From: an uncultured Hyphomicrobiales bacterium
GTDB taxonomy: Bacteria > Pseudomonadota > Alphaproteobacteria > Rhizobiales > Ancalomicrobiaceae
DNA length: 64,000 nucleotides
NCBI GenBank assembly: GCA_903930435.1
Contig: CAIYYN010000029.1
Span: 1-64,000, forward strand
Reading direction: 5' to 3'
Below the pieces are notes generated by a model. That model saw nothing but the letters and a program-made list of their open reading frames with translations. It made no database searches and was not told the DNA's origin. This document shows, piece after piece, positions 1 through 64,000 of the stretch. The stretch's first letter is position 1, and every line of letters starts with the position of its first letter. A program made the translations under genes and the position numbers.

Positions 1-614
1 GCTGGGCGGTTATTGAAGCGCCATTCGCATTCTTTCAGGAAGAGAAAAAAGTGGCTCTTCGGAATGCCATTATAGGCAGCCAAGTGCCGCTTGGCCTGGT
101 TCCAGAAATTCTCGATCCCGTTGATATGGTTCCGCTCGGTCGCGAATTTTTCCTTGTGATTGATGCGGTAGTGGTGGAATTCCGAGACATCGAGAACGTC
201 GTAAGATCGATAGCTATCGGTGTAGACAATGCTGTCGGGTTCGATCCGCTCTCTGATAATACCCATCAAGGTCAATGACTTCGAGTCTTGAATCATGAAG
301 GTATGGACAAGTCCACCCCGTTTGAGAAGGCCGAAAACCGGCACCTTCCCGGCAGCGCCTCTTCCTCGCTTGCCCTTGCGCCGCCCGCCGAAGTAACTCT
401 CGTCCACCTCGACCTCGCCCGCCAGAAAGGGTGTCTGCTCGGCAAGCTTTTGAGCAATCAACTCGCGCAGCTTATGGAAATAGAGGATCGCCGTATTGCG
501 ATTCACGCCCGTCAATTCAGCGGCCGTACGGGCTGGAACGCCTGCCACGAACAGACGCAAAAGCTCCAGCTGAATACTTGGAAGGAGCCGACTTTTCCGC
601 CTTGCCTTATCCAT
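1..614 (-). CDS. IS1595-family (IS1016 group) transposase, cut by window edge
   Basis: The minus strand reads without a stop from an ATG at 614 to base 1, giving 204 residues with the C-terminus outside the window. It shows the DDE transposase hallmarks of the IS1016 subgroup: an N-terminal helix-turn-helix-like stretch (PARTAAELTGVNRNTA), then GEVEVDESYFGGRRKGKRG at about residues 64-82 with the first catalytic acid, VYTDSYRSYD with the second, and NHINGIENFWNQAKRH plus LKECEWRFN near the end. The usual length of this group is about 210-220 residues, so only the last few are missing and the copy looks intact. Subgroup assignment is from remembered family motifs; presence of a transposase is near certain. 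Confidence 0.93.
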   Translation of the reverse strand, partial: MDKARRKSRLLPSIQLELLRLFVAGVPARTAAELTGVNRNTAILYFHKLRELIAQKLAEQTPFLAGEVEVDESYFGGRRKGKRGRGAAGKVPVFGLLKRGGLVHTFMIQDSKSLTLMGIIRERIEPDSIVYTDSYRSYDVLDVSEFHHYRINHKEKFATERNHINGIENFWNQAKRHLAAYNGIPKSHFFLFLKECEWRFNNRP

Positions 615-654
615 CTGACATAAATAGCCCTTTTTAGCTATCTATGTCAGCCCC
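615..654. mobile_element. Probable terminal inverted repeat region of the IS1016-type element
   Basis: Directly upstream of the transposase start lies a 14-bp inverted repeat, 615-628 against 637-650 (CTGACATAAATAGC / GCTATCTATGTCAG, 13 of 14 paired), followed by CCCC at 651-654. I infer that the outer end of the insertion sequence is at or near 654. If so, the adjacent AAATATAT (655-662) would be one copy of an 8-bp target duplication. The other end is outside the window, so neither the repeat nor the duplication can be confirmed here. Confidence 0.5.
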
Positions 655-810
655 AAATATATAATAGCATTATGATCACTAAATTGACGTCTACTATTCG
701 TGTGGCCATTTTCGGGTGAATAAAACACGTAATTTAATACCTCAAATGTAATTAATTGAGATTATGGACCACTAGCGTTGTGTCGTGACGCACATAAACG
801 GAGGCTATTG

Positions 811-1089
811 ATGAAGCTGATAATTCAGCACATAAACGGTAAGTCCCTGCAAACTATCGAATTGCATCAAATTTGCGTATCCAACAGTGATTTTCGCGCC
901 TGTGCTTGAAAAGTAATTGAGGCTTATTTCGTTTTTGCGGAGACAACATTTTACCCTAAACGAGAGCATTTGAATAATACTCCTGAGGAATTTTTATTGA
1001 CAGATGACTTTGGTTCCCAAGTAGCTAAGTACACGATCGCCGACTTGATGGCCGATTCTGGTATGCTTATTATTGAATACCCATTTTGA
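811..1089 (+). pseudogene. Small unknown gene interrupted by an in-frame TGA
   Basis: A GGAGG ribosome binding site at 800-804 precedes an ATG at 811. The frame reads 32 codons (starting MKLIIQHINGKSL), meets TGA at 907-909, and continues in the same frame for another 59 codons (KVIEAYFVFAETTFYP... to EYPF) to a TGA at 1087-1089. Reading both halves as one 92-residue protein is the simplest view, with a nonsense mutation at codon 33, perhaps from TGG. I do not recognise the family. It lies in AT-rich DNA next to the insertion sequence. Alternatively these are two unrelated short frames; TGA is a normal stop elsewhere in the window, so recoding is unlikely. Confidence 0.45.
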
Positions 1090-1142
1090 TTCTCTTACGT
1101 GCAAAATGACAAAGTCAACCGATTGGAACATGGCTAGGCTGG

Positions 1143-1358
1143 ATGATCGATATGAACAAAGATCCAATTTATGTGGACGCCTCGCGTTCGGCTGTTCTTA
1201 ACTATGGTGTTACGACCATAAATTGTCTCACGCTTCAAGAAGCCGTGATTGAATTTGACAAATTGCCCGTGGATCGAAGAGAAATAGCAACCATTACGTC
1301 GGTTGGCGTAACATACTCTGCAGCCCAAATAGTGCGGCTACATTATAGTCGAGAATAA
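1143..1358 (+). CDS. Small hypothetical protein
   Basis: A 71-residue frame beginning MIDMNKDPIYVD, with a second possible ATG at 1152. No clear ribosome binding site is visible (only a weak AGGCTGG at 1136-1142). The sequence is mixed polar and hydrophobic with no signal peptide or membrane segment, and no family is recognised. It follows the interrupted frame at 811-1089 on the same strand with a 53-bp gap and shares its AT-rich base composition, so both may belong to one acquired piece. The antisense frame over the same bases is less convincing. It may be a real ORFan or a chance frame. Confidence 0.4.
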   Translation: MIDMNKDPIYVDASRSAVLNYGVTTINCLTLQEAVIEFDKLPVDRREIATITSVGVTYSAAQIVRLHYSRE

Positions 1359-1597
1359 ACTGGAGCTTCGCTTTTTAGATTGCTAATTTTCTTGCGTTAA
1401 TAACCGATATCTAACGTGAGCAACAACGATTTGCCTCGAATTTAAAACGATGAGATGTCGTTACTATGTGCTTTTTGTGCTTGAAAATTAGCTCTTGCTC
1501 CAAATAGATGTATAATACTTAATTTTCTACCTATTGATCTCCTTAGGCATGATTGCCGGTTGGCTGTATTGCTTTTCGGCGCATTCTTTAAGTGGAT

Positions 1598-2158
1598 TTA
1601 TTTTTTTGTGAGTTCAACAACCATGCATATCTGCCAACCAGATATCGCAGATGCCATACCAGTTGGCGCGTTCACTATATTCGGGCTCACCAGATTTGCG
1701 TTACGATCGACGTCAACGTCGTATGCTTGCTGGATGTCAGATGCTAGCATGGTGAGACTTGTATTCATGAATGTGATTATATACACTAGGTTCATTGAAT
1801 TAAAATTCTCTCCGTAAATAAATTCTGTATTAGTAAGTTTTTTGATGCTTTCGATAGTTTGCTTTACGCGCCAAATAAAAAATAGCTTTTGACTATGTAA
1901 ATTACCCATAGCAGAGATGTTATCTATTCCATTTTCGGCTAAATTTAAAACTCTTCTTGACTCTGTCTCAAGATATGATGCTGTTTCGCTTGGAACTGTT
2001 GGTAGTAATGAGTTGATGTGTTCAGCCCACTTAATTACAGACGAAACCTCCCCGGCGCATCGAGGGTGTACGGGCTGAGCTGATAAATCGGTACAAATCA
2101 AAAGAAAAACAGCAATAGAAAGCGTAAACAAAATATTGGTTCTTGTTCTGTTTTTCAT
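1598..2158 (-). CDS. Secreted hypothetical protein (ORFan)
   Basis: This 186-residue protein begins with a textbook signal peptide (MKNRTRTNILFTLSIAVFLLICTDLSAQ): a basic N-terminus, a hydrophobic core and a predicted cleavage after SA around residue 27. The mature part is soluble, rich in Asn, Ser and Ile, with two cysteines (about residues 34 and 178) that could pair in the periplasm. No known domain is recognised. Codon use is much more AT-rich than in the housekeeping genes, which points to transfer. It sits just beyond the 3' end of the tRNA-Cys gene. The combination of signal peptide and length makes a real gene likely; its function is unknown. Confidence 0.7.
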   Translation of the reverse strand: MKNRTRTNILFTLSIAVFLLICTDLSAQPVHPRCAGEVSSVIKWAEHINSLLPTVPSETASYLETESRRVLNLAENGIDNISAMGNLHSQKLFFIWRVKQTIESIKKLTNTEFIYGENFNSMNLVYIITFMNTSLTMLASDIQQAYDVDVDRNANLVSPNIVNAPTGMASAISGWQICMVVELTKK

Positions 2159-2335
2159 TTGCTGTTGCTCTGACTATTCCCAATCAACATATAAATATCA
2201 GAACCCAAACATATGTTCCGGTCAAGATAAAAATTTTGGGGGTATTTTTCCGTGAGTCAATCTCTGTTGGGGGGATTGAAGTCGGTACTAAAGACCACGC
2301 TTCTAATTTCAGCCGTTGCTTATTGATTTTAAAGG

Positions 2336-2409
2336 TGGAGGCCCGACCCGGAGTCGAACCGGGCTAAACGGATTTGCAGTCCGGTGTATAACCGATCTAC
2401 CATCGGGCC
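2336..2409 (-). tRNA. tRNA-Cys (GCA), CCA encoded
   Basis: The minus strand folds into a full cloverleaf: acceptor stem GGCCCGA/TCGGGCC (7 perfect pairs), D arm, anticodon loop CTGCAAA with anticodon GCA, a short variable loop, and a T arm with GGTTCGACTCC, followed by T and an encoded CCA at 2338-2336. The anticodon and overall sequence match bacterial tRNA-Cys. The 3' end faces the AT-rich patch at 650-2330. Confidence 0.96.
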
Positions 2410-2604
2410 ATGCCACAATGCCCGGATGTCAATGCATCGGAACATCGTCAGACGTGCCTGCGTGATTTTGTGTGCATCACGGCATGACGGCCCCGTCTTG
2501 AGCGACGCCGTCGGCATCATTCGGATAAGACAGGACGCCGCCGAACGCAAGTGGTTTAGAGCTGAAGGCCAAATTTAGGTTTGATGATGGTGATGCAGGT
2601 TGGT

Positions 2605-2633
2605 GAAGGGTGGTGATCGGGCGATCACCCTTC
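2605..2633 (-). terminator. Hairpin at the end of the carbonic anhydrase gene
   Basis: The arms GAAGGGTG(GTG)ATC (2605-2618) and GATCACCCTTC (2623-2633) pair with a 3-nt bulge. The hairpin overlaps the TGA stop of the carbonic anhydrase gene (2625-2627). No T tract follows on the minus strand, so it could be a Rho-dependent stabilising hairpin instead of an intrinsic terminator. Confidence 0.35.
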
Positions 2634-3305
2634 TTCCTCGCATCGCAACATGGCAAGCGGGCTGGCTTTGCCCTCATCGACTGGCTCGAAAGTCCCGGTT
2701 TCGGGATCACGCACCAGCAACCGACCGCTTGAAACGCCGAAATAAGCGCCATGCAGCCGCAATTTTCCGCGAGCGACAAGAATCTGGACGCAAGGGAAGG
2801 TCATGAGATTGCGCAAGCTGAGTTCGACGGATGCGAACTCCAGCCGCTGCCGGTAGACGAGATCGTCGCCGGGTGTCCGGGGTCCAAGTCCCCGTGCCGC
2901 CGGTTCGATCTGCGACATCCAGCGTCCGATGAAGTCGCCGGGAGACAGCGGTTCCATCTCGTCGGCAAACGCCCGAATGCCGCCGCAGAGCGCATGGCCG
3001 AGAACAACGATGTGCTTGACGCGCAAGGCCTGCACGCCGAACTCGAGCGCCGCGCTCGTGCCATGCTGGAACTCGCGGTCCGGCTCGTAGGGCGGCACAA
3101 GATTGGCGACATTGCGCACGACGAGCAACTCGCCCGGCGCGGCATCGAAAATAACTTCCGGCGAGACGCGCGAATCGACGCAGCCAAAAATCAGGATTTC
3201 GGGCTTCTGGCCGCGTTCGGCAAGGGTTTCATACCGCTGGCGCTCGGATTGAAATCGGCCGCCAAGGAATGACTGATAGCCCTGCGTCAAACGATCCGGA
3301 AACAT
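2625..3305 (-). CDS. Beta-class carbonic anhydrase
   Basis: Predicted to interconvert CO2 and bicarbonate in the cytoplasm. From the ATG at 3305 the protein has 226 residues, the usual size for bacterial beta-carbonic anhydrases. The zinc ligands are all visible: C42 and D44-x-R46 in IFGCVDSRVSPE, and H104-x-x-C107 in LGHALCGG. The frame stays open upstream to 3509, but that extension (residues before MFPDRL) lacks family similarity and would run into the divergent pcm promoter, so I chose 3305. It is a single gene, divergent from pcm. It could supply bicarbonate for carboxylation reactions. Confidence 0.93.
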   Translation of the reverse strand: MFPDRLTQGYQSFLGGRFQSERQRYETLAERGQKPEILIFGCVDSRVSPEVIFDAAPGELLVVRNVANLVPPYEPDREFQHGTSAALEFGVQALRVKHIVVLGHALCGGIRAFADEMEPLSPGDFIGRWMSQIEPAARGLGPRTPGDDLVYRQRLEFASVELSLRNLMTFPCVQILVARGKLRLHGAYFGVSSGRLLVRDPETGTFEPVDEGKASPLAMLRCEEEG

Positions 3306-3537
3306 GCCCACTCCAATTTCAAACGAACGCGTACCTAAGAATATCAGATGGATAAGGCGCTGACCAACGCCGAAAGCGGCGACCCTGCTTGGGCATTGGT
3401 CGAAGGCGCGCTCCTGCGTTGTACTGCGCTGGTCGTCGCGTGTCGACGTTAACTGAATTGCCACTTGTCTCATGTTCCCGTGCTCGGCTATGAACGGGTC
3501 AGATGCCAATGTCGGTTTTCAGACCAAGGGTGAGACC

Positions 3538-4200
3538 ATGTCGCAATATTCGATCGCGCGTCGGACCATGCTCGACAATCAGATCCGCACAACTGATGTG
3601 ACCGATGCTGCAGTTCTGGCGTCTTTCGGTGATGTGCCGCGCGAGTTGTTTGTCGCACCTCATCTCCAGTCGCTCGCCTACACGGACGTCGAGCACCGGC
3701 TGACCGACGGCGCGCCCGGTCGTTGGCTAATGGCTCCGTCGCCGCTGGCCAAGTTGATCCAGTTGCTCGCGCCCGTACCCTCGGACAAGGTGCTGGTGGT
3801 CGGGAGTGGCTCGGGCTATTCCGTTGCCATATTGGCGGCGCTGGCGACAAGCGTGGTTGGTCTTGAAGCCGATCCGGCATTGGTCGCTTCGTCGACAGCA
3901 ACGCTTGCCGGACTTGGGCTTTCCAATGCGACAGTCGTCGAGGGTGTGCTGGCAAACGGCTACGCAGGAGCCGCGCCCTATCAGGCTATCTTGGTTGAAG
4001 GCGCGATTGACGTTTTGCCGGAAGCGATAACTGACCAACTGGCCGAAGGTGGACGTCTCGTTGTTGTCGAGGGACGCGGCGCAAGTGCCACAGCCAAATT
4101 GTATGTGAAGACCTCCGGTCTGGTGACGGGCCGAACGGTCTTCAATTGTTCCGCAAAGCCATTGCCGGGATTTGAGCGGGCTGCGGAATTTGTGTTCTGA
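3538..4200 (+). CDS. pcm: Protein-L-isoaspartate O-methyltransferase
   Basis: Predicted SAM-dependent repair of isoaspartyl residues in damaged proteins. The 220-residue protein has the class I methyltransferase glycine-rich loop (KVLVVGSGSGYSVAIL, residues 84-99), and the N-terminal MLDNQIRTTDVTD region typical of the alphaproteobacterial Pcm group located upstream of tolC. The start at 3538 has AAGGGTGAG about 6 nt upstream. An upstream in-frame ATG at 3472 is possible but lacks conserved sequence. In this group the canonical methyl-acceptor residues are often divergent, so activity on isoaspartate is assumed from family membership. It is followed by a 295-bp gap and then tolC. Confidence 0.88.
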   Translation: MSQYSIARRTMLDNQIRTTDVTDAAVLASFGDVPRELFVAPHLQSLAYTDVEHRLTDGAPGRWLMAPSPLAKLIQLLAPVPSDKVLVVGSGSGYSVAILAALATSVVGLEADPALVASSTATLAGLGLSNATVVEGVLANGYAGAAPYQAILVEGAIDVLPEAITDQLAEGGRLVVVEGRGASATAKLYVKTSGLVTGRTVFNCSAKPLPGFERAAEFVF

Positions 4201-4495
4201 CAGAGCGCTCGTTCAGGCTATCGAGAAATTCAAGAATAATCATGTGATTACAGGCCGTGTCCCAATCGCGCATTCTCGTGGAGATAGAGGGTCTGTTGCG
4301 GCATTGCCGCACGGAAAAACAATCGAGTTTTCTGCGACTTGCCGATTGCTCCGGTGTGGACCATCTTTCTGATCTCGGTTAAGAGTACGCTTTAAAGGTA
4401 CAGTTCCGGTCGGCAATCTGCGTATGGTGTGTGAGTCGACTGCCAGATTTGAGCGTCAAACCGCCAAGTCTGTGGATTGGTGCAAGGAGACTAAC

Positions 4496-5869
4496 GTGAA
4501 ACTAGCGCGACTTTTGACATGGTCATTGACGACGGCACTTGTCGCCATGTCCGCGTCCGCTGCTTCGGCACAAAGCCTCCTCGATACGCTGGCGATTGCG
4601 TATTCCAACAGTTCTGATCTGAACGCGCAGCGCGCCACCGGGCGTGCCACTGATGAGAACGTGGGTATCGCCAAGTCATTGCAGCGGCCGAAGTTCAGCG
4701 GCTCAGGATCTTATGGCGTTCAGGACTTCGCTTACAATCGCGGCGGAACGCCGATGGGGCAGGTGATCACGCATCCTGCGACGGTTGGCGTTACGCTCAC
4801 GCAACCGCTTTTCACCGGTTTCCAGGCTGAATCAAAAATCAAGGGCGCTGAGATGGCGGTCCTTGCACAGCGCGAGACGATCCGCGATACAGAGCAAACG
4901 ATCCTGCTGGATGCCGCGACGGCCTATGAAAACGTCGTCATGTATCAGTCAATTGTTGCGCTTGATGAGCAGAATCTTCAGTTCCTGGCGGAGCAGGTGC
5001 GGGCGGCGAAGGATAAGCTCCAAGTCGGCGAAGGCACCAAGACGGATCTTGCCCAGGCCGAAGCCAGCTATCAGGGGGCCGTTTCGACATTGGCGGCAGC
5101 GCGCGCCAATCTTGCGGGCGCAAAAGCCACGTTTGTGCGCTATGTGGGAACGGAAGCGAAGAGCCTCTCTGGCGCTATCCCCTTCGAAAAGATGATCCCC
5201 TCATCGCTTCCCAGTGCCATTGACACGTCAATGCGCGATCAACCAGCGTTGCGGGCCGCGATCTATAATATTGATGTGGCTCAGGCGAATGTGGCCTATG
5301 CCGAAGGAGCCCTGTTGCCTCAGGTCAGCCTGCAGGGATCGTTCCAGCACGCAACCCAGCCAACCGGGTATCTGCGAACGGATAACAGCCAGGTTGGTAT
5401 CAACGTAACGGTGCCGATCTATCAGGGTGGTGGCGAATACGCGACGATTCGTCAGGCCAAGGAACAACTTGGTGCCGCCCGGATTCAGGTCGATGTGTCG
5501 CGCGAGAACCTGCGCAGCATCGTGTCGCAGCAGTGGGCGCTTCTGACCGCGGCAGGAATTTCGATTGAAGCTGCAAAGTCGAATATTGCCGCGTCGCAAT
5601 TGGCCCTCGAAGGGACGATTGAGCAGCAGAAGGTTGGTGAGCGCACCACCCTGGACGTTCTCAACGCGCAAAATGCATTGAGTGCGGCCAAGATCAGCTT
5701 GGCCCAGGCCCAGTTCCAGCGTGCGTCGGCGATTTTCACGCTGTTGCAGTCAATTGGGCACTTTGACGCGGATCATTTGAAGCTCGCCGGGATTCGGTAT
5801 GACCCGAAAGAGCACTATGAGGCGGTCAAGGATCAGTGGATCGGCCTGCGTACGCCTGACGGGCGCTGA
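4496..5869 (+). CDS. tolC: TolC family outer membrane efflux protein
   Basis: The outer-membrane channel partner for tripartite efflux pumps and type I secretion. GTG at 4496 is the start, 6 nt after AAGGAG (4484-4489). It opens a signal peptide MKLARLLTWSLTTALVAMSA with cleavage predicted after SAASA (residue 25). Upstream in-frame codons would place charged sequence before the signal and are rejected. The 457-residue protein carries the duplicated TolC repeat: YSNSSDLNAQRA near the N-terminus, PLFTGF and PIYQGG (the two strand motifs), and long amphipathic helices rich in Ala and Gln. The neighbourhood pcm-tolC-popZ-valS is common in Hyphomicrobiales. Confidence 0.95.
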   Translation: MKLARLLTWSLTTALVAMSASAASAQSLLDTLAIAYSNSSDLNAQRATGRATDENVGIAKSLQRPKFSGSGSYGVQDFAYNRGGTPMGQVITHPATVGVTLTQPLFTGFQAESKIKGAEMAVLAQRETIRDTEQTILLDAATAYENVVMYQSIVALDEQNLQFLAEQVRAAKDKLQVGEGTKTDLAQAEASYQGAVSTLAAARANLAGAKATFVRYVGTEAKSLSGAIPFEKMIPSSLPSAIDTSMRDQPALRAAIYNIDVAQANVAYAEGALLPQVSLQGSFQHATQPTGYLRTDNSQVGINVTVPIYQGGGEYATIRQAKEQLGAARIQVDVSRENLRSIVSQQWALLTAAGISIEAAKSNIAASQLALEGTIEQQKVGERTTLDVLNAQNALSAAKISLAQAQFQRASAIFTLLQSIGHFDADHLKLAGIRYDPKEHYEAVKDQWIGLRTPDGR

Positions 5870-5881
5870 AAGCGTTGATCT

Positions 5882-5898
5882 CAGCCTGAAAGAGGCTG
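5882..5898 (+). terminator. Short hairpin after tolC
   Basis: A perfect 6-bp stem CAGCCT/AGGCTG with loop GAAAG lies 12 bp after the tolC stop. There is no T run behind it, so it may protect the transcript end instead of terminating transcription. Confidence 0.3.
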
Positions 5899-6072
5899 CA
5901 GGCGGACATAAAATCCAGTCTGTCGGGATAGTCGGCAGGTTGAACGCTTGATTTCTGTTAATGAATTTCCATCAAACTAGCGATGTTCGTCGAATCGTTG
6001 CATGGTACGGTCGACGAGTATGTGCGTTGCGGCGACGGTTGGCCGAAGCGCAGTAGGGGTGAGGGACGCACT

Positions 6073-6693
6073 ATGGCTAAGGCTCAGGCACAGGAACCTT
6101 CAATGGAGGAAATCCTGGCGTCTATTCGTCGCATTATTGCCGACGAAGACGCACCCGCTGCAGCATCAGCCAAGGGCGCGCCTGCCGCCGCGCCAGCCGA
6201 GACACATGTGTCCGAAGATGATCTTGATCGTTTGTTCAGCGGCGCAGCTGACGACGATGAGGATGACGACGTTCTGAAATTGGGCGATGACGACAAGGAT
6301 CAGGCTGCGGCTTCGGTTGAGGAAGATGATTTCGATATTTCGTTCGAACCGATAGCAGCCCCAGAACCGGTAGCCCCGCCGGTCAAGGCCAAGGTTGAGG
6401 CTCCACCGAAGCCGAAAATGCCTCCTCCGGAGGTCGAGGCACGTCAACCCGTGTATGCTCAGGAGCAACAGGCCACGGTCGAGCCGATTCTGAGCCACTC
6501 GACAGATACGATGGTTTCTGCCGCTTTTGACAACCTCGCCATGACGATCCTGAACAAGAATGCACGAACGGTAGAAGATCTTATTCAGGATATGCTGCGC
6601 CCCATGCTCCGGTCCTGGCTCGATCAAAACCTCCCGTCGCTCGTTGAGCGGCTCGTGCGTGCCGAGATCGAGCGCGTCTCCAGGGGCCGTTAA
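6073..6693 (+). CDS. popZ: PopZ-like polar organising protein (DUF2497)
   Basis: PopZ forms a polar matrix in alphaproteobacteria that anchors chromosome centromeres and cell-cycle regulators. This 206-residue protein has the three-part layout of the family: an N-terminal helix (SMEEILASIRRIIADED, about residues 10-25), a long acidic and proline-rich disordered middle (EDDEDDDV, then PPVKAKVEAPPKPKMPPPE), and a C-terminal helical oligomerisation region (ARTVEDLIQDMLRPMLRSWL, then LPSLVERLVRAEIERV). The start ATG at 6073 is preceded by GGGGTGAGGGA. It lies between tolC and valS, as in many Hyphomicrobiales. Confidence 0.9.
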   Translation: MAKAQAQEPSMEEILASIRRIIADEDAPAAASAKGAPAAAPAETHVSEDDLDRLFSGAADDDEDDDVLKLGDDDKDQAAASVEEDDFDISFEPIAAPEPVAPPVKAKVEAPPKPKMPPPEVEARQPVYAQEQQATVEPILSHSTDTMVSAAFDNLAMTILNKNARTVEDLIQDMLRPMLRSWLDQNLPSLVERLVRAEIERVSRGR

Positions 6694-6772
6694 GTCAACG
6701 GACGTTGCATCTCCGTTAGCCGATTTGTGCCGAGATCGCTTGTGGCGTAGAGTGCACATGAACCGGACAGTG

Positions 6773-6801
6773 TTGACAAGGCCCTGATATCTCGCGTTTA
6801 T
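6773..6801 (+). promoter_or_regulatory. Candidate promoter for valS
   Basis: TTGACA (6773-6778), a 17-bp spacer and GTTTAT (6796-6801) lie about 160 bp upstream of the valS start, in the popZ-valS gap. The -35 is perfect and the -10 is partial. Prediction by eye only. Confidence 0.4.
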
Positions 6802-6959
6802 CGGCGTCCTGGTATCTTGGTGCACCAGAGGCCGGTTGTTTGGGTGTGACTTGCCCATCAGGCCCGCGACACCTGTTACAAGTCGAGACGACGCATTCTC
6901 CGCCCCGTCTGACTGGACACTAGTCTGATCGAATAGGATTGGGCGGAGCGGAAACGACG

Positions 6960-9821
6960 ATGACAGACATGATTGCCGATACCTCCGCATCTGCCGACGC
7001 AGACACCGTCACTTCTGGCGTGCTGGCCAAGAGCTATGAAGCCTCGAGTGTCGAGCCGCGCATCGCCGCGGAGTGGGACGCCATCGGGGCTTTCAAGGCA
7101 GGCCGGGGAGCCAAACCCGGTCAACCCAGCTATACCATCGTCATTCCGCCTCCAAACGTGACCGGCTCCCTGCATATGGGGCACGCGCTCAACAATACCT
7201 TGCAGGATATTCTGATCCGGTTTGAACGGATGCGCGGCAAGGATGTTCTCTGGCAGCCGGGGACGGATCACGCCGGCATCGCCACGCAGATGGTTGTCGA
7301 GCGCAAATTGGCGGAACAACAGCAGCCCGATCGTCGCACGCTCGGGCGTGCGGAATTTCTCAAGCGTGTTTGGGCTTGGAAAGAGGAATCGGGTGGAACG
7401 ATCGCCAACCAGCTCAAGCGGCTTGGCGCATCCTGCGACTGGTCGCGTGAACGCTTCACCATGGACGAGGGTCTGTCTCGCGCCGTGCTGAAGGTCTTTG
7501 TCGATCTGCACAAGAAGGGTCTCATCTATCGCGACAAGCGCTTGGTAAACTGGGATCCCAAGCTTCTGACCGCGATTTCCGATCTGGAGGTCGTGCCAAC
7601 GGATGTCAGCGGACATCTCTGGTACTTCCGGTATCCGCTCGAAGGATCACTTGACCAATATATCACCGTGGCAACGACACGCCCGGAGACCATGCTCGGT
7701 GATACGGCGATTGCTGTTCATCCGGAAGACGAGCGTTATCGCGATCTGATTGGCAAATTTGCGATCCTGCCGCTTGTCGGGCGTCGTATTCCGATCGTGG
7801 CTGATGATTATGCCGATCCCGAGAAGGGCGCTGGCGCAGTCAAGATCACACCAGCGCATGATTTCAACGACTTCGAAGTTGGCAAGCGGCATGGGCTGAG
7901 AATGATCTCCATCCTCGACGTCGAGGCTGCCGTGAAGATCTCTGGCAATCCCGACTTCAGCGAAGGAATCGGCCACGGGACGGATCTTTACTCGACCACT
8001 GAACCATCCCTGCCGCTGGTCATGTCGATCACGGACCTGCTGGCCCATTTTGACAGACAGGACCGCAACACCGCCCGCATCCGGATTGTCGCCCAGATGG
8101 AAGCGCGTGGGTTGCTTGAGAAGGTTGAGCCAAACAAGCATGTCGTCCCGCATGGTGATCGCTCAGGCGTCGTCATCGAGCCGTATCTGACCGACCAATG
8201 GTATGTCGATGCCAAGACGCTCGCACAGCCCGCAATTGCCAGCGTTCGCGAAGGGCGCACCAATTTTGTCCCGAAGAATTGGGAGAACACCTATTTCCAG
8301 TGGATGGAGAATATCCAGCCCTGGTGCATTTCTCGCCAGCTCTGGTGGGGACACCAGATCCCGGCCTGGTATGGTCCGGATGGCTATGTCTTTGTTGCCA
8401 TGTCGGAAAAGGAAGCCTTCGATCAGGCGATCCGGCATTATTTGACGACTGGCTATCTCAACGCCGCCAAAGCCTCGGAATTGCGGACTGCTGGGCCAGT
8501 TGGTTTCCTGAGACGGGATGAGGATGTACTCGACACATGGTTCTCGTCGGCACTCTGGCCTTTTTCGACGCTGGGCTGGCCTGACAAGACACCTGAGGTC
8601 GCTCGCTACTACCCGACCTCGGTTCTGGTAACGGGCTTCGATATCATCTTCTTCTGGGTTGCGCGCATGATGATGGCGGGCCTGGAATTCATGGATCAGG
8701 AACCATTCCACACCGTCTATATTCATGCGCTCGTCCGGGACGAGAAGGGCGCAAAAATGTCGAAGTCGAAGGGGAACGTCATCGATCCCCTCGTGCTCAT
8801 CGATCAGTATGGGGCAGATGCCTTGCGCTTCACGCTTGCTGCCATGGCTGCACAGGGGCGTGACATCAAGCTGGCGATCTCACGCGTTGAGGGCTACGCC
8901 AAATTTGCCACCAAGCTCTGGAACGCCGCCCGGTTTGCCGAAATGAACGGCTGCAAGCTGCAAGCCGACTTTTCGCCTGAGACGGTGACCGAGACGCTCA
9001 ATCGCTGGATTGTGGCCGAAACAGCCCGCGCCGTGTCAGATGTTACGGCTTCAATTCTGGCCTATCGGTTTAATGATGCCGCCAATGCAGCCTATCGCTT
9101 TGTCTGGAATACCTATTGCGATTGGTATCTCGAACTGGCCAAGCCGCTTTTGCAGGCCGAAAATGAAGCGGCAAAGGCAGAGACCCGCGCAACCTGTGCC
9201 TGGGTGCTCGATCAGATCCTGAAGGTGCTACATCCCTTCATGCCCTTCCTGACGGAGGAGTTATGGGCGCGAACTGCTGAATCCGCCGGAATCACACGCG
9301 AAAACATGCTTGTGTTGACCGACTGGCCGGAACTCTCCGTCAAACCCGACAATGCGGCCGATGAAATCAATTGGGTCGTCAACCTGATCGGTGAAATCCG
9401 ATCCATTCGCGCCGAGATGAACGTGCCGCCGTCGGCGATGGTCCCGTTGGTCCTGGTTGGCGTCTCCGAGGCGATTTTGCCCTACATCTCCAACAATGAG
9501 GCTGTGCTGAAGCGGCTCGCCCGCTTATCGGAAATCAGTCTGGCCTATGATCCTCCGGCCAATTCAGCACAAATTATCGCCGGTGAGGTCACTGCGTGTC
9601 TACCGCTCGCGGGCGTGATTGATTTTGCGGCTGAACGCAAGCGCCTTTCGGCTGACGGCAAAAAGCTGGAAGAGGAAATCGCGAAGATTGACGCCAAGCT
9701 GGCCAATCCTCAGTTCATGGCCAAGGCCAAGGAAGAGGCCATCGAGGAGCAGCGCGATCGGCATGAAACCGCCACGCTACGCCTGTCAAAGATTATCGAG
9801 GCATTGAAGCGTCTCGGATAA
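6960..9821 (+). CDS. valS: Valyl-tRNA synthetase
   Basis: Charges tRNA-Val in the cytoplasm. The 953-residue protein has both class I signatures: the HIGH-type motif PPPNVTGSLHMGHAL (HMGH at 72-75) and KMSKSKGN at 599-606. It also has the CP1 editing domain between them (TTRPETMLGDTAIAVHP), the anticodon-binding domain (NRWIVAETARAV onward) and a C-terminal Val-tRNA-synthetase coiled coil (FAAERKRLSADGKKLEEEI, about 890-950). Length matches bacterial ValRS. I chose ATG 6960 with GGAGCGG upstream; the ATG at 6939 would overlap that signal. Confidence 0.97.
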   Translation: MTDMIADTSASADADTVTSGVLAKSYEASSVEPRIAAEWDAIGAFKAGRGAKPGQPSYTIVIPPPNVTGSLHMGHALNNTLQDILIRFERMRGKDVLWQPGTDHAGIATQMVVERKLAEQQQPDRRTLGRAEFLKRVWAWKEESGGTIANQLKRLGASCDWSRERFTMDEGLSRAVLKVFVDLHKKGLIYRDKRLVNWDPKLLTAISDLEVVPTDVSGHLWYFRYPLEGSLDQYITVATTRPETMLGDTAIAVHPEDERYRDLIGKFAILPLVGRRIPIVADDYADPEKGAGAVKITPAHDFNDFEVGKRHGLRMISILDVEAAVKISGNPDFSEGIGHGTDLYSTTEPSLPLVMSITDLLAHFDRQDRNTARIRIVAQMEARGLLEKVEPNKHVVPHGDRSGVVIEPYLTDQWYVDAKTLAQPAIASVREGRTNFVPKNWENTYFQWMENIQPWCISRQLWWGHQIPAWYGPDGYVFVAMSEKEAFDQAIRHYLTTGYLNAAKASELRTAGPVGFLRRDEDVLDTWFSSALWPFSTLGWPDKTPEVARYYPTSVLVTGFDIIFFWVARMMMAGLEFMDQEPFHTVYIHALVRDEKGAKMSKSKGNVIDPLVLIDQYGADALRFTLAAMAAQGRDIKLAISRVEGYAKFATKLWNAARFAEMNGCKLQADFSPETVTETLNRWIVAETARAVSDVTASILAYRFNDAANAAYRFVWNTYCDWYLELAKPLLQAENEAAKAETRATCAWVLDQILKVLHPFMPFLTEELWARTAESAGITRENMLVLTDWPELSVKPDNAADEINWVVNLIGEIRSIRAEMNVPPSAMVPLVLVGVSEAILPYISNNEAVLKRLARLSEISLAYDPPANSAQIIAGEVTACLPLAGVIDFAAERKRLSADGKKLEEEIAKIDAKLANPQFMAKAKEEAIEEQRDRHETATLRLSKIIEALKRLG

Positions 9822-10576
9822 TCAGTGCTTTATCTGCGAATTCGCCGGGTCGAGTGATTGCTTTGCAGTCCCGACCCGGTCGAGCCTGCTGCACCGTGAC
9901 CACGTCAGTGATCTTATCTGTTGTGATTTAGCAACAGTCTTCTGCAGCTGTGCGGTCGCGTAGGTATTGCGGCGCTTTTTGCCCCCATTCCGTCACAAAT
10001 TCAGTCGACCGATAGTGATGGTTCAGTCAATTTTTCGCGGGCGCGGCTTTGGCACGCAGCTCATTGGCTGGTTTGGGGCAAGTCGGGTTGATGTCGTTGA
10101 TCGAGTTGAAATCAGTACCGCTCAATGGAGGAGCACGTCAGCTCGCGATGCTGCCCAGGCTCTCATGCTGGCTTTTTCGCTCCGCAATAGGCAAGACATT
10201 CGACGGCAGAAATATGGTCGTCGCAGCATTAAATCGCACTTTTTCAAATTTTTTCAATGAGTTGGCGGAATTTTTGAAATCGGCCAAATGCCTTATTGCG
10301 GCTCGGAATCGTCCCAGTGTTGCCGGAAATGATGCGTATCGTTCATACAAGACGCAAGGAACCATCGAAAGTGTTCCTCATGCGGCCATAAGCAATGCAC
10401 GTTCGGGCGCAACTATGACAAGCGAGTCGGGACGAAATCGGAATTTTAACGGTCGCGTGCTACAGTCTCGGTCAAGGCTTGATGTAGACCGGCGCGGGGA
10501 TCAACTGGGAATGCGTTTCACGCGATTCATTCGCATCTTGTCGCCCGTGCCGGCGCAAAAGGTTCAGTTTACGATT
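9822..10576. other. 755-bp gap between valS and exoR
   Basis: No convincing gene is visible. Short frames on both strands lack family similarity and ribosome binding sites. A hairpin follows valS at 9845-9879. The last part includes runs of T and A (10240-10260) and presumably holds the exoR promoter and leader. One plus-strand frame (from 10049) is open through the whole second half into exoR but reads as low-complexity nonsense before 10577. Confidence 0.6.
9845..9879 (+). terminator. Hairpin after valS
   Basis: CCGGGTCG (9845-9852) pairs with CGACCCGG (9872-9879), and inside it GATTGC pairs with GCAGTC around a TTT loop. It begins 23 bp after the valS stop. No T tract follows, so intrinsic termination is uncertain. 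Confidence 0.4.
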
Positions 10577-11401
10577 ATGCGGCTGGTCAAGCGTGTTTAC
10601 ACAGTGCAACTTTTTCTGTCGCTGAGCCTGGCTGCGCTTGGCGGCACGATGGCATTTGCGCTGGACGTGAGCGCAACAGCAAAACCGCCGGAAGCGACGT
10701 CCGATGAAATCTTCCGCTCGGCAAAGCAATCGTTCCGTGAAGGCAATACCACGAGCGCGATCAAGCTGTTGGAAGAGGCCGCTGATCTTGGCCATCCCGG
10801 CGCGCTGTGGGTGCTCGGCGAACATTATCGGCGCGGCGATGGCGTTCCCGCGAGCGACCTGAAAGCCTTCCAGATTTTCAACGAAATCGCCAACAGCCAC
10901 GCGGACGATAGTCCATCGTCACCGCAAGCGCCGTTTGTGGCATCTGCATTCGTCGAATTGGGTACCTATTATTCGACCGGGATCAAGGATGGACCCGTCA
11001 AGCCCAATCTCCCGGAAGCGCGCCGTCTGCTGACCTACGCGGCCTCCTATTTTGGCGATCGCGAGGCACAGTTCAAACTCGGCCAGATGTTGGGCGATAG
11101 TTCACTCCCGGACCACGATACGGTGCAGGCTGCCCGTTGGTTGACCCTTGCCGCCCGCAAGGGACACGTCGGTGCGCAGGCACTACTCGGTCAGTTGTTG
11201 TTCGCCGGGGATGCGGATTTGCCGCGAAAGCCATTGATGGGTCTGATGTGGCTGACAATCGCTCGCTCCCACGCAAATTCGGCCCAAGACGACTGGATTC
11301 GCGACTTGCAAGAGCAGGCCTTTTCGGTAGCGGCGGAGCAGGACCGGCGTCAGGCGGTCCATCTGGCGCAAGAGTGGATCGCCAAGAACAGCCAGCCATG
11401 A
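10577..11401 (+). CDS. exoR: ExoR-family periplasmic Sel1-repeat regulator
   Basis: In Sinorhizobium and Agrobacterium, ExoR is a periplasmic inhibitor of the ExoS/ChvI two-component system that controls exopolysaccharide, motility and acid response. From ATG 10577 the protein has 274 residues, close to the family length. It begins with a signal peptide (MRLVKRVYTVQLFLSLSLAALGG... ending near AFA). The rest is Sel1-type helical repeats: ALWVLGEHYRRGDGV, AFVELGTYYSTGI, AQFKLGQMLGD, GAQALLGQLLFAGD and GLMWLTIARSHA. The position after valS fits. The ribosome binding site is weak and the frame is open far upstream, so an earlier ATG at 10512 is possible. No exoS/chvI genes are in the window. Confidence 0.8.
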   Translation: MRLVKRVYTVQLFLSLSLAALGGTMAFALDVSATAKPPEATSDEIFRSAKQSFREGNTTSAIKLLEEAADLGHPGALWVLGEHYRRGDGVPASDLKAFQIFNEIANSHADDSPSSPQAPFVASAFVELGTYYSTGIKDGPVKPNLPEARRLLTYAASYFGDREAQFKLGQMLGDSSLPDHDTVQAARWLTLAARKGHVGAQALLGQLLFAGDADLPRKPLMGLMWLTIARSHANSAQDDWIRDLQEQAFSVAAEQDRRQAVHLAQEWIAKNSQP

Positions 11402-11433
11402 GACGGTAAGGCTCAAGGGCCTATCTGTGACGT

Positions 11434-12942
11434 TTAGCGCGCTTTGGGCTGTCCGACATGTCGCCCAGCGCCGTCCGGTAACGGCAGTCCTGCCTGCGCA
11501 TCGGCTATTTCAGTCAGACGTTCCGCGACATGCGCCGGAGGATCACACGGTTTTCCCTTGGAAACGTGGATCAGGATATGCTCGCCAGTTGCGTGGCATA
11601 CGCCGGTTTCTGGGCTGAGCATCCGATGAAACAGGTGCAGCTTTTTGCCTGCGCCAGCGAGCACCTGCGTTTCCACCGATAATTTCTGGCCAAGCTTGGT
11701 TTCCGCAAGATGCCGGATGTGGGTTTCCGCCGTGAAATAGCTCGACCCATTGGCAGCTGTCTCGGCGTCGATACCGATCATGCGCAGAAACGCATCACTG
11801 GCATCACCGAGCACCTGAAGATATCGGAACTCCGTCATGTGGCCATTGTAGTCGAGCCAGGCCGCATTAACGGTGGTCTGGTGCAGCGCGAGAGGTTTTG
11901 ACAGGTCGGGTTTGGTGGCCGATCTGCCTGCGGCTTTTGCCAGGAGCCACAGCCGATCCTCGAAATCCTTGAGTTGCGCGCCCGCACCCCATCCAGCTCC
12001 GTTCTCAGCAGCTTTCAACCCGTGCAGGATCGCGACCAGATTGTCATCGCGGATCCGTTCAAGTTCACGGATGCCGCGACCGTCTGCTTGCTGGTCTGAC
12101 TGTAGGGCTATCTTGTCGACAAGTGCGTCATCGAGTTCTGGCACATCGGTGAGCTTGGTCCATGGCCATTTTAGGCAAGGGCCGAATTGCGCCAGAAAGT
12201 GCCGCATGCCAGCTTCGCCACCGGCAATCCGGTAGGTCTGGAACAGCCCCATCTGTGCCCAGCGCAGACCAAAGGAATAGCGGATGACATCATCAAGCGT
12301 CTCGACGTCGCAAATGTCGTCCTTGATCAGCCAGAGCGCTTCCCGCCACAAAGCTTCCAGCAGCCGATCCCCGACAAAAGCCTCGATCTCCTTCGTGATG
12401 ACGGCAGCCTTCATGCCGAGTGCGCCGTAGATCGCCTTTGCTCGCGCGATTGTCTCAGGACTTGTTTCAGCGCCTCCAACCAGTTCGACCAGCGGAAGCA
12501 GGTAAACGGGGTTATAGGGGTGTGCGACGACCAACCGCTCCGGATGCTGCAATCCCGCTTGCAGGTCACTTGGCTTCAGTCCGCTTGTTGAAGAACCGAT
12601 CAGCGCGTCAGCCCGCGCAAAGACGTCGATCTCGGCCAGAACCTTCCGCTTCAGATCAAGCCGCTCCGGCACGCTCTCCTGGATGAAATCAACCCCTGCG
12701 ACGGCTTCCGCGATCGAATTTGCAAATGTCAGCGTCCCGCGCTTGGGCAGCGGCACGGCGGTCAGCTTGCCATAGGCCCGCTCTGCGTTCGCGAGGACTT
12801 CGAGTACCAACCGTTTGGCATCCGGGGCTGGATCATAAACCGCCACATCGACGCCGCTCAGCAACAGGCGTGCGACCCAGCCACCGCCGATGACACCACC
12901 ACCGATGCAGGCTGCACTCGAAATGGGCTGAAGGTTGCTCAT
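11434..12942 (-). CDS. L-carnitine dehydrogenase fused to a hot-dog thioesterase
   Basis: A two-domain enzyme of 502 residues. Residues 1-320 are a 3-hydroxyacyl-CoA-dehydrogenase-fold L-carnitine 3-dehydrogenase: NAD-binding GGGVIGGGW at 14-22, ESVPERLDLKRKV, VVAHPYNPVYLLPLVE and IRYSFGLRWAQMGLF. Residues from about 350 onward are a 4HBT/hot-dog thioesterase (WLDYNGHMTEFRYLQVLGDA). From published work on carnitine dehydrogenases of this fused type, the first domain oxidises L-carnitine to 3-dehydrocarnitine, and the thioesterase is expected to hydrolyse betainyl-CoA to glycine betaine. It is the second gene of an operon, 6 bp after the BKACE gene that makes the thioester between the two steps. 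Confidence 0.92.
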   Translation of the reverse strand: MSNLQPISSAACIGGGVIGGGWVARLLLSGVDVAVYDPAPDAKRLVLEVLANAERAYGKLTAVPLPKRGTLTFANSIAEAVAGVDFIQESVPERLDLKRKVLAEIDVFARADALIGSSTSGLKPSDLQAGLQHPERLVVAHPYNPVYLLPLVELVGGAETSPETIARAKAIYGALGMKAAVITKEIEAFVGDRLLEALWREALWLIKDDICDVETLDDVIRYSFGLRWAQMGLFQTYRIAGGEAGMRHFLAQFGPCLKWPWTKLTDVPELDDALVDKIALQSDQQADGRGIRELERIRDDNLVAILHGLKAAENGAGWGAGAQLKDFEDRLWLLAKAAGRSATKPDLSKPLALHQTTVNAAWLDYNGHMTEFRYLQVLGDASDAFLRMIGIDAETAANGSSYFTAETHIRHLAETKLGQKLSVETQVLAGAGKKLHLFHRMLSPETGVCHATGEHILIHVSKGKPCDPPAHVAERLTEIADAQAGLPLPDGAGRHVGQPKAR

Positions 12943-12948
12943 CCAGAC

Positions 12949-13851
12949 TTACCTCTTGATCAGCTTCAGTTTTTCACGGACCTCGGCAGGGCCTATGACC
13001 CGCGAACCCATGTTTTCGGCAATTGTGACAGCACTTTCCACCAGCGCGCCGTTCGTCGCAAGCACGCCTTTCGACATCCAGATGCAGTCTTCAAGGCCGA
13101 CGCGGATATTGCCACCGGCCAGAATTGCAGCAGCTGGAAAGGCACGCGCGTTGCGGCCGATCGAGAAGGCCGAGAATGTCCAGGTCTTCGGCACATTATT
13201 GGCCATTGCGAGAAACGTCAGCAGATCATCTGGCGCACCCCAGCCGATCCCCATGCACAGTTGCACCATCACCGGATCAACGATCACGCCTTCCTCGACG
13301 AGTTGCTTGGCAAACCAGAGATGCCCCGTATCGAATGCCTCGATCTCCGGGCGCACGCCGAGGGCAGTCATTTTGGCACCCATGGCTCGCAACATGGCCG
13401 TCGTGTTGGTCATCACATAGTCGCCAAGACCGAAATTCATCGTGCCGCAATCCAGCGTGCAAATCTCCGGCAACAACTCGGTCACGTGAACCATGCGCTC
13501 GGTCGCGCCCACCATGTCGGTGCCGACGGCATTTGGGGGCAGCGGTGTCTCCACGCCGCCCAGTACCAGATCGCCGCCCATGCCAGCCGTCAGATTGATG
13601 ATGACGTCGGTATCGGCGGATCGAATGCGGTCAACCACCTCGCGATAGAGGGCGGGGCTCCGACTCGGTGCGCCTGTCTCGGGATCGCGCACATGGATGT
13701 GAGCGATTGCAGCGCCCGCCTTTGCTGCTTCAACGGACGCTTCCGCAATCTGTTTCGGTGTCACGGGAACATGATGCGAGCGCGAAACCGTGTCGCCAGC
13801 GCCGGTGACGGCACATGTGATGAAGACATCGCGGGTTGGGGAAAGTGTCAT
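12949..13851 (-). CDS. BKACE-family beta-keto acid cleavage enzyme, probably 3-dehydrocarnitine cleavage
   Basis: Members of this family (formerly DUF849) use acetyl-CoA to split beta-keto acids into acetoacetate and a new acyl-CoA. The 300-residue protein has the zinc-binding HIH at 51-53 in [12 protein letters not shown], plus [10 protein letters not shown] and [16 protein letters not shown], the family C-terminal signature. Its neighbour is an L-carnitine dehydrogenase fused to a thioesterase, so the substrate is predicted to be 3-dehydrocarnitine, giving betainyl-CoA and acetoacetate. ATG 13851 is preferred; an upstream in-frame ATG at 13908 would add an unconserved 19-residue leader. It is the first gene of the operon. 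Confidence 0.9.
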
Positions 13852-14004
13852 GACATAGGTCCCGAGCTGGAATTCAATGGTGAGGATCACCGATCGCGAC
13901 GCAATCAACTATCCTCATGGCGACATTCGTTGGTGCGGTCCGCTGTCACGCCCTGTCTCTTGGTTTTCCCGATGCGCACTTGCGTCCCCCATGTTGCCGC
14001 GATG

Positions 14005-15498
14005 CTATCCCGGTGAGAACATTGGAAAACTGACACCGAGGGACCACGCGAGGATCAGACCAAGAGCGATACCGACTGCGAGCGGTGACTGTGTCCGACG
14101 TCCGGTCCATCCGCCCATCAGGCCGAAGATCACAAAATAGAGGATGATGACCGGAATGATGATCAACAGGAAAAACAGACGTTTGAAGTCGAATGCAACT
14201 GCTACGCCTAGTGAGGCGAGAAACGCGCCTCGCGCCAGAAATACGCGCCAATAGGAAGCCATTCCACCGTTCAGGGCGAGGCTATCGGCGAGCATGTAGG
14301 GCACTGCGCCAACCGCAATCGCCGCGATGATCGGCAAGCGTGCGGCATTCGGCATGAATGAGGCGACATAGCGATCAAGCGCGCCACCAAAGACGAAGAT
14401 CCCATAAGCCGCGAGCGCAACAGTCGGAATCCAGGCGATGGGGCCGATCTTCACGCGCCGCCAGACGAGGATACCAAGCGACAGAACGCCGAACACAAAC
14501 AGATGTACGGCGAGATAGTCTGCGACGAGGACCGGTAAAAATCGGGTGTCAACAAGCGTTAGCACGAGTGGCGTCACGGCTGCGGGCAGCAGAACGGCCA
14601 TCAGAAAGGTCCGGACATCAATCGTGGGCGGCTGCTCCACCCGACGGGGCAACAGGCTGGCCAGCGGCCAGGCGAGCAAGACGATCCCGGCCAACAAGCA
14701 CACAATCCAGAGCCCGGTGGCGGCAACAGGACCGCTGCTCGCCCGTCCGAAGACCTTGTCGAGCCAATCCCGGGCCTCAAGGAGTGCCGTTGGCGAATAG
14801 AGCACGCCGACGTGTTCAACGCTTGGTGCGACCACGGTTCGCCTGCCGCCCGTTGTCGCGGGATCGCCGATGGTATCGCCCTCCCGCGCAGCGGGATCGG
14901 TCAGTTGCGCATTGTGGACTGCATTGGCGCGCAGATAAGACTCCCACTCACCCGTTATCATCAGCAGGTTTCGCGGCCCAGACGTCGTAACCGCTTCTGA
15001 AAACATCGAAATGGTCACAGTCGCGGCGACCCTCGGGTCCTCGATCGCCTCACGCACGATGATATCGGTCGCCATGGAATGACCGAGCAACGCGACGCGC
15101 CCATCCACGCCCGGCAGTGCTAATGCTGCATCGATGACGCGGGTCAGTTCATGCTTCAAGAGCTGGGTGGTTCCGTCGACGCGCGTGACATCACCCGACA
15201 TTGGCTTCGGATTGCGGCCATGGCCTTCGAGATCGTATGAAACAGCGACGTAACCGGCTTGCGCCAGCGTCAGCGCATAGGCTTCCATGAGTTGTCGCGA
15301 CCCGGCGAAGCCATGCGCGATGATGACCGTCGGTGCCTTTGCAGGCCCTGGACGTTGATAGACTGTTGCCGGTGTCGTGCCCACCATCAGTGGCGTGATC
15401 GTCAGCCCGGAGCGCGCTTCTTCCAGATGCCAGATCCCGAGAGCGGTCAGCACAAGCCCGACGATTGCTGCCAAAATCCGCTGTATCATTGCGCGCAA
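14005..15498 (-). CDS. Membrane-anchored alpha/beta hydrolase
   Basis: A 497-residue protein. An N-terminal membrane segment (about residues 6-22) is followed by an alpha/beta hydrolase domain with VIIAHGFAGSRQL (oxyanion region, 58-70), YDLEGHG and the nucleophile elbow LLGHSMA (S141), with a likely late His in SVEHVGVL. The C-terminal half (about residue 250 onward) is eight or so hydrophobic segments. TTG 15498 has GGAG 6 nt upstream, while the inner ATG 15489 does not, so I chose TTG. It is 57 bp downstream of the bchG homologue on the same strand and probably co-transcribed. The substrate is unknown; an ester or lipid at the membrane is plausible. Confidence 0.75.
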   Translation of the reverse strand: MRAMIQRILAAIVGLVLTALGIWHLEEARSGLTITPLMVGTTPATVYQRPGPAKAPTVIIAHGFAGSRQLMEAYALTLAQAGYVAVSYDLEGHGRNPKPMSGDVTRVDGTTQLLKHELTRVIDAALALPGVDGRVALLGHSMATDIIVREAIEDPRVAATVTISMFSEAVTTSGPRNLLMITGEWESYLRANAVHNAQLTDPAAREGDTIGDPATTGGRRTVVAPSVEHVGVLYSPTALLEARDWLDKVFGRASSGPVAATGLWIVCLLAGIVLLAWPLASLLPRRVEQPPTIDVRTFLMAVLLPAAVTPLVLTLVDTRFLPVLVADYLAVHLFVFGVLSLGILVWRRVKIGPIAWIPTVALAAYGIFVFGGALDRYVASFMPNAARLPIIAAIAVGAVPYMLADSLALNGGMASYWRVFLARGAFLASLGVAVAFDFKRLFFLLIIIPVIILYFVIFGLMGGWTGRRTQSPLAVGIALGLILAWSLGVSFPMFSPG

Positions 15499-15555
15499 CC
15501 AAGGCTCCGAGGGCGAAAATTCATGACTACCAACCGAGACGCCCCATGGCAGCCA

Positions 15556-16467
15556 TCAGGTTCCGGCCAACAGTCGCACGGCGACCGCACTCGCCATCAT
15601 GCCAAACACATACAGCGGTACACCGAAGCCGCTGTACCAAAGGGCATCCTTGATCGGGTCCCGCAACAGGCGGCGCATCATCAGCAACTGGCCCGCCAAT
15701 AAAGCCGCGACAATCCCGGCCTCGAGAAAGCCGCCCCAGAACGTGACCAGCCCGATCACGATCACTTGCGGCAAAGCCATGATGATGCATGCGGCAAGCG
15801 CCGCGCGGTCAGCGCCGAGAAGCACCGGCAGGGAGTTGATCCCCATTTCGCTGTCGCCCTTGATTGCCTTGAAATCATTCAGCGTCATGATGCCATGGGC
15901 GCCGGCACCATACAGCAGTGCCAGGACCAGCACCTGCGTGGGCGGCAAGGCACCGCCCAGCATCGCCGCCGCGCCCGTGATCCAGGCAAGACTTTCATAG
16001 GAAAACCCGCAAGCCGCATTGCCGAGCCAGCCATTGCGCTTCAATCGGAATGGTGGCGCGCTGTAGGCCCAGGCGAGAATGAGACCGATGATTGTCGCTA
16101 TCGTCACCCATTGGCCGAGCGTGGCCGCCACGAGCAGCGAAAGCGCGCTCCAGATACCCGCTATATAAAGGCCCCATTTTCCCGGAATACGACCCGAGGG
16201 AATGGGACGGTGTGGTTCGTTGATGGCGTCGACATGCCGATCATACCAGTCGTTGATCGCCTGACTCATCGCACAGACAAGGGGACCGGCAAGGATCATC
16301 CCGGCCAGAACCGTGTACCAGTTTATCAGGATCGGAACACCGGACGAGACGACGCCGCAGGCAAATGCCCACATGGGCGGAAACCAGGTGATCGGTTTCA
16401 ACAGTTCGAGCACTGCGGATGGGGCAGGGTAGGCCGAGGCGGATTGACTGTTTGTATCGATTGTCAC
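15556..16467 (-). CDS. bchG: (Bacterio)chlorophyll synthase homologue, UbiA prenyltransferase family
   Basis: BchG esterifies bacteriochlorophyllide with geranylgeranyl or phytyl diphosphate in the membrane. This 303-residue protein closely follows BchG as I know it from purple bacteria: LLKPITWFPPMWAFACGVVS (22-41), the first Asp-rich motif NDWYDRHVDAINEPHRPIPS (72-91), WAYSAPPFRLK, and the second motif GIMTLNDFKAIKGD (192-205), with about eight membrane helices. These residues separate BchG/ChlG from UbiA and COX10. No other photosynthesis gene (bchP, bch, crt, puf) is in the 64 kb, so it is an orphan copy here. A changed substrate cannot be excluded. Confidence 0.85.
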   Translation of the reverse strand: MTIDTNSQSASAYPAPSAVLELLKPITWFPPMWAFACGVVSSGVPILINWYTVLAGMILAGPLVCAMSQAINDWYDRHVDAINEPHRPIPSGRIPGKWGLYIAGIWSALSLLVAATLGQWVTIATIIGLILAWAYSAPPFRLKRNGWLGNAACGFSYESLAWITGAAAMLGGALPPTQVLVLALLYGAGAHGIMTLNDFKAIKGDSEMGINSLPVLLGADRAALAACIIMALPQVIVIGLVTFWGGFLEAGIVAALLAGQLLMMRRLLRDPIKDALWYSGFGVPLYVFGMMASAVAVRLLAGT

Positions 16468-16598
16468 GTCTGAGGTCCCGCCGTTGCCGGTTCAGTGTCC
16501 CAAAGTCATCGTGAGAGGTCAAGCTTGACCACCCGACATGGCGCCTAGCGACAAGACGCCATTGACGCGGCGGACGTCCCTTGATCCCGCGAAACCGC

Positions 16599-17465
16599 CT
16601 AAACCTTGTAGCGCCGCTCCAGTTCGTCGAATTTCGGCTTGTCGACGGCTTGTTGCCTGACTTCGAACCCGGCCAGCCTATCAGCCACCGAGGCCAGCGA
16701 TCCTGTTTCAAGCAGGGCAGCCAGAACGTCATGTGATGCCTTCAACGCAGCCTGAAGCGAGGCGTTGGCATAGAGCACGCAGCCAAAGCCGAGCTTGGCA
16801 AAGGTTGCTTGACCCAGTTCGGGCGTAAGGCCGCCGAACACGATGTTGGCCACCTGCGGCACGGACAGTGAGCGGGCAATCTGTTCGAGTTCGTCGGCGG
16901 ATTTGGGCGCTTCGACAAAGGTGACATCTGCTCCGGCCTCGATCATCGCTCCTGCCCGGTCAATTGCCGCCTGCAAGCCCAGAACGGCGCGTGCGTCGGT
17001 GCGGGCGACGATTTGCAGATCACCGTCCCGGCGGGTGTCCACGGCGGCCTTGATCTTGGCGAGCATCTCCTCAAGCGGGACGACGTCCTTGCCGGAAAAG
17101 TGTCCGCATTTCTTCGGGAACACCTGATCCTCGATCTGCAATCCTGCCGCACCGGCCCGCTCGAGCACCCTCACGGTCCGCACCATGTTGACGGCATTGC
17201 CAAATCCGGTATCGGCATCGACCAGCAATGGCAGTGCGACAGCGTCGGCGATGGCCGCGACATGATTGGCGATCTCCGTCAGCGTCGTGAGACCGATGTC
17301 GGGAGCGCCAAGAAACATGTTGGCGACACCCGCGCCGGTGACATAGACCGCTTCATACCCGAGGTCCTCAATGACCCGCGCGAACAAGCCGTTGGCGGCA
17401 CCGGCAAGGATCGGAGCCTCGCGTCTGGCCAGCATCATTTTCAGGGCAGTTGTCGGCCTAGCCAT
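16599..17465 (-). CDS. Isocitrate lyase / PEP mutase superfamily protein (first copy)
   Basis: A 288-residue TIM-barrel lyase of the superfamily that includes 2-methylisocitrate lyase, 2,3-dimethylmalate lyase, oxaloacetate hydrolase and PEP mutase. The Mg-binding LLVDADTGFGN (80-90) and the catalytic loop PKKCGHF (117-123) with its active Cys120 are present, so a C-C or C-P lyase with intact chemistry is likely. The substrate cannot be read from sequence. The gene starts 15 bp after the last ABC transporter gene and is probably in the same transcript. A second family member (20906-21820) begins the run, so the two bracket the transporter. Confidence 0.85.
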   Translation of the reverse strand: MARPTTALKMMLARREAPILAGAANGLFARVIEDLGYEAVYVTGAGVANMFLGAPDIGLTTLTEIANHVAAIADAVALPLLVDADTGFGNAVNMVRTVRVLERAGAAGLQIEDQVFPKKCGHFSGKDVVPLEEMLAKIKAAVDTRRDGDLQIVARTDARAVLGLQAAIDRAGAMIEAGADVTFVEAPKSADELEQIARSLSVPQVANIVFGGLTPELGQATFAKLGFGCVLYANASLQAALKASHDVLAALLETGSLASVADRLAGFEVRQQAVDKPKFDELERRYKV

Positions 17466-17480
17466 GCGGTTTCCTTTGCC

Positions 17481-18269
17481 TCATTTGGAACGATGTGTCA
17501 GTCGCCGACTGAGATGCAGCATCGCCATATTCGCCACGATTGCGACAATGACGATCATCGTGATGACGGACGTCGACAGGAGGACATTGTGCTGGGCTAT
17601 CCCGCTGACGAGCAGGAACCCGAGCCCTCGCTGTGACGAGAACATCTCGCCAATCAGCACACCGAGCAGGCTCAGCGAAAAGCTGATCCTGAGGCCTCCG
17701 ACGATGTCCGGCAGGCAGGCGGGCAGCAATACCCAGAGCATGGTCTGGCGACGGGACAGACGCAGGACCCGCGCCGTGCGGACCAGGACAGGTGGCAGGC
17801 TTCGTACCGCCCCAAGCGTGAACAGGACGACGGGGACGAGCCCGTGCATGACGCCGAAGGCGATCTTTGCAGAAATACCTAGCCCGAACACCAGCAGCAC
17901 GACGGGATAGAGCGTCACCTTCGGGATTGTATAGAACCCGGACAGGATCGGTTCTGCGACGTCGCTGGCGAACGGTCGGGTGCCGAAGATGAGGCCCAGC
18001 GCAAGTCCAGCCACCGCCGAGATTGCGAAGGCGATCAGAAACGCCTCAAGCGTCGCTGCTGCATTGTCCCAGAACAGCGATGTTTGCAGGAGATTGACGA
18101 GATAGGCGAGCGTCGGCAGCGGTGGTGCGACGGCAATACCAGATGTCCAGACGCCAACCGCCTGCCAGAGCAGGAGCATCAGCGCCAGCAGAATGAGAGC
18201 GTCAACCGGACGTGCCCGAGCTGGCGCTGCCTGCTTATAGGTTGGCTCATTGACGGCGCTGGTGCTCAT
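17481..18269 (-). CDS. ABC transporter permease, NitT/TauT type (second permease)
   Basis: The inner-membrane permease of a binding-protein-dependent importer of the SsuC/TauC/ThiX class. It has about six membrane segments and the EAA-like loop (RVLRLSRRQTMLWVLLPACL). Start chosen at ATG 18269, which overlaps the stop of the upstream permease by ATGA; the earlier frame start at 18305 would overlap it by 40 bp. 262 residues is normal for the class. The operon order is lyase, binding protein, ATPase, permease, permease, lyase. The transporter would need both permeases as a heterodimer. Confidence 0.88.
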   Translation of the reverse strand: MSTSAVNEPTYKQAAPARARPVDALILLALMLLLWQAVGVWTSGIAVAPPLPTLAYLVNLLQTSLFWDNAAATLEAFLIAFAISAVAGLALGLIFGTRPFASDVAEPILSGFYTIPKVTLYPVVLLVFGLGISAKIAFGVMHGLVPVVLFTLGAVRSLPPVLVRTARVLRLSRRQTMLWVLLPACLPDIVGGLRISFSLSLLGVLIGEMFSSQRGLGFLLVSGIAQHNVLLSTSVITMIVIVAIVANMAMLHLSRRLTHRSK

Positions 18270-19027
18270 CCCTTTGACCGACGGCGCCTGAGCCGCCCCT
18301 CCCACGCATAGAGGACGCCGTTGGCGACAACGGCTGTCAGCAAGACAAACAACATGATTCCGTACATGGCCCGGTTATCAAAGCTCTGATAGGCAAAGGA
18401 AATTGCAAAACCGAGGCCGCTGCCGGAGAGGATGAATTCACCGGCGATGACGCCGATCAGGGAATAACTCAGCGCCAGTTTGAAGCCGCTGAACAGGCGC
18501 GGCAACGCCGACGGCAAGATGATCCACCAAAGAGTGAGCGCCGGACCGAGACGCTGGATGCGGGCCAGTTTCAGGAGCACTGGCGGAACGCTATCCAGCC
18601 CTGAGAGTGTGCTGATGATGACCGCCGGCATCGCCGACAGGATGCCAAGTACCACCAGAGGGGCCTTGCCCAACCCAAGCAGGGCGACGAGCACGGGATA
18701 AAAGATGAAGGTCGGAACCGAGTAGTAGGACGCCAGCAGCGGATCGACCATATCGCGTAAGCGTGCAATCCGATGGATCACCGCGCCAGACAATGTGCCA
18801 ATTGCGACCGAGAGACCAAAGGCGAGGGCGATCGTCGAAAACGTCTGCACCATGCTCTCGTTCAAATCGCCCGAGCCAATGTGTTCGACCATCGATGCGA
18901 TCATGTCGCTTGGCGGAATGATCGAGTTTGGATCGACATAACCCGCACGGCACCCGAACTCGAGCAGCAGGATGGGGCCGGCCAAGACAACACTGCGCAC
19001 GATGAGCAGGGCAAGTGCACGCGTCAT
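18266..19027 (-). CDS. ABC transporter permease, NitT/TauT type (first permease)
   Basis: 253 residues with about six hydrophobic segments and the conserved permease loop (LARIQRLGPALTLWWIILPS) that contacts the ATPase. It overlaps the ATPase gene by 4 bp (ATGA), showing translational coupling. Its partner is the permease at 17481-18269. The two sequences are paralogous but distinct, which is typical of taurine/thiamine-precursor-like importers with two different membrane subunits. The substrate is unknown. Confidence 0.88.
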   Translation of the reverse strand: MTRALALLIVRSVVLAGPILLLEFGCRAGYVDPNSIIPPSDMIASMVEHIGSGDLNESMVQTFSTIALAFGLSVAIGTLSGAVIHRIARLRDMVDPLLASYYSVPTFIFYPVLVALLGLGKAPLVVLGILSAMPAVIISTLSGLDSVPPVLLKLARIQRLGPALTLWWIILPSALPRLFSGFKLALSYSLIGVIAGEFILSGSGLGFAISFAYQSFDNRAMYGIMLFVLLTAVVANGVLYAWEGRLRRRRSKG

Positions 19028-19830
19028 GATGCGCGCCCCATGGTTTTGAGCGATTCTTCGCGGAGCGATGACCAGAGGCGGGCGGTCAGCGCGCCGAAAT
19101 TCGGATCCGAGACGACCCGGCTGTCGCGGTCACGGGGCCAACCTGTTTCGACAAAATCGATGAACCGCCCAGGCCGCGCACTCATCACGCCGACACGGTC
19201 CGACAGCATGGCTGCTTCGTCGAGCGCGTGCGTGATGAGCAGGATCGTTGCGCCGGTTTCCCGCCAGAGCCGCAGCAATTCGTCGCCCATCAGCAGGCGT
19301 GTCTGCTGGTCGAGCGCACCGAAGGGTTCGTCCAGCAATATCAGGCGCGGACGCAGCACCAGTGTTCGGGCAATGCAGACCCTTTGCCGCATGCCGCCAG
19401 ACAGTTGTGCGGGGAAATGATCTATAAACTGCGCCAGACCCATGAAGCTGACGGCGTGCTCGACCCGCTCCTTGATTTCCGCGCTCGGCAGGCCAGACGT
19501 CCTGAGGCCAAACTCAACGTTCTGCCGAACGCTGAGCCAGGGCATGCTGGAGTCTTCCTGGAAGACGACGCCAATGCCGGGAGGCACTTCGCCGTTCAAG
19601 TCTGAGCCTTCGAACCTGACGCTGCCACTCGTCGGACGTGCGACGCCGCACAGCATGTCCAGCAGGGTCGACTTGCCACAACCTGAGGGGCCGACGACTG
19701 AAACGAATTCCCCCCGCGCCAGCGTCAGATCGATTGGGCCGACAGCATGGACAGCCGGTGGCCCGTCAAAGCGACGCACCACCCCCTTCAACTCCACATG
19801 CGGCTCGGTCACGGACATGGACACGGTCAT
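19024..19830 (-). CDS. ABC transporter ATP-binding protein, NitT/TauT type
   Basis: The ATPase that powers the adjacent importer. Walker A GPSGCGKST (47-55), Q-loop FQEDSSMPW (90-98), signature LSGGMRQR (143-150), Walker B LILLDEP (163-169) and H-loop LITHALDEA are all intact in 268 residues. It overlaps the binding-protein gene and the first permease gene by 4 bp each, so the transporter genes are tightly coupled. Close to SsuB/TauB/NrtD-like ATPases in form. Confidence 0.93.
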   Translation of the reverse strand: MTVSMSVTEPHVELKGVVRRFDGPPAVHAVGPIDLTLARGEFVSVVGPSGCGKSTLLDMLCGVARPTSGSVRFEGSDLNGEVPPGIGVVFQEDSSMPWLSVRQNVEFGLRTSGLPSAEIKERVEHAVSFMGLAQFIDHFPAQLSGGMRQRVCIARTLVLRPRLILLDEPFGALDQQTRLLMGDELLRLWRETGATILLITHALDEAAMLSDRVGVMSARPGRFIDFVETGWPRDRDSRVVSDPNFGALTARLWSSLREESLKTMGRAS

Positions 19831-20822
19831 TGAATGGACTGGAGTTCAGCTGGCAGATACGAGGTGTCGATATACTTCGGCCAATCGACGTCGCCCTTCT
19901 GCTGTCCGGTAATTTGCAGGCCCTCGACCATGTGGTTCATGCCGACATAATCCAGACGGCCATCGCTCCAGTAGTTTTCAGCGACGAGCCGATGGATATG
20001 CGCCCGAAACAGATCAACATTCGGGTTATTGTACGCCTTGGCGGTAATCGCGGCGGCCTCGTCCGGGTGCTCCAGCATGTAGCGCAGGCCATCACGCCGC
20101 GCGAGGATCAGGCCCTTGATGATATCAGGATGAGCCTTCGCATACTCTGCCGTCGTGATCATCACGGTCTGCATCATGCGCGGGTCCATCACGTCGCGCA
20201 CCATGAAGAGCGGCTTCACGAGTTCCGAATTCTGCGCGAGCGCCAGTTCATCGGAGAAGGCCGCATCGACTGCGCCACTGCCGACCGCCGACAGGTTGGC
20301 ACCAAGATCACCCGCCGGTACGAGCTTGACCTGTTGCGCAGTCAGGCCGTTGGCCTTCAGTGCCATCAGGATCACCATGTTGCTGACCGAACCGGGCGAC
20401 GTATAGGCGATCTGCTTGCCCGTCAGATCCTTGATGCCGGAAAGGGTTGATCCCTTCTTCACGACCCACATCTGGTCAGACACGTTCAGCACACCGCCGC
20501 CGATAATAATCAGCTTCTGGCCCGCATTGATCGCCTGCACCGCCGCCGACAGGGCTACTTCGCCAAAGGGAATACCGCCCGCGAGGGTGTTGCGAACCGC
20601 GGTGCCGCCGCCAGCCGCCGTGAGGATGCCGGTTACATCGACGCCGTTGCTTTTGAAAAAGCCTTTGTCCATAGCAACCGCATAGGGAACGCCGTAGAAC
20701 TGGCCGCCCCAATGCGTGACGGTGATCGTTTCGGCTTCCGCCTTGAGAGGCCCTGCCGTAAACGCCGACAGTGCCAGGCCGACGAACAGCCCAAATCGTA
20801 CAAGCCTATTTCCGGTAAACAT
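19827..20822 (-). CDS. ABC transporter substrate-binding protein, NMT1/ThiY-like
   Basis: The periplasmic receptor of the importer. 331 residues with a signal peptide (MFTGNRLVRFGLFVGLALSA, cleavage predicted after AEA near residue 30). The body is of the NMT1/SsuA/TauA class: THWGGQFYGVPYAVAMDKGFFK, the family opening in which the ligand usually binds near the first strand, and GKQIAYTSPGSVSNMVI. Family members bind sulfonates, taurine, nitrate, riboflavin or pyrimidine precursors; nothing in the sequence fixes the ligand. An 83-bp gap separates it from the upstream lyase gene. Confidence 0.88.
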   Translation of the reverse strand: MFTGNRLVRFGLFVGLALSAFTAGPLKAEAETITVTHWGGQFYGVPYAVAMDKGFFKSNGVDVTGILTAAGGGTAVRNTLAGGIPFGEVALSAAVQAINAGQKLIIIGGGVLNVSDQMWVVKKGSTLSGIKDLTGKQIAYTSPGSVSNMVILMALKANGLTAQQVKLVPAGDLGANLSAVGSGAVDAAFSDELALAQNSELVKPLFMVRDVMDPRMMQTVMITTAEYAKAHPDIIKGLILARRDGLRYMLEHPDEAAAITAKAYNNPNVDLFRAHIHRLVAENYWSDGRLDYVGMNHMVEGLQITGQQKGDVDWPKYIDTSYLPAELQSIQ

Positions 20823-20905
20823 GGCTTCCCCCTGTTTTTATAATTCGTTCCGTCCGTCTTGTGCGGATTTGTTGATTGACGTGAGGCTCTTGGCGATCAC
20901 GCGCG

Positions 20906-21820
20906 CTAGTCCTTGCGGCTGTCCGAGAGGCCATGCCGCTTTTCAAAGGCGTGGACCGCCGGGAATCCCATCAGCGTGTTCATGTCGGAGAAGGCCATCA
21001 TCGGTGCCTCGCTGCCAGTGCCGATACCTGCTGACTTCAGACGACCGTAGACCTTCTGCAGCGCGCCAGCCGCTGTCAGGAAGCCGGAACCGGGATAAAT
21101 GGCGATCTTGAATCCCATCGCACCCAGCTCAGACGCTGACAGATACGGCGTACGACCACCCTCGACCATATTTGCAAGCAGGGTTGCGCCCTTGAAGGTT
21201 TCGGCCACACGACGAAGCTCTTCGAGGCTTTCCGGGCTCTCGACAAAAAGCACATCGGCTCCAGCCTCCAGAAATAGCTCGGCACGTCGGAGCGCTGCGT
21301 CGAGGCCTTCGGCATAGCGTGCGTCGGTGCGCGCGACGATCAGGAAATCGCTGTTTGGGCGTGCTTCGACGGAAACGCGGATCTTTGCTGCGGCGTCTGC
21401 TGCCGGGATGACGCGGCGAAACTCCGTATGGCCGCACTTCTTCGGGAATTCCTGATCTTCGAGCTGGATTCCCGATGCGCCAGCAGCAGCATAGCCGCGT
21501 ACCGTGCGGTCAACGTTGAGCAACCCGCCATACCCGGTGTCGCCATCCGCGATGAATGGCAAATTGGCCGCTCCGGCGATGCAGCGCACGCGATCGAGCA
21601 TCTCGGTAAAGGTCGCGGTCCCGGCGTCGGCAACACCGAGCGCAGATGCGACGACACCGTAGCCGGTCATATACAGCGCTTCAAAACCGGTCGCGGCGGC
21701 CACCCGGGCTGAAATACCATCGTAGACGCCGGGAAGCGCCAGACATCCATCTCGTTGCAAAAGTGCGCGCAAGTGTGCCGGTTGAGCCAAGCCGTCCTCC
21801 CGTTCGTTTTTGTTTTGCAT
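20906..21820 (-). CDS. Isocitrate lyase / PEP mutase superfamily protein (second copy)
   Basis: The first gene of the minus-strand run. 304 residues with PFIADGDTGYGG (88-99, metal binding) and EFPKKCGHTEF (124-134) with the catalytic Cys. It resembles the copy at 16599-17465 in fold and motifs but differs in many positions, so it is a paralogue or separately acquired enzyme and not a recent duplicate. Reactions in the family include cleavage of 2-methylisocitrate, 2,3-dimethylmalate and oxaloacetate. Its promoter should lie in the 305-bp gap shared with the divergent SDR gene. Confidence 0.85.
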   Translation of the reverse strand: MQNKNEREDGLAQPAHLRALLQRDGCLALPGVYDGISARVAAATGFEALYMTGYGVVASALGVADAGTATFTEMLDRVRCIAGAANLPFIADGDTGYGGLLNVDRTVRGYAAAGASGIQLEDQEFPKKCGHTEFRRVIPAADAAAKIRVSVEARPNSDFLIVARTDARYAEGLDAALRRAELFLEAGADVLFVESPESLEELRRVAETFKGATLLANMVEGGRTPYLSASELGAMGFKIAIYPGSGFLTAAGALQKVYGRLKSAGIGTGSEAPMMAFSDMNTLMGFPAVHAFEKRHGLSDSRKD

Positions 21821-22125
21821 GACCGCTGTCGGCCTTGCTGTCTTTTTTGAAAGCGATTTCTCATCCAGGAATTTTATTCCAATTCATGCGAAATTCCTTT
21901 GGGAGGAGTGTCAGAAATTATTCCGGAAATATCAACTGCTTTGATGCGATTTGGCATTTGATTTCAGGTCATCAAGTGCATTTCGAAAGTGTTCGCCGTG
22001 TGCGCGACCGCTCAAGATTGTAATGGAGGTCCTCTTCACGCGGGCTCGCTTGAGCAGGCTGTCGAAGAAGAGTAACGCAATGACTCATCTCGTACTGTTG
22101 CGCCCGCCTTCAAAGGAGTTTGCCC
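21821..22125. other. Divergent intergenic region of the lyase/ABC and SDR/DUF2848 transcripts
   Basis: An AT-rich 305-bp gap with starts facing outward on both sides. It holds an inverted repeat at 21867-21898 (listed separately). No gene is visible in it. No regulator gene lies in the cluster, so the controlling factor must be elsewhere in the genome. Confidence 0.6.
21867..21898. promoter_or_regulatory. Candidate operator: inverted repeat AGGAATTT-N16-AAATTCCT
   Basis: A perfect 8-bp inverted repeat (21867-21874 and 21891-21898) 46 bp upstream of the lyase start, in the divergent gap. Placement and symmetry suit a dimeric repressor or activator site. The factor is unknown. Confidence 0.4.
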
Positions 22126-22917
22126 GTGAATTTGCTGTTTGACACACGCCGGGTTGTCATCATCGGGGCAAGTTCGGGTATTGGTCTTGCCACCGCGCAG
22201 CAGATGGCTGCCGAAGGGGCGTCACTCGTGATGGCAGCCCGTGATCCCGTCAAGTTAGATGCGGCAGCGGACGAGATTGCAGCGACCAGCGAGCGCCGAC
22301 CGATGACCCATTCCCTCGACCTCATGCAGACCGATGCTGCCGACGGTCTGGTGTCCTTCGTGTCCGGCCATTGGTCGGGATTGGATGCGCTCGTCGTCTC
22401 CGTGGGCGGCAGTGTGCGTGCGCCGTTTGATCAGCTGTCCGACGACGATTGGCTTGAAAACTATCATTTCAATGTGCTGTCCTGCGTCCGGGCGATCAGG
22501 GCCTGTCTACCGATGCTCAAATCAGGCAATCAGCCGGCAATCGTTCTCCTCGGATCTGCGGCTGCGAAATCACCCAATCCGCAACAGGTCATGTCCAATG
22601 TGCACAAGGCGGGATTACTAGGCCTTGTCAAAACGCTGGCCGATGAGTTTGCCCCGTTTGGCATCCGCGTCAACGCGGTCGGTCCTGGCCGCACACTGAC
22701 GCCGCTCTGGATAAACCGGGCCGCTGCAATGGCTGAAGCCCAGAACACGACGCCCGAGGCCATCATCGCTGCATTCGCCAGGGACATCCCGATGGGACGG
22801 TTCGGTCAACCGGATGAAATTGCGAGCCTTGTGACGTTTCTAGCCAGCCCGAGGGCGAGCTACATGACCGGGCAATCCATCAACGTCGATGGCGGCCTCG
22901 CGCGCGGTCTCATGTAG
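22126..22917 (+). CDS. SDR family oxidoreductase, atypical active site
   Basis: A Rossmann-fold short-chain dehydrogenase/reductase of 263 residues. The NAD(P) motif GASSGIG is at 14-20, and the C-terminal [15 protein letters not shown] is standard. In the YxxxK catalytic motif the Tyr position is occupied by Ser157 (SNVHK, 157-161), while Lys161 is kept. This resembles a divergent SDR group with SNxxRAG-type sequences, whose activity is not well defined. GTG 22126 is the start, with AAAGGAG at 22112-22118 (7-nt spacing); the TTG at 22120 is too close to that signal. It is divergent from the lyase/ABC run and followed by the DUF2848 gene after 137 bp. Confidence 0.85.
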
Positions 22918-23054
22918 GCGGTCGACCGCCTCGCACTTCACGTATTCTCGGCAACCCGGGTCGCTGCCAGTTGATTGACCTGTGCCGAGGTGCAATCCTC
23001 GTCCAAGTGATGGGCAGGGCTGAAGCAATGCTTTGCCAGACATTGGAGAACGTC

Positions 23055-23738
23055 ATGCCCGCCTTGTCCATTTCGATCGAGCCTCGGAGCGGATCGATCA
23101 TACACACCGACATCACGGTCGAGCGGCTCAGAATTGCCGGGTGGGCAGGGCGCAACAAGAACGCGGTTCAGCATCACATTGACGAATTGGCAGCGCTGGG
23201 GATCGCGCCGCCCAGTCGGACGCCATTGTTTTACGAAGTTTCAGCAAGCCTTTTAACGACGGATCAGACAGTCGAAATTTTGGGTGAGACGTCATCGGGC
23301 GAGGTGGAACCCTTCGTCGTGTTGACATCCGAGGGGCTGCTCGTTGGCGTTGGCTCCGACCATACCGACCGGAAAGCGGAAGCCTGGAGCGTTCCACATT
23401 CCAAGCAACTCTGTGCCAAGCCGATCGGTCCGCGCTTCTGGCGTCATGCAGACGTTGCGGGGCACTGGGATCAACTCCAGCTACGCTCCTGGATCCCTTT
23501 GCCGGATGGCACTTGGCAACTCTATCAGGATGGCAGCGTCGGTTCGCTGATCGGCCCCGAGGAATTGATTGATTTGAACGGGGAGATCGCCGCTGGCACA
23601 GGCCTGTTTTGTGGCACGATCAGCGCAATTGGTGGCGTGCGACCGTCAAATGGCTTCCGGATGGAGTTGTTTGATCCTGTTATCGGCCGATCGTTGACTC
23701 ATGACTACCGCCTCAAAACTCTCTCGATCATCATATGA
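23055..23738 (+). CDS. DUF2848 family protein
   Basis: A 227-residue protein matching DUF2848 along its length: IAGWAGRNKNAVQHHIDELA, PLFYEVSASLLTT, GEASSGEVEP-like SSGEVEPFV, GVGSDHTDR, SKQLCAKPIG and ISAIGGVRPS. It is cytosolic by appearance, with no signal peptide. The biochemical role is unknown. Members are often found beside catabolic genes, as here with an SDR and the lyase/transporter run. ATG 23055 follows GGAG at 23045-23048; an open frame upstream to 22971 lacks conservation. Confidence 0.85.
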   Translation: MPALSISIEPRSGSIIHTDITVERLRIAGWAGRNKNAVQHHIDELAALGIAPPSRTPLFYEVSASLLTTDQTVEILGETSSGEVEPFVVLTSEGLLVGVGSDHTDRKAEAWSVPHSKQLCAKPIGPRFWRHADVAGHWDQLQLRSWIPLPDGTWQLYQDGSVGSLIGPEELIDLNGEIAAGTGLFCGTISAIGGVRPSNGFRMELFDPVIGRSLTHDYRLKTLSIII

Positions 23739-23786
23739 CAACCACCTAGACTTGAACCAATCCGGTGCCCATTGAACGCTGCATCC

Positions 23787-24395
23787 TTAAAGGGTGCCAG
23801 AATTCAAAATTGTTCTGATCCGCTCCTTGAGTTCCGGCAAGATCTCGGACTCGAACCAGGCGTTCTTTTTCAGCCAGATATTGTTGCGCGGACTAGGGTG
23901 CGGGAGCGGGAGCTGACTTGGCCAAACCCGTTTCCAGTTTTGTACGGTCTCTGTCAGCGACTGGCTTGCATCGATGTTCATATGCCAATCAATGGCATAT
24001 CGACCGATGACAAGCGTGAGTTCGAGTGACGGCAATTGTTGCAGCAGCCGATTACGCCAGGTGACAGCGCATTCGGGGCGGGGTGGCAGGTCTCCTGACT
24101 TGCCTGTTCCGGGATAACAGAAGCCCATCGGCAGGATGGCAATCTTGGATGGATCATAAAAGACGACTTCATCGATGCCCATCCACGCCCGCAGACGTTC
24201 ACCGCTTGGATCATCAAAAGGGATTCCGGTTTCGTGGACCTTGCGGCCCGGAGCTTGCCCCGCGATCAGTATCCGGGCGCTCGTACCCAATTGGAAGACC
24301 GGACGGGGTCCTAGCGGAAGAAAGTCCGCACAAATCGTGCAGGCGCGGGCCTGAGCGGTGATGTTATTTAATGCTGCCCAAGTGTTTTCAGTCAC
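23787..24395 (-). CDS. Uracil-DNA glycosylase family protein with 4Fe-4S-type cysteines
   Basis: Predicted DNA repair glycosylase of COG1573 type. In 202 residues it shows GQAPGRKVHETGIPFDD (46-62, the water-activating region) and LPHPSPRNN near the C-terminus (the HPS-type loop). Four cysteines at 19, 22, 93 and 109 form a C-x2-C ... C-x15-C pattern like the iron-sulfur ligands of family 4/5 enzymes. The motif residues of the active site differ from classical family 4, so the exact family and base preference are uncertain. It is convergent with the DUF2848 gene. Confidence 0.85.
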   Translation of the reverse strand: MTENTWAALNNITAQARACTICADFLPLGPRPVFQLGTSARILIAGQAPGRKVHETGIPFDDPSGERLRAWMGIDEVVFYDPSKIAILPMGFCYPGTGKSGDLPPRPECAVTWRNRLLQQLPSLELTLVIGRYAIDWHMNIDASQSLTETVQNWKRVWPSQLPLPHPSPRNNIWLKKNAWFESEILPELKERIRTILNSGTL

Positions 24396-24412
24396 TTAAC
24401 GTATAACTCTTG

Positions 24413-24442
24413 TTGACCAAGTCGGCGCGACCTTTTGATAAT
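24413..24442 (+). promoter_or_regulatory. Candidate promoter for the chemoreceptor gene
   Basis: TTGACC (24413-24418), an 18-bp spacer and GATAAT (24437-24442) lie in the gap between the divergent glycosylase and the chemoreceptor gene, about 225 bp before the chosen start. Prediction by eye. Confidence 0.35.
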
Positions 24443-24669
24443 TTTGTTCAAATTGCTAGGCTTGGGCTGCTTGAGCCACGGGTTGAAATGTAGATTAGCC
24501 GGTTTGAACACCTTACGGGACGGACGGCGTAATACAGAGAAAGAATGCTGAAATCGGTAGCCGACGCCCGCTTTCATAAAATTTAAATCATAAATAGGAC
24601 GAGTGTTATACGAGAATTAATATGTATCGGGCACGCTTTTCTCAATTAACCACGGTGTTGAGAGATCCC

Positions 24670-26742
24670 ATGTCATTCCGGTCGCTGTCATTTAGGGTTG
24701 CCCTCATTGGAAGCCTCTCGGTGGCTTTCGTGATAGGGGTTGGGACGGTTCTGCTTGTCTCAAGGATCTCTGAGGTCATCGATAGTCAGACGTCGGAACT
24801 CGAAGAAAAGACGATTGCGACCGAAGCCAATCTCGGGCGACATCGACAGAACCTGGCAGCAAATGCGGCGGGTGACCTGGCGAGTACATTTGAAATGCTG
24901 GCCACAAATGGCGTGCAGGAACGATCGGTATTCGACGCCGTGCTGCGCGCCGCCGCCGAGCGCAACCCCGAATTCCTTGGAACATGGGCTGGATTTGAGC
25001 CGAATGCCCTCGATGGCCGCGACGCGGATTTTGCCGACAAGAGCTCATCCGACAAGACAGGCCGGTTTCTCGCCTATTGGAACAGGACGAGCGGTCACGT
25101 CGTGCGGGATGTCCTGACAGGCTACGAGACCGATCCCTATTATCTGCAGCCGCAGCAGTTGAATCGTCCGGTCATCATCGAACCCTATTTTTATCCGGTT
25201 GGCGGCAAGTCGGATCTGATCATGTCGCTGGGCGTTCCGCTCAAGTCGAAGGGCAAGATGATCGGCACCATCGGCGTGGACGTCGATTTGACGGTGCTTT
25301 ATGCGCCGCTTGCGACAGTCAAGCCGTTCGGCGACGGCTATCTGACAATTGTCTCCACCGGCGGCATGGCGGTCGTGCATCCGATTGCCGACGCGATTGG
25401 CAAGCCGCTCGATCAGACCGATGCGCCGGTTGCCGAAGCGGCCCGTCGCGCCATTTCGTCCAAGTCAACGGTCCGCTTCGATGCAGTCGGGCGGGATGGT
25501 CAGTCCTGGCACTATGTCGCCGAGCCGATCCGGGCAGACGCGACCGAGGAAGTCTGGGCAGCTGTAGCGGCCATTCCGACGGCGACGCTGCAGGCCGCGA
25601 CCGCCCGAGTTCGCGCGACCATGATTTTCGTCGCGATCGCAAGCGTCGGACTGGTCGGAGTCTTGCTCTTTGGTCTCTTGCAGAGCCTGATGGGCCGACC
25701 GTTGCGCGCGCTTGGCAAGACGATCGATGCCATGGCGGCTGGCGATTATGATCGTCGCGTGCATGAGGCCCGTCGGCGCGATGAAATCGGGATCATCGGT
25801 CAGGCTGTCGAGCGGTTCCGCGAGGGGCTCCAATTGCAGGCGTCTGACGTAGCAAGAGCCGAGGCCGACAACCGGGCCAGACAAGAGGCAGATCGCCGCA
25901 CTCTCATGGTCCGACTAGCGGACCAGTTCGAGCGCGAGGTTGGCGGTATTGTGGACGTGGTTTCATCTGCCGCGTCCCGGCTTCAGACCACAGCCCAGAC
26001 CCTGACCTCGGTCGCGGAAGATGCTGCGTCGCAATCCGGTGTCGTCAATACCGCTGCGCGCGAAGCGTCTGCGAATGTTGCGACGGTCGCCTCATCTGCT
26101 GACGAACTCGGCACGTCCGTGCGTGAGATCAGCCGCAACGTTGCGCATTCCGCATCCCTATCGGTTGAAGCCGTCAACGAAGCCAACGCATCTGCAGCGG
26201 TGATTGATGAACTCTCGGCATCGGCGACCCAGATCGGGGATATTCTGAAGCTGATCACGGCGATTGCGCACCAGACCAATCTTCTGGCGCTGAATGCAAC
26301 CATCGAAGCAAGCCGCGCCGGGGAAGCCGGGCGCGGATTCGCGGTTGTCGCCAATGAAGTCAAGCAGCTCGCCACCCAGACGGCGAGCGCGACGGCGGCA
26401 ATCAGTCAGCAAATCACCTCGATCCAGGGATCTGCTGGTCGCGCAGTTGAAACGATCAGCACCATCAGCAACCGTATCCGGTCGATCAACGATACGACAA
26501 CCTCGGTGGCGTCAATGGTTGAGAAGCAAGGTGCTGCGACTCTGGAGATCGTGACGGCTGTCAGGCAGGCGGCTGTTGGAACCGATGATGTGACGTCGAA
26601 CATCCGCAACGTCGCCGCCGCCGCGAGTGATACGGGCGAGGCAGCCGGCAACGTGCTGAATGCCGCCTCCGATTTGTCATCCCAATCCGAACACCTGCGT
26701 CGCGAAATTCGGGCATTCCTGGAGTCGGTCCGGGCGGCCTGA
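24670..26742 (+). CDS. Methyl-accepting chemotaxis protein with periplasmic Cache-type sensor
   Basis: A chemoreceptor of about 690 residues: membrane segment 1 (about 9-30), a large periplasmic domain (about 30-315) of the double-Cache type ([19 protein letters not shown], then YDPYYLQP-like [10 protein letters not shown] and [11 protein letters not shown]), membrane segment 2 (317-338), a HAMP domain (about 339-391) and a C-terminal signalling domain with the hallmark hairpin tip [20 protein letters not shown]. No C-terminal CheR-binding pentapeptide is seen. The ligand is unknown; amino acids or organic acids are common for this class. ATG 24670 with GAGAG upstream is preferred over ATG 24622. 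It stands alone, away from che genes. Confidence 0.92.
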
Positions 26743-26775
26743 GGGCCTGATTGATAACTTTCTGTTCTATCGCGG

Positions 26776-27396
26776 TCAGGCCGTGAGCTTTGAGATCGCG
26801 GCTTTTACGGCATCGCGCTGTTCCAATGCCTCATACCAGCGCGCAACGTTCGGCGTTTCGGAGAAATCGACGCCGGCGAACTCCCTGCGCCAGATCCAGC
26901 CAAAATTGACGATATCGGCGATGGAATAGCTGCCTGCCAGATACTCGACTTCACCCAATCGTTTATCCAGTACAGCAAGCGTCCGCTTTGCTTCATTGGA
27001 GAATCGCTCGATTGCAAGCGGAGCGGGCGATGGGGCCAGCTTCTGGAAGTAGCCGGAGTTACCGAATGCCGGGCCGAGGCCGGAGGCATGGAAGAACATC
27101 CACTCAAACATGCGGATCCGATCAACGGACGTCTGGGGGATCAGCTTGCCGGTCTTTTCGGCGAGGTAGATGAGGATTGCAGCGGACTCCGTGATCGTGA
27201 CGGGTTTGCCGTCCGGTCCTTCGAGATCCACGATGACCGGCACCTTGCCGTTCGGGTTCAGTGCGAGGAACTCGGGCGCCTTTTGCTCGCCGGAGCGGAT
27301 GTTCACCTTGATAAGGCGGTAATCAAGCCCGACTTCCTCGAGCATGATCGGAACTTTGATCGAATTTGGAGTCGCAAACGCATAGAGATCAATCAT
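26776..27396 (-). CDS. Glutathione S-transferase family protein
   Basis: A 206-residue cytosolic GST fold. The N-terminal thioredoxin-like domain shows YAFATPNSIKVPIMLEE (catalytic Ser/Asn region near residues 8-12), NPNGKVPVI (cis-Pro loop) and ITESAAILIYLAEK (glutathione-binding ES). The C-terminal all-helical domain contains YSIADIVNFGW. It is similar in form to the YfcG/Ure2-like nucleophile group, which often has disulfide reductase activity. ATG 27396; the longer open frame to 27513 overlaps the intergenic sequence. It follows the AhpD-like gene by 61 bp on the same strand, so the pair is a likely operon controlled by the divergent LysR regulator. Confidence 0.88.
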   Translation of the reverse strand: MIDLYAFATPNSIKVPIMLEEVGLDYRLIKVNIRSGEQKAPEFLALNPNGKVPVIVDLEGPDGKPVTITESAAILIYLAEKTGKLIPQTSVDRIRMFEWMFFHASGLGPAFGNSGYFQKLAPSPAPLAIERFSNEAKRTLAVLDKRLGEVEYLAGSYSIADIVNFGWIWRREFAGVDFSETPNVARWYEALEQRDAVKAAISKLTA

Positions 27397-27457
27397 GACG
27401 GGTCTCCGGTTGGGCACGCGGGAACCGGGCAGCGCGTGCCCGGTCCTGCAGGTGAAA

Positions 27458-27997
27458 TCAGGCGGCGAGTTTGGGAGCGACTGGGAAGTCGATCTCGATC
27501 TTGGTGACGCCATGCAGGTAGTTGCTGATGATCTTGTCGCCGATGACCATCACGACATCGACCACATTGCCCTCGGTCCAACCGGCGGCAAGGAAGGCCT
27601 CTGTCGCGGCTGTTGCAACATGACCGCGATGTTCGGTCACATCACGCGCAAATTGGGCGAGCGCATCCAGCTTGGGATCGAATGTTGCCCGACCCGTGCG
27701 GATTTCAAGGATCTGCTCGTCGGTGAAGCCGACCATTTTGCCGACAGCCGTGTGGGCCGACAGGCAATACTCGCAGGTGTTGACCTGGCTGACGACGAGA
27801 TTGATCACTTCGCGCTGCTTGCTCGTCAGCGATGACTTGGCGTTCTGGAGGTTCAGGTAGGTTCCCAATGCCGTCGCCGAATGGGCGAAGGTGGCGTAGA
27901 GGTTCGGCACAAATCCGAGCATCTTGGTCAGATTGTCGAAAATGCCCTGGTTGTCCGGGGTGACGTCGTTGCGGGTGGGGATTTTGAAGAATGACAT
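27458..27997 (-). CDS. Carboxymuconolactone decarboxylase / AhpD-like protein
   Basis: A 179-residue alkylhydroperoxidase-like protein. The AhpD core is present: VSQVNTCEYCLSAHTAVGK with the redox pair CxxC (CEYC) and the following His, and LDALAQFARDVTEHRG. Proteins of this class reduce peroxides with a thioredoxin-like CxxC or act in ring catabolism; the CxxC favours the redox role. ATG 27997 has AGGAG 8 nt upstream. It is divergent from a LysR gene and co-directional with a GST, fitting an oxidative or electrophile stress unit. Confidence 0.88.
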   Translation of the reverse strand: MSFFKIPTRNDVTPDNQGIFDNLTKMLGFVPNLYATFAHSATALGTYLNLQNAKSSLTSKQREVINLVVSQVNTCEYCLSAHTAVGKMVGFTDEQILEIRTGRATFDPKLDALAQFARDVTEHRGHVATAATEAFLAAGWTEGNVVDVVMVIGDKIISNYLHGVTKIEIDFPVAPKLAA

Positions 27998-28092
27998 GGA
28001 AGAGCTCCTGGTTTCGCGTCTGGCGCGGTGAAGACAGGAGGCAATGTAGCTCTTCCATTTCGTAACAATAGCTGGCATGCTCGCCTAAGATA

Positions 28093-28113
28093 TATTCCAG
28101 AATGGACTGAATA
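28093..28113. promoter_or_regulatory. Candidate LysR-type operator TATTC-N11-GAATA
   Basis: A perfect inverted repeat TATTC (28093-28097) / GAATA (28109-28113) lies directly before the lysR start, in the gap it shares with the divergent AhpD-like gene. Interrupted dyads of this size are typical LysR recognition sites. Confidence 0.45.
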
Positions 28114-28114
28114 C

Positions 28115-29002
28115 ATGGACCGGCTGGCAGCAATGAGCCTCTTCGTGCGTGTGGTGGAAACGGGATCGTTTTCAGCGGTGGCGCGTGAACAGGCGACAAC
28201 GCAAAGTGCGGTGAGCAAGCAAATCTCGGCACTTGAGGCGCAACTCGGCACCAAATTGCTGAGCCGTTCGACGCGCGCGCTGTCCTTGACCGGGGATGGC
28301 GAGATCCTGTTCCCTGAGGCCAAGCGGCTGGTGTCGGATTTTGATGCGCTGGAAGGTCTCCTGCGCAATGGACAGGCGCGTCTGACCGGTTCGCTCCGCA
28401 TCGCTGCGTCCGTCGGTTACGGCAGGCGGATTCTCATGCCGCAGATCAAGACGTTTCTCGAGCAACATCCGGGGCTTCGGATCGATCTCCGATTGAGCGA
28501 CGGTTTCACCGATCTGATCGAACAGGGAATCGATGTCGCCATTCGCATCGGCGAGCTGCCCGACAGCAGTCTCGTGGCCCGCAAGATTGGTGTGTCGCAG
28601 CGCTTGCTGCTTGCGCATCCAGCCTATCTTGAACTGGTGTCCGGTGGTTTGGCCGGGATAAAGCATCCGCGTGACCTGAGCGGGCTGAACTGCATCGTCT
28701 ATACCGAAGTGGCGACGCAGAATGTCTGGGAGTTTATCGGGCCGGATGGCGAGACCGAGCGCGTCCGGGTGACGGGGAATCTCCAGACGAACAGTTCCGA
28801 GGCGATCCGGGCCGCGACCTTGTCGGGTCTGGGCGTCTGTTATGCGCCGAACTGGCTGCTGCCGGAAGAGTTGGCGTCTGGCGAGATTGTCCACCTTCTG
28901 CCCGACTGGCGCGCGCGTCCAATCCCGATCCATGCGGTCTACCCCGTACATCGTCAGCATGTTGCCAAGATTGACGCATTCGTCCGGCACATCATGGCCT
29001 GA
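28115..29002 (+). CDS. LysR family transcriptional regulator
   Basis: 295 residues. The N-terminal winged HTH reads MDRLAAMSLFVRVVETGSFS, then AREQATTQSAVSKQISALEAQLG, and the effector-binding domain follows (GSLRIAASVGYGRRILMP, DVAIRIGELPDSSLVARKIG). It belongs to the CrgA-like branch by the start MDRLAAMSLFVRVVE. Start chosen at ATG 28115, where the conserved N-terminus begins. It is divergent from the AhpD-like/GST pair and probably controls it, with an operator at 28093-28113. The effector is unknown. Confidence 0.92.
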   Translation: MDRLAAMSLFVRVVETGSFSAVAREQATTQSAVSKQISALEAQLGTKLLSRSTRALSLTGDGEILFPEAKRLVSDFDALEGLLRNGQARLTGSLRIAASVGYGRRILMPQIKTFLEQHPGLRIDLRLSDGFTDLIEQGIDVAIRIGELPDSSLVARKIGVSQRLLLAHPAYLELVSGGLAGIKHPRDLSGLNCIVYTEVATQNVWEFIGPDGETERVRVTGNLQTNSSEAIRAATLSGLGVCYAPNWLLPEELASGEIVHLLPDWRARPIPIHAVYPVHRQHVAKIDAFVRHIMA

Positions 29003-29050
29003 CTGTGACATGCGCGGACATGATCGTCTTGCCTTATCCGTCTGAGAGAA

Positions 29051-29069
29051 CTGGCGTTTTATCGCCCAG
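29051..29069 (+). terminator. Weak hairpin after the lysR gene
   Basis: CTGGCG (29051-29056), loop TTTTAT, CGCCCAG (29063-29069), one bulge; a loose T-rich stretch (CACTTTCTTAAATTTT) follows about 5 bp later. Possible lysR terminator. Confidence 0.3.
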
Positions 29070-29184
29070 TGCCACTTTCTTAAATTTTGGTCATGTTGGT
29101 GAAACGCTATTGCGTGCGCTTGTGTGATCGGTGCATGCTGCAATGCAACAATTCACCTGATCCACCCAATTCGAGGCATGCATC

Positions 29185-29718
29185 ATGACTGATAGCTCGA
29201 CGCAAAACCACTACGATCGACTGACGATCGCGATTCACTGGCTGACTGCGGCTCTCGTGATCAGCCTTTGGCTGATCGGTCAGCTTGTCGATTTCGTTCC
29301 GCGTGGACCTGTTCGCATGGGGATCTGGTCGACGCACGTCGTGCTTGGCTTCACCCTGTGCGCCTTGCTGATCATTCGTATCGTCTGGAAACTGACAGCC
29401 GCCCGCAAGGTTGCACCAGCGAACGCCGGCCTGATGGGTCACGCAGCCACGCTGGGGCATCTGGCACTCTACGGACTGCTGATTGCGGTTGTCGCGCTCG
29501 GGTTGGCGGATGCATTTGTCCGCGGCTTCAACATTTTCAATATCGTGACATTGCCCACCATTGGCGACGCATCGTTGCGCAGGCCAATCAACGGGTGGCA
29601 TGAACTGGCGGCCAATGCCATCGCTGCGCTGGCCTTGCTGCATGCGCTGGTGGCGCTCTTCCATCAATATGTGCTGAAGGATCAGTTGCTCGGTCGCATG
29701 GGCATCGGTCGCGCTTGA
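29185..29718 (+). CDS. Cytochrome b561 family protein
   Basis: A 177-residue four-helix membrane protein. The b561 (CybB) layout is visible: HYDRLTIAIHWLTAALVI at the N-terminus with the first haem His, THVVLGFTLCALLIIRI, LGHLALYGLLIAVVALGLAD, and WHELAANAIAALALLHALVALFHQYV with two late His. It is expected to hold two b haems and move electrons between quinol and periplasmic acceptors such as superoxide. A single gene; the nearest neighbours are the LysR regulator and a secreted ORFan. Confidence 0.9.
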   Translation: MTDSSTQNHYDRLTIAIHWLTAALVISLWLIGQLVDFVPRGPVRMGIWSTHVVLGFTLCALLIIRIVWKLTAARKVAPANAGLMGHAATLGHLALYGLLIAVVALGLADAFVRGFNIFNIVTLPTIGDASLRRPINGWHELAANAIAALALLHALVALFHQYVLKDQLLGRMGIGRA

Positions 29719-29822
29719 TCAAGTCCCTCTGATGGTTCGAGCGATCCATGGAGACGGCCGCTCGACCTCGCTGTCCAGGGCCTAGAGCTTCATATTGCCA
29801 TTAAATGCTGAGTGACAAGGGC

Positions 29823-30440
29823 TCAACGGTCCTTGACCGTCCTCGTTAGCCTAATCTCAACTCTCTCTCCAACTGTTTCGGCTGTAACCCACGGCTCGGA
29901 GATGCGGCCATGGTAATTGGTCGTTATAATGGCGAAGACGTCGCTCAGCTTTCCATTCGCAAAGATGCCAATCCCCGAATAGGCAATGTCCAGACCGGCC
30001 AGACCTTGAACTTCTTTGTGCGGGATCGCTTGCGTGCTGCCACCAATTTTCGTGGCATAGGATTTGATGAGATGTACCGCGCTGGATACGCCGGCAGCAT
30101 TTGGGCCGACTGAAGTCATGCGACGTATCGCGCATGTATGATAAGGGGGTTCCTCAATCGTAACCGCATATAGTGTTGACCGATTTTTAACGTACCAACC
30201 TTGCCCGGGATCAGTTTTGAGATATCTCTGAACTTCACTTGGCGGCATTTTAATTGAAGACATACGTGAAAGAGATGAATTTATCCGGTCACTGTTCGGA
30301 AAGCTATCGAGGCAGATCTCGGAGAACATCTTTACGAGCTCATTTATGTCTGCTGGCTGGTATGGTTTGGATTGCACGGGTGATATAAGAAAAATCAACA
30401 CGGCTAAAACCGATACAGACCTGACTACTTCTCGCAGCAT
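29823..30440 (-). CDS. Secreted hypothetical protein
   Basis: 205 residues with a signal peptide (MLREVVRSVSVLAVLIFLIS..., cleavage after VQS near residue 24). The mature part has two cysteines (ICLDSF and HTCAIRR) and no domain I recognise. Base composition is more AT-rich than in the surrounding genes. It ends 104 bp from the cytochrome b561 gene and faces it. It sits on the 3' side of the tRNA-Glu gene, the same arrangement as the secreted ORFan next to tRNA-Cys, but the two proteins show no obvious similarity. Confidence 0.7.
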   Translation of the reverse strand: MLREVVRSVSVLAVLIFLISPVQSKPYQPADINELVKMFSEICLDSFPNSDRINSSLSRMSSIKMPPSEVQRYLKTDPGQGWYVKNRSTLYAVTIEEPPYHTCAIRRMTSVGPNAAGVSSAVHLIKSYATKIGGSTQAIPHKEVQGLAGLDIAYSGIGIFANGKLSDVFAIITTNYHGRISEPWVTAETVGERVEIRLTRTVKDR

Positions 30441-30890
30441 CGTAGATCCTTAAAACCGACCACTTGTGTGCCACCTTGATGCAAATTGATGGTTGGTGCA
30501 ACTGCGCATTCTTGTTGCCAGTCTTGATTGCGTGGCACTTCATGGACCGATGTTCATGGATGGCTGCTGCCATAGCACCCTTGACCTCTGCACCAAGGTC
30601 CCCTTCGCATGCAGTTGACCCTCTGCCGCTCCGTCAACAGCATGGGCTTGGTTACCCTTTGATGCCGGCGTCAAGACATGGTGGCTGAGACGCGCCGCGC
30701 CAGGAGGGGTCGGGTGAGCTGCTTCCGGCAAACAGTCTAAACCGGTTCTCCCGACGCTGCATACCCGCGCAACGACGCTAGACACGCGTCGATGTTCGGG
30801 CGCAGTATCACATCCCGGGTCAGGTGAGCCTGAACATAACCGCCGCCTATAACGCGTTGGTATGACTGTCTGATCGGTGTTCTTAAAATG
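30441..30890. other. 450-bp gap without a recognisable gene
   Basis: Short frames occur on both strands but none has a ribosome binding site together with family similarity. The first 30 bp should carry the promoter of the secreted ORFan. Base composition changes from AT-rich near 30.45 kb to GC-rich by 30.6 kb. Confidence 0.5.
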
Positions 30891-30965
30891 TGGCGCGCCC
30901 TACGGGAGTCGAACCCGTCTTTACAACGTGAAAGGCTGTCGTCCTAACCGATAGACGAAGGGCGC
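30891..30965 (-). tRNA. tRNA-Glu (TTC), CCA encoded
   Basis: The minus strand starts GCGCCCT and ends AGGGCGC plus G and CCA (7 perfect acceptor pairs). The anticodon loop CTTTCAC carries TTC, and the T arm GGGTTCGACTCCC is standard. The D arm is TCTATCGGTTAGGAC, typical of tRNA-Glu. Confidence 0.96.
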
Positions 30966-31188
30966 TTGGCGCGGGCTTATAGGCGGGTTCGACGCCGTCG
31001 GCAAGCCTGATTTCAAAAACTTGTCGCAATGCAAACGTGATATGCGACAAAAGCACCAAAATCAGCCGCTTTTTTTATTAACCAAAAGTCACGGTCGTCC
31101 TGTTCGAAATACGGGAGCGCGACTTGACATGAGAACAAAAATAGAACATTGTAGCTTATCGACGAAAATGACACCAAGGAGGCTCGTC

Positions 31189-31296
31189 ATGAGCATCGTT
31201 TTGCAGGAAGTCGTCAGTGTCAGTGCTCTCTTGTCGTTCGCCGCTGCGATCATCATGTGGTCGGAGGGCTTCATCCACCTGTTTTCGGCTTACTAG
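31189..31296 (+). CDS. Small single-span membrane protein, 35 residues
   Basis: A short gene easily missed by length filters. AAGGAGG (31176-31182) sits 6 nt before ATG 31189, a near-perfect Shine-Dalgarno. The product, MSIVLQEVVSVSALLSFAAA... to ...HLFSAY, has one hydrophobic span of about 18-20 residues (from about 11 to 29) and an aromatic C-terminus. TTGACA at 31124-31129 could be a -35 box. The frame extends further upstream, but no other start has comparable support. The function is unknown; small proteins of this kind often bind and modulate larger membrane complexes. Confidence 0.6.
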   Translation: MSIVLQEVVSVSALLSFAAAIIMWSEGFIHLFSAY

Positions 31297-31538
31297 AACA
31301 AACCATGAATAACCAGTCAAGACCTGCCGGATCTTGCGCTGCGAGGCTGTGCATCGTTTGAAACTGTCGCTGGCATCCAGAGCATTGGTCTGCGATGATC
31401 GGTGGCTGACGGGTTTGTCGTTTTTGCGCGAATCACCCGTCTGTCGGGAAGGAGCTGGCCGGGCTGGAAGCCTCACGGTCCGCCCCGGACCAGGGTCAGA
31501 GAGTCGGGCGACGTTGATGCGGCAAGGGAGATCTGACG

Positions 31539-34500
31539 ATGGCTGATGTCGGGTTTGTCCATTTGCGGGTCCACTCAGCCTATTCGCTGCTTGAGGGGGC
31601 GCTGCCACTCGGGCGGCTGATTGATCTCGCCAAGGCCGATCAGCAGCCAGCGCTCGGTCTTGTCGATAGCGGCAATCTGTTTGGCGCACTGGAATTTTCG
31701 GAAAAGGCGGTCGACAAGGGTTTGCAGCCGATCATCGGCTGCGCGCTGGCCGTCGATTTCATGGATCGCGATGAGGATCGCCGCCAGACTGTGGCCGCGT
31801 CCCATGCGCGACTGACCCTGATTGCGGCGACCGATGTTGGATATGATCATCTGGTTCGGCTCGTGTCGCGGTCGTTCATGGCGACGTCGGGTGCCGATGG
31901 CCCGCACGTGCGGATTGTTGATCTTGAACAGTTCTCAACGGGTGTGCTGGTTTTGACCGGTGGTCCCGATGGGCCCATCGACACGTTGATCGCGAGCGGC
32001 CAGGAGGACGTTGCACGGCGGCGGTTGCAGCGCCTGTTCGAGATTTTCGGCGATCGGCTTTATGTCGAATTGCAACGGCATGGGCTTGAGGCCGAGCGGG
32101 TCGTGGAGCCTGTTCTGCTCGGTCTCGCCTATGAGCTTGACCTGCCGCTCGTTGCCACCAATGAGCCCTATTTCCCCGCACGCGAGGACTTCGAAGCACA
32201 TGATGCGCTGATCGCGATTGCGGAGGGCCGGGTGATCGCGGAAGAGGATCGGCGTCGGTTGAGTCCGGAGCATTATTTCAAGAGCCGCGCGGAAATGGTC
32301 ACGCTGTTTGCCGACTTGCCGGAGGCGCTTGAGAACACCATCGAGATCGCCAGACGTTGTTCAGCGCGTGCCTACAAGCGCAAGCCGATCCTGCCGCGCT
32401 TTGCGGGCGTGGACGAGGACGCCGAGACCGCCGAAAAAGCCGAGGTTGCCGAACTCTTTGCCCAGGCTGAGGCGGGTCTTGAGGCGCGGATAGCGGTCCA
32501 TGGTGTTGCGCCGGGACACACGGTGGAGACCTATCGCGAACGGCTCAGGTTCGAGCTGTCCATCATCGAAAAGATGCGTTTTCCCGGCTATTTTCTGATC
32601 GTGTCGGATTTTATCAAATGGGCCAAGGCGCGCGGCATTCCCGTCGGACCGGGGCGCGGATCAGGTGCCGGTTCGGTCGTTGCCTGGGCTCTGACGATCA
32701 CGGACCTCGATCCCTTGCGCTTTGCGCTTCTGTTCGAGCGCTTTCTGAACCCCGAACGCGTGTCGATGCCGGACTTCGACATCGACTTTTGCCAGGACCG
32801 CCGCGACGAGGTGATCCGCTACGTCCAGGAGAAATACGGTCGCGATCAGGTGGCGCAGATCATCACATTTGGAACCTTGCAGGCGCGCGCGGTCCTGCGC
32901 GACGTCGGGCGCGTCCTGCAGATGTCCTATGGTCAGGTGGACCGGCTCGCGAAGCTCGTGCCCTCCAATCCCGCCAACCCCGTGACCTTGAAGCAGGCCA
33001 TCGAAGGCGAACCCAAGCTTCAGGAAGCGCGCGACAAGGAGCCGATTGTCGAGAAATTATTGACCATCGCCCAGAAACTCGAAGGGCTTTATCGGCACGC
33101 ATCCACGCATGCGGCGGGCATTGTGATCGGTGACCGGCCGCTGGATCGACTTGTGCCGCTCTACAGGGATCCCAGATCCGATATGCCGGTGACCCAGTTC
33201 AACATGAAGTGGGTTGAAAGCGCTGGTCTGGTCAAATTCGACTTTCTTGGACTGAAGACGCTGACGGTTCTGGACAAGGCTCTGAAGCTGATCGCACGGC
33301 GTGCGCCGATGATCGATCTTTCCGCCTTGCCGCTTGATGATGGCCCGACCTATGCGATGCTCGCCCGGGGCGAGACGGTTGGCGTGTTCCAGTTGGAAAG
33401 CCAGGGGATGCGCAAGGCCATTGCCGACATCAAGCCGGACCGGTTTGAGGACATCATCGCGCTTGTCGCGCTCTACCGACCCGGTCCGATGGCCAATATT
33501 CCGGTTTATGGCGCGCGCAAGCAGGGACTGGAGCAACCCGATTACATTCATCCGCTGCTGGAGCCGGTGCTGAAGGAGACCTACGGCATCATCGTCTATC
33601 AGGAACAGGTGATGCAGATCGCGCAGATCCTCTCCGGCTACTCATTGGGTGAAGCCGATCTGCTGCGCCGTGCGATGGGCAAGAAGATCAAGTCGGAAAT
33701 GGATTCGCAGCGCGTCCGGTTCGTCGAAGGGGCGTTGCGGCAGGGATTGGAGCAGGCGCAGGCTGATACGATCTTTGATCTGTTGGCCAAGTTTGCAGAC
33801 TACGGCTTCAACAAGAGCCACGCGGCTGCCTATGCCCTGGTCGCCTACCAGACCGCTTATCTGAAGGCGAATTTTCCGGTTGAATTCATGGCCGCATCCA
33901 TGACGCTCGACCTGTCCAACACCGATAAGCTCTCGGATTTTCGCCGCGAGGCCATGCGTCTTGGCATCGATGTGCTGCCGCCATCGGTCAACGCGTCGGA
34001 CGCGCATTTCGAGGTTGAACAGGTCAACGGCAAGGGCCGCATCCTCTACGCGCTGGCGGCTATCAAGGGCGTCGGGCGGCATGCAATCGAGCATCTCGTC
34101 GAGGCGCGCGGCAAGATGCCGTTCAAGTCGCTTGGCGATTTTGCCCACCGGGTCGATTCAAAATTTTTCAACAAGCGCACCTTGGAAAGCTTGGGCAGTG
34201 CCGGGGCGTTTGATTGCCTTGAGCCCAATCGCGGGCGGCTGGTCGACGGGCTCGATGTCGTGCTCGCAGCTTCCCAGCGTAGCCATGCTGATGCGCTGCT
34301 GGGCCAGGCGGCGCTGTTTGGCGGCGGGGCGGCGGAAGAGATCCGGTTGCCGGAGGTCGCGGAGTGGCGGATGGACGAGCGTCTGCAACGCGAGCATTCG
34401 GCGGTCGGGTTTTACCTGTCCGCCCATCCCCTTGATGATTATCGCGGCGTCCTTGAAAAGATGCGCGTTCAGCTGTGGACCGAGTTTGTGGAATCGGTAA

Positions 34501-34994
34501 AACGCGGGAGCACCTTTGGTCGTCTGGCCGGAACCGTGACCTCTCGCACCGAACGCAAGACGCGGACCGGCAACAAGATGGGAATTCTGCGGTTTTCCGA
34601 CCCGACGGGACAATACGAGGCCGTGATCTTCTCCGAGGGATTGTCGCAATACCGTGATCTCCTGGAGACTGGTCGATCCGTTGTCATCTATGCCTCGGCG
34701 GAAGATCGCAGCGAAGGCATCAATGTCCGCATCGACAAGGTCGAGCCGCTTGAGCAGCTTGCCGCGCGCCAGCATCAGAGCATGCGGATTTTCCTGCGCG
34801 AACCAGGACCAATCGAGAGTATCGGTCGGCAGCTGGAGTCCAAGGGCGAGGGCGATGTGTCCTTTGTTTTGCTGCTCGGGACAGCGGAGCGCCGGGAAGT
34901 CGAAGTCAAGTTGCCGGGCCGATATCGGGTTTCGCCGCAGGTTGCCGGTGCACTCAAAGCGGTTCCGGGTGTCGTGCAAGTCCAGATCGTCTGA
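31539..34994 (+). CDS. dnaE: DNA polymerase III subunit alpha
   Basis: The replicative polymerase subunit. 1151 residues, normal for DnaE1. In order: N-terminal PHP domain (FVHLRVHSAYSLLEGAL), polymerase palm with GPGRGSGAGSVVAWAL and the catalytic PDFDIDF at 411-417, fingers (VALYRPGPMANIPVY, and GYSLGEADLLRRAMGKK), a helix-hairpin-helix region (AAIKGVGRHAIEHLV), and an OB fold (RLAGTVTSRTERKTRTGNKMG) near the C-terminus. Downstream of a 242-bp gap with no gene. The C-terminal part is shorter than in E. coli, as in many alphaproteobacteria. Confidence 0.97.
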   Translation: MADVGFVHLRVHSAYSLLEGALPLGRLIDLAKADQQPALGLVDSGNLFGALEFSEKAVDKGLQPIIGCALAVDFMDRDEDRRQTVAASHARLTLIAATDVGYDHLVRLVSRSFMATSGADGPHVRIVDLEQFSTGVLVLTGGPDGPIDTLIASGQEDVARRRLQRLFEIFGDRLYVELQRHGLEAERVVEPVLLGLAYELDLPLVATNEPYFPAREDFEAHDALIAIAEGRVIAEEDRRRLSPEHYFKSRAEMVTLFADLPEALENTIEIARRCSARAYKRKPILPRFAGVDEDAETAEKAEVAELFAQAEAGLEARIAVHGVAPGHTVETYRERLRFELSIIEKMRFPGYFLIVSDFIKWAKARGIPVGPGRGSGAGSVVAWALTITDLDPLRFALLFERFLNPERVSMPDFDIDFCQDRRDEVIRYVQEKYGRDQVAQIITFGTLQARAVLRDVGRVLQMSYGQVDRLAKLVPSNPANPVTLKQAIEGEPKLQEARDKEPIVEKLLTIAQKLEGLYRHASTHAAGIVIGDRPLDRLVPLYRDPRSDMPVTQFNMKWVESAGLVKFDFLGLKTLTVLDKALKLIARRAPMIDLSALPLDDGPTYAMLARGETVGVFQLESQGMRKAIADIKPDRFEDIIALVALYRPGPMANIPVYGARKQGLEQPDYIHPLLEPVLKETYGIIVYQEQVMQIAQILSGYSLGEADLLRRAMGKKIKSEMDSQRVRFVEGALRQGLEQAQADTIFDLLAKFADYGFNKSHAAAYALVAYQTAYLKANFPVEFMAASMTLDLSNTDKLSDFRREAMRLGIDVLPPSVNASDAHFEVEQVNGKGRILYALAAIKGVGRHAIEHLVEARGKMPFKSLGDFAHRVDSKFFNKRTLESLGSAGAFDCLEPNRGRLVDGLDVVLAASQRSHADALLGQAALFGGGAAEEIRLPEVAEWRMDERLQREHSAVGFYLSAHPLDDYRGVLEKMRVQLWTEFVESVKRGSTFGRLAGTVTSRTERKTRTGNKMGILRFSDPTGQYEAVIFSEGLSQYRDLLETGRSVVIYASAEDRSEGINVRIDKVEPLEQLAARQHQSMRIFLREPGPIESIGRQLESKGEGDVSFVLLLGTAERREVEVKLPGRYRVSPQVAGALKAVPGVVQVQIV

Positions 34995-35001
34995 CAAAGG
35001 C

Positions 35002-35030
35002 TTGCTTTTATTGCGCGACGGCTCTATAAG
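35002..35030 (+). promoter_or_regulatory. Candidate strong promoter for rpsB
   Basis: TTGCTT (35002-35007), 17-bp spacer, TATAAG (35025-35030), followed by GC-rich sequence as in growth-rate-controlled promoters. It begins 7 bp after the dnaE stop and gives the rpsB mRNA a leader of about 150 nt. Confidence 0.5.
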
Positions 35031-35187
35031 CCGCGCCATTCCACACGCGGGGTCGGACGATCTGACGGGAATGTTTCCCGTCGCGATTTTCCATCCGGTG
35101 TTTTCCAAAGGCCTTGCCTGAGGGCATGACCAGAGGATGACGCGACACCCGCGCTACGACTAACCGGAAAAGAAGGAGTTCAGGGCC

Positions 35188-35958
35188 ATGGCTCTGCCAG
35201 ATTATTCAATGCGTCAGCTCTTGGAAGCCGGCGTTCATTTCGGCCACCAGAAGCATCGCTGGAACCCGAAGATGGCGCCTTATCTGTTTGGCGTCCGCAA
35301 CAACATCCACATCATCGACCTTGCCCAGACCGTGCCGATGCTGCATCAGGCGCTCAAGGCCGTGTCCGATACGGTTGCGCGCGGTGGTCGCGTGCTGATC
35401 GTCGGCACAAAGCGTCAGGCCCAGGATCCGGTTGCTGATTCGGCCCGCCGTTCCGCTCAGTATTTCGTGAACTCGCGTTGGCTCGGCGGCATGCTGACCA
35501 ACTGGAAGACGATTTCGCAGTCGATCCAGCGCTTGCGCAAGCTCGAGGGCATGCTCGCGGGCGAGGCTCTCGGCCTCACCAAGAAGGAGCGCCTGACGCT
35601 TGATCGCGAACGCGAGAAGCTTGAGAAAGCACTTGGCGGTATCAAGGACATGGGCGGTATTCCCGACCTGATTTTCGTCATCGACACGAACCGCGAAGCG
35701 ATTGCAATTCAGGAAGCTCGTCGACTGAATATTCCGGTCGCAGCGATCCTCGACAGCAACTGCGATCCAGACGGTATTACCTATCCAATTCCGGGTAATG
35801 ACGACGCTGGCCGTGCGATTGCCTATTATTGCGATCTGGTGGCGCGCGCTGCGCTTGACGGCATTTCACGGGCGCATGGCGACCACGGCGTCGATATCGG
35901 CGCAATGGAATCCTTGCCCGAAGAGCCCGCGCTCGCAGAAGAAGCGGCTGCTGTCTGA
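35188..35958 (+). CDS. rpsB: 30S ribosomal protein S2
   Basis: A 256-residue ribosomal protein with both S2 signatures: [20 protein letters not shown] near the start and [20 protein letters not shown], plus [19 protein letters not shown]. Short acidic Ala-rich C-terminus ([12 protein letters not shown]). ATG 35188 follows AAGAAGGAG. It is followed by a long structured spacer and then tsf, the usual partner. The S2 protein represses its own operon in other bacteria. Confidence 0.97.
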
Positions 35959-36316
35959 ACTGCACTGGATCACGCCTCGCCTGTTGAGGCGTGATCGCTC
36001 ACGTTCATGTCGCCAGACTGTCGGATCCTCATCGAATTTTGCGTGAGTGTCACGACACCGTAACGTTGAGCAGCGAGCACATAAATCGGTCCCGGCGTGA
36101 CATCCTGTAAATGGAGATGTCGTCCGGGACTGTTGCGCATGAACGGGTGCTCAGGCGCTGACGGCATGTGCGACTGCACGGTTCTGGACCGCGCTTTGCG
36201 TCGGTCCGGGATACGGGCGCAGAGAAACTGAAAATGCGCGTTTTCGTCGAGAATTCTGCGCTTGATTGATCCGATTGAACCTGCCTCATCGCGGCAGGCC
36301 TTATGCAGAGGCTAAC
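35959..36316 (+). ncRNA. Structured rpsB-tsf spacer with three hairpins
   Basis: The 358-nt spacer has no gene but three strong stem-loops. They are 35968-35996 (11 perfect pairs, GATCACGCCTC/GAGGCGTGATC, 7-nt loop), 36089-36130 (outer GTCCCGG/CCGGGAC and inner GACATC/GATGTC around an 11-nt loop), and 36186-36207 (GGACCG/CGGTCC plus CGC/GCG around TTT). No T tracts follow. It may act as an attenuator or processing region balancing S2 and EF-Ts, or hold a small RNA. Function is inferred only from structure. Confidence 0.4.
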
Positions 36317-37243
36317 ATGATTATTTCGGCAAGCCAGGTAAAAGAACTGCGCGACGCAACCGGCGCAGGCATGATGGATTGCAAGGCAGCGCTGACAGAA
36401 AACGCTGGTGATATGGAAGCAGCCGTTGACTGGCTCCGCAAGAAGGGTCTGTCGAAGGCCGCCAAGAAGTCCGGTCGTACTGCCGCCGAAGGTCTGATCG
36501 GTGTCGCGTCGTCCGGCACCACGGCTGCGCTCGTGGAAGTCAATTCAGAGACGGACTTCGTTGGCCGCAATGACCAATTCCAGGCACTTGTGCGGCAGGT
36601 CGCCGAGCTGGCCGTTGCCGCTGGCGGCGACGTTGACAAGCTGGGTGCGACGAAGGTTCCGGGAACCGAGAAGACCGTCACGGAGCGGATCACGGACGCC
36701 GTTGCCACGATCGGCGAAAACATGCGCCTGCGCCGCACCGCCGCCATCACCGTTTCGGATGGCGTCGTTGGTACCTATATCCACAGCGCAGTTGCTGACG
36801 GGCTTGGCAAGATCGGTGTGATCGTCGGTCTTGAGTCGACCGGCGACAAGACTGTTCTGGCGATGCTCGGCAAGCAGGTTGCGATGCAGATCGCGGCAGC
36901 GACGCCGATTGCAGTTCGTCCGGAAGAGGTCGACTCCAGCATCCTGGATCGTGAGCGCGATATTTTTGCTGATCAGGCCCGTCAGTCAGGCAAGGCCGAG
37001 GCGGTCATCGAAAAGATGATCGAAGGTCGGATTCGCAAGTTCTACGAAGAAGTTACGCTTCTGAAGCAGGCATTTGTCGTCATCCCCGACATGACGGTTG
37101 AAGCCGCCCTGAAGAAGGCCGAAAAGGAAGTCGGCGCTCCGGTCGCCATTACCAGCTTTGTCCGGTATGTGATTGGCGAAGGGATCGAAAAGGAAACCAG
37201 TGACTTCGCCGCCGAGGTTGCTGCTGCCGCCGGTCAATCATGA
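36317..37243 (+). CDS. tsf: Elongation factor Ts
   Basis: Nucleotide exchange factor for EF-Tu. 308 residues. The EF-Ts signatures are clear: [19 protein letters not shown] at the N-terminus and [15 protein letters not shown] (the TDFV motif that contacts EF-Tu). The two-part dimerisation core contains [14 protein letters not shown]-like [19 protein letters not shown] and AMQIAAATP, and the C-terminal module [13 protein letters not shown]. Start ATG 36317; the upstream frame from 36266 has no conservation. A terminator follows at 37269-37302. Confidence 0.97.
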
Positions 37244-37268
37244 CGCGTTGCATGAAAGCATAAAAATC

Positions 37269-37302
37269 AGGCGCTGGTCCTTGAGGGATTGGCGCCTTTT
37301 TT
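37269..37302 (+). terminator. Rho-independent terminator after tsf
   Basis: AGGCGC (37269-37274) pairs with GCGCCT (37292-37297), with additional inner pairing (TGGTCC / GGGATTG), directly followed by TTTTT. It stands 26 bp after the tsf stop and separates rpsB-tsf from pyrH. Confidence 0.75.
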
Positions 37303-37350
37303 ATAGGGATGACTGCCGGTTGTCGGGCAGGAGGCATACAGGGAGCAACG

Positions 37351-38064
37351 ATGCCATTGCGCTGGAAACGAGTGCTGATCAAGCTGTCGGGTGAAGGTTT
37401 GGCCGGTGCTGCCGGGTTCGGGATTGATCCTGAGATTGTCGGGCGTCTCGCAGATGATCTGGTTGCCGCCCGGGCATTGGGCATGGAAATCGGAGTCGTC
37501 ATCGGCGGCGGGAATCTGTTCCGCGGTTCCTGGATGGCGGCAGGTGGTTTTGATCGCGTGACAGGCGACCACATGGGCATGATGGCGACCGTGATGAATG
37601 CGCTCGCCGTTCGCGAAGCGCTGAAGACGCGTGGGCTTGAAGTTTCAGTGCTGTCCGGCCTGCCGATGCCGACAGTGTGCGACACATTCACCCAGCGCGG
37701 TGGGCTGCAGCATTTTGCGAATGATGGCGTCGTCATGTTTGCGGGCGGCGGGGGCAGTCCGTTTTTCTCGACAGACACCACTGCGGCGCTCAGAGCCTGC
37801 GAAATGAAATGCGATGCGATCTTGAAGGCGACCAATGTCGATGGCGTCTATTCCGCCGACCCGCGCCGTGATCCGAACGCGGTCCGATTTGACGAGTTGA
37901 CGTTTGACGAGGCCATCGGGCGAGATCTGAAGGTTCTTGACACCTCGGCATTCGCACTTGCCCGCGACAACAAGATTCCGATAATCGTCTTCTCTATGCA
38001 AGAGCCAGGTTCGCTTGTATCGGTACTCAAGGGCGAAGGGCGCTTTACGGCGGTCAGGGGCTGA
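37351..38064 (+). CDS. pyrH: UMP kinase
   Basis: Phosphorylates UMP to UDP. 237 residues of the hexameric amino-acid-kinase-fold type: RVLIKLSGEGL at the N-terminus, VVIGGGNLFRG (phosphate loop), DHMGMMATVMNALA, FAGGGGSPFFSTDTTAA, NVDGVYSADPRRDPNA and the C-terminal VFSMQEPGS. ATG 37351 follows AGGGAGC. It begins the pyrH-frr-uppS-cdsA run. As the tsf terminator lies just upstream, it either has its own promoter or depends on read-through. Confidence 0.97.
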   Translation: MPLRWKRVLIKLSGEGLAGAAGFGIDPEIVGRLADDLVAARALGMEIGVVIGGGNLFRGSWMAAGGFDRVTGDHMGMMATVMNALAVREALKTRGLEVSVLSGLPMPTVCDTFTQRGGLQHFANDGVVMFAGGGGSPFFSTDTTAALRACEMKCDAILKATNVDGVYSADPRRDPNAVRFDELTFDEAIGRDLKVLDTSAFALARDNKIPIIVFSMQEPGSLVSVLKGEGRFTAVRG

Positions 38065-38167
38065 GAAATTCGGTTCCTCACCGGCATAGACGTGCTGATC
38101 TGCTTCCGTTTTGTCGTCGAGCATTGAAGGCTCGATGGCGGAACTCCCAATAGACTTCGAGGATAAG

Positions 38168-38728
38168 ATGGCTGCCCAGAATTTCGATTTTGAAGATGTC
38201 AAGCGCCGCATGGGCCAGGCGGTTCAGGTGTTCAAGGACGAGTTGTCAGGCTTGCGCACGGGGCGCGCTTCTGCGTCGCTGCTGGAGCCGCTCACGGTCG
38301 AGGCCTACGGGCAGCGGATGCCGATGAATCAGGTCGCGACCGTTTCGGTGACGGAAGCGCGCATGTTGTCCGTTCAGGTCTGGGACCGCAGCATGGTGTC
38401 GGCTGTGGACAAGGCCATTCGTGAATCCAATCTCGGTCTTAATCCGATTGTCGAGGGTGCAACCATGCGCATCCCGATTCCGGAGCTGAACGCCGAGCGC
38501 CGCAAGGAACTGATCAAAGTCGCTAATAAGTATGCCGAACAGGCTCGCGTCGCCGTCAGACATGTGCGTCGTGACGGGCTGGACATGCTGAAGAAGGCGG
38601 CCAAGGACGGAATGGGCGAGGACGAAGAGGCAAAGTTGGCCGAACGCGTTCAAAAGTCGACAGACGAAACGATTGTCGAAATCGACAAGGCGTTGGCGTT
38701 GAAGGAACAAGATATCGCCAAAGTCTGA
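38168..38728 (+). CDS. frr: Ribosome recycling factor
   Basis: Splits post-termination ribosomes with EF-G. 186 residues: [50 protein letters not shown], and the C-terminal helix [20 protein letters not shown] and [22 protein letters not shown] 38168 (GAGG, 5-nt spacing) matches the usual short N-terminus. A second credible start at ATG 38135 (GAAGG, 4-nt spacing) would add [11 protein letters not shown], and the two N-termini resemble each other. Confidence 0.96.
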
Positions 38729-38851
38729 CCGATTGGGTTAAGAACGCGGCTTGCGCATGCCTTTGGTCTGATTCTGGCCTCGGTCGGTGTGATTTTATCG
38801 GCGCGTAGTCGACGTTTGACGAGATTGTTCTGTGATGAAGGCGCCTAGCGA

Positions 38852-39634
38852 ATGACAGCCAGTCCCGATCCGACAAACGTTGCATCCAACGCCGGGAACT
38901 CTGTCGGGTTTGACTCCTCTGGCACGCCTCGCCATGTTGCGATCATCATGGACGGCAACGGTCGCTGGGCAAAGGGCAGGGGGCTGCCGCGCACTGAAGG
39001 GCATCGGCGCGGCGTCGACGTCGTCCGCAAGACCGTTAAGCGGGCCATCAAGCTCAAGATCGATTATCTGACCCTGTTTTCTTTCTCGTCAGAGAATTGG
39101 CGGCGTCCGCCGGACGAGGTGTCCTATCTGATGAGCTTGCTCAAGCTCTTCATCCGGCGCGATCTTGCGGATCTGCATGCATCGAATGTAAGGGTCAGGA
39201 TCATCGGTGGTCGGGATAATCTTCCCGCTGATATCCGCGCTCTGCTTCAGGATGCCGAAGCCCTGACAAATCGCAACTCCGGCCTCACGCTGGTCGTGGC
39301 ATTCAATTACGGATCGAGGCAGGAAATTGTCGAAGCTGTCAAACTGATCGCGATCGACATTGCCAATGGCGTCATCCAGCCGGCCGCCATAGATGAAGCC
39401 CTGATCTCGTCGCGACTGTTCACAGCCTCGTTCCCCGATCCGGATCTGGTCATCCGGACGAGCGGCGAACAACGCCTGTCGAATTTCCTGCTCTGGCAAT
39501 CGGCCTATTCTGAATTTGTGTTCTTGCCGACGCTCTGGCCTGATTTCGACGATCAGGTATTTGATCTGGCATTGGCGCAATTCCAGACGCGTGAACGTCG
39601 ATTTGGTGGGATCGTGAGCGGGGCGAGCCTCTGA
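38852..39634 (+). CDS. uppS: Undecaprenyl diphosphate synthase (isoprenyl transferase)
   Basis: Cis-prenyltransferase making the C55 carrier lipid for peptidoglycan and LPS. 260 residues. The diphosphate-binding motif [17 protein letters not shown] follows a short leader. [17 protein letters not shown] and the C-terminal signature [20 protein letters not shown] with AYSEFVF are intact. The stop overlaps the cdsA start by one base (TGATG). It needs farnesyl diphosphate, whose synthesis depends on the isoprenoid pathway (see the missing dxr). Confidence 0.97.
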
Positions 39635-40515
39635 TGGAAACACAGCAGGCACAAGACGTGCCTCCGAAGGCAAATCGCGAAGGGCGGTTTGGCTCAGATG
39701 TGGCCGTCAGAACTCGCTCTGCCCTGGTGCTCGGATTAAGCGTGCTTGCCTTGACCGGGCTGGGTGGCTGGCCGTTTGTTGCATTCACGGCTGTGCTCGC
39801 AGGGCTGGTCCTGGGGGAATGGTTGTCGGTCACAGGCTGTCGCAAGTTTCTGATTTTCCCTGGCGACTTCATAATTGCAACCGCTGCGGTCGTCGTGCTG
39901 TTTGCAGGGCTGGGAGCCGAGGTCGCAGCTTTGGCTGTCGGCGTCTTGATGGTGTGTGTTGTCCTGGTGGGCCCCGACGCAGATCGCGGTGTGACTTCCA
40001 GGATCTGGGCCGGGTTTGGTGTCATTTATGCGATTCTTCCGGCAATCGCCTTGCAGTCCCTCAGGGGGTCCGCACATGACGGGCTCTGGGCATTGGTGTT
40101 TTTGTTTGCCGTCGTTTGGTCCACCGATATCGCGGCCTTTTTCGCGGGTCGGGCGTTCGGCGGTCCTCGTTTGATGGCTGTCATTTCGCCGAAGAAGACA
40201 TGGTCAGGTGCGGTGGGCGGGTTGATTGGCGCGTTGGCTGCGGGCACCTGCGTGGCGCTGCTTGCGCATGTTCCCAATGTCTTGCCTGTCATCGCCATAG
40301 CTGCGGCGTCGTCGGTCATGACGCAGGTTGGTGATCTCTTTGAATCCTGGATCAAACGGTGCTTTCTGGTCAAGGATTCCGGCCACTTGATCCCCGGTCA
40401 CGGCGGCGTGATGGATCGCGTTGATGGTCTCGTGGCTGCAGCGGTTTTCCTTGCTCTGACTGGCTGGAGCAGGGCCGGTCTTGACGATCCGGCGAGTGGC
40501 TTCCTGAATTGGTGA
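39634..40515 (+). CDS. cdsA: Phosphatidate cytidylyltransferase
   Basis: Makes CDP-diacylglycerol, the precursor of all phospholipids, in the inner membrane. 293 residues with about eight membrane segments. The family signature KDSGHLIPGHGGVMDRVDG is near the C-terminus, preceded by SPKKTWSGAVGGLIGALAAG and GDLFESWIKR. Translationally coupled to uppS. In most alphaproteobacteria dxr follows; here it does not. Confidence 0.95.
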   Translation: METQQAQDVPPKANREGRFGSDVAVRTRSALVLGLSVLALTGLGGWPFVAFTAVLAGLVLGEWLSVTGCRKFLIFPGDFIIATAAVVVLFAGLGAEVAALAVGVLMVCVVLVGPDADRGVTSRIWAGFGVIYAILPAIALQSLRGSAHDGLWALVFLFAVVWSTDIAAFFAGRAFGGPRLMAVISPKKTWSGAVGGLIGALAAGTCVALLAHVPNVLPVIAIAAASSVMTQVGDLFESWIKRCFLVKDSGHLIPGHGGVMDRVDGLVAAAVFLALTGWSRAGLDDPASGFLNW

Positions 40516-40878
40516 GCACAGTTATCGTGATTAGCCGACGGTCATTGCTGGACTTTGTCCTGTCAGCAATGCCAGGGTTGTCGGATGTAACGTATTCGGA
40601 AAATACGATTCGACGCTTGAGACAACGGTCGTTTGGTTCTTGGACGCAAGTAGGTCGTGGTTTTGCCACGAAGGTCATCGAACCTGTGACGGCCACTATC
40701 AAACGGTTTACACTCCGCTGCTAGTCTCTTGCTTGGCGGACAGAGATTTGAGAGACCAGTTGAGCCTGACGTGAAGGCAGTTAAGCCAATCCGTGCCCTA
40801 TGCTGCCGCAAAGCCGAGGCAGATTGAGCTGATTGGATCAAGGTCGCCCTAGGATAGGTGACCACAGCGAGGATGATG
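40516..40878. other. 363-bp gap where dxr is expected
   Basis: In most alphaproteobacteria dxr (1-deoxy-D-xylulose 5-phosphate reductoisomerase, about 1.2 kb) sits between cdsA and rseP. Here there is no such gene. A 70-codon frame (40512-40724, GTG overlapping the cdsA stop as GTGA) is open, but its product (STVIVISRRSLLDFVLSAMP...) shows no DXR signature, so it may be chance. No clear promoter or terminator is visible. Confidence 0.6.
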
Positions 40879-42030
40879 ATGGAAATACTGACCGGTTCGC
40901 TTATGTACGTCCTTTACGGTCTCCTGTATCTCGTTGTGCTTGGGATCGTTGTGGTCGTTCACGAATATGGCCATTTCATCGTGGGTCGCTGGTGCGGCGT
41001 GACCATTGAAGCGTTTTCCCTTGGTTTTGGTCCTGAACTCGCGGGCTGGGTCGATCGTCGCGGAACACGTTGGCGGATCGCTGCCATTCCGCTCGGCGGG
41101 TATGTGCGGTTTGCAGGCGACGCGAATGCCGCCAGCGCGCCCGATCAGGACGCAATCGCGACGATGACACCCGAGCAAAAGGCCAATACGCTCCAGTCCA
41201 AGTCGGTCGCCCAACGATCCGCCATTGTCGCCGCCGGTCCAATTGCCAACTTTTTGCTCTCGATTGCCATTCTGACCGTTCTCTATGCCGTTGTCGGCAA
41301 GTTCGAACGCGCGCCCATCATCGGCAGTTTTCCCGAAAACAGCGCAGCGCAGGCGGCCGGTCTCCAGATCGGTGATCGACTGGAGGCAGTCGATGGCACC
41401 CATATCAGCGACTTCATGCAAATTCCGATTTTGGTGGCAACACGAACGGGTGACCATATCAAGGTGACGGTCGAACGCGCAGGTCAGTTGCTCGACTATG
41501 ACGTGGTTCCACGGCTGAGCCAGCGAGAAACGGAACTCGGGGTCGAACGAAGGGGGTTGCTCGGCATCGTTGCCGACAACTCCCCGGCCAATGCCAGGCT
41601 CGTCAGCCTGTCTCTGAGCGGAGCCTTTGTCGAATCACTGAAATTCAACTGGCAGATCGTCACCCAGACGCTGAAGTTTTTCGGACGACTCCTCACCGGA
41701 CACGAGTATGTGGATCAATTGAGTGGCGTGGCGCGCATGGCGCATGCTGTTGCTGAATCCGCGAGCTTCGGGTTCGCCGATCTGGTTGCGCGTCTTGCGG
41801 TGATTTCGGCGTCAATCGGCCTGTTGAACCTGTTTCCCATTCCGATCCTGGACGGGGGGCATCTCGTCTTCTATCTGTTCGAAGCAATCCGTGGTCGTCC
41901 ATTGCCGCCGCGTGTTCAGGACATTGGTTTCCGGATCGGGATGACCCTCGTGCTTACACTGATGCTGGTTGCCAATGGTAACGACCTTATTCACTATGGT
42001 GGTCGATTTCTGGCAACGTGGGTCCATTGA
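40879..42030 (+). CDS. rseP: Site-2 protease RseP, zinc metalloprotease
   Basis: An intramembrane protease that cleaves anti-sigma factors and remnant signal peptides. 383 residues. The zinc-binding HExxH (VVHEYGHF, H28-E29-H32) lies in the first membrane segment, a PDZ domain in the middle (ENSAAQAAGLQIGDRLEAVD), and the second active motif NLFPIPILDGGHLVFYLFE near the C-terminus. ATG 40879 has GCGAGG 6 nt upstream; the tandem ATGs at 40873 and 40876 are too close. Precedes bamA by 238 bp to the chosen bamA start, or 31 bp to its longest frame. Confidence 0.95.
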   Translation: MEILTGSLMYVLYGLLYLVVLGIVVVVHEYGHFIVGRWCGVTIEAFSLGFGPELAGWVDRRGTRWRIAAIPLGGYVRFAGDANAASAPDQDAIATMTPEQKANTLQSKSVAQRSAIVAAGPIANFLLSIAILTVLYAVVGKFERAPIIGSFPENSAAQAAGLQIGDRLEAVDGTHISDFMQIPILVATRTGDHIKVTVERAGQLLDYDVVPRLSQRETELGVERRGLLGIVADNSPANARLVSLSLSGAFVESLKFNWQIVTQTLKFFGRLLTGHEYVDQLSGVARMAHAVAESASFGFADLVARLAVISASIGLLNLFPIPILDGGHLVFYLFEAIRGRPLPPRVQDIGFRIGMTLVLTLMLVANGNDLIHYGGRFLATWVH

Positions 42031-42268
42031 TGCGTCTAAAATTTAAGAAAAACAGCGCAATATGCGTTCGGCCAGTAGGAAAATACCCGGTATGAAAGCG
42101 TGTCTGATGAGCAACGGTTCATTGAAAAGGCAAACTACGAGATGGTTCCATGACTTGCGCCTGACTGAAAAGGCTGTACAAGTTCGGGACCAGCTTTGGG
42201 ATTCCAGGGCAACGGACATGCTGCGTATGCGTCACGACGTTAAGTTAAACATTTGGGGCTCTGGATCA

Positions 42269-44782
42269 ATGCGAGCTTATACGACTGAAATGGCCAGGAT
42301 CGTCGGTTTGGCCCTCCTGCTGACAGTCTCTCCGGCAATTGGTCTGGGGTCTGGACTCCTCGGTGAAAGCAGCGCGCGCGCTGATGAAGTGTCGTCGATC
42401 GTCGTTCACGGCAACGAGCGAATGGATCCTGAGACCGTTCGGTCGTACCTGACAATCAAGCCCGGAAAGTCGTTCACGTCCAAGGATATCGACGATTCTC
42501 TTAAGGCTCTCTACGGCGCCGAGCTGTTTGGCGACGTCAAGATCGAGCGCCAGGGCAGCACGCTCGTTGTGACCGTGACCGAGAGCCCGCTCGTCAACAA
42601 GGTGCAGTTCGAAGGCAATCGTCGCCTCACCGACGAACAGCTGAATTCCGTGATCGAAACAAAGCCGCGCAGCTTCCTGTCGAAGTCGCGTGTCCAGAGC
42701 GATGTTCAGCGTCTGCTTGAGGTTTATCGCCGTTCGGGTCGTTTCCGGGCGATCATCGAGCCAAAAATGATTAATCTGCCGCAGGGCCGTGTCAATCTCG
42801 TCTATGAAATCGATGAAGGCGACAAGACATCCGTGCAGCGGATTTCGTTCGTCGGCAATCATTCCTTCTCGGAAGGTCGTTTGCGCGATATCATCAAGAC
42901 CCGCGAGACCGGTTTCCTGGGCTTCATTCGGACGACGGACACCTACGATTCCGATCGCATCGACCAGGACAAGGAAACGCTTCGCAAGTTCTATCTCAAG
43001 AACGGCTTTGCTGACGTGCATATCGTTGCCGCCAATGCCGATCTGGATCGTGAGCAGAACTCTTTCCTGATCACCTTTACGATTGACGAGGGTGCGCAAT
43101 ACAGCTTCGGCGATGTCGACCTGCAGTCGTCCTTGCCGCCTGCCGTTGATCCGAATGCGCTGAAGTCCGTTGTCGAGACCCATGCAGGCGATGTCTACAA
43201 CTCGGAACAGATCGACAAGACTGTCGAGAACATCACGGGTGTTGCGGCGCGCGCCGGGTATTCCTTTGCCGAAGTACGGCCGAGGGCGGTTCGCGATTAT
43301 GCAAACAAGAAGATCGCGATCACCTATTACGTTGAAGAAGGGGCGCATGTTTATGTGGACCGGATCAACGTTCGCGGTAACACGCGGACCCGTGATTATG
43401 TGATCCGTCGCGAGTTCGACGTGCTTGAAGGTGACCCCTACAACAAGGCCTTGATCTCGAAGGCTGAGCGTCGTCTTAATCGCCTTGGCTTCTTCAAGAA
43501 TGTGAAGGTGACGACCGAGCAGGTGGCTCCGGACAAGGTCAACATCAACGTTGACGTTGAGGAAATGTCCACCGGTGAAATCAGCTTCGGCGCAGGCTAT
43601 TCGACGACTGACGGCGTCCTCGGCGACGTGTCCGTTGGCGAGCGCAACCTCTTGGGTCGCGGCCAGGCTGTGAAGGCCGGTCTCCAGATCGGCCAGTACC
43701 AGAGTGGCGTGAACTTCTCGTTCACCGAACCCTATTTCATGGACCGTCGCGTCGCCGCTGGTTTCGATCTCTATCAACAGACCCTGAAGGAGACCTATTT
43801 CCGTCCCTTCAAGGAAGTCAGCTACGGCGGTTCATTGCGTCTCGGGTTCCCGATTACCGAGGATCTCTCGGTCGGACCGAGCTGGTCGCTTGCATCGCGG
43901 AAGATATCGTTGTCAGCAACTGACGTAGACGGCAACTATTCCAACGGTGAGTCGTCGCTGGCCTACAAGGCGTTCGTTGATCCCAGTAACTCTATATTGA
44001 GTCCGTCATCAACGATGACCTGTGGTGCCTCGACCGGTACGGGTGCGGGTGCGGGTGTGACGTATCTGGCGCACATGAATTGCTCGCGCACGCAGTTCAT
44101 TTCGACGCCGGGCATCAATCTGGTCTATAACACGATCGATAACATCCAGTTCCCGCATTCCGGTGCGTTCATCAAGTGGCAGAATGATTTCGCCGGTGTT
44201 GGCGGTAACGTCAGCTATCTGCGCACGACGCTGGATGCACGTTATTACCGTGAGCTCTACGCTGACTGGGGATGGATTGGTGCCCTGAAGCTGAAGGCTG
44301 GCCAGATGTTTGACGTTGGCAACAAGCCGATTGCGCTCATCGACAACTTCTTCATCGGTGGCGAAACGATCCGTGGCTTCGCGCCATCGGGTATCGGTGC
44401 ACGTGACCTGACGCAGATCAACCAGGGCGGCGTCAACTACACCTCCAACGAGGCTCTCGGCGGCAAGACCTACGTCGTTGGTACGGCAGAAGTAAATGCG
44501 CCATTCCCGGGCACACCTGAAGAGTTCGGTCTCTATTACTCAGTGTTCGCTGATGCCGGTACGGAGTTCGGTATCGATAAGGCGTCGCTGCCGGCTGCTT
44601 ACTTCACTGGCGCTGGTGGTGCGAAATACGTCGACAGTTCTGCAATCCGTGCGTCGATTGGCTTCGGTGTTGTCTGGAAGTCGCCGTTCGGCCCGATCCG
44701 GGGCGACTTCGGCTTCCCGATCCTGAAGGCGACGGGCGACCAGACGGAAATCTTCCGCTTCTCCGGTGGTACGCAGTTCTGA
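42269..44782 (+). CDS. bamA: Outer membrane protein assembly factor BamA
   Basis: The central subunit of the BAM complex, inserting beta-barrel proteins. From ATG 42269 the protein has 837 residues with a signal peptide (MARIVGLALLLTVSPAIGLG, cleavage near ARA). Five POTRA domains follow (starting SSIVVHGNERMDPETVRSYL), then a 16-strand barrel with the loop-6 GGETIRGFAPSG (the V/IRGF motif) and a terminal GGTQF with the C-terminal Phe. The frame is open to 42062, but those 69 extra codons do not look like a signal peptide; a longer start remains possible. Its transcript ends in a strong hairpin (44823-44853). Confidence 0.95.
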   Translation: MRAYTTEMARIVGLALLLTVSPAIGLGSGLLGESSARADEVSSIVVHGNERMDPETVRSYLTIKPGKSFTSKDIDDSLKALYGAELFGDVKIERQGSTLVVTVTESPLVNKVQFEGNRRLTDEQLNSVIETKPRSFLSKSRVQSDVQRLLEVYRRSGRFRAIIEPKMINLPQGRVNLVYEIDEGDKTSVQRISFVGNHSFSEGRLRDIIKTRETGFLGFIRTTDTYDSDRIDQDKETLRKFYLKNGFADVHIVAANADLDREQNSFLITFTIDEGAQYSFGDVDLQSSLPPAVDPNALKSVVETHAGDVYNSEQIDKTVENITGVAARAGYSFAEVRPRAVRDYANKKIAITYYVEEGAHVYVDRINVRGNTRTRDYVIRREFDVLEGDPYNKALISKAERRLNRLGFFKNVKVTTEQVAPDKVNINVDVEEMSTGEISFGAGYSTTDGVLGDVSVGERNLLGRGQAVKAGLQIGQYQSGVNFSFTEPYFMDRRVAAGFDLYQQTLKETYFRPFKEVSYGGSLRLGFPITEDLSVGPSWSLASRKISLSATDVDGNYSNGESSLAYKAFVDPSNSILSPSSTMTCGASTGTGAGAGVTYLAHMNCSRTQFISTPGINLVYNTIDNIQFPHSGAFIKWQNDFAGVGGNVSYLRTTLDARYYRELYADWGWIGALKLKAGQMFDVGNKPIALIDNFFIGGETIRGFAPSGIGARDLTQINQGGVNYTSNEALGGKTYVVGTAEVNAPFPGTPEEFGLYYSVFADAGTEFGIDKASLPAAYFTGAGGAKYVDSSAIRASIGFGVVWKSPFGPIRGDFGFPILKATGDQTEIFRFSGGTQF

Positions 44783-44822
44783 TCAAACGTGTCTGCTTTA
44801 CGGACACAAGCTTCATAGCTAT

Positions 44823-44860
44823 AACAGCCACCGCTCATAAGGCGGTGGCTGTTTTGTTTG
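44823..44860 (+). terminator. Rho-independent terminator after bamA
   Basis: A 12-bp perfect stem AACAGCCACCGC/GCGGTGGCTGTT (44823-44834 and 44842-44853) with a 7-nt loop and a TTGTTTG tail, 40 bp after the bamA stop. It separates bamA from lpxD. Confidence 0.8.
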
Positions 44861-44985
44861 AGATACTCCGGCATCTGTGGAGGGTCCTGTTGACCCGACC
44901 GGATCAACCCGGGTCGTGGCTTGAACGTGCGATCGCTTGACTGCCTAGCTGAAATCCCCATGCAATCCTCCGGAAACTGACACAT

Positions 44986-46065
44986 ATGCCTGATCCCATC
45001 TTTTTCCGGACGCCGCGCCCTGCCAGCCTTGCGGAAGTAGCGCAGTGGACTGGTGCCCGCGTGGTTGACGAAACGCGCACCATGTTAACGGTGTCGGGCG
45101 TTGCCCCGCTTGATACGGCCGGATCGGGCGATCTCGCGTTTCTTGATAACCAGAAATACGCCCACCATCTCGCGTCGACAAAAGCCCTTGCCTGCTTTGT
45201 TCATCCACGGTTTGTGAGCAAAGTGCCGGCTGATGTTGCGGCCTTGGAGACGCCTGAGCCCTATCGCGCCTACGCCATTGCGCTGGCCAAATTGTACCAG
45301 GCCGGATTTCATCTCGAGGGTGCCTATGGCGACAAGGATGTTGTTTCGCCGCGCGCAACGATCCATCCGACCGTCGTCCTTGAACCGGGAGCCATCGTTG
45401 AGCCGGGCGCAGTCATCGGTGCGCGGGCGGAGATCGGGCAGGGAACGGTAATCGGTGCGAATGCTGTGATCGGCCATGATGTGCGGATTGGCCGTAACGG
45501 CTATGTCGGCGCAAACGCAACCGTCATTCACAGCCTCATCGGCAATCGTGTCATCCTGCATCCCGGCGTCCGGATTGGCCAAGATGGCTTCGGGTTTGCC
45601 ATGGGGCCAAAGGGTCACCTGAAGGTGCCGCAGATTGGTCGCGTCGTCATTCAAGATGACGTCGAGATCGGTGCGAATACGTCCATTGATCGGGGTGCAA
45701 GCCGTGACACGATCATCGGCGAAGGCACCAAGATCGATAATCTCGTGCAGATCGGGCATAATGTCGTGATCGGCAGGCATTGCGTGATCGTCAGTCAGGT
45801 CGGCATCAGCGGCTCGACGACGCTCGGTGATTTCGTCATCGTGGCCGGTCAGGCAGGCATTGTCGGCCACCTGAAGATCGGGAGCGGCTCGCAGATCGGT
45901 GCCCAGTCCGGCGTCGATGCCGATGTCGCGCCGGGATCGCGCATTGTCGGGTCGCCGGCACGCCCATTCATGGAATTCGCGCGTGAGATCGCGACGTTAA
46001 AACGGCTGGCTCGCCGCCGCACGGGGGAGAGCCGCCAAGAGGATGATAACGGGGGTAAATCTTGA
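44986..46065 (+). CDS. lpxD: UDP-3-O-(3-hydroxyacyl)glucosamine N-acyltransferase
   Basis: Third step of lipid A synthesis. 359 residues: a uridine-binding N-terminal domain ([33 protein letters not shown]) and a left-handed beta-helix of hexapeptide repeats ([30 protein letters not shown]) with the active-site His in QIGHNVVIG, and [12 protein letters not shown]. The C-terminal helix ([15 protein letters not shown]) is typical of LpxD. Its stop overlaps the TTG start of fabZ by 3 bp. First gene of lpxD-fabZ-lpxA-lpxI-lpxB. Confidence 0.97.
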
Positions 46066-46529
46066 GCGAAGAGGCACCGCAAAAAGAGCTGGGATCAGCC
46101 GATATCCAACGGATCATGGAGCTGTTGCCCCATCGCTATCCGTTCCTGCTGGTTGATCGTATCGAAGCCATTGATGAGGACAAGTCGGCAATCGGCATCA
46201 AGAATGTGACGATGAACGAGCCGCAGTTCATGGGTCATTTTCCCGGTCGCCCGATCTTCCCGGGCGTCTTGCTGATCGAGGGAATGGCGCAAACAGCAGG
46301 AGCGATCTGCGTCGCGCATTCGATGCAGGGTGGTCGGCCAAGCGTCGTGTATTTCATGACCATCGAAGGCGGAAAATTCCGTAAACCCGTCATGCCCGGT
46401 GATACGGTCGAATATCATATGCAAAAGACCAAATCCCGGTCGAACATGTGGTGGTTCAAAGGCATCGCAAAAGTACGTGGCCAGGTCGTGGCCGAAGCTG
46501 AAGTCAGCGCCATGCTGGTCAAGGATTGA
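46062..46529 (+). CDS. fabZ: 3-hydroxyacyl-ACP dehydratase FabZ
   Basis: Dehydrates 3-hydroxyacyl-ACP in fatty acid elongation and competes with LpxA for the same substrate. 155 residues: [17 protein letters not shown] with the catalytic His, and [20 protein letters not shown] with the catalytic Glu. The start is TTG 46062, overlapping the lpxD stop; codon 1 as TTG probably keeps the level low. lpxA follows with one base between. Confidence 0.96.
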
Positions 46530-46530
46530 G

Positions 46531-47319
46531 ATGAACAAGATACATGCTTCGGCTGTCGTGGAAGATGGCGCGCGCATCGGCGATGATGTGATCATCGGGC
46601 CGTTTTGCCATATCGGACCCGATGTTGTTGTGGCCGACCGTGTGGAGCTCAAGAGCCATGTCGTGCTGGCCGGGCATACGGAAGTCGGCGAGGGCGTCAA
46701 GATCTTCCCGTTTGCATCGGTGGGCCATGCGCCGCAGGACCTGAAGTACCGGGGTGAGCCGAGCCGCCTGACCATCGGTGCCAACACCGTCATCCGGGAA
46801 CAGGTCACGATCAATCCCGGCACCGAGGGTGGCGGCATGCTGACCTCGATCGGCTCCAATTGTCTGATCATGGCCTGTGCGCATGTGGGGCATGACTGTC
46901 GGGTTGGGAATAACGTCATCCTCGTCAACAATGCGACGCTTGGTGGGCATGTGAGCGTCGGCGATCATGCGATCCTCGGTGGATTGGCGGCAGTTCACCA
47001 ATGGGTTCGGATCGGGCCCCATGCGATGCTGGGCGGCCTCTCAGGGCTTGAGAATGATCTGATCCCCTTTGGCTCTGCGCTGGGCGATCGGGCGCGTCTG
47101 GGTGGGCTGAACCTTGTCGGATTGAAACGGCGGGGTTTCGAACGCGAGGCAATCCATCGCCTGCGCGCCGCCTACAGGATGCTGTTTTCGGAGGAAGGGA
47201 CGCTGATGGAGCGTGTCGCGGATGTGGCGCAGATGTTTGCCGATGAACCGCTCGTCATGGAAGTCGTCGAGTTCATCCGTGGCGCATCTGACCGGGCCTT
47301 GTGTACGCCGCGCGCCTGA
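46531..47319 (+). CDS. lpxA: UDP-N-acetylglucosamine acyltransferase LpxA
   Basis: First step of lipid A synthesis, adding a 3-hydroxyacyl chain to UDP-GlcNAc. 262 residues: left-handed helix repeats (IHASAVVEDGARIGDDVIIG, HVVLAGHTEVGEGVKIFPF), the catalytic His region AHVGHDCRVGNNVILVNN, and the C-terminal helical domain (NLVGLKRRGFEREAIHRLR). ATG 46531 is one base after the fabZ stop. Confidence 0.97.
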   Translation: MNKIHASAVVEDGARIGDDVIIGPFCHIGPDVVVADRVELKSHVVLAGHTEVGEGVKIFPFASVGHAPQDLKYRGEPSRLTIGANTVIREQVTINPGTEGGGMLTSIGSNCLIMACAHVGHDCRVGNNVILVNNATLGGHVSVGDHAILGGLAAVHQWVRIGPHAMLGGLSGLENDLIPFGSALGDRARLGGLNLVGLKRRGFEREAIHRLRAAYRMLFSEEGTLMERVADVAQMFADEPLVMEVVEFIRGASDRALCTPRA

Positions 47320-47365
47320 AGCAACTTTCCGCGTGACTGGCTGCTGAAAACTGATCGGGGACTCC

Positions 47366-48235
47366 GTGGTCACGCAAGACGCCGCAGTTCGACCTCTGGC
47401 AATTCTGGCGGGCGGCGGCGAATTTCCGCTGTTGGTTGCCAGGGCTGCCGTGGAATCGGGGCGTCCTGTCCTGATCGCGGGTATCCGGGGTGAAGCCTCA
47501 AGCGCGATCGAGTCCTTTCCGCATATCTGGATCTATCGCGGTCAGCTTGGGCGGCTGTTTGGCGCGTTGCGGGCAAAAGGGATAGGCGAACTCGTCATGA
47601 TCGGCGGCATCCGGGAGCGGCGGATGCCATATCTCTCCGAGATTGACCTTGGCGGTATCTGGAGCGTCTTGACGAATTGGCGGATGCTGCGCCGCGGCGA
47701 CGACAGTGTTCTGCGCATTGTCGCCCGGTTGATTGAAGCACGCGGATTTCGCGTCGTCGGTGCAGCCGAAATCGCGCCGCATTTGACGGTTGGCGAAGGC
47801 GTTCATACTGCGGTCGCGCCGGGTGAGGCGGATCACCGCGACATCAAGGCGGGTATCGCCGCTGCGACAACCCTCGGGGTCCGCGACAAGGGACAGGCCG
47901 CCGTCGCCCGGCACGGCGTCGTGATTGCGACAGAAACGGCCTCAGGTACCGACGCGATGCTGGCTTCCGTGGCCATTTTGACTTCGCCGACAGACCGCCC
48001 CGTTGGCGTTCTCGTCAAATGCCTGAAGCCAAACCAGGATCCGCGACTGGATATGCCCGCCATTGGTCTGGAGACGGTCGAGCGGGCTGCTGAAGCCGGT
48101 TTGCGGGGCATTGCCGTCAGTGCCGGCACAACATTGGTGACGGACCTCAAGGGCGTGATCGCGGCGCTCGATCAACGCGGAATGTACCTGGTCGGCATTG
48201 ACCCATCCCGGACACTCTATTCGGAGTTCGCATGA
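47366..48235 (+). CDS. lpxI: UDP-2,3-diacylglucosamine pyrophosphatase LpxI
   Basis: Hydrolyses UDP-2,3-diacylglucosamine to lipid X; LpxI replaces LpxH in alphaproteobacteria. 289 residues with the DUF1009 landmarks LAILAGGGEFPLLVARAA, MIGGIRERRMPYLSEIDLGG, ARHGVVIATETASGTDAML, and LDMPAIGLETVERAAEAGLRG. GTG 47366 start after GGGGA. Stop and lpxB start overlap as ATGA. Confidence 0.95.
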   Translation: MVTQDAAVRPLAILAGGGEFPLLVARAAVESGRPVLIAGIRGEASSAIESFPHIWIYRGQLGRLFGALRAKGIGELVMIGGIRERRMPYLSEIDLGGIWSVLTNWRMLRRGDDSVLRIVARLIEARGFRVVGAAEIAPHLTVGEGVHTAVAPGEADHRDIKAGIAAATTLGVRDKGQAAVARHGVVIATETASGTDAMLASVAILTSPTDRPVGVLVKCLKPNQDPRLDMPAIGLETVERAAEAGLRGIAVSAGTTLVTDLKGVIAALDQRGMYLVGIDPSRTLYSEFA

Positions 48236-49467
48236 CGACGATCTCAATCGGCTCCGACTTTGCCACGCACGCGCAATCCGTTCGGCGCATCTTTCTGGTC
48301 GCGGGCGAGGCGTCAGGCGACATCCTCGGTTCCGGGCTTATGGCGGCGCTGGACGAGGCTCGACCCGGTCAATTTGCCTTTAGCGGCGTCGGCGGTCCCC
48401 TGATGCAGGCGCATGGCCTGCGCACGCTTTTCCCCATCAGCGATATTGCTGTGATGGGCATTGGTCCCGTGCTGGCGCGCCTGCCGCTGATCCTGCGTCG
48501 GATCTCCGAGACGGCGGCGGCGGCAGTCGCACTGAAACCCGATGCCATCGTGCTGATTGACAGTCCCGATTTCACGCATCGGGTCGCGGCCAAAATCCGG
48601 CGCGCCCTGCCGGATACGCCAATCGTTGTTTATGTCTCACCGACGGTCTGGTTCTGGCGACCGGGCAGGGCAGCCAAGCTCGCGCGCTTCTGCAACCGCT
48701 TACTGGCGCTATTGCCTTTTGAACCAGCCGCGCACGCCCTGCTGGGCGGTCCACCGACCACCTATGTTGGCCATCCCTTCATCGAAAAGCAGGCCCGTGT
48801 TCAGCCCCGACATGACCGTGACGAGGCACCGCTTTCGAGCCAGCGGCGGCCCAATATCCTTGTTTTGCCCGGCAGTCGCCGTTCCGAGATACGACGCCTG
48901 ATGGCCCCCTTCGGCGAGGCGCTGGAGCTGCTGCATAACCGGATCGGACCCTTTGATCTGACCTTGCCCGTTGTCGAGCATGTCCGTGCCGATGTGGAAC
49001 GTGCCTTGGCGGACTGGAAGGTGAGGCCGGTTCTGGTCAGCGGGGAAGCAGCGAAACTGGCGGCATTTGCCTCAGCCGATGCAGCGCTTGCCGCGTCAGG
49101 CACTGTGACACTGGAATTGAGCCTGTCGCACGTGCCGACAGTTGCTGCTTACCGACTGGACTGGATCGGCCGCTGGGTCAAATATCTGCTGCGCCCGCCG
49201 AAAGCATTGGCAAGCCTGAAGCTGGTCCGCTCGGCCCAACTGACCAATGTGATCGTCAACGCGTTTGTCCTGCCCGAATTCATCGACGCCGATTGCACTC
49301 CGATGGCTCTCGCCGACGCTTTGGAATGCTTGCTCCGCGATACGCCCGAACGCCGTCGTCAGATCGAAGCCTTTGCCAAACTGACCCAGATCATGCAGCC
49401 GACGCTTGGCTTTCGCCCGAACAGCGAAGCGGCAAAGGCGGTCCTGGCGCTGCTTCCTGAGGTTTAA
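48232..49467 (+). CDS. lpxB: Lipid-A-disaccharide synthase
   Basis: Joins lipid X and UDP-diacylglucosamine, a GT19 glycosyltransferase at the inner membrane face. 411 residues: RRIFLVAGEASGDILGSGLM, FSGVGGPLMQAHGL, ISDIAVMGIGPVLARLP, LIDSPDFTHRVA, YVSPTVWFWRPGRA and GSRRSEIRRLMAP. It has a leader of about 15 residues before the conserved start. Last gene of the lipid A run, followed by a bidirectional terminator at 49502-49529. Confidence 0.96.
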   Translation: MTTISIGSDFATHAQSVRRIFLVAGEASGDILGSGLMAALDEARPGQFAFSGVGGPLMQAHGLRTLFPISDIAVMGIGPVLARLPLILRRISETAAAAVALKPDAIVLIDSPDFTHRVAAKIRRALPDTPIVVYVSPTVWFWRPGRAAKLARFCNRLLALLPFEPAAHALLGGPPTTYVGHPFIEKQARVQPRHDRDEAPLSSQRRPNILVLPGSRRSEIRRLMAPFGEALELLHNRIGPFDLTLPVVEHVRADVERALADWKVRPVLVSGEAAKLAAFASADAALAASGTVTLELSLSHVPTVAAYRLDWIGRWVKYLLRPPKALASLKLVRSAQLTNVIVNAFVLPEFIDADCTPMALADALECLLRDTPERRRQIEAFAKLTQIMQPTLGFRPNSEAAKAVLALLPEV

Positions 49468-49501
49468 CGACAGCCGAATTCGACGCTGTCCAGTCTCACG
49501 A

Positions 49502-49529
49502 AAAAGGGCGCCCGAATGAGCGCCCTTTT
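49502..49529. terminator. Bidirectional terminator between lpxB and gltA
   Basis: AAAAGGGCGC (49502-49511) pairs perfectly with GCGCCCTTTT (49520-49529) around an 8-nt loop. Both strands have a T run after the stem, so it serves the convergent lpxB and gltA transcripts. Confidence 0.85.
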
Positions 49530-49551
49530 GCATGTCGATATGACCTGTGGA

Positions 49552-50844
49552 TCAGCCGCGCTTGTCGAGCGAGACGTAATCGCGACGGGCAGCGCCCGTA
49601 TACAGCTGGCGCGGACGACCGATCTTCTGGGACGGATCCTCGATCATTTCCTTCCACTGGGCGATCCAGCCGACGGTGCGGGCCAGAGCAAACAGCGCGG
49701 TGAACATCGACGTCGGGAAGCCGAGAGCCTTCAATGTAATGCCCGAGTAGAAGTCGATATTCGGATAAAGCTTCTTCTCGATGAAGTACTCGTCGTGAAG
49801 CGCAATGCGTTCGAGTTCAATGGCGACCTGCAACAGCGGATCGTCCTGAACACCGAGCACCTTCAGCACTTCGTGCGTCGTCTGCTGCATGATCTTGGCG
49901 CGCGGATCGTAATTCTTGTAGACGCGGTGACCGAAGCCCATCAGGCGGAAGGGATCATTCTTGTCCTTGGCGCGGCGGACGAATTCCGGAATCCGCTCAG
50001 GGGTGCCGATCTCCTGCAACATCGCCAGCGCGGCCTCATTGGCACCGCCATGCGCCGGGCCCCACAGGCAGGCAATGCCCGCTGCAATGCACGCGAACGG
50101 ATTGGCGCCCGATGAGCCGGCGAGACGGACCGTGGAGGTCGAAGCGTTCTGCTCGTGATCGGCGTGCAGGATGAAGATCCGGTCAAGCGCGCGGGTCAGG
50201 ACCGGGTCGGTCTTGTAGTCCTCGCAAGGCACCGAGAAGCACATCCGCAGGAAGTTGCTCGTGTAATCGAGGTCATTCTTCGGGTAAACAAACGGCTGGC
50301 CGATTGTGTACTTGTACGCCATCGCGACGATTGTCGGCAGCTTGGCGATCAGGCGGATCGACGATACAAGACGATGGTGCGGATCGGTAATGTCGAGGCT
50401 GTCATGATAGAAGGCAGCCAATGCACCGACTGATGCCACGCAAACCGCCATCGGATGCGCGTCGCGTCGGAAGCCGCTGAAAAACCGGCTCATCTGCTCG
50501 TGGACCATCGTGTGACGCGTGACGAGCGTGTCGAAATTCTGCTTTTCAGCAGGTGTCGGCAGTTCACCGTAGAGCAGGAGATAGCAGGTTTCGAGGAAGT
50601 CGCCCTGCAGTGCCAGTTGCTCGATCGGATAGCCGCGATACAGCAACACGCCCTCGTCACCATCGATGTAGGTGATCTTCGATTCACATGCCGCCGTGGA
50701 CGTAAAGCCCGGGTCAAACGTGAACATCTTCGAATTGCCGTAGAGCTTCGAGATGTCGATCACATCCGGGCCGATGGTCCCCGATTTGATCGGGAGGTCC
50801 CAGGCTTCATTGCCAATTGAAATCTTTGCTGTTGTGTTCGTCAT
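49552..50844 (-). CDS. gltA: Citrate synthase
   Basis: Condenses oxaloacetate and acetyl-CoA in the TCA cycle. 430 residues of the hexameric type I form: [21 protein letters not shown], the catalytic His regions [15 protein letters not shown] and [30 protein letters not shown], and [21 protein letters not shown] 50844. Its promoter probably lies at 50966-50994, with an inverted repeat further upstream. Confidence 0.97.
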
Positions 50845-50965
50845 GCGCAAGAACCCCCGGGAAGCGGACTTTGGGACAGTGTGTACTTGCCGCACTCAAG
50901 CGGCCGGAACTGGTTCGGAACTGCGACTCGGCGCAACTTTTGCGCCGCACGCGGATAATTGCTGG

Positions 50966-50994
50966 CTTTTAGCCGATGCATCATAAAGCGGCAA
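50966..50994 (-). promoter_or_regulatory. Candidate gltA promoter
   Basis: On the minus strand TTGCCG (50994-50989), a 17-bp spacer and TAAAAG (50971-50966), about 120 bp before the gltA start. Confidence 0.4.
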
Positions 50995-51028
50995 CCTGAC
51001 CTAAAGATTGACGCGCGCAGCATACTCC

Positions 51029-51048
51029 ACACATGATGAATAACATGT
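51029..51048. promoter_or_regulatory. Candidate operator CACATG-N8-CATGTG upstream of gltA
   Basis: A perfect 6-bp inverted repeat 35 bp upstream of the proposed gltA -35 box and 27 bp from the gltX stop. The position would suit an activator. The factor is unknown. Confidence 0.35.
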
Positions 51049-51074
51049 GCATCAGATGCTGCAATGCAAAACTA

Positions 51075-52496
51075 TTATCCGACCTGATCGGCAATTCGGC
51101 CTAGAGCCTCCTCGCGTCCAAGCACGCCCAGCACATCGAAAATAGGCGGCGACATGGTCCGTCCGGTCAAGGCAGCGCGCAACGGCTGGGCTGCCTTGCC
51201 GAGTTTCAGGCCGCGCTCCTCGGCGAATGCGCGCACGACGGCTTCGGTTGCGGCAACCGTCCACTCGTCAACCACCGAAAGTCGGGTATGCAACTCGCCC
51301 AGCAAGGCCTTCGCATCGGCGTCGAGCATGGTCGTGGCCTTTTCGTCGAGCTGAAGAGGCCGTTCAGCCAACAGGTAGCCAGCGCTGTCGATCAGTTCGA
51401 TCAGGGTACGCGCGCGCTCCTTGAGACCCGCCATGGATGCCAGCAACTGCTCTTGCCGCTCCGGGGTAAGCTTTGCCTGGATCTCTGATCCGTTCGGAAG
51501 ATAGGGCAGCAATTTGAGAATTGATTGCAGCAGGTGCTCGTCGCTCGATGACCGGATGTAGATCGCGTTCAAATGCTCGAGCTTGGCGAAGTCGAACCGG
51601 GCAGCGCCCTTGTTGATATCGGTGACCTCAAACCATTTTTGCGCGTCAGAGAGCGAGAACACCTCGTCGTCGCCATGGCTCCAGCCAAGACGGGCGAGGT
51701 AATTCAGGATTGCTTCCGGCAGGTATCCCATGGCGCGGTAGGCATCGACACCAAGGGCTCCATGCCGTTTTGACATCTTGGCCCCGTCTGGGCCATGAAT
51801 CAGCGGAATATGGGCCATGCGCGGCACGTCCCATCCCATCGCGCGATAGATCAGTGTTTGCCGGGCCGCATTGGTCAGGTGATCGTCACCCCGGATGATA
51901 TCGGTGACGCCCATGTCGTGATCATCAACGACGACCGCCAGCATATAGGTCGGAGTGCCATCCGAACGCAGCAGGACGAAATCATCGAGCACGTCGTTGC
52001 GAAAGACAACCCGACCCTGAACCTTGTCATCGATCACGGTTTCGCCGTCTTGCGGCGCTTTTAGACGGACGACAGGCTTCACACCGGCTGGCGCGTCCTT
52101 GGGATCACGATTCCGCCAGCGGCCATCATAGCGCGGAGGACGTCCCTCCTTGGTCGCCAACTCACGCATTTCCTCAAGTTCGGCCTGGCTCGCGTAGCAA
52201 TGATAAGCCAACCCTCTAGCGACCATCTCGTTGGCAACTTCGGCATGACGACCGGCGCGGGCAAATTGGAAGATCGGCGCTTCATCCGATTTCAGGCCCA
52301 ACCAGTCGAGCCCATCGAGAATGGCATCAATCGCCGACTCCGTTGACCGCTCACGATCCGTGTCTTCAATCCGCAACAGCATCTTGCCGCCGGTATGGCG
52401 CGCATAGAGCCAGTTGAAGAGAGCCGTCCGGGCGCCGCCGATATGCAGGTAACCGGTCGGGGAGGGGGCAAAGCGGGTTACAACGTTTGTTGTCAT
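51075..52496 (-). CDS. gltX: Glutamyl-tRNA synthetase
   Basis: Charges tRNA-Glu, and possibly tRNA-Gln where a GatCAB pathway operates. 473 residues: class I HIGH motif in [20 protein letters not shown] (from 11), [30 protein letters not shown], and KMSKS-type [17 protein letters not shown]. The anticodon-binding domain is C-terminal. Many alphaproteobacteria have a second gltX, so this could be either copy. Divergent from comEC. Confidence 0.96.
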
Positions 52497-52621
52497 GTCG
52501 ATGAATAAACCTTGTCATTCCGCACCAACTTGCGGCTGCGGCGGGGTGTCTTGAAGCCCGAGTTCCTGTAGCATGGCAATATGGACGACGGAAAGGCCAT
52601 GTCCAGATCAGGTGACTGCAA

Positions 52622-55270
52622 TTGAACGATTGGGACGACGACGGCAAAGGAAAAGACGGCGAGGACGGGCAACGACTCGACCTGAAGCCGTTTTTTGCAC
52701 CGCGCCCGTTCGACCCCGATGCTGTGTTACCAATTGAAAGCCCGCATGCGGTCCGCTGGTATGCCCGGCGAACTCGGGGTGCCAGGTTTGCCGCAGCGCG
52801 GCTCGGCGCAATCCGGGATTGGCTGGTTCATTCCTATCTGCAGGAGATGCAGGCCGGAAACAAGTTCTCCTGGTACATCGTCGCCCTTGCTGTCGGAGCG
52901 GCTATCTATCTGATCCTTCCTTCTGAACCCTCTCTTCTCGCGCTGAGCGGCTTGCTGCTGGCGGCAGCCGTCTACCTTCTGCTGAAACGCCGCACGGCTG
53001 ATCGAACCTTCGGTCTGACCTTGCTTGTCATGCTGATAGCCGGTGTGTGGGCGGGTTCCTTTAAATCGCTGCTGGCTGACGGATCGCGATTGGATCGCGA
53101 ACGCACGGTCACGGTAACGGGCTGGATTCTGGACGAAGAGACGGTCCTGAAGGGCGCGACCCGGATGACCATCAAAGTGGCGGAGATGAGCGGGCACGGG
53201 TTGCCGCGCGAGGCTATTCCGCATCTTGTTACCGTCACGTTCCGCGCTTCGACACCCTCGTTCGAGGTCGGCGACAGCATCCGCTTTATTGCGCGTTTGC
53301 AGCCCCTCTCGGGACCCGTGATGCCCGGTGGCTATGATTTCGCCCGACGGGCCTTTTATGAGGGGCGCGGCGGGACCGGTTATGCGCTTGGCAAGGTCGG
53401 TCTGGTCGATATCGGGCCAGCGGATCTCGTGACCCGTATAACTGCCGCGATTGCGAATATCCGGCGCACCATGTCGACCCGAATTCGGGCGGCCTTGCCG
53501 GGCGCTGAAGGGGCCATTGCCGCCGCGATCATCGTCGGTGAGCAACGAGGCATTCCTGACGCTGAAAATGATGCCCTGCGCATGTCGGGCTTGCCGCACA
53601 TGATCACGATCGCGGGTCTGCATATGAGCATCGTCGCCGGATGCGTCTTTGCGGCGATGCGCTGGCTGCTGGCCTTGTTTCCGGCTATCGCGCTTCGATA
53701 CCCGACCAAGAAATGGGCCGCCGCTGCTGCGCTTGGGGCGACGACGTTCTATGTGCTGATCAGCGGCGGGCACTTGTCCGCCGAGCGCGCCTACATCATG
53801 AGCGCGATCATGCTGCTCGCCATCCTGTTTGGCCGCCCGGCGCTGACGATGCGAAATCTCGGGCTGTCGGCCATCGTGCTCATCATCCGTAATCCCGTGC
53901 AAGTCGTTGAACCCGGCTTTTTGATGAGCTTTCTCGCCGTCATGGCCCTGATTGCAAGTTATCGCGCCTGGGCCGATTATCGAAGCAATCGAGCCACGCC
54001 GTCCGGTCTGCACGACGATAATCTGCTCACGTATGTCCTGCGTAAGATTGCCGATCATGGCCTTGGTGCGGTCGCCTCCACTCTGATCGCGACAATCGCT
54101 ACCGCCTCCGTGACGGCCGATCAGTTCTACCGGCTCTCGCCTTACAGTGCCTTGTCGAATCTCATCGTTTTGCCGGTCATTGACATGATTGCCATGCCCG
54201 CAGCGGTGCTCTCCTGCCTCGCGATGCCATTCGGTCTCGAAGTCATTCCGCTGAAGGTGTTGGGATGGGCGATCAGTTTCATGGACTCCATTGGCTTCAT
54301 GGCAGCTGAGTTGCCCGGTGGGAACGGACTGATCGGGCGAATTCATCCTTGGGCAAATGGACTGGCGATCGCCGGTCTATGCTGGCTTTGTCTGTGGCAG
54401 CGCCCGTGGCGACTGCTCGGGGCCATCCCGATGGTTCTGGCGCTTGGGTTAGCGCCCTTTGCGTCGCGTCCCGACATCCTGATCGATGCCAATGCCATCG
54501 CCGTGGCTGTTCGGGACAGCGACAATCATTTGAAAGCGCTAGGGGTCAAGCAGGACCGCTTCGCCGTCGCCAACTGGCTGACGGCAGATGCTTCTCCCAA
54601 CGCGCCCGCTGATCCCCGTGTGCCACTCGATCCGCACCTGAGCGACGGATGGGCATGCGATGGACTAGGCTGCGTCTTTAATCGCGCCGCCAACAAGGGA
54701 GAGCCTGTTCGCCGGGTTGCCGTTGTGACCGACCCCAGAGGTTTTGACGAGGATTGCCTGCGCGCCGATATTGTCGTCACCCGCCTTGTCGCGCCTGATT
54801 ATTGTTCTGATACTGCAGTCGTTTTCGATCACGACAGGCTCGCGAGAACCGGGGCCGTGGCCCTGACGTTTAATGGCACCAAAGCCTCTAGCCCGCCGGA
54901 TGTGGCGTCCATCCAGTCGGACACCGGTCCAGACCAGGACGCTCGAGATATGCCTAACCTCGAAATCGCAACCGCTCTGCCGACCCAGCAACGCGCCTGG
55001 ATGCGACCCTTGGAGCCTACCACCAAGCCGAAGCTTCCAAACCCTCCAGCGCCCGCGCCAACCGCTGCAATCCGGCCTACGACCGATGCCATGCCGCCCG
55101 AGGCTGACTCTGACAATGCCGTGACGAAGGACATAGACACCGCAGACTTGCTCGCCAGATCCGACACAAACATACAGCTTCCATCTTCAATGCATCCCAT
55201 CAGACGCGCTGTCAAAACCCGACCATTGCTCCTCGATCCAACTCAGCCGCCTGAAGATGGCGAACCTTAG
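52622..55270 (+). CDS. comEC: ComEC/Rec2-type DNA uptake channel protein
   Basis: The inner-membrane channel that moves single-stranded DNA into the cell in competent bacteria. 882 residues: an N-terminal soluble part, paired membrane segments (SWYIVALAVGAAIYLILPSE), the DUF4131 OB-like region (TVTVTGWILDEETVLKG), and the competence core (ALPGAEGAIAAAIIVGEQRG, SGLPHMITIAGLHMSIVAG, LISGGHLSAERAYIMSAIML). The C-terminal region lacks the HxHxDH zinc motif of the nuclease domain and ends in a Pro/Ala-rich tail (about 775-882). The start is TTG 52622 after AGGTGA. Confidence 0.92.
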   Translation: MNDWDDDGKGKDGEDGQRLDLKPFFAPRPFDPDAVLPIESPHAVRWYARRTRGARFAAARLGAIRDWLVHSYLQEMQAGNKFSWYIVALAVGAAIYLILPSEPSLLALSGLLLAAAVYLLLKRRTADRTFGLTLLVMLIAGVWAGSFKSLLADGSRLDRERTVTVTGWILDEETVLKGATRMTIKVAEMSGHGLPREAIPHLVTVTFRASTPSFEVGDSIRFIARLQPLSGPVMPGGYDFARRAFYEGRGGTGYALGKVGLVDIGPADLVTRITAAIANIRRTMSTRIRAALPGAEGAIAAAIIVGEQRGIPDAENDALRMSGLPHMITIAGLHMSIVAGCVFAAMRWLLALFPAIALRYPTKKWAAAAALGATTFYVLISGGHLSAERAYIMSAIMLLAILFGRPALTMRNLGLSAIVLIIRNPVQVVEPGFLMSFLAVMALIASYRAWADYRSNRATPSGLHDDNLLTYVLRKIADHGLGAVASTLIATIATASVTADQFYRLSPYSALSNLIVLPVIDMIAMPAAVLSCLAMPFGLEVIPLKVLGWAISFMDSIGFMAAELPGGNGLIGRIHPWANGLAIAGLCWLCLWQRPWRLLGAIPMVLALGLAPFASRPDILIDANAIAVAVRDSDNHLKALGVKQDRFAVANWLTADASPNAPADPRVPLDPHLSDGWACDGLGCVFNRAANKGEPVRRVAVVTDPRGFDEDCLRADIVVTRLVAPDYCSDTAVVFDHDRLARTGAVALTFNGTKASSPPDVASIQSDTGPDQDARDMPNLEIATALPTQQRAWMRPLEPTTKPKLPNPPAPAPTAAIRPTTDAMPPEADSDNAVTKDIDTADLLARSDTNIQLPSSMHPIRRAVKTRPLLLDPTQPPEDGEP

Positions 55271-55287
55271 TTGACGCAACCTGGCGA

Positions 55288-55998
55288 TCAATACCGGCGG
55301 ATCAACCCCACAAGCTTGCCTTGAACCTTGACCCGATCCGGCCCGAAAATGCGGGTTTCATAGGCCGGGTTGGCGGCTTCAAGCGCGATTGAAGCCCCCC
55401 GCTTGCGCAGGCGTTTCAAGGTCGCTTCTTCCTCATCGACGAGCGCGACGATGATGTCGCCTGTGTCGGCACTGTCGGCCTTTTTGATGACAACCGTGTC
55501 GCCGTCGAGAATTCCGGCTTCGATCATCGAATCGCCGCGAACCTCAAGCGCGTAATGCTCCCCGCCGGCGAGCATTTCCGCCGGCACGGGGAGCGAATGG
55601 GTATTGGTCTGGATTGCCGAAATCGGTGTACCCGCTGCAATTCGTCCCATGACCGGGATCGTCACCACTTGCGGGCGTTCATCGTCGGCTTGCGTTCGCG
55701 GCTTGCCGAGGCTTCCCTCGATCACCGATGGTGCAAACCCGGACTTTCCTTGTGGCCTCGGTGCCGCGAGCCCCCGCGTGACCGAGTCTGGCAGCTTCAG
55801 TACTTCGAGCGCCCGCGCCCGATTTGGCAGCCGACGAATAAACCCGCGTTCCTCAAGTGCCGTGATGAGGCGATGGATACCCGACTTGGACCGCAGGTCC
55901 AAAGCGTCCTTCATCTCATCAAATGATGGTGGGACGCCGGTTTCCTTCAGACGCTCATGCACGAACATGAGAAGTTCATATTGCTTGCGAGTCAGCAT
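55288..55998 (-). CDS. lexA: LexA repressor
   Basis: Represses the SOS regulon and self-cleaves when RecA filaments form. 236 residues: winged HTH ([20 protein letters not shown], then [20 protein letters not shown]), the Ala-Gly cleavage site A122-G123 in [11 protein letters not shown], and the Ser-Lys dyad S157 ([13 protein letters not shown]) and K195. ATG 55998 is the conserved N-terminus; the frame upstream to 56070 is not conserved. An SOS box at 56158-56172 indicates autoregulation. Convergent with comEC, 17 bp apart. Confidence 0.97.
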
Positions 55999-56157
55999 GC
56001 GCCCAAATCCCTTCCCGGAGACGTAAAAGCCGTCCGGCTCCTTCCACCGCACGTGGAAACCGACGATCAATCTCCGTTTCGCATAAGCGTTATTGGAGTG
56101 CCCATCAATTTCTTAAATACGCATATGTGCAGGACAAAACCGGAACTATCTGTATAC

Positions 56158-56172
56158 GTTCTCTTCATGTTC
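56158..56172 (-). promoter_or_regulatory. SOS box (LexA operator), GTTC-N7-GTTC
   Basis: GTTC (56158-56161), seven bases, GTTC (56169-56172) on the plus strand, which reads GAAC-N7-GAAC toward lexA. This is the direct-repeat operator known for alphaproteobacterial LexA. It lies 160 bp before the lexA start. Confidence 0.8.
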
Positions 56173-56261
56173 TGCAATAGTAAATATAATGCTAAGACAG
56201 ACCGTGAACATTTAAGTTTCTGAAAAAATCCTCAGGGAAGCTTTAAAAAAGACCACTTCGC

Positions 56262-57473
56262 CTACAGCCGGATGATTTCCACGGTGTCGCCAGCTGCGAC
56301 AGGCCCGGCAAACGGTGCCCGCAGGATGAGGCAATCGCAGACCGCGAATCGCTGCAGCATTGAGGAGTCCTGAACGTCAAATGCGGTTGCAACGGGCAAT
56401 CCATCGTGTCCACGTTCGAGCCTTGCGCGCAGATAATCGGCCCTGCTGTCGTTGGCGCCCAGATCCGCACCCAATCTGGCCGATTCGATGTTGGGTTCGT
56501 GTGAGATGTCGTTGCCCAGCAGGGCACCAATGAGCGGGCCAACGAACAGCGTTGCACCGACGAGGCTGGAGACAGGATTGCCGGGCAGGCCGAGGACGCG
56601 TGTCCGGCCAAACTGGCCGAACATGAGCGGCTTGCCGGGCCGCATCGCCACTTTCCAGAAGCCGAGGTCCAATCCGATTGCGGCCAGCGATTCGCGCACA
56701 AGGTCATGATCACCGACCGACGCCCCACCGAGTGTGATCAGGATATCCGGCTCGGACTTCAGGGCGTCATCGATGCGCTGGATCAGCACGTCGCGTTTGT
56801 CAGGTACGATGCCAAGGTCAATCGGGACCCCGCCTTTTTCGTCTGCGAACGCCGCCAGTCCAAAGGCATTCGAGGCGATGATCTGGTCCGGTCCGGCGGG
56901 CTGGCCCGGTGCAACCAGCTCGTCGCCGGTTGCCAGAATCGCGACTGTTGGCCGCCGGACAACGGGTACGGTCGGATAGTTCATCGATGCTGCGAGCGCG
57001 AGTGAACGCCAGTCCAGACGAATACCAGCCTTCAGCAGCGCATCGCCTTCGTTGAAGTCGAGGCCCGCTGCACGGATATTGCGGCCTTTGGCAACCTTTT
57101 CCGTCACGCGGATGGTCGTGGCATCAAGAACGGCGGTATTTTCCTGGATGAGGACCGCATCGGCTCCCTCCGGCACCGGCGCTCCTGTAAAAATCCGGAC
57201 CGCCTGACCGCTTGTCACCTCGCCAGCGAAGGCCCGACCAGCGGGCGCTTCGCCGATCACTTTGAGCGTGGCCCTATCGGCCTCGGTATCAGAGGCAATG
57301 ACCGCGTATCCATCCATGGCGGAGGCGCGGAACGGCGGCTGCGTGCGCCTGGCCGTGAGATCCTCGGCCAGTGTTCGTGTCCGCGCATCCTTCAGAGCGA
57401 CGTGCTCGGCTTTAAGCCTTTTGACGCCGTCAAGGACGAGGGCGCGCGCCTCAGCGACCGAAATCAGTGCCAT
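56262..57473 (-). CDS. moeA: Molybdopterin molybdenumtransferase
   Basis: Inserts molybdate into adenylylated molybdopterin in Moco synthesis. 403 residues in the MoeA domain order: PPFRASAMDGYAV near the N-terminus, AVRIFTGAPVPEGADAVLIQ, RPTVAILATGDELVAPGQPA, LITLGGASVGDHDLV, KVAMRPGKPLMFGQF and VLGLPGNPVSSLV. ATG 57473, one base after the moaC stop, so the genes are coupled. Last gene of trpG-trpD-trpC-moaC-moeA. Confidence 0.96.
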   Translation of the reverse strand: MALISVAEARALVLDGVKRLKAEHVALKDARTRTLAEDLTARRTQPPFRASAMDGYAVIASDTEADRATLKVIGEAPAGRAFAGEVTSGQAVRIFTGAPVPEGADAVLIQENTAVLDATTIRVTEKVAKGRNIRAAGLDFNEGDALLKAGIRLDWRSLALAASMNYPTVPVVRRPTVAILATGDELVAPGQPAGPDQIIASNAFGLAAFADEKGGVPIDLGIVPDKRDVLIQRIDDALKSEPDILITLGGASVGDHDLVRESLAAIGLDLGFWKVAMRPGKPLMFGQFGRTRVLGLPGNPVSSLVGATLFVGPLIGALLGNDISHEPNIESARLGADLGANDSRADYLRARLERGHDGLPVATAFDVQDSSMLQRFAVCDCLILRAPFAGPVAAGDTVEIIRL

Positions 57474-57474
57474 G

Positions 57475-57954
57475 TCACGTTCCCCGCCAATCGCCTGACT
57501 TGCCACCGGATTTTTCGAGCAACCGGACCGATCCTATCACCATGCCGCGATCCGCCGCCTTGACCATGTCGTAGATCGTGAGACACGCGACAGAGACGGC
57601 GGTCAGGGCTTCCATTTCAACGCCGGTTTGTCCAGTGACCCGGCACGTCGCCGTCACGGAGATCCCCGGCAGCGCCTCGTCGATGGCAAGATCCAGGCTG
57701 ACTTTTGTCAGGGCCAGAGGATGACAAAGTGGAATCAGTTCGTGCGTGCGTTTGGCGGCCATGATCCCGGCGATGCGGGCGGTTGCCAGAACGTCGCCCT
57801 TTTTGGCCAGTCCCTCGCGGATCAGCGCCAATGTTTCCGGCAACATGGTCACCGAACCCGTGGCGGTCGCCTGACGCGAGGTCGAGGCCTTGTCGCCAAC
57901 ATCGACCATGTGGGCGGCACCGGTCTCATCGATATGGGTGAGGCGAGAAGTCAT
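57475..57954 (-). CDS. moaC: Cyclic pyranopterin monophosphate synthase
   Basis: Works with MoaA to turn GTP into cyclic pyranopterin monophosphate, the first stage of Moco synthesis. 159 residues: [34 protein letters not shown] and [21 protein letters not shown], with the conserved active-site Lys, His and Glu. Lies 50 bp after trpC in the same direction; moaA is not in the window. Confidence 0.96.
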
Positions 57955-58004
57955 ATGCGTCGGTTCCCGTCAATCAGGCCGCTTTGCTGGTCATTGAAAT
58001 GCCG

Positions 58005-58796
58005 TCAGGAGCCAATAAGCGCCCTTGTCGCGGCGGTGACATCGGCCTGACGCATCAGGCTTTCGCCGACCAGGAACGTGTTTATCCCGACTTTGGTGAG
58101 CCGCGCGATATCGTCCGGCGTGAAGATGCCACTTTCGCCGACAATGATCCGGTCGGTCGGGATCATCGGGGCCAATCGCTCGGATGTCACCAATGTCACA
58201 TCAAAGGTCTTGAGATTGCGGTTGTTGATCCCGATCAGCGGCGACGTAAGCCGCAGCGCCCGATCCAGCTCGGTCTCGTCGTGAACCTCGATAAGCACGT
58301 CTATTCCGAGCGTTAAGGCCGTATCTTCAAGTTCTCTCGCAGCGTCATCGGTCAGCGAGGCCATGATAATCAGGATGCAATCCGCGCCCCACGCCCGTGC
58401 CTCGTAGATCTGGTACGGCACAAAGAGAAAGTCCTTGCGCAGCACCGGCAGCGAACAGGCATCACGTGCCGCAATGAGGAACTCCGGAGCGCCCTGAAAC
58501 GACGGACGATCCGTCAGGACCGATAGACACGCCGCGCCGCCCTCAGCATAGGCCTTTGCCAGCAGGGGTGGATCAAAGTCCGGTCGGATCAAGCCCTTGG
58601 ATGGGCTTGCTTTCTTGATCTCCGCGATCAGGGCAGGGCGGTCCGTCGCATGTTTTGCCTGCAAGGCGTTGGCAAAGCCACGCGGTGGCGACTGATCCTT
58701 GATGCGCGCGATCAGCTCTGTCTGGGGCACAGCCGCTTCGGCAGCGGCGATTTCGTCTCGCTTGTAGCGCTCGATGCGAGCCAGAATATCGGTCAT
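58005..58796 (-). CDS. trpC: Indole-3-glycerol phosphate synthase
   Basis: Fourth step of tryptophan synthesis, closing the indole ring. 263 residues as a stand-alone TIM barrel (not fused to TrpF): [69 protein letters not shown] and [12 protein letters not shown]. 10 bp after trpD. Confidence 0.97.
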
Positions 58797-58806
58797 GGCG
58801 CGCGCC

Positions 58807-59856
58807 TCACGTATTGGACAGGGTTACAAGCCGGGCGAGCCGGTCACGCGCCGCGCCGCTGTCGATGCTTTTGGCAGCCAGGGCGACGCCATCCTGCAAT
58901 GACGGAGCCCTATCTGCGACGACGAGACCTGCGCCCGCATTCATCAGCACGATATCCCGATAGGCCGACTTTTCGCCTTCGAGCACACGGATAAGCGCCG
59001 CCGCATTGGCCTGGGCATCGCCGCCCTTCAAGGCCGCAGGCTGGCAGCGTGTCAGGCCAACATCTTCCGGGGCGACGGTGAAAATCCGGACCTGCCCGCC
59101 ACTCAATTCCGCTACGTGGGTAGGACCGGTCACCGTTATCTCGTCGAGCCCATCAGACCCATGCACGATCCAGGCCTTCTCTGTCCCCAGATTGGCCAAC
59201 ACGCGCGCGACCGGCTCGACCCATGCAAGCGAGTAAACGCCGGTCATCTGCCGTTTGACGCTCGCCGGATTCGAGAGCGGGCCGAGGAGATTGAAGGCCG
59301 TTCGGGTCCCCAGTTCCACGCGGGCAGGGCCGACATGTTTCATCGCCGCATGATGCGCGGGCGCGAACATGAACCCGACATTGGCCTCAGCGACGCAACG
59401 GGCGATCTGCTCCGGTCCGATGTCGATCCTGACACCGAGGGCCATCAAGGTGTCGGCAGCGCCAGAGCGGGACGACAGCGCGCGATTGCCGTGCTTTGCG
59501 ACGGCAACGCCTGCACCAGCCAGCACAAAGGCGGCAGCGGTTGAAACATTGTAGCTGCCCGAGCCATCGCCGCCGGTTCCGACGATGTCGATGGCATCAG
59601 CGGGTGCGTCTACGCGCAGCATCTTCTCGCGCATGACTTCGACGGCCCCGGTGATTTCATCGACGGTTTCGCCGCGAACCCGAAGCGCCATCAGGAAGCC
59701 CCCGATTTGCGCTGGCGTTGCAGCGCCGGACATCATGATATCGAACGCGGCGCGGGCTTCCTCGCGGCTCAGGATCTGGCCGCTGGCTGCCTTGGCGATG
59801 AACGACTTGAGGTCGGCGACCGGCAAATCGGTCGAAAGCGTGCTCGGCTCAGACAA
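58807..59856 (-). CDS. trpD: Anthranilate phosphoribosyltransferase
   Basis: Second step of tryptophan synthesis. 349 residues: the PRPP-binding [58 protein letters not shown] and [14 protein letters not shown]. Stand-alone, with no TrpG fusion. Start overlaps the trpG stop by 8 bp. Confidence 0.97.
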
Positions 59857-60472
59857 GGCTTGCCTCCCGCTCTGCCAGATGGGGGCGATGGGCTCTATTC
59901 CAGCTTTTGGCGATAGTCAGGAAATTCCGGATCAGGAGATGACCATTTTCGCTCGCGATCGATTCCGGATGGAACTGGACGCCGTGCACAGGATGCAAGC
60001 GATGCGCCAGACCCATGACGATCCCATCCTCGGTCTCGGCAACGATCTCCAGATCTCCAGGCATCGTTTCGCGTTCCACGATCAGCGAATGGTAGCGTGC
60101 GCCGGAAAACGACCCATTGATCCCCTGAAACAGGCCGCGATTTGTGTGACGGATGTCACTGATCTTGCCGTGCATCAGATGCGGTGCGCGCTTGACGACA
60201 CCACCATAAGCCTGGCCGATGGACTGATGCCCGAGGCAAACTCCGAAAATCGGGATCTGCGGACCCAATTCCCGGATTACGTCGAGGCATATGCCGGCTT
60301 CATTGGGCGTGCACGGCCCCGGCGACAGTATGATGCCTTCCGGGTCCTGCGCGATGATATCCGCGACTGTCGTCTGATCATTCCGGACAACCTCCAACAC
60401 CGCACCCTCCTCGCCGAGGTAGTGGTAGAGGTTGTAGGTGAAACTGTCGTAGTTATCGATAAGCAGAAACAT
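59849..60472 (-). CDS. trpG: Anthranilate synthase component II (glutamine amidotransferase)
   Basis: Provides ammonia from glutamine to TrpE. 207 residues: [20 protein letters not shown], the oxyanion motif [11 protein letters not shown], the nucleophile Cys in [16 protein letters not shown], and [13 protein letters not shown] with the catalytic His-Glu. ATG 60472 matches the conserved N-terminus; TTG 60481 is possible. Its partner trpE lies about 3 kb away past two unrelated genes, so trpG probably has its own promoter in the 170-bp gap upstream. Confidence 0.96.
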
Positions 60473-60605
60473 TGAAGACAATCCACGTGGTCCGGGCCAG
60501 TCTGCCGCGCTTGGTGAGACTGAATATCCGTCCTTGCCCGGTTTGTCTAACTGGCTATCGAAACACGCCGCAATTTGCGCTTGGTGCTAGCGCGATGCCT
60601 CCAAA

Positions 60606-60622
60606 GTCTTGACCGCCAAGAC
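60606..60622 (-). terminator. Hairpin between the phosphoesterase gene and trpG
   Basis: A perfect 6-bp stem GTCTTG/CAAGAC with loop ACCGC, 21 bp beyond the phosphoesterase stop; on the minus strand TTT follows. A weak terminator for that gene. Confidence 0.35.
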
Positions 60623-60642
60623 CGGAAAATCAGGCAGTTGGG

Positions 60643-61905
60643 CTATTTACACTCGACCTTTCGGCCATCGAGGACACAACGGCCCAAGGCTTCGCCGGTC
60701 ACCGTATAATCGGTAATCGCCCAGAGAGCGTTCGGGTCATCGCGGTCACGTTCCAGAAGAGAGAAGCCGAATTTGCCGGGCCTGCCCATACCAGCCTTGA
60801 CCTTGACGCCATTGATTGTCAGCCCGGCCGGATTGGTCGGGGACCAGAACGACAATTCATCCCCGCCGTGGCCAGAAACGATCTGAACCGGAAGATCATC
60901 CTCATAGGAAACGACCTGGAACGTATGCTGATGGCCTGACAGAAGCGCTTGCACGTTTGCAGGTATCGCGTCACGGGCAGCGAGGGCGAGAGTCTTGTTG
61001 TCGCCACCTGCCTTCTTCGGATTTAACCCAGAGATCGCCCAGATGGGCCGATGGAACGCCACCCATACCGGGCCACTTGGGGCGAGTTCGCCAATCGATT
61101 GGAATTGCGTCCGAAACATCTTGGCCTGATCGGGATTGGCGACATCCTCATCGGCGGTGGAGGTATCGACCACGACGATCTTGAGATCGCCGAGATCCGC
61201 GACAAAGGGCTTGGCGACATCAAGGCAGCCCATCAGGCCAGACTTGACGTCCCAGGGATAGGGATCAAGCGTCCGCGCCCAGCCCTTGCCACCACGTTCG
61301 CATTCCTCGTGATTGCCGCGAACGAAGATCCAGGGTGCCGCGCCGAGGAGCAGTTCGGCAGGCGCGAAGAAATCCGCCTTCCACACCGCCCAGTTGTCAC
61401 CCGAAGGCGAGCCTGCACATCCGGCAAACTCCGCGGGGCATTGCGTTTCGCGATAATGGAAATCACCGACATGGAGCACGAGATCAGGCTTGAATAATGC
61501 CGCCACATCCGAGCCAACCCGGAACGGCCAGAGTGCAGCATCATTGCACGCCTGCATGACGTTGCCCTTCATCCGGCAGCCGGTATCGCCGATCACCAGG
61601 ATACGCGTCGGGCGTGCGACCGGCAGTGCAAGCGGGACTCCGTCAATCGTTGCCGACTTGGTCCCCGCCGGAATGGCCGACGAACAGACCCGGATCGGAT
61701 AGCCTTCACCGGGCGTCGATCGTTCGGTAAATGTGGCCGCTGCGCCATCGAACGTCAGAGCCGGACAGCTCGCCCGATCCGTCGTCGCGCGAACTTCCAG
61801 ACCGTCCGGGACATATTGTACCCAGTGATAGGTATCCATTGCGTGAGCGGGTAACGCCAAAGTGGCGACCCCAAGAGCCACCAATATTACTCGAATGGTT
61901 GTCAT
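60643..61905 (-). CDS. Secreted metallophosphoesterase
   Basis: A calcineurin-like phosphoesterase exported to the periplasm. 420 residues with a signal peptide (MTTIRVILVALGVATLALPA, cleavage after AHA at 22). The two-metal motif set is complete: ILVIGDTGCR (D), LHVGDFHY (GD), VRGNHEEC (GNHE), AFHRP and LSGHQHTF (GHxH). Substrates may be phosphomonoesters; closeness to purple-acid or alkaline types is not clear. It is divergent from the acyltransferase gene, and the pair separates trpG from trpE. Confidence 0.88.
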   Translation of the reverse strand: MTTIRVILVALGVATLALPAHAMDTYHWVQYVPDGLEVRATTDRASCPALTFDGAAATFTERSTPGEGYPIRVCSSAIPAGTKSATIDGVPLALPVARPTRILVIGDTGCRMKGNVMQACNDAALWPFRVGSDVAALFKPDLVLHVGDFHYRETQCPAEFAGCAGSPSGDNWAVWKADFFAPAELLLGAAPWIFVRGNHEECERGGKGWARTLDPYPWDVKSGLMGCLDVAKPFVADLGDLKIVVVDTSTADEDVANPDQAKMFRTQFQSIGELAPSGPVWVAFHRPIWAISGLNPKKAGGDNKTLALAARDAIPANVQALLSGHQHTFQVVSYEDDLPVQIVSGHGGDELSFWSPTNPAGLTINGVKVKAGMGRPGKFGFSLLERDRDDPNALWAITDYTVTGEALGRCVLDGRKVECK

Positions 61906-62302
61906 GCGGGTCTCCTGCCCAACCGTGGTTCAAAGACTATCAGATAGTTTCATGAACTCGGGACGACAGTAATGACTTGGGATTTTTGAACAATTTAAAC
62001 AAAAATATATCTAGGAATCGCCGCGAAGGATTGCATAAACGTTGCTCGATGATTGTTACGCACAGGGGAAATTTGTTATATTACTCAGATTAAGGTTAAC
62101 ATTTTTAACGATATTTATTGACAACTATTAAGTGGCTGGTGATCAGTTTCTTAATTTTGCCGAACTTTATGTTGATTCAAATTTTAAAACCATAATATCT
62201 AAAAATTGATCTTTGACTTTTCGGTAACTCAAATTCCAGACCCGATGCCTGAGTTCGGCACATGGATCGAATTCTCGTTCAGGGCGATTGTGGATAAATG
62301 CG
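61906..62302. other. AT-rich divergent gap
   Basis: A 397-bp gap between divergent phosphoesterase and acyltransferase genes, clearly more AT-rich than its surroundings, with runs such as TTTTTAAC. TTGACA at 62118-62123 could be a -35 box, but no good -10 is seen. No gene visible. The composition suggests acquired DNA. Confidence 0.5.
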
Positions 62303-63445
62303 ATGTGCGAACAGCAAAAACATACGGTTCTGCCGCAGGTGCCTGCCCTTGACGGGGTGCGGGGGCTATCTGTCCTGTTTGTTGCATTTTCCCATTTTCC
62401 GCTGGCGATAGGCGCATTGTATTATAATTCAGTGTGGAAGTTTTCGAATGCGCTTCGTCTGAGCTATATATTTTTGGATTTCTTCTTTCTCTTGAGCGGT
62501 TTTCTGATCACAAGAATCCTATTGTCAGAAAAGGTAAGAACGGGAACAATCTCTTTTAGCAATTTCTATTTTCGACGCACTCTGAGGATATTTCCCATCT
62601 ATTATCTCGCAGCTTTGGCATGCGGTTTGATTTTCCAGCTGTCACCAACGGTCAGATTAAGTCTGCTGACTTATACATATAATTTCCTGCTGCCATTTCA
62701 TCCCACACCTATGCCATTGGAGCAGACATGGTCGCTGGCTGTTGAGGAGCAATTCTACCTGATCTGGCCGATGGTCATCCTGTTTGTTCCAACCATGGCC
62801 CTGTCACGTGTGACCGGGCTTATCGTACCTCTGACGGCAATTGCTGCGGGCCTGGCTCTGAGCGTCTGGGCTGGTACCGGTGATCAGTTGTTTTCCGGTA
62901 ATCTCGTTTACATGTCGACCTTTACCCGAATGATGTCGCTATCATTCGGCGCATGGCTTGCAGTCAGGGAATACGAGAAGCGGCCAATATCGGCTTCGTC
63001 GTCGGTGATACTGATCTTGTGCGGATTGAGTCTTCTCGGGCTGGATCGCTTCGGGAGAAGTTCAGAAATCATCGCTTCGCAAGGCACCTATTGGACCATT
63101 GCGCTCATGGGGTATTCGTCGATTGGCGTCGCGGTCATCGGCACGATCTTGTTCAATCACAGCCGGTTTGGCGATCTTTTGCGGCTTGTTCTGAGCTTCG
63201 CGCCGTTACGGGGCATTGGCCGCATTTCCTACGGTCTCTACCTCTACCATCTCCCCGTCCTGTTTTATTTCGGTCTGAACGATGCTGTCATGCAGGGGGG
63301 GCAGGCACCGATCGCCGTCGTCGCACTTGCGGCCGTCGTTATCTTCACGATCAGCATCGTGTCGTACCTTGCGATCGAGAAGCCGCTGCTGCGTCTGCGA
63401 GGCAAGTCGGACAAGGGCCGTTTGAAACCCACAGCAGCCGAATGA
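62303..63445 (+). CDS. Acyltransferase 3 family membrane protein (OafA/YrhL-like)
   Basis: Transfers O-acetyl or other acyl groups to surface polysaccharides or lipids. About 380 residues with roughly ten membrane helices. The family markers are present: PALDGVRGLSVLFVAFSHFP (catalytic His in the first helix), DFFFLLSGFLITRIL, FYFRRTLRIFPIYYLA, LEQTWSLAVEEQFYLIWP, and GRISYGLYLYHLPVLF. No C-terminal SGNH domain. ATG 62303 is chosen; TTG 62288 with AGGG just upstream is an alternative. The 5' half is AT-rich, suggesting transfer. Ends 12 bp from the end of trpE. Confidence 0.9.
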   Translation: MCEQQKHTVLPQVPALDGVRGLSVLFVAFSHFPLAIGALYYNSVWKFSNALRLSYIFLDFFFLLSGFLITRILLSEKVRTGTISFSNFYFRRTLRIFPIYYLAALACGLIFQLSPTVRLSLLTYTYNFLLPFHPTPMPLEQTWSLAVEEQFYLIWPMVILFVPTMALSRVTGLIVPLTAIAAGLALSVWAGTGDQLFSGNLVYMSTFTRMMSLSFGAWLAVREYEKRPISASSSVILILCGLSLLGLDRFGRSSEIIASQGTYWTIALMGYSSIGVAVIGTILFNHSRFGDLLRLVLSFAPLRGIGRISYGLYLYHLPVLFYFGLNDAVMQGGQAPIAVVALAAVVIFTISIVSYLAIEKPLLRLRGKSDKGRLKPTAAE

Positions 63446-63457
63446 AGCCGGACTGGC

Positions 63458-64000
63458 CTATTGCCCGCGCCGGGCGGCATTGGCGAAGCGCACCGCTTCT
63501 TCAGCGGCCCGGAACAAGGCACTGGACTTGTTGACGCATTCAGTCTGTTCGGACAAAGGCACGCTGTCTGCGACAATGCCAGCCCCTGCCTGCGCGTACA
63601 TCTTGCCGTCCTTGATGATGGACGTGCGCAGGCAGATGCAGGTGTCCATCGCGCCGTCTGCCGAGAAATAGCCGACGCAACCGGCGTAGAGGCCGCGCTT
63701 GTCCTTCTCCAGCTCGTCGATGATTTCCATCGCCCGAACCTTTGGCGCGCCCGAGACCGTCCCTGCCGGAAACCCGGCGGCGAGGGCATCGAGCACATCA
63801 TGCCGTGACGACAGTCGTCCAACCACGTTGGACACGATGTGCATGACGTGGCTGTAATATTCGAGGAAGAATTTTTCGGTGACCTTGACCGACCCGATCT
63901 CCGAGACGCGCCCGACGTCATTGCGTCCGAGGTCGAGCAACATCAGGTGTTCCGCCAGTTCCTTAGGGTCAGCCAACAATTCCTTGGCATAAACAGCGTC
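63458..64000 (-). CDS. trpE: Anthranilate synthase component I, C-terminal part
   Basis: Makes anthranilate from chorismate with TrpG. Only the last 180 residues are in the window; the gene continues past base 64000. The chorismate-binding signature is clear: [66 protein letters not shown] and [13 protein letters not shown]. Separated from trpG by about 3 kb. PabB is closely related, but the neighbouring trp genes favour TrpE. Confidence 0.93.

Follow-up and report, generated by a model that had tools for sequence, protein, structure and literature searches.

A relocated bacteriochlorophyll synthase gene paired with a putative, phototrophy-associated membrane hydrolase in an alphaproteobacterium

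The described systems closest to the gene pair considered here are the bacteriochlorophyll synthase BchG, the enzyme of the final step of bacteriochlorophyll synthesis, on the one hand and, on the other, the chlorophyllases, chlorophyll dephytylases and pheophytinases of plants and cyanobacteria. The hydrolase of our pair, which we call HYD, is likewise an alpha/beta hydrolase of the serine type with ties to chlorophyll metabolism, but it differs from these enzymes in its length of 497 residues, its C-terminal eight-helix domain and its occurrence in alphaproteobacteria, and its activity is putative. Cyanobacterial chlorophyllases such as CyanoCLH and OaCLH, whose likeness to HYD is one of description, accept bacteriochlorophyll a, according to the excerpted text of PMC8392590. 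For purple bacteria, our literature search found, in the portions of the papers that it returned, no gene or enzyme credited with cleaving the prenyl tail off bacteriochlorophyll: a 2021 review, as excerpted, uses the term ‘bacteriochlorophyllase’ in a general way, the enzyme described in use being cyanobacterial (PMC7957641), and a 2022 review of terminal enzymes names chlorophyllase, in the section retrieved, from plants and algae only (PMC9066304). Also relevant is BchO, listed as a putative hydrolase in an extract of PMC6052148, which resembles HYD as proposed here in being a hydrolase of bacteriochlorophyll metabolism; however, HYD bears an added membrane domain, and our genome has a separate BchO-type gene (named by eye and by position) on contig C20 at 103782-104720, beside bchI/bchD.

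The window, by which we mean the whole 64,000-nucleotide stretch of DNA that was analysed, carries bchG and HYD as two intact open reading frames, and the original prediction of a bchG homologue lying 57 bp from an alpha/beta hydrolase is confirmed on the minus strand (Table 1). The HYD start codon has a GGAG six bases upstream. A promoter scan of positions 13800-16800 returned no promoter-like site, and the intergenic stretch holds no terminator-like site, the single weak match of that kind lying at 15613-15625, inside the end of bchG.

Table 1. Coordinates of the bchG-HYD pair and of the proposed functional parts of HYD
Feature	Position in window	Strand	Remarks
bchG, (bacterio)chlorophyll synthase	15556..16467	(-)	303 aa, GTG start
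bchG-HYD intergenic stretch, 57 bp (bchG stop to HYD start)	15499..15555	(-)	
HYD, membrane alpha/beta hydrolase, phototrophy-associated family	14005..15498	(-)	497 aa, TTG start
HYD alpha/beta-hydrolase domain, residues 28-255	14734..15417	(-)	AlphaFold model; predicted periplasmic
HYD C-terminal eight-helix membrane domain, residues 255-497	14008..14736	(-)	AlphaFold model
Ser141, proposed nucleophile (GHSM motif)	15076..15078	(-)	98/98 sequences
Glu186, proposed catalytic acid	14941..14943	(-)	98/98 sequences; putative role
His229, proposed catalytic histidine	14812..14814	(-)	98/98 sequences; putative role

Judged by family models and by tree, the window bchG is a genuine bacteriochlorophyll synthase. 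Its product matches the BchG model TIGR01476 over its full length at 342 bits (cut-off 212.3) and NCBIfam PRK07566 at 409 bits (cut-off 313), and it stays below the cut-off of the ChlG equivalog TIGR02056 (190.5 bits vs 436.45). In a tree made by a quick method, with the genome's own distant UbiA-family paralogues as outgroup and cyanobacterial ChlG absent, the protein falls within alphaproteobacterial BchG, inside a starred clade of 12 BchG rows, and not outside BchG/ChlG; the tree as a whole covers BchGs with loci, from 30 of the 46 bchG-positive genomes of the order sample and some later ones, with the duplicates L032 and L083 omitted. Both remaining UbiA-family genes of this genome fall far short of the BchG cut-offs, a search of the genome found no second bchG elsewhere, and a phage origin found no backing in 50,697 phage records, none of which matched BchG.

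Where this BchG departs from its described counterparts is in its position outside the photosynthesis cluster, where its gene forms a unit of two with that of HYD. The window neighbours checked are a PEP-mutase/isocitrate-lyase family gene, an NMT1/THI5-type ABC transporter, BKACE and carnitine dehydrogenase, with no photosynthesis gene among them, so that the description ‘orphan’ was right for the neighbourhood; it was wrong for the genome, since pufL/M and four Oxidored_nitro genes of bchN/B/Y/Z type lie on another contig. This contig, C20, carries a long photosynthesis cluster with open genes, whose names beyond the Photo_RC and Oxidored_nitro matches were given by eye from translations and gene order. 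In Dinoroseobacter shibae the order is given, in an extract of PMC6052148, as bchP-pucC2-bchG-ppsR-ppaA. On C20 the pucC-ppsR slot, the usual site of bchG, is without it, and a search of the gap for a decayed copy returned chance-level fragments of 12-13 residues only. The window bchG is therefore a relocated intact gene outside its usual slot, and the suggestion that it was split off from a photosynthesis cluster is borne out. The opposite suggestion, that a lost cluster left the pair behind as decaying remains in a non-phototroph, could draw on the neighbourhood just described, but we reject it as extremely improbable for this host, because the reaction-centre and bchNB/bchYZ-type genes are present on the other contig and both members of the pair are intact.

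Turning to the hydrolase, there is strong support for a tie between the HYD family and phototrophy, its members being found, in our samples, mostly in alphaproteobacteria with bacteriochlorophyll genes. All 22 HYD genomes among the 297 of the order sample have bchG over the cut-off, and in 199 order genomes HYD is present in 17 of 46 with bchG vs none of 153 lacking it (Fisher 1e-12). Within nine alphaproteobacterial families that hold both kinds of genome, the 11 with HYD all have bchG and none of the 25 lacking bchG has HYD (exact stratified P = 1.2e-4). The class sample gives 8/26 genomes with Photo_RC vs 3/359 without (P 2e-8), and the phylum sample gives 10 HYD genomes in 398, all ten with Photo_RC (reaction-centre genes). 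Of 80 named genomes, which are the query's closest relatives and not a random draw, 50 were tested and 49 have Photo_RC, the fiftieth having a bchG that adjoins HYD. These counts are not fully independent because the samples share genomes: G000, G001 and G324 occur in more than one, the window's genome is counted in the order, class and phylum samples, and some named loci are also sample genomes (for example L083 = G423 and L075 = G257). HYD is also accessory, since 29 of the 46 bchG-positive order genomes do without it.

A sceptic might propose that HYD does a housekeeping job with no bearing on pigment, and that shared ecology, co-inheritance or lateral transfer brought about the association. 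Three of the 11 HYD genomes in the class sample (G426, G530 and G558) have neither Photo_RC nor a bchG over the cut-off but keep the HYD triad in place, so that HYD either can persist after phototrophy is lost or serves some other purpose; moreover, distant relatives of the hydrolase domain occur on plasmids of Palleronia and cyanobacteria (four records), with no photosynthesis neighbours in the two stretches inspected (Palleronia and Nostoc carneum). Relatives of HYD in viral contigs were looked for and none was found. We nevertheless think a housekeeping role quite improbable, because within the nine families HYD is confined to genomes with bchG, and because a starred, well-supported branch has bchG-adjoining HYDs on either side of it in the HYD tree (which covers part of the 80 named loci, the placements of L150 and L158 being disregarded for their wrong reading frame and very long branches).

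The pairing itself recurs, with bchG directly upstream of HYD on the same strand in ten genomes whose flanks differ, where the matched HYD stretch begins -4 to 82 bp after the bchG stop, although most HYD genomes are without this direct linkage. HYD lies inside or beside photosynthesis clusters at L076, L095, L131, L111, L177, L178 and L179, and eight genomes have a bciA-like gene no more than 1.4 kb away from it. At 65 of the 80 named loci, if one weak aerR match (31%, L125) is treated as none, the stored flanks (at most 10 kb and often shorter) hold neither a bciA-like gene nor any marker of the bch, crt or puh kind. The bciA-like neighbour, which we take to be an 8-vinyl reductase, is present in 24 of 46 genomes with bchG vs none of 14 lacking it, and this restriction is the one support here for its identity; no NCBIfam equivalog covers it, and PDB sequences also gave no name. 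PpsR-type sites (TGT-N12-ACA) were considered as proof of co-regulation and dropped: they occur upstream of HYD at 8 of 70 loci vs 41 of 718 control genes (P = 0.07), which is not a clear enrichment, and none lies near the window pair. The 70 are the named loci other than seven in which HYD adjoins bchG and three with too little upstream DNA.

What kind of protein is HYD? By its fold and its Ser-acid-His triad, with residue roles as proposed in Table 1, it is a member of the alpha/beta hydrolase superfamily, and it exceeds the cut-offs of Pfam Hydrolase_4 (39.2 bits, cut-off 27), Abhydrolase_1 and DLH. The AlphaFold model (mean pLDDT 88.7) has one N-terminal helix, the alpha/beta domain and eight more helices, and its secondary structure places Glu186 just past a strand at residues 178-183. 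That the triad is invariant in all 98 sequences argues for catalysis. Loop charges, with two loops not decisive, point to a probable periplasmic location of the catalytic domain. Synthases of the UbiA family, BchG among them, act on the cytoplasmic side, and a hydrolase domain in the periplasm would be a difficulty for the idea of a make-and-break pair.

This architecture also accommodates a second reading, in which HYD acts as an esterase or lipase in the photosynthetic membrane on some other substrate (a phospholipid, a carotenoid ester or an exported lipid) and would owe its link with phototrophy to remodelling of the intracytoplasmic membrane. Among the matches listed, the fold of the hydrolase domain is of the general lipase/feruloyl-esterase/PETase type, as in the lipase 7q4j/7q4h (Z 23.6 over 200 residues), and the chlorophyllase structure 8fjd (entry code from PMC11878206) is absent from them. 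In alignment A1, which covers 19 of the 22 HYD genomes of the order sample (L055, L058 and L059, near copies of L056, are omitted), matches at E up to 0.1 reach Pfam PETase in 13 of the 19 members and PAF-AH in 15. As for the chlorophyllase family PF07224, of which HYD is at most a candidate member, two of the 19 match it weakly (best 9e-4) and the window HYD has no match up to E 0.1. The predicted periplasmic location would suit such an enzyme too. Against it, the direct pairings of HYD are with bchG and the bciA-like gene, both of them tetrapyrrole genes, and no recurrent lipid gene was recognised by eye among the frequent neighbours at 73 of the 80 named loci, most neighbours being unnamed. 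On balance we regard an esterase for another substrate as possible but somewhat doubtful.

In the membrane domain D327, Y328 and H332, all in one helix, are near-invariant (at least 97% of 98 sequences). Its top structural match is SpdC (6u0o), at Z 9.4 over 185 residues with an rmsd of 3.9 and the next row at 4.8, but for helical bundles a Z below about 13 may reflect a common arrangement only. We take SpdC to be a CPBP/CAAX-protease-like membrane protein, and to our knowledge neither it nor the plant BCM proteins have a soluble hydrolase domain. The likeness invites the thought that HYD acts chiefly in assembly or quality control, with the membrane domain serving as a scaffold that keeps the making and the breakdown of pigment in balance, a part that plant BCM proteins play with no protease activity. 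According to the excerpted text of PMC7083845, BCM1/2 are annotated as CAAX-type, have a scaffolding function in chlorophyll metabolism and do not rescue CAAX-protease-deficient yeast. However, none of the 19 membrane-domain sequences matches a CAAX-protease-family Pfam model up to E 1 (HMMER filters drop most matches above about 0.1), the domain has no sequence relatives in the PDB up to E 10, Foldseek alone finds nothing at E 0.001, and the fully conserved triad favours catalysis; a mainly scaffolding role is in our opinion unlikely.

We infer instead that HYD is a putative ester hydrolase of bacteriochlorophyll metabolism. Lying beside bchG, and found almost only in bacteria with this kind of photosynthesis, it is a good candidate for a pigment-recycling enzyme, and the way in which the hydrolase family follows phototrophy lends strong circumstantial support to the make-and-break pairing of BchG and HYD, whose chemistry is putative. 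The specific suggestion that HYD works in opposition to BchG, cleaving the phytyl or geranylgeranyl alcohol off bacteriochlorophyll a or bacteriopheophytin a, is one that we find credible, if still short of an even chance, the substrate being our conjecture. In such a cycle HYD would dephytylate the pigment and release the tail alcohol, the eight-helix domain would tether this hydrophobic molecule, or its tail, to the membrane, and BchG would then re-esterify the bacteriochlorophyllide, the outcome being pigment turnover, salvage or quality control. The fullest version, in which HYD is a purple-bacterial membrane dephytylase that holds the prenylated pigment by its helical domain, perhaps of a CAAX-protease-like fold as in SpdC, with BchG re-esterifying the product and both encoded in one two-gene turnover unit, is rather doubtful as a whole, and we offer it tentatively.

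If HYD does prove to be a dephytylase, bacteriochlorophyll turnover and recycling would become genetically testable in HYD-bearing phototrophs such as Bradyrhizobium sp. BTAi1 and Rhodobacter sp. SW2. Even with another substrate, an unnamed membrane hydrolase so closely tied to phototrophy would mark a component missing from the inventory of anoxygenic photosynthesis.

The bacteriochlorophyll synthase gene (bchG) of the window is an ordinary family member at an unusual place: its full-length product exceeds the cut-offs of bacteriochlorophyll synthase models and scores well under the ChlG equivalog cut-off. This gene and the membrane alpha/beta hydrolase gene 57 bp downstream (HYD) lie where the original prediction placed them, and none of the neighbours examined around the pair, all on the same strand, is photosynthetic, as had been claimed; transcription from the ABC transporter set could enter bchG-HYD by read-through. 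The suggestion that bchG is a relic in a non-phototroph is refuted by the host assembly (4.63 Mb, 98.8% complete), in which contig C20 carries pufL and pufM and bchN/B/Y/Z-type genes in a long photosynthesis cluster, its other genes named by eye. In Dinoroseobacter shibae the reported order is bchP-pucC2-bchG-ppsR-ppaA (PMC6052148), whereas the pucC-ppsR slot of C20 lacks bchG, and nothing in this 440-bp gap resembles a bchG remnant beyond chance level. No second bchG was found either: among three UbiA-family genes the window's alone scores as BchG (411 bits; next 38). With the cluster present, the gap empty and a single gene scoring as BchG, bchG has moved, much as the suggested split-off from a cluster would have it. 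A bciA-like gene (presumably an 8-vinyl reductase; 66% identity) sits on yet another contig, at C17:99857-100852, so the bacteriochlorophyll genes of this genome are seemingly spread over at least three contigs.

Features around the bchG-HYD pair, in the C20 cluster and at two further HYD loci
Feature	Location	Strand	Remark
bchG	window 15556-16467	-	
HYD	window 14005-15498	-	
PEP-mutase-family gene, ABC transporter	upstream of pair	same as bchG-HYD	
BKACE, carnitine dehydrogenase	downstream of pair	same as bchG-HYD	
NMT1/THI5-type ABC transporter set (binding protein, ATPase, permease)	window 16599-21820	-	flanked by PEP-mutase/isocitrate-lyase family gene
Gene similar to PEP-mutase/isocitrate-lyase family gene	window 20906-21820	-	by translation
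bchP, pucC	C20:78106-80713		named by eye
ppsR, aerR	C20:81154-83541		after bchP-pucC; named by eye
Four Oxidored_nitro genes	C20:84542-116889		bchN/B and bchY/Z type
Two Photo_RC genes	C20:118600-120263		pufL and pufM by order
bchH-bchG-HYD	genome G101		pufLM nearby
ppsR-HYD-tspO	genome G004		with bchI, bchD, bchO

In a tree built by a quick method from the window protein and 50 other BchGs, with two UbiA-family paralogues of the same genome as outgroup, the window BchG nests within alphaproteobacterial BchG, which agrees with its original assignment. All ten BchGs with HYD directly after them fall within one starred clade of twelve. BchGs of three genomes of the host's own family (G070, G106, G210; about 58% identity) are placed elsewhere, and lateral transfer is therefore likely. 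Locus L181 (G100:C1:3932000-3951900) encodes a BchG with 75% identity to that of the window, with HYD about 18 kb further on; the 20 kb examined there, of which just 2 kb lies on one side of bchG, yielded no other cluster marker. The lineage of these two BchGs may be prone to leaving the cluster.

The linkage itself, on which the original prediction depended, recurs in relatives: in ten genomes (the window, G101, G279, L068, L070, L071, L072, L074, L083 and L084) HYD immediately follows a co-directional bchG, and -4 to 82 bp separate the bchG stop from the point where the HYD match begins. Judged by eye, the flanking genes vary among L068, L070, L072, L074 and L083/L084, so the pair persists in changing surroundings. 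A starred branch of the HYD tree separates two sets of bchG-adjacent HYDs, whereas their partner BchGs resemble one another closely. Either the pair formed on two occasions or one HYD took another's place next to bchG, and selection for pairing would fit both histories. Elsewhere HYD sits inside or beside the photosynthesis cluster (G101, G443, G004, L076, L095, L131, L111), and a bciA-like gene, confined to bchG-positive genomes among those tested (24/46 versus 0/14 bchG-negative), lies within 1.4 kb of HYD in eight genomes. A bchG, bch/crt/puh or bciA-like neighbour is present in the flanking DNA available (at most 10 kb) at 15 of 80 named loci and absent from it at the other 65, many of them Rhodobacteraceae.

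HYD tracks phototrophy. Every co-occurrence sample includes the window's own genome. At E 1e-20, HYD is found in 22/297 genomes of the order sample, all 22 with bchG over the cut-off, and in a 199-genome subset in 17/46 bchG-positive versus 0/153 bchG-negative genomes (P 1e-12). To lessen the effect of shared ancestry we compared within the nine families holding both kinds of genome: all 11 HYD genomes were bchG-positive, against 0/25 bchG-negative ones with HYD (exact stratified P 1.2e-4). Among 385 genomes of the class sample, 11 have HYD, 26 Photo_RC and eight both (P 2e-8); in the phylum sample, where the Photo_RC rate is given for HYD hosts only, all 10 hosts among 398 genomes have it. 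At least 531 relatives turned up in named genomes, and among the best 80 of these Photo_RC was present in 49 of 50 genomes tested, the fiftieth being a 3.0-Mb MAG (L068) without a Photo_RC match in which bchG adjoins HYD. Among the hosts are Bradyrhizobium sp. BTAi1, Rhodobacter sp. SW2, Yoonia vestfoldensis SKA53 and Stappia stellulata. In the three class-sample HYD genomes without Photo_RC (G426, G530, G558) no bchG exceeds the cut-off either, and the triad of HYD is preserved. In G530 (L174), where neither a reaction-centre gene nor bchG turned up, HYD adjoins and diverges from a bciA-like gene; since the congeneric G430 is a phototroph, the two genes were perhaps left behind after phototrophy was lost. 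That HYD has no pigment role ranks fourth by fit among the readings considered. At L052 (G134:C55) the homologue is reported with a TAG stop within the matched stretch.

HYD can be classed as an alpha/beta hydrolase whose membrane domain is unusual and which is linked to phototrophy. The window's HYD falls under every NCBIfam cut-off (best a lactonase model, 41 bits versus 400 required) and passes only general alpha/beta-hydrolase families in Pfam, other Pfam matches among 19 members being weak. Among the open-licence papers searched, none was found that names HYD or a purple-bacterial bacteriochlorophyll-ester hydrolase gene; PMC7957641 uses 'bacteriochlorophyllase' as a general word. Relatives of the hydrolase domain (residues 23-250; ~35% identical), annotated as hypothetical, occur on Nostocales plasmids (AP018183.1 161001-161645, AP018309.1, AP018208.1), the one copy viewed, from Nostoc carneum, among transposases; a 37% identical HYD relative lies on a Palleronia sp. 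LCG004 plasmid (NZ_CP136760.1 393843-395276), with no photosynthesis neighbours in the stretch viewed.

The 497-aa protein has one N-terminal helix, the hydrolase domain and eight further helices. S141 (in GHSM), E186 and H229, invariant in 98 sequences, are likely the catalytic triad because they sit after the strands, and the fold finds matches among lipases and feruloyl esterases (Z 23.6, 200 residues); a second-ranked reading is some other esterase of the photosynthetic membrane. Loop charges mostly alternate (with ambiguous loops joining helices 5-6 and 6-7) and would place the N-terminus inside, the C-terminus outside and the hydrolase domain in the periplasm. One membrane helix carries near-invariant D327, Y328 and H332, and, speculatively, its histidine could be a ligand for pigment magnesium. 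The membrane domain, predicted alone with good confidence (pLDDT 88.9), has a single standout match in SpdC (6u0o; Z 9.4 over 185 residues, next row 4.8), a likeness between helical bundles that is suggestive only; Foldseek alone returned nothing at E 0.001 and sequence searches with the domain lend it no support. In plants, BCM proteins, which carry a CAAX-type annotation, are described as scaffolds balancing chlorophyll synthesis and breakdown (PMC7083845), an analogy to this domain rather than a claim of homology, and that HYD works mainly as a scaffold ranks third.

What ranks first by fit is tail removal, since HYD is paired with an ester-forming enzyme, its triad is intact and chlorophyllase-type tail-removing enzymes are alpha/beta hydrolases; indeed, some cyanobacterial ones are reported to accept bacteriochlorophyll a (PMC8392590). 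Among the strongest points against it are the predicted periplasmic side of the hydrolase domain, the three non-phototroph hosts and the many loci unlinked to photosynthesis genes. On the tail-removal reading, HYD, as a candidate hydrolase, would take the prenyl tail off bacteriochlorophyll or bacteriopheophytin, and BchG would then put one back.
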